Position numbers and translations under genes: made by a program
Notes under the pieces: generated by a model
Seen by the model: only the letters and a program-made list of their open reading frames with translations
The model's database searches: none
What the model was told of the DNA's origin: nothing
In this document: in pieces, positions 1 through 9,765 of the stretch
Layout: every line of letters starts with the position of its first letter
How positions within the stretch are numbered: the stretch's first letter is position 1
Assembly (NCBI GenBank): GCA_913053915.1
Contig: CAJXGP010000041.1
Location: 1 to 9,765, forward strand
From: an uncultured Ignavibacteriales bacterium
GTDB taxonomy: Bacteria > Bacteroidota > Ignavibacteria > Ignavibacteriales > Ignavibacteriaceae
Direction of reading: 5' to 3'
DNA: 9,765 nucleotides

Positions 1-80
1 TTTATCCGTCAGATGCCGGATTTTCAATCCGTCAATGGCCGGATTTTCAATACGATTCCTTTCGTTCAAGGAATTTCAGT
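1..80 (+). repeat. Composite repeat, copy 1 (right part only, cut by window start)
   Basis: This is the right-hand part of a dispersed repeat also present at 1229-1310 and 3281-3370. It holds two 23-nt units in tandem (5-27 and 28-50). Both start TCCGTCA and end CCGGATTTTCAA; they differ only in the middle (AGATG versus AATGG after TCCGTC). A shared tail follows, close to ACGA(T)..TTCAAGGAATTTCAGT. The window starts inside the repeat, so the left half is presumably upstream. It sits directly 5' of the first TA operon, in the same position that copy 2 holds relative to the AbiE operon. Confidence 0.85.
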
Positions 81-226
81 TTCTAGCTATTTGCCGTGAC
101 AAAAAATTGTTTATCAACGTTATTTTGCATTATGTGTTTCAATTTTGTACGTTAGAAAAGAAAATTTATTTAATACTCTAAAATTTTTTTTATTTAAAAA
201 AAAGTAAAAACAAAGGAGAATATATT

Positions 227-457
227 ATGACTCGTTTGACCCGTATAGAGATAAATCCCGCAATATTGGTGGGTAAACCAATTATACGTGGGACAAGAAT
301 TGCTGTCGAGCTTATAGTAAAATTGGTTGCACAACGCTGGACAGATGATCAGATTATACAGGAATATCCCATGCTGATGAAAGAAGATATTCAAGAAGCA
401 CTTCTTTATGCAGAAAAGCTTGTTCAGAATGAGGAAGTTTATCCACTTCTTAGATAA
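227..457 (+). CDS. DUF433 family antitoxin
   Basis: A 76-residue DUF433 protein, the usual small partner of DUF5615 PIN-like toxins, expected to neutralise the toxin encoded just downstream. The family core GKPIIRGTRI is at residues 16-25. The typical C-terminal helix follows, with YPML at 47-50 and then an acidic helix to about residue 70. The length is normal for the family. The ATG is preceded by AAAGGAG (212-218) at good spacing, which supports this start. Its TAA stop overlaps the toxin ATG by one base (TAATG), so the pair should be translationally coupled. DUF433 proteins have a winged-helix-like fold and may bind their own promoter, but I see no clear operator upstream. Family assignment is firm; antitoxin role is inferred from family and pairing. 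Confidence 0.9.
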   Translation: MTRLTRIEINPAILVGKPIIRGTRIAVELIVKLVAQRWTDDQIIQEYPMLMKEDIQEALLYAEKLVQNEEVYPLLR

Positions 458-816
458 TGATAAAATTTCTTGTAGATGAAAATGCAGGTTTTACTATTGT
501 TAAATATCTGCGTGATCAGGGCTTTGACACAAAGTTTGTAAGTGAATTATTTCCATCACGCGATGATATTTTTATAATAGAAAGAGCTTATCAAGAAGAG
601 CGAATCATAGTTACTAACGATAAAGATTTTGGGTATTTAATATTTAAATCCAACCTATCTGCCCCGGCAATTATTCTTTTACGTTTTAAAGATGAGTCAC
701 CAACATTAAAGATAAATGCAATTAAAACTATTTTAAAATTACCGGAAGAAAAGGTGTTAAATCATTTCATTGTTGCCAGTGAAAACAAAATCCGTATTCG
801 CCCCTTAGAAAAATGA
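457..816 (+). CDS. DUF5615 PIN-like toxin (Mut7-C/VapC-like nuclease)
   Basis: A 119-residue DUF5615 protein with a PIN-like fold, the probable RNase toxin paired with the DUF433 antitoxin. The N-terminal FLVDENAG (residues 4-11) supplies the first acidic cluster, D7 and E8. VTNDKDFG (52-59) supplies D55 and D57, the second cluster expected in PIN-like metal sites. A further acidic residue, E30, lies in the VSELF segment. Length and motif order are complete, so the gene looks intact. It overlaps the antitoxin stop by one base and lacks its own strong ribosome site, consistent with coupling. Its stop codon is only 22 nt before composite repeat copy 2. RNase activity is inferred from the family; the RNA target is unknown. 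Confidence 0.88.
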   Translation: MIKFLVDENAGFTIVKYLRDQGFDTKFVSELFPSRDDIFIIERAYQEERIIVTNDKDFGYLIFKSNLSAPAIILLRFKDESPTLKINAIKTILKLPEEKVLNHFIVASENKIRIRPLEK

Positions 817-862
817 AAAATATATTAGAAAATAAGGAAATTAATTAAATGCAGACTTGCCC

Positions 863-895
863 ACCTGAGGCGGGCATTGCCCGCCTTAGGCAGGT
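863..895 (+). repeat. Small hairpin element inside repeat copy 2
   Basis: A 9-bp perfect inverted repeat, AGGCGGGCA (868-876) and TGCCCGCCT (878-886), with one central base. Outer arms ACCTG (863-867) and CAGGT (891-895) extend it across a 4-nt bulge. It follows the DUF5615 toxin stop by about 45 nt but has no T-run, so it is a poor intrinsic terminator. The same hairpin occurs at 3046-3078 after AbiEii. Confidence 0.75.
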
Positions 896-934
896 TAATA
901 GAACTTCTTTATATTTAACACGAATCTTTTTTGA

Positions 935-1002
935 TACCTGCTTTCGCCGAAACACCTGTCCGCCGTAAGACTTTGGGAAGCGGGGCTTCGTGCAGGCAGG
1001 TA
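935..1002 (+). repeat. 68-nt inverted-repeat-bounded element (MITE-like)
   Basis: The segment is bounded by perfect 7-bp inverted ends, TACCTGC (935-941) and GCAGGTA (996-1002). It has an internal GAAGC/GCTTC hairpin (977-989). An identical copy lies at 3118-3185. The ends resemble those of other small palindromes in this window (CCTGC/GCAGG), suggesting one family of non-autonomous repeats. No transposase for it is visible. Confidence 0.55.
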
Positions 1003-1111
1003 GCAATTTTAATTTTTGCTTTTATCCTCTCTGCTTATCTTTCTGTATCAAACTATGATTTTTTCAAAAACGTAAATGCTCAATTTCTGCTTCTTTCTTT
1101 ATCCGTAATAT

Positions 1112-1200
1112 GGCCTGCCTATCGAAGTATTACGAAGGAAGGCCTGCCTGCCTACGTTTCACTTCGGTAGGCAAGCCTACCGAAGTGAAACGTAGGTAGG
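1112..1200 (+). repeat. Nested palindromes unique to repeat copy 2
   Basis: Two palindromic units lie side by side. The first, 1112-1144, is bounded by GGCCT/AGGCC. The second has perfect 22-bp arms (1151-1172 and 1175-1196) separated only by AA, so it could form a very long hairpin or cruciform. The arm core CCGAAGTGAAACGTAGG resembles the short insert that splits the glycosyltransferase gene at 3611-3644. The block is absent from the equivalent place in copy 3, so it was probably inserted into copy 2 or lost from copy 3. Confidence 0.8.
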
Positions 1201-1228
1201 TTTTCTTTCTTCAAAATCCACAAAACTA

Positions 1229-1274
1229 TCCGTCAATGGCCGGATTTTCAATCCGTCAGATGCCGGATTTTCAA
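1229..1274 (+). repeat. 23-nt doublet of repeat copy 2 (order reversed)
   Basis: Two tandem 23-nt units. Here the AATGG-type unit (1229-1251) comes before the AGATG-type unit (1252-1274). In copies 1 and 3 the order is the opposite. The junction between units forms a small hairpin, CGGATT/AATCCG with a TTC loop. Confidence 0.85.
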
Positions 1275-1516
1275 TACGATGATTTTCGCTCAAGAAATTC
1301 CAGTCACGAACTTATAGCTTTTAATAAGGAATATTTTTTTTACAATACTATAAATTACGAATTAAAAAGGGAAATTTATCTATTTAATGATTGGTTTGCT
1401 TACTGAGGGGGAAATTGATTTTTATGCTCTGTTTATTGAAGTGACTATAGAATTAAAAATTTGTATTTCTAATTTATCCTGTGTAAATTATGGATAATAA
1501 TACCAAATACTCGTCG

Positions 1517-1530
1517 ATAAATCGATTTAT
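1517..1530. promoter_or_regulatory. Candidate AbiEi operator (14-bp palindrome)
   Basis: ATAAATCGATTTAT is a perfect 14-bp palindrome ending 11 nt before the proposed AbiEi ATG at 1542. AbiEi-type antitoxins carry a winged helix and repress their own operon by binding inverted repeats near the start, so this is the natural candidate site. A second, looser inverted repeat, TTATCC (1474-1479) and GGATAA (1492-1497), lies just upstream. The rest of 1311-1516 is AT-rich, with no gene and no promoter I can place with confidence. Confidence 0.4.
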
Positions 1531-1541
1531 TGGTTGTGATA

Positions 1542-2165
1542 ATGGGAATTTTAGATAATATAAAATATAATGAATTTGATTATCTTGCTTTATCTGAAGC
1601 GTTGAAATTATATAAACATCCCAAGGACAAAATAACCAAATTATTAAAAAAAAGGAGTCTCTTAAAATTAAAACGCGGGTTTTATTTAAAAAATAGTAAA
1701 ACCAATGTACCCACTTTTTACTCAAAAGAAATAATAGCAAATTTACTTTATGGACCTTCCTATATTTCACTCGAGTACGCTTTATCATATTACAACATTA
1801 TTCCTGAGAGGGTAGAAGTTGTTACTTCCGTTACGACAAAAAGAAAGAAAATTTATAATACACCGTTAGGAACTTTTCATTATTCCGTTCTAAATAAAAG
1901 GTACTATCCGGCAGGAATTTCTTGGAAAAGATTAGGCGACGGTAGGGGTTATTTTATAGCGACACGGGAAAAGGCACTAATAGATAAGCTATATTTTGAA
2001 AATGCTTTATCAACACAAAAAGGTATGGCCCAATATTTATTTGAAAATTTAAGAATCGAGAAATCGATGCTAATGGAATTAAATTGTAATTTAATTGAGG
2101 AAATATTGCTTCCTTACAAAAAGAAAACCCTTAATAATTTAGTAAAAATTATTAATAAATTATGA
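1542..2165 (+). CDS. abiEi: AbiEi-family antitoxin / transcriptional regulator (type IV TA)
   Basis: A protein of about 207 residues of the AbiEi antitoxin family, which counteracts the AbiEii nucleotidyltransferase toxin and represses the operon. The N-terminal 60 residues form the winged-helix part: a helix, then LKLKRGFYL. The middle carries the family-typical YGPSYISLEYALSYY and the strand-rich TPLGTFHY. A 'TREKALIDKLYF' stretch follows, and a lysine-rich helical C-terminus. I prefer the ATG at 1542 over the upstream TTG at 1530, because the TTG overlaps the palindromic operator. Neither start has a good Shine-Dalgarno sequence. The stop overlaps the next gene's start (ATGA), a coupled arrangement normal for abiE operons. 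Family call is strong from content and pairing; whether it protects against phage is not shown. Confidence 0.87.
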   Translation: MGILDNIKYNEFDYLALSEALKLYKHPKDKITKLLKKRSLLKLKRGFYLKNSKTNVPTFYSKEIIANLLYGPSYISLEYALSYYNIIPERVEVVTSVTTKRKKIYNTPLGTFHYSVLNKRYYPAGISWKRLGDGRGYFIATREKALIDKLYFENALSTQKGMAQYLFENLRIEKSMLMELNCNLIEEILLPYKKKTLNNLVKIINKL

Positions 2166-3031
2166 TACATCAAGCGATTAAAGATTTATTAGGGAAGTAC
2201 AATTTAAAATCAACAGTAGATTATGAGAATGCGTTAAAAGAGATTATTCAACAGGCAACCCTGGCAGGGTTATGGAGAGCCGGTTTTTTTAACCATTCTG
2301 CTTTTTACGGTGGCACGGCACTGCGAATATTTTATGGTTTACAACGTTTTTCGGAAGATTTAGATTTTACATTGTTAAAACCACAATCAGAATTTAATTT
2401 CAATAAAGATTTTGTAGCTATTGAGGAAGAACTTTCAAGTCTTGGGTTTTCTGTTGAAATTTCAGAAAAGAAAAAAAGTATTGAAAGCAATATTGAATCG
2501 GCATTTATTAAAGCAGATACAGTAATTAACATTATTCAAGTGGGTGCACCTGCAGACATTGTAAATCTAATTCCCAAAGGCAAATTCATAAAAGTGAAAT
2601 TTGAAGTCGATTTAAATCCGCCCGGTACTTTTGAAACAGAAAATAAATTTTTATTAGAACCTATACCTTGCAGTATAAAGCTAATTTCCCCATCCTATCT
2701 ATTTGCCGGGAAAATGCATGCAATGCTCTTTAGAAAATGGAAAAACAGGGTAAAAGGTAGGGATTGGTACGATTTTGCTTGGTTCGTTCGCATGGGTATC
2801 CCCTTGGAATTAAAACATCTTTATAGTAGGATGGTGCAATCTCAAAAATATGATAAGAGGAATAAGTTTAGAAGAGAAGATCTTATGGAATTATTCACTT
2901 TTGCTATAAATAACTTGGATGTTGAAAAAGCAAAAAGAGATGTTTTACCATTTATTAAAAACAGCAATGAACTTGATATTTGGTCACAAGATTATTTTAA
3001 GCAATTATTTGAAAAAATGATAATTAATTAA
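2162..3031 (+). CDS. abiEii: AbiEii-family nucleotidyltransferase toxin (DUF1814)
   Basis: A 289-residue nucleotidyltransferase-like toxin of the AbiEii/MenT type. These toxins transfer nucleotides to an RNA target (tRNA in studied homologues) and block growth. Motif I is YGGTALRIFYG (residues 49-59) with SEDLDFTL (64-71) giving the D66/D68 metal pair. A third acidic strand is KFEVDLNPPG (146-155). AGKMHA (182-187) and GRDWYDF (199-205) match the conserved lysine and the late RDxYD motif of the family. Length is typical and no key residue is missing. It overlaps abiEi by 4 nt. The last codons and the TAA stop (3029-3031) fall inside the sequence shared with the downstream repeat copy, so the cassette boundary touches the gene end. 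Substrate here is unknown. Confidence 0.9.
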   Translation: MIHQAIKDLLGKYNLKSTVDYENALKEIIQQATLAGLWRAGFFNHSAFYGGTALRIFYGLQRFSEDLDFTLLKPQSEFNFNKDFVAIEEELSSLGFSVEISEKKKSIESNIESAFIKADTVINIIQVGAPADIVNLIPKGKFIKVKFEVDLNPPGTFETENKFLLEPIPCSIKLISPSYLFAGKMHAMLFRKWKNRVKGRDWYDFAWFVRMGIPLELKHLYSRMVQSQKYDKRNKFRREDLMELFTFAINNLDVEKAKRDVLPFIKNSNELDIWSQDYFKQLFEKMIIN

Positions 3032-3370
3032 ATGCAGACTTGCCCACCTGAGGCGGGCATTGCCCGCCTTAGGCAGGTTAATAGAACTTCTTTATATTTA
3101 ACACGAATCTTTTTTGATACCTGCTTTCGCCGAAACACCTGTCCGCCGTAAGACTTTGGGAAGCGGGGCTTCGTGCAGGCAGGTAGCAATATTAATTATT
3201 TCATTTATCCTCTCTGCTTATCTTTCTGTACCAAGCTATGATTTTTTCAAAAATGTTAACGCACAATTTTTGCTGCTTTCTTTATCCGTCAGATGCCGGA
3301 TTTTCAATCCGTCAATGGCCGGATTTTCAATACGACGATTTCCGTTCAAGGAATTTCAGTCACGAGTTTA
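3022..3370 (+). repeat. Composite repeat, copy 3
   Basis: Positions 3022-3190 match 839-1007 base for base as far as I can read. They include the hairpin (3046-3078) and the 68-nt inverted-repeat element (3118-3185). Positions 3191-3284 match 1008-1106 with many differences, mostly at third codon positions of one frame. The doublet (3285-3330) and tail follow directly, without the palindromic block seen in copy 2. It lies between AbiEii and the remains of the glycosyltransferase gene and probably marks the site where that gene lost its 5' end. Confidence 0.85.
3285..3330 (+). repeat. 23-nt doublet of repeat copy 3
   Basis: The AGATG-type unit (3285-3307) is followed by the AATGG-type unit (3308-3330), the same order as copy 1 (5-50). 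Two units without unique spacers do not make a CRISPR. Confidence 0.85.
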
Positions 3371-3378
3371 TTGATTCA

Positions 3379-3410
3379 GGGGGTGGGATAAGTTGTTCTA
3401 TCCAATCCCC
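3379..3410 (+). repeat. Hairpin at the repeat / glycosyltransferase junction
   Basis: GGGGGTGGGATA (3379-3390) pairs with TATCCAATCCCC (3399-3410) around an 8-nt loop. The 12-bp stem has one G-T wobble and one mismatch. No T-run follows, so it is a weak terminator candidate. It fills the gap between the end of repeat copy 3 and the first recognisable codon of the glycosyltransferase remnant. Confidence 0.6.
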
Positions 3411-3413
3411 TAA

Positions 3414-4611
3414 ATAAGAAGTATTTTTGTACAAATTATTAGTGCAATAATAATTCTTTTCCTGCTAAAAGAAGAAAAATTATCACGTTCCTTTATTATA
3501 CTTTTTTCTACTGTGTCTTTAATCTTAATCAGCACGGAAAAATTAATATCACGCCGTGTATTAAATTATTTAAGAACTAAAGGAAGGAATATAAGAAGTT
3601 TCTTACTTGTCTGCCGAAGTAAAGTTACACGTAGGCAGGATAGTTGGTGCCGGGGAAGTAGGTAAGGATTTTTATGAATCTATAAGGCAGAATCCCCATT
3701 TCGGCTATAAAATAATAGGCTTTCTGGATGATGAGGTTAAAACATTTCTTAACGGACAATATCTCGGCAAAATTGACGAACTTGATATTATATTAAATAA
3801 ACAAAGAGTGGACGATGTAATAATTGCCCTCCCGAACTATGCAACCGAGAGATTGGAAGAAGTGGTTAGAACCTGCGAAAACCATACTACAAGAATAAAA
3901 ATAATACCGGATTATTTTAAGTTTGTCTCATCAAAATACAGCATAACTGTGTTCGATAGATTTCCTATTATTTCCGTCAGGGAAGACAGACTTAACGAAT
4001 TACACTTCAGAATTTTAAAAAGAGCATTCGATACAACTTTTTCCTTTTTACTTTTTGCTTTTGTCTTTTCCTGGCTTTGGCCCATCATAGCGTTGTGTAT
4101 AAAAATATCATCTCCCGGTCCCATATTTTACATTCAAGAAAGATGGGGAAGAGACAATAAAAAAATAAGAACATATAAATTCCGTTCAATGGTAGCTTGT
4201 TGCTGTGAAGTAGACGAAAAGGGTAAATATAAACAAGCTTCAAAAGATGACCCGAGAATTACTAAAATCGGAAAGATATTAAGGAAAACAAATCTTGACG
4301 AATTACCACAATTTTGGAATGTATTAAAAGGTCAAATGAGTATAGTAGGTCCGCGCCCGCATCCCACACCCTTAAATTTGGAATCCAAAGACAAAGTGCA
4401 TTTGTATATGTTAAGACATTTAGTCAAACCCGGAATAACCGGCTGGGCACAAATAAACGGATTAAGAGGAGAAACAAAAGATATTTCCAAAATGCAGAAA
4501 AGAATAGATTACGATATTTGGTATATTGAAAATTGGACTTTTATGTTGGATCTGCAAATTATAATAATGACAATCTGGAAAATGCTGAAAGGAGACCCGA
4601 ACGCGTATTAA
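3414..4611 (+). pseudogene. Polyprenyl glycosylphosphotransferase (WbaP/CpsE type), 5'-truncated and frameshifted
   Basis: The intact family starts surface polysaccharide synthesis by moving a sugar phosphate onto undecaprenyl phosphate at the inner membrane. The 3' part reads from 3607 to 4611: a Rossmann-like domain starting VGAGEVGK, GFLDDEV, one long membrane segment (about residues 143-168 counted from 3607), then the catalytic domain with KFRSM, LDELPQFWNVL (DE at 231-232), GPRP and KPGITGW. The missing 5' part can be read in another frame at 3414-3610. It gives a hydrophobic helix pair and SRRVLNYLRTKGRNIRSFLL, which in normal homologues runs straight into VGAGEVG. The two halves are separated by a roughly 34-nt palindromic insert (3611-3644). 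About 85 N-terminal residues, including the first membrane helices, are absent. The TTG at 3607 might allow a catalytic-domain-only product, but that codon borders the insert and no ribosome site is evident. Confidence 0.85.
3611..3644 (+). repeat. Palindromic insert disrupting the glycosyltransferase
   Basis: The insert runs from CTGCCGAAGT (3611-3620) to CGTAGGCAGG (3630-3639) plus ATAGT, with inverted ends CTGCC/GGCAG. It resembles the arm of the long palindrome at 1151-1196. Removing 34 nt joins ..FLLV in frame to GAGEVG; 31 nt also restores frame, so the exact edges are uncertain. It creates stop codons in the original frame. Confidence 0.75.
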
Positions 4612-4752
4612 AGGATTTATGATTTATTATTGATGATTTATGAGCTATGATTTTTTTTAATCAACAATCGAAAAGAAGAAAAAAGAGCCGGAATCAGTTA
4701 GTACACGAATCATCAGAAAAGTACAACACTTAGCCAGTATTCCCAGCCAAGG

Positions 4753-4782
4753 TTGACAAGTATTTCTCCATCGCTCTACTAT
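4753..4782 (+). promoter_or_regulatory. Possible sigma-70-type promoter for the Wzi-like gene
   Basis: TTGACA (4753-4758), an 18-nt spacer, then TACTAT (4777-4782), about 60 nt before the ATG at 4843. The -35 is perfect and the -10 is weak. This would let the capsule gene be transcribed independently of the broken gene upstream. The rest of 4612-4842 shows no gene. Confidence 0.35.
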
Positions 4783-4842
4783 TCCGCAACCAATTTGTCC
4801 TATGCTCTATGCATTACTACTAATACTAAAGGCATATTTGAT

Positions 4843-6585
4843 ATGAAAGCTAAACTATTTACCTTTTTACTTTTAACTGGTTACTTTTTACTTTTAACTG
4901 GTTACTTATCCGCACAAACCGTTTACGAGCCTCTTTATAAAGACGTTTACAAGTACTTGGACAGAATGGCTCAGAAAGGAGTAATTGAACTAAACGACCA
5001 AATCAAACCTTTAACCAGAATATATATCGCGGAAAAGCTTTTGGAAATAGGAAAGAGAGCTAGGGAAATAAGGAATAGGGAGATAACGGAAGTCGAAAGG
5101 GATGAGTTAAATTTTTATTTGAAGGACTTTGGGGAAGAAATAAGTATGATCAATACGAAAAATAAACCTGGCTCCGTTAAGGCTGTGCCGGGCGAGCGGC
5201 AAAAGATAAAATCTTTTAATTCCCTGTCCGACCTTCGACGGATCCGTTATTCAAAATTATTCGGAAAAGATAGATTCGGTCGATGGCGTTTGTTTTCTTT
5301 TTCAAGTAATTTATTTAAAATAAATTTAAGTCCTATCCTTGGTTACCAAATCGGCAGTAACGATAATGCTTATCAAACACACAGATGGAACGGTGCATAT
5401 TTTTACGGCTACTTTTCGGATAATATCGGGTTCAGCTTTGACTTTAGGGACAACGCCGAAACCGGAGTCAATATTGACAGAACCAAAAGCTTTACGCCTG
5501 TAACGGGTATCACAATTGCAAAAGCAAATAAGGACAAAATTGAATACAGTGAAATTCACACGACACTGTCCACCAACTGGTCGTGGGGAGAGATTACCGT
5601 AGGCAAAGATTTTCTGCAATGGGGACAGGCTAAAAGCGGACAGCTCGTACTTTCGCAGAAAGCACCTTCCTTTCCGTTTATTAGATTGGATATTCGTCCG
5701 ACAAGCTGGTTGAGATTCAACTATATCCACGGCTGGCTGAATTCTGATGTAATAGACTCGAATGCAATATATGCCACAAAACGTTTGGGACAAAACAGGA
5801 CCATATTCAGAGATAAATATCTCGCCTCTCATACGTTAACCATCACTCCTTCAAAAGGATTGGATATCTCTTTGGGAGAATCTATTGTTTACAGCGACAG
5901 ATTGGAAGTTTCCTATTTAATGCCGCTGATGTTCTTCCGTTTGGCAGATCATTATTTAAGCAGAGCCAATAACAATGCCGGGGATAATTCACAGTTTTTT
6001 CTTGGGGTCAGTTCAAGAAATTTTATAAAAAATACGCACCTGTACGGAACATTATTTATTGATGAAATAAGAACTGAAGGACTCTTCGACCCAAAGAAAC
6101 AGAGGAATCAATTCGGTTTTACTTTGGGTGGTTCGGTTGTAGATTTACCAATTGAAAATTTAACACTCACTACCGAATTTACAAAAATATTTCCTTTTGT
6201 TTATACTCATTTTATTCCCACACAGACTTATGAAAGTTCCTCGTACCGACTTGGTCACTGGATGGGTAACAATGCGGATTTAATTTACGGAGCTATTAAC
6301 TATAGATTTATGAGAGGTTTACAAGCAACAATTTGGGGGCAATATATTCGAAAAGGTGGAGCGGGCACAGTAGATCAGCAGTATACATTACCTTCTCAAC
6401 CGTTTCTTTTCGGCTTGCGTACCAACTATACTTATTTTGGATTTGAAGCAAAGTATGAAATTACCTACGATTTATTTGCAAGGGCAAAATTTTTGTATTC
6501 CAAGGTTTCCAAGGAACAAACAAACGGAACATTTATAAACAATTCTAAGAATGAGTTTAGATTTGCATTGTATTATGGCCTGTAA
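4843..6585 (+). CDS. Wzi-like capsule assembly outer-membrane protein
   Basis: A protein of about 580 residues with a signal peptide and the character of a capsule-assembly Wzi family beta-barrel, which helps anchor or export surface polysaccharide at the outer membrane. I start it at the ATG at 4843, because this gives a clean signal peptide (MKAKLF, hydrophobic core, LSAQ cleavage) and has AAAGG 10 nt upstream. An earlier TTG at 4753 would add 30 residues of non-signal sequence. Residues 26-100 form a charged helical segment (YKYLDRMAQKGVIEL). The rest alternates short aromatic, amphipathic strands typical of a barrel, including WSWGEITVGKDFLQWG and YLMPLMFFRLADHYL, and ends in LYYGL. It follows the broken glycosyltransferase on the same strand and ends just before a strong terminator. 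Family call is good; substrate unknown. Confidence 0.8.
   Translation: MKAKLFTFLLLTGYFLLLTGYLSAQTVYEPLYKDVYKYLDRMAQKGVIELNDQIKPLTRIYIAEKLLEIGKRAREIRNREITEVERDELNFYLKDFGEEISMINTKNKPGSVKAVPGERQKIKSFNSLSDLRRIRYSKLFGKDRFGRWRLFSFSSNLFKINLSPILGYQIGSNDNAYQTHRWNGAYFYGYFSDNIGFSFDFRDNAETGVNIDRTKSFTPVTGITIAKANKDKIEYSEIHTTLSTNWSWGEITVGKDFLQWGQAKSGQLVLSQKAPSFPFIRLDIRPTSWLRFNYIHGWLNSDVIDSNAIYATKRLGQNRTIFRDKYLASHTLTITPSKGLDISLGESIVYSDRLEVSYLMPLMFFRLADHYLSRANNNAGDNSQFFLGVSSRNFIKNTHLYGTLFIDEIRTEGLFDPKKQRNQFGFTLGGSVVDLPIENLTLTTEFTKIFPFVYTHFIPTQTYESSSYRLGHWMGNNADLIYGAINYRFMRGLQATIWGQYIRKGGAGTVDQQYTLPSQPFLFGLRTNYTYFGFEAKYEITYDLFARAKFLYSKVSKEQTNGTFINNSKNEFRFALYYGL
4864..4905 (+). repeat. 21-nt tandem duplication in the signal peptide
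   Basis: Positions 4864-4884 and 4885-4905 are identical, in frame, and duplicate FLLLTGY in the hydrophobic core. The duplication lengthens the core without breaking it. Confidence 0.9.
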
Positions 6586-6609
6586 TTCATAGCCAATTCT
6601 AATAGTATT

Positions 6610-6647
6610 AAAAAAGCCTCAATATTAAAAACATTGAGGCTTTTTTT
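6610..6647 (+). terminator. Intrinsic terminator of the Wzi-like gene
   Basis: AGCCTCAAT (6615-6623) pairs perfectly with ATTGAGGCT (6633-6641) around a 9-nt loop, with an A-run before and seven Ts after. The A-run also makes it usable from the opposite strand. It lies 25 nt after the stop codon. Confidence 0.92.
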
Positions 6648-6727
6648 GTTGGCGGAGAGATAGTGCCAGACTACGTCCGGTATTCTATGATAAAATCAAG
6701 TCCAAAAAACAAAAGTTATTAACAAAA

Positions 6728-7723
6728 TTATGCACAATAAGCTAACGTATCAACGTAAGGAGTTCCTCTTCTAACAACAGCAAACATTCTTGATAGCAAC
6801 TTATTTCTAACAATATTTATAGTTCCCATTTTAGATTTTCCATCAGCAATTCTTCTTTCATAGTATAACTTCATTTCACTATTCCATTGAATAGATGATT
6901 TTGCACATAAGTCAAGCAGAGATTTTATTTTTTTGTTAGCGAGATTGTTTACCTTGGTTTTACCTCGTATGCTTATGCCTGAAGTGTTTGGAAATGGCGC
7001 TATTCCACAATATGAAGCAAACTTACGCCAAGTCTCAAAACGAGTAAACCCACCGGTATATGCAATCATAAATAATGCGGTCTTTTGACCTATTCCCTTA
7101 ATACTTGTGAGTAATTTGTATAACTTCTTAAGATTTTCATCATTATCAACTATATCCATTAAATTATTTTCAATTTTATTAATTTGTTTTGTCAGTTCAT
7201 TAATCATCTTTTCATGCACAGAGAACAATGTAGTGTTTTCCTTGCGTTTAAGAAATCTTTTATACTCGCATAGTGTTGCCTTGTACCCGGAACGCTGCTT
7301 AACCAACTTTTCTCGCAAATTTAACAAACTTTTAATCTCCTTTATATTTTTGCTTGGTAGTTCGTATGGTTTTAGTTCGTCTTTCCTTCGGTAAGTATAT
7401 AATGCTATTTTCTTTGCATCTATCTTATCATCTTTTCCTCGTGTTATACCCATTGAACGCCTTATTTCCAGTCCGGGTAGCATTACGTAATTAAATCCGT
7501 TTTCTGTCAGATATACCGATATTTGTTGCGAGTATATACCCGTATGCTCAAATGCAAATAATATTTGTTCTTTCGCGTAATTGCTTGACGCTAATGTCCA
7601 TTTTATCATCGATGTAATTCCTGTTACAGTATTATCAAAATTTTTATATTTTTGATTAGTATGGATACGAACCTCATTTTTCATTTTTCCAACATCAATG
7701 CCTACTGTTTCTTTAATTTTCAT
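6728..7723 (-). CDS. IS110-family DEDD transposase (RNA-guided recombinase)
   Basis: A 331-residue transposase of the IS110 family, which recombines DNA using a RuvC-like DEDD domain plus a serine-bearing C-terminal domain. The DEDD residues are visible: D10 in VGIDVGK, E59 in FAFEHTG, and D99 and D102 in KDDKIDAKK. A coiled-coil-like lysine-rich helix spans about 125-200. A helix-hairpin-helix-like motif follows (LTSIKGIGQKTA, 205-216), then the Transposase_20 domain with YCGIAPFPNTSGISIRGK. S248 in TSG is the likely catalytic serine. The start is supported by a near-perfect AGGAGGT (7727-7733) close before the ATG. No frameshift or missing key residue is visible, so it may be active. The upstream leader holds the probable guide RNA. 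Confidence 0.95.
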   Translation of the reverse strand: MKIKETVGIDVGKMKNEVRIHTNQKYKNFDNTVTGITSMIKWTLASSNYAKEQILFAFEHTGIYSQQISVYLTENGFNYVMLPGLEIRRSMGITRGKDDKIDAKKIALYTYRRKDELKPYELPSKNIKEIKSLLNLREKLVKQRSGYKATLCEYKRFLKRKENTTLFSVHEKMINELTKQINKIENNLMDIVDNDENLKKLYKLLTSIKGIGQKTALFMIAYTGGFTRFETWRKFASYCGIAPFPNTSGISIRGKTKVNNLANKKIKSLLDLCAKSSIQWNSEMKLYYERRIADGKSKMGTINIVRNKLLSRMFAVVRRGTPYVDTLAYCA

Positions 7724-7747
7724 ATTACCTCCTTTGTCTTTTATTTT

Positions 7748-7886
7748 GGTTACTTAAACTAAAACCTTTATTAGGTCATTCTATAATTCTATCTGGTTCT
7801 CAGTAACCTTGTAAAATGAATGAGGACTAATACCGGACATAGGTCTTTTTCCCTAGCAGCTGCCAAAGTTCACCTCACTCATGGTT
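7748..7886 (-). ncRNA. Candidate IS110 bridge RNA
   Basis: IS110 elements encode a structured bridge RNA in the non-coding end before the transposase, with one loop pairing to target DNA and another to donor DNA. Here the leader forms two large stem-loops. Stem 1 pairs 7873-7882 with 7816-7825 (10 bp, one G-U) and encloses about 47 nt. Stem 2 pairs 7802-7808 with 7748-7754 (GGTTACT/AGTAACC), with an inner GAACC/GGTTT stem. Loop 1 contains CUAUGUCCGG (from 7842-7833), which can pair with the flank and core at 6671-6680 with one G-U. Loop 2 contains AUAGAAUGACC, nearly the element end AUAGAAUACC next to the core (6679-6688 reversed). A promoter lies just upstream. The left target guide was not identified, and the ends are estimates. 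Confidence 0.6.
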
Positions 7887-7892
7887 GTAATA

Positions 7893-7921
7893 AATTTATT
7901 AACATTTTTTGAACTTATCAA
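7893..7921 (-). promoter_or_regulatory. Promoter candidate for the bridge RNA and transposase
   Basis: Read on the - strand: TTGATA (7921-7916), a 17-nt spacer, TAAATT (7898-7893). Transcription would start near 7886, a few bases before the first stem of the RNA. This agreement with the predicted structure supports both calls. Confidence 0.5.
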
Positions 7922-8008
7922 TACTCCCCAGATCCCTGTTTATAATTATTGATTTTTAATATATTTACTTTTGTAATCTAAAGGCTGCTACCGGACTCAT
8001 TTATTACT

Positions 8009-8350
8009 TTAAGAAGAATTGCTGCCGATAATTCCATCAGCCGGTGTAATCTCAAAGGCAATCTGTGCAAGCCGGGCGCCTGTCCGCACGCCCATATTTA
8101 CACATGTATCAAAAATATTTTCAGCCGCAATTTGGGAGTTTATTTCATCCCCGCGAATTCTATCCCAATAGTCGCGTTTATAAATATCCCGTGCATCTGC
8201 TTCGGTAATATTGCGAATGTTAAGATTCGGATAAGCCCTTTGAGAAATACCGTATTTTGTTGCACCACCCGGATCATCACGGTCATCGGTATATTTAGCC
8301 CCTCCTTCTCGAGCTAATGTTTTTACTATTGCTGTGTTAAAATCTGCCAT
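8009..8350 (-). pseudogene. GH108 lysozyme-like muramidase, 3'-truncated
   Basis: The reading frame gives 113 residues of the GH108 family (N-acetylmuramidase-like endolysins and secretion activators), enzymes that cut peptidoglycan. LAREGGAKYTDDRDDPGGATKYGISQ (from residue 12) holds the family core with the catalytic Glu in EGG (E15). NITEADARDIYKRDYWDRIRGDEI and FDTCVNMGV also match the family. The ATG has a strong GGAGGG (8354-8359) in front. Normal members are roughly 160-200 residues; here the frame stops right after ADGIIG, where the peptidoglycan-binding tail should begin. The next frame reads AAILLKVINES at that point, so a small frameshift is possible. The IS110 end lies about 15 nt beyond the stop. 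The gene is probably a phage remnant and may lack full function. Confidence 0.75.
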
Positions 8351-8837
8351 TGTCCCTCCACTGCGATTTTAAATTATTTTGATGTGTAGCCTAAAATTGA
8401 AATGATTAAAAATCAAATTAATAATTTTTTAAAATATATAGAAAAAATATTAATAAACAAGTTTTATGAAAAGTTATTTAGCTATCTCTTTTAAGTGTTT
8501 TAATGGTAGCAATGTAATTAGTGCTGTTTATTGGAGACTTTTATCATCAACAACATTCCTTTTCGCCTACTTGTTAAACCATTTGGTCTTTAGTTTCAGT
8601 ATACGCAAACATATCACATTATAATATAATAAATCAAATTAATTATTAAAATATTCCCTTTGATGATTTGATTTAGGATCAAGCGTGATGGCTTGTTGAA
8701 CTACGCTTTCCGAAGCTCGCAGAATAAAGGAAGGATTTAGCTCATATTTAGAACCCGCTTCTTTTCAGCGGGAACCTGAATTATCTTTGAGCAAGCTTAG
8801 AGATGAATTCTTTATAACGTTATATGTTTAATTAGTT
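8351..8837. other. AT-rich gap without a confident gene
   Basis: It lies between the BrnA stop and the GH108 start, both on the - strand. The 8390-8460 and 8600-8660 parts are almost pure A/T. A 52-codon frame on + (8466-8624) has no ribosome site and no recognisable content. A short hairpin, CCCGCT/AGCGGG (8754-8759 and 8767-8772), has no T-run. The 8679-8831 part has a more coding-like composition and is listed separately. I see no RNA gene. Confidence 0.6.
8700..8831 (+). other. Short coding-like fragment, possibly a decayed gene end
   Basis: A 43-codon open stretch ends in TAA at 8829 and follows an in-frame TGA at 8697. It translates to a protein-like sequence with TTLSEARRIKEGF, then YLEPASFQREPELSLSKLRDEFF, rich in charged and helix-forming residues. 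That is unlike the AT-rich gap around it. There is no start codon in the open part, so it cannot be an intact gene. I do not recognise the family. It may be the C-terminal remnant of a deleted gene or chance. Confidence 0.25.
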
Positions 8838-9116
8838 TTATGCTGAATTTCTTAACTCGTTGTCAATTCTTTCTTTCAAAATTATTTTTATTAGAGATTG
8901 ATAAGGAACATCTCTTTTATGTGCAATTACCTTGATATCATTTAGTAAGAATTCCGGAAGTCTTAACGAAATAGTTTTTGTGGAAGGTCTTAAGTTAGGA
9001 AAAGCAGTCAATTTGGATTTTCCCCAATCAATGAAATCTGATGAATCATTGTTAGCCCAGAATTCTCTTTCTTCTTTTTCGTTCTTAAATTTCGGTATGT
9101 TTTTTAATTTCTTCAT
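8838..9116 (-). CDS. brnA: BrnA-family antitoxin
   Basis: A 92-residue BrnA antitoxin, which binds BrnT toxin and represses the shared promoter through its ribbon-helix-helix domain. The N-terminal half, with KNEKEEREFWANNDSSDFIDW (about residues 12-32), is the toxin-wrapping part seen in the family. The C-terminal half, TKTISLRLPEFLLNDIKVIAHKRDVPYQSLIKIIL, is the DNA-binding ribbon-helix-helix. The start lies inside brnT (32-nt overlap in another frame), and AAAGGA is visible about 9 nt before it. Toxin first, antitoxin second is the normal order for this system. Complete and undamaged. Confidence 0.9.
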   Translation of the reverse strand: MKKLKNIPKFKNEKEEREFWANNDSSDFIDWGKSKLTAFPNLRPSTKTISLRLPEFLLNDIKVIAHKRDVPYQSLIKIILKERIDNELRNSA

Positions 9117-9402
9117 TGTATATTTTCCTTTCCCTTTTGGTCATATCTCTTGCAGAAATAACTCTTATTATTTTGTTTCTAATAGTAAAAACAATAAATA
9201 GTTTTCTATCTAACTCAGTTCGTCCTAAGACGAACCATCGTTTTTCTTTTTGAGAATGTTTAACATCGTCAGCAATAATCAAAGGCTCATTAAAGAAAAC
9301 TAGCTCACATTCACTATTAAGAACTTTATGCTTCTGCCGGTTCTTCTCAATGTTTTCTTTATCCCATTGAAAACCTTTAATATCATCAAGATTATTTTTC
9401 AT
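9085..9402 (-). CDS. brnT: BrnT-family ribonuclease toxin
   Basis: A 105-residue BrnT toxin, a RelE-fold ribonuclease that inhibits translation when freed from BrnA. FQWDKENIEKNRQKHKV (residues 11-27) is the family start motif. The core follows: FFNEPLI, RWFVLGRTELDRKLFIVFT, then the C-terminal IRVISARDMTKRERKIY, whose RVISAR motif is the family hallmark carrying active-site residues. No strong Shine-Dalgarno sequence precedes the ATG. A small inverted repeat (ATACA AA TGTAT, 9401-9412) overlaps the start and could be part of the BrnA operator. The preceding 9403-9508 gap is AT-rich and should hold the promoter. Intact. Confidence 0.9.
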   Translation of the reverse strand: MKNNLDDIKGFQWDKENIEKNRQKHKVLNSECELVFFNEPLIIADDVKHSQKEKRWFVLGRTELDRKLFIVFTIRNKIIRVISARDMTKRERKIYNEEIKKHTEI

Positions 9403-9508
9403 ACAAATGTATATTACAAAAACATACTAAATAATGCAAATTTATTATATTTACTTAGCATATAACGATGTTGTCGATAAACCGTCTGTATTTATCCCAG
9501 CTTGGTTT

Positions 9509-9765
9509 TTATTTTATAAGTTGATAATTGGATACTAAAATGGATGCTGATAAATGTAACATCTTTTCAAGTTCTCTAACCATATCTACTGTTAATCTTT
9601 TCTTCTTGTTTAATATTTCCGAAACTCTGCTTTTCCCTCCAATTATCCCAACTAAATCCTTTTGTTTAATATTCATTTCTTCCATTCTAATTTTTATTGC
9701 TTCAATCGGGTCCGGCGCCTCAATTGGAAAATATTGGTTTTCAAAGTTTTCAATTAGCAATGATA
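9509..9765 (-). CDS. higA: HigA-like antitoxin (XRE/HTH), partial at window edge
   Basis: This is the C-terminal part of a HigA-type antitoxin. The frame stays open to the window end, so the N-terminus is missing. The conserved linker FENQYFPIEAPDPIEAIKIRMEE leads into a helix-turn-helix, NIKQKDLVGIIGGKSRVSEILNKKKRLTVDMVRELEKML. This matches the HigA pattern in which DPIEAI is followed by Q-K-D-L and SRVSE. HigA neutralises the HigB mRNA interferase and represses the operon. A higB partner would lie upstream (beyond 9765), in the usual toxin-first order. It is on the same strand as brnTA, but a 106-nt gap separates them, so they are probably separate units. Confidence 0.85.
   Translation of the reverse strand, partial: SLLIENFENQYFPIEAPDPIEAIKIRMEEMNIKQKDLVGIIGGKSRVSEILNKKKRLTVDMVRELEKMLHLSASILVSNYQLIK

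Follow-up and report, generated by a model that had tools for sequence, protein, structure and literature searches.

The analyzed stretch of DNA (9,765 nucleotides; hereafter, the window) almost certainly carries an intact IS110-group insertion sequence with a leader that encodes a two-loop bridge RNA, loop 1 reading the target and loop 2 the donor, and would form a circle, exchange strands, and use a handshake as IS621 does. The anatomy, the guide assignments, and the agreement between donor guides and donor ends are established by sequence comparison with relatives, which also shows that the two flanks of the target are both matched by loop 1, over 9 and 6 nt with one C in common. The element is of a known type and is ordinary apart from a modest departure at the level of its clade. 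We favor the view that IS110 elements of this Bacteroidota/Chlorobiota clade have cut the shared core to a single base, a near-invariant C where IS621 has T (position 9), and that position 8 has thereby been freed to join a four-base handshake guide fixed to the element's own end. Positions are numbered as in IS621 (PMC11208158), in which the left target is 1 to 7, the core is 8 to 9, and the right target is 10 to 14.

The element, its recombinase, and its ends

The element is 1304 nt long, and its ends are kept across relatives. It and its surroundings comprise the following features:

6680..7983, minus strand: whole IS110-group element; 7983 is the first left-end base and 6680 is the shared C at the right end
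6728..7723, minus strand: DEDD/serine recombinase (transposase), 331 aa, intact; identified by Pfam and a 34-sequence profile
7984..7992, minus strand: left target flank GGTAGCAGC, positions 1 to 9; 7984 is the shared C
6675..6679, minus strand: right target flank CGGAC, positions 10 to 14; placed by the ends conserved in relatives
6680, minus strand: shared core base C, position 9, at the right end; C in 45 of 46 right ends
6681..6688, minus strand: left donor ATAGAATA at the right end, positions 1 to 8; from comparison of right ends
7979..7983, minus strand: right donor CTTTA at the left end, positions 10 to 14; from anchor comparison

Both Pfam domains of the recombinase match above the Pfam cutoffs (DEDD_Tnp_IS110, 1.5e-22; Transposase_20, 1.8e-20), and the best 120 of its 2710 homologues are 59 to 100% identical and nearly always 331 aa long, which is why it looks intact. 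The profile of 34 sequences also matches the recombinases of IS621 and ISCro4, with an E value of about 1e-25. In a by-eye alignment, D10, E59, D102, and S248 of the window recombinase correspond to D11, E60, D105, and S241 of IS621, and its D99 corresponds to a further IS621 residue, D102. All five window residues are invariant in the alignment of relatives (A1). D11, E60, D105, and S241 are the residues named for IS621 in PMC11208158. The layout of the IS110 group is also present, with a long noncoding left end of 260 nt (7724-7983) and a short right end of 48 nt (6680-6727).

A pattern search of genome contigs gave 158 matches. Relatives of the recombinase are encoded at 115 of these, and the best 80 of the 115 loci were retained for comparison. 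Judged by their titles, the hosts are mostly Bacteroidota, with some Chlorobiota and Marinimicrobia, and the closest of them, L001, with a recombinase 99% identical to that of the window, is in a Chlorobiota MAG. No relatives were found among viral contigs, and a search of 1605 plasmid records gave no relative at 60% identity or above.

In the relatives, the left end begins CTTTAGATT and the right end closes with (C)ATAGAATAC, and at both termini the inner sides are fixed while the outer sides vary. Based on these conserved inner and variable outer sides, we place the element at 6680-7983, with the left boundary at 7983/7984; the bounds 6671..7886 given in a preliminary description of this DNA are replaced by these. 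The CCGG at 7990-7993 was considered as the element end and rejected because relatives begin at CTTTAG, which makes CCGG part of the flank (target). There are six inverted repeat pairs of at least 11 nt in 6400-8100, and none of the six joins the two element termini. The joined (empty) site of the window would be GAGTCCGGTAGCAGC-CGGACGTAGTC, in which a five-pair palindrome surrounds the junction; no unoccupied copy of this site was found.

On the outer side of the left boundary, a gene for a GH108 (peptidoglycan-active) protein of 113 aa with a nearly complete domain (8009-8350, minus strand) ends 25 nt ahead of the insertion site. Beside the right end, the flank at 6650-6662 reads TATCTCTCCGCCA on the minus strand, which to our eye resembles the 3' end of a serine tRNA; a tRNA search of the window called none.

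The bridge RNA and its guides

The leader upstream of the recombinase gene contains the following:

7739..7889, minus strand: bridge RNA region; matched by a covariance model built without the window
7873..7882, minus strand: stem 1 (target-binding loop), 5' strand; pairs with 7816-7825
7816..7825, minus strand: stem 1, 3' strand; partner of 7873-7882
7840..7855, minus strand: terminal hairpin of the target-binding loop, UAGG..CCUA; helix 3 in both structure tests
7802..7808, minus strand: stem 2 (donor-binding loop), 5' strand GGUUACU; helix 4
7748..7754, minus strand: stem 2, 3' strand AGUAACC; helix 4, with covariation in 26 relatives
7856..7864, minus strand: left target guide GGCAGCUGC, positions 1 to 9, for its own flank GGTAGCAGC; from the permutation test
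7833..7838, minus strand: right target guide GUCCGG, positions 14 to 9; from the permutation test
7829..7832, minus strand: handshake guide UAUU, the complement of AATA at the donor end (positions 8 to 5); from pairing and co-changes
7786..7792, minus strand: left donor guide AUAGAAU, positions 1 to 7; identical to the donor end
7765..7770, minus strand: candidate right donor guide UAAAGG; complementarity to CCTTTA (positions 9 to 14) seen

The preliminary description proposed an IS110 element with a bridge RNA and suggested a covariance model as a check. A model from 26 relatives, from which both the window and L001 were absent, matches the window at 7739-7889 with 136.7 bits (E value, 9.1e-29) and L001 with 136.2 bits; together with both Pfam domains and the agreement between guides and flanks, this bears the proposal out. 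At an E value of 0.01 the model matches 21 of the 23 sources searched, L084 weakly and L085 and L086 not at all. A search of the window against Rfam gave no match at gathering scores.

The two stem-loops of that description are also real, since both stems covary in relatives; single-sequence folding of the leader alone is weak (z score of -1.92, with 10 of 200 shuffles folding equally well). Altogether, 82 sequences were entered (80 loci, the window, and L083), with a usable match in 81 and a readable target loop in 67. Removing near duplicates and short leaders reduced these 67 to 54, and leaving out eight more gave 46 (alignment A2, window included). In A2, both sides change in 8 of the 10 pairs of stem 1, and RNAalifold predicts stem 1, the inner helix, and the hairpin; stem 2 is absent from that prediction. 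Over the entire structure and all 46 leaders, 97.1% of cells are paired, compared with 87.4% after shuffling and 35 to 57% after sliding, and for five measures shuffles did as well in 0 of 500 (three measures), 1 of 500, and 3 of 500 cases. The structure that includes stem 2 was drawn from A4, an alignment without the window for which 26 relatives were chosen by eye from the 45 in A2. In this structure 98.1% of cells pair, and both partners change in 14 of 24 pairs (0 of 500 shuffles for each; 2 of 500 for pair types), with both sides changing in 5 of the 6 pairs of stem 2; it was drawn from the same sequences, which favors the true register in the slid control. An alignment-free count finds a six-pair stem 2 in 42 of 46 rows, compared with a mean of 43% (maximum, 55%) with strands swapped; L004 and L026 are rows that failed through a misplaced anchor.

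Guides were compared with flanks among 58 distinct guide pairs, 45 of them usable on the left and 37 on the right. The left test set the ten bases after GUGAACUU against the ten flank bases preceding CTTTAG, and the right test set the eight bases preceding the handshake bases against the right flank. Cognate left guides match 6.38 of 10 positions and swapped ones 3.21 (0 of 20000 permutations; 45 elements), while cognate right guides match 5.78 of 8 and swapped ones 2.87 (0 of 20000; 37 elements). Shifting the register by one base removes most of the left signal (3.20 versus 2.50 and 3.24 versus 2.96) and all of the right signal. By position, the left guide matches at 53 to 76% over positions 1 to 8 (swapped, 24 to 38%) and ends at C9. 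The right guide matches at 84 to 97% over positions 9 to 14 in the 37 elements, or at 84 to 95% over positions 10 to 14, for which swapped pairs give 24 to 40%. At positions 15 to 19 the match is 8 to 24%, compared with 10 to 24% for swapped pairs, which is a sharp stop after position 14. Positions 1 to 14 are the 14-bp stretch that wedge residues bound in IS621 (PMC11208158).

These limits redefine the 14-nt match that had been noticed in the preliminary description. It is correct that 7829-7842 is inverted-complementary to 6671-6684 at 13 of 14 positions, with an odd position that can form G-U, and none of 20000 single-base shuffles of the 69-nt leader stretch 7815-7883 reached 13 of 14 against this boundary. 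Taken blindly over 1.7 kb the match is unremarkable, since a perfect 14-nt pair with no evident meaning is found there (6844-6857 and 8011-8024). As a right target guide, the six bases GUCCGG stand, the four bases at 7829-7832 belong to the handshake guide, and the four at 7839-7842 are unsupported. The latter face right-flank positions 15 to 18, lie in a hairpin/linker stretch, and have no family signal; because the guide signal stops after position 14, we attribute their match to chance in the window copy. A longer right guide over positions 15 to 18 was thus rejected. The left target guide was absent from the earlier reading.

The window's left guide fits its own flank GGTAGCAGC at 7 of 10 positions (8 with G-U), with two mismatches in nine. 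L001 carries guides identical to those of the window, and over nine bases the fit between its left flank GGCAGCCGC and GGCAGCUGC involves a single G-U pair; over ten bases the flank fits at 8, or at all 10 counting G-U. Its right flank CCGGAC agrees with the right guide as far as the contig end, and CGGAC fits fully. The earlier claim that one copy suffices to predict the target is therefore upheld by L001, and this copy, the only additional one with identical guides, is not at an unrelated flank. The predicted target of the window element is GGCAGCTGC followed by CGGAC, and with the target-reading bases corrected, the target of an uncharacterized IS110 element is readable from a single copy.

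Several copies depart from this pattern. The Flavivirga copies L018, L020, L021, and L023 match the left guide poorly at the expected place (the left flank of L023 is mis-anchored in the guide test, yet is counted as read); a sequence like the left guide is found a few nucleotides further out in these copies, at differing distances, and the right-flank match is kept. The right flanks of L025 and L067 misfit their own right guides, and CTTTA, like the element's own left end, stands there. 

Two relatives, L036 and L025, lie at the 3' end of what is presumably domain V of group II introns. Rfam Intron_gpII matches (L036:1372-1445 and L025:2192-2265) overlap their left junctions at 1408 and 2229, and the left guide of both, GUACGGUUC, reads the intron sequence. 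The inverted repeat GTCCGG(N6)CCGGAC was considered as a multicopy target in the L001 genome and gave no match; when the pattern was relaxed to allow 2 mismatches, there were 16 matches, compared with 3 for the reversed control.

In loop 2, the left donor guide is identical to the donor end in every one of the 55 elements that could be read, in four versions of the 7-mer, compared with 53% when swapped; TAG and the final T, 4 of the 7 bases, are set by the search patterns, which leave three free to vary. Twelve of the 67 elements were dropped to give these 55 rows, and an earlier 57-row version had six misread donor guides. The preliminary description was right that loop 2 holds a left donor guide and wrong about its location, since it pointed to AUAGAAUGACC at 7774-7784. 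We rejected that candidate because the family-conserved copy is at 7786-7792, while AUAGAAUGACC is in a variable stretch. The candidate right donor guide UAAAGG is invariant in A2, CCTTTA does not vary in the ends read, and the two are complementary.

The handshake guide and the shared core

The bases after the right guide are TATT in 46 of 67 elements and TATC in 11 of 67. All four pair with the donor end in 46 of 55 elements (swapped, 65%); the donor end barely varies, which makes the swap contrast small, and co-changes therefore carry the weight. At position 8, AATG occurs with CAUU (A8 to G8, U to C) in L067 and L072, and at position 6, ATTA occurs with UAAU (A6 to T6, U to A) in L056. The right guide of L056 fits its right flank, while that of L072 fits partially and that of L067 does not, which makes the right ends of the latter two less secure. 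Position 5 is weak (84% versus 77% swapped in the 57-row count): GATA occurs with UAUC in L035, L044, and L069, U is retained in L028 and L034, which gives a G-U pair, there is a mismatch in L024, and L006, L017, L053, L054, L055, and L057 have C or G opposite A with the donor unchanged. L010 has a mismatch at position 8. A corresponding pairing of the donor loop with the target was set aside, since the 37 elements compared gave no clear signal of it (46% versus 28% at best). The preliminary description had called the match on the inner side of the boundary unusual. It is not, because handshake guide UAUU faces donor end AATA, and handshake pairing is described for IS621 in PMC11208158. The handshake has so far been argued from IS621 and its orthologues, and this family offers a few co-changes.

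By analogy with IS621, the element would excise as a circle, and the right-left circle junction would make a promoter for the bridge RNA. Four recombinases and the RNA would hold donor and target, the top strands would be cut after position 9 and then exchanged, and handshake guide UAUU would pair with the incoming donor strand AATA. The right target guide and the handshake guide would together be complementary to the product junction, and this complementarity is the match that had been noticed at the outset. A possible part of the junction promoter is the following:

6697..6699, minus strand: TTG near the right end, candidate -33 element for a promoter at the circle junction; in 54 of 60 copies

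Across the 60 two-ended copies, in which CTTTAG itself served as the anchor, TTG stands 23 nt before TAnnTTTG, which we take to be the Bacteroidota-type promoter consensus, in 27 of the 31 left ends having this motif. This spacing suggests a Bacteroidota-type promoter at the circle junction. The left end of the window reads TAGATTAC, without the last bases of TAnnTTTG, and is outside the 31. The promoter that had been reported in the leader could not be singled out: the two strands of 6600-8050 together hold 12 promoter-like sites, compared with 6.8 ± 2.5 in shuffled sequence.

The window reads CC at positions 9 and 10 at both ends, so that by itself it decides neither core length; at the right end the second C is the target's, and at the left end it is the donor's. 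A dinucleotide core as in IS621 (CC in the window), with the one-base core arising from misplaced ends, would agree with this reading and with the dinucleotide that IS621 and its orthologues have in common (PMC11208160 and PMC11208158). We nonetheless regard it as unlikely, based on the relatives. Both ends could be read in 37 copies (not thinned); all 37 have C9 on the left, and 36 have it on the right. L005 has A at position 9 of the right end. At position 10, the first base of the left end is the donor's C in 49 of 50 copies with the loose anchor TTTAG[AG]TT (the exception, L023, is mis-anchored), while at the right end 42 of 46 copies carry the base that their right guide predicts. At position 8 the left side follows the target: A stands there in 10 of 37 copies, compared with 53 of 55 for the donor, a count for which the search pattern admitted A or G only. 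Finally, the L008 genome contains two empty copies of the element target with one C between the half-sites (0 to 3 bases were allowed), and one of these, L119, aligns without a gap to the flanks of L008 when they are joined, with 182 of 185 positions matching. The CT of IS621-like elements is thus not common to donor and target in this clade, which instead shares a single C; this agrees with a cut after position 9, where IS621 is also cut, and with C standing in place of T. A separate gapped search of four genomes for the unoccupied CCCAAATC/TTACCC target returned six matches, whose gaps were 0, 1, 2, or 3 nt, and was not used for core length.

Two further alternatives concern the RNA itself. 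The stem-loops could be an ordinary 5' untranslated regulatory structure that controls translation of the transposase, with the boundary match due to chance; the position directly before the start codon, the unremarkable single-sequence fold, and the further 14-nt inverted matches within 1.7 kb would all suit such a leader. Agreement of guides with flanks beyond any of 20000 permutations and of the left donor guide with every donor end read would be unexpected of it, which refutes it for the family, and the agreement in L001 refutes it for the window copy; we give it next to no weight. Alternatively, the target might be chosen mainly through palindromic DNA structure rather than guide pairing, which we consider very improbable. 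A perfect junction hairpin of at least 5 pairs is present in 10 of 46 joined targets, compared with 3.9% of swapped pairs, the window is among these targets (GTCCG-GTAGCAGC-CGGAC), and insertion of IS elements into REP palindromes has been published (PMC1525189). Against this, 36 of the 46 targets are without such a hairpin, while agreement with the guides is general.

Among journal papers, a literature search on the IS110 core dinucleotide and the handshake led only to PMC11208160 and PMC11208158, and a search on the IS110 target site and core in Bacteroid hosts found nothing. If the one-base core is real, donor and target need only one letter in common, and more sites can be chosen; should it hold in experiments, bridge recombinases need no donor-target dinucleotide in common.

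The Maribacter relative L008:313 sits in a palindromic repeat of which two unoccupied copies are found in the same genome (L118 and L119, around 1500). As a guess, the repeats at L008, L118, and L119 may be integron attC-like sites.

Known systems and the rest of the window

The closest comparison is the IS621 bridge RNA (PMC11208160 and PMC11208158), which likewise has an RNA upstream of the recombinase gene with two loops, a 9-nt left guide for the bottom strand, a right guide for the top strand followed by the handshake guide, a short right end and a long left end, and composite active-site residues. Its recombinase is distant (profile match, 1e-25). IS621 shares CT, while the window's clade shares one C at position 9; the handshake guide is complementary to two donor bases in IS621 and to four in the window's clade; and the right guide is 4 nt (8 to 11) in wild-type IS621 and 6 nt (9 to 14) in the window element. 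The ISCro4 recombinase (PDB 9t56), compared by protein alone, is an IS110 recombinase by sequence (E value, 2.3e-26) and is not clearly closer to that of the window than is the IS621 recombinase. The seekRNA of ISEc21 (IS110 family; PMC11187229) is similar in its upstream RNA, in a bottom-strand match 5' of a top-strand match, and in the lack of a target duplication. It differs in having another target, and donor-loop guides are absent from the parts of its description covered here. The IS1111 group has the recombinase superfamily and the RNA-guided principle in common with the window element; its RNA downstream of the gene and its long subterminal inverted repeats, as described in PMC11208160, are not seen in the window.

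Elsewhere in the window, a 290-nt direct repeat (823-1112 and 3006-3295; 93% identical) follows two toxin-antitoxin-like gene pairs, and a 93-nt repeat occurs at 1, 1225, and 3281. A CopG-type antitoxin and BrnT toxin pair is encoded at 8838-9402 on the minus strand.
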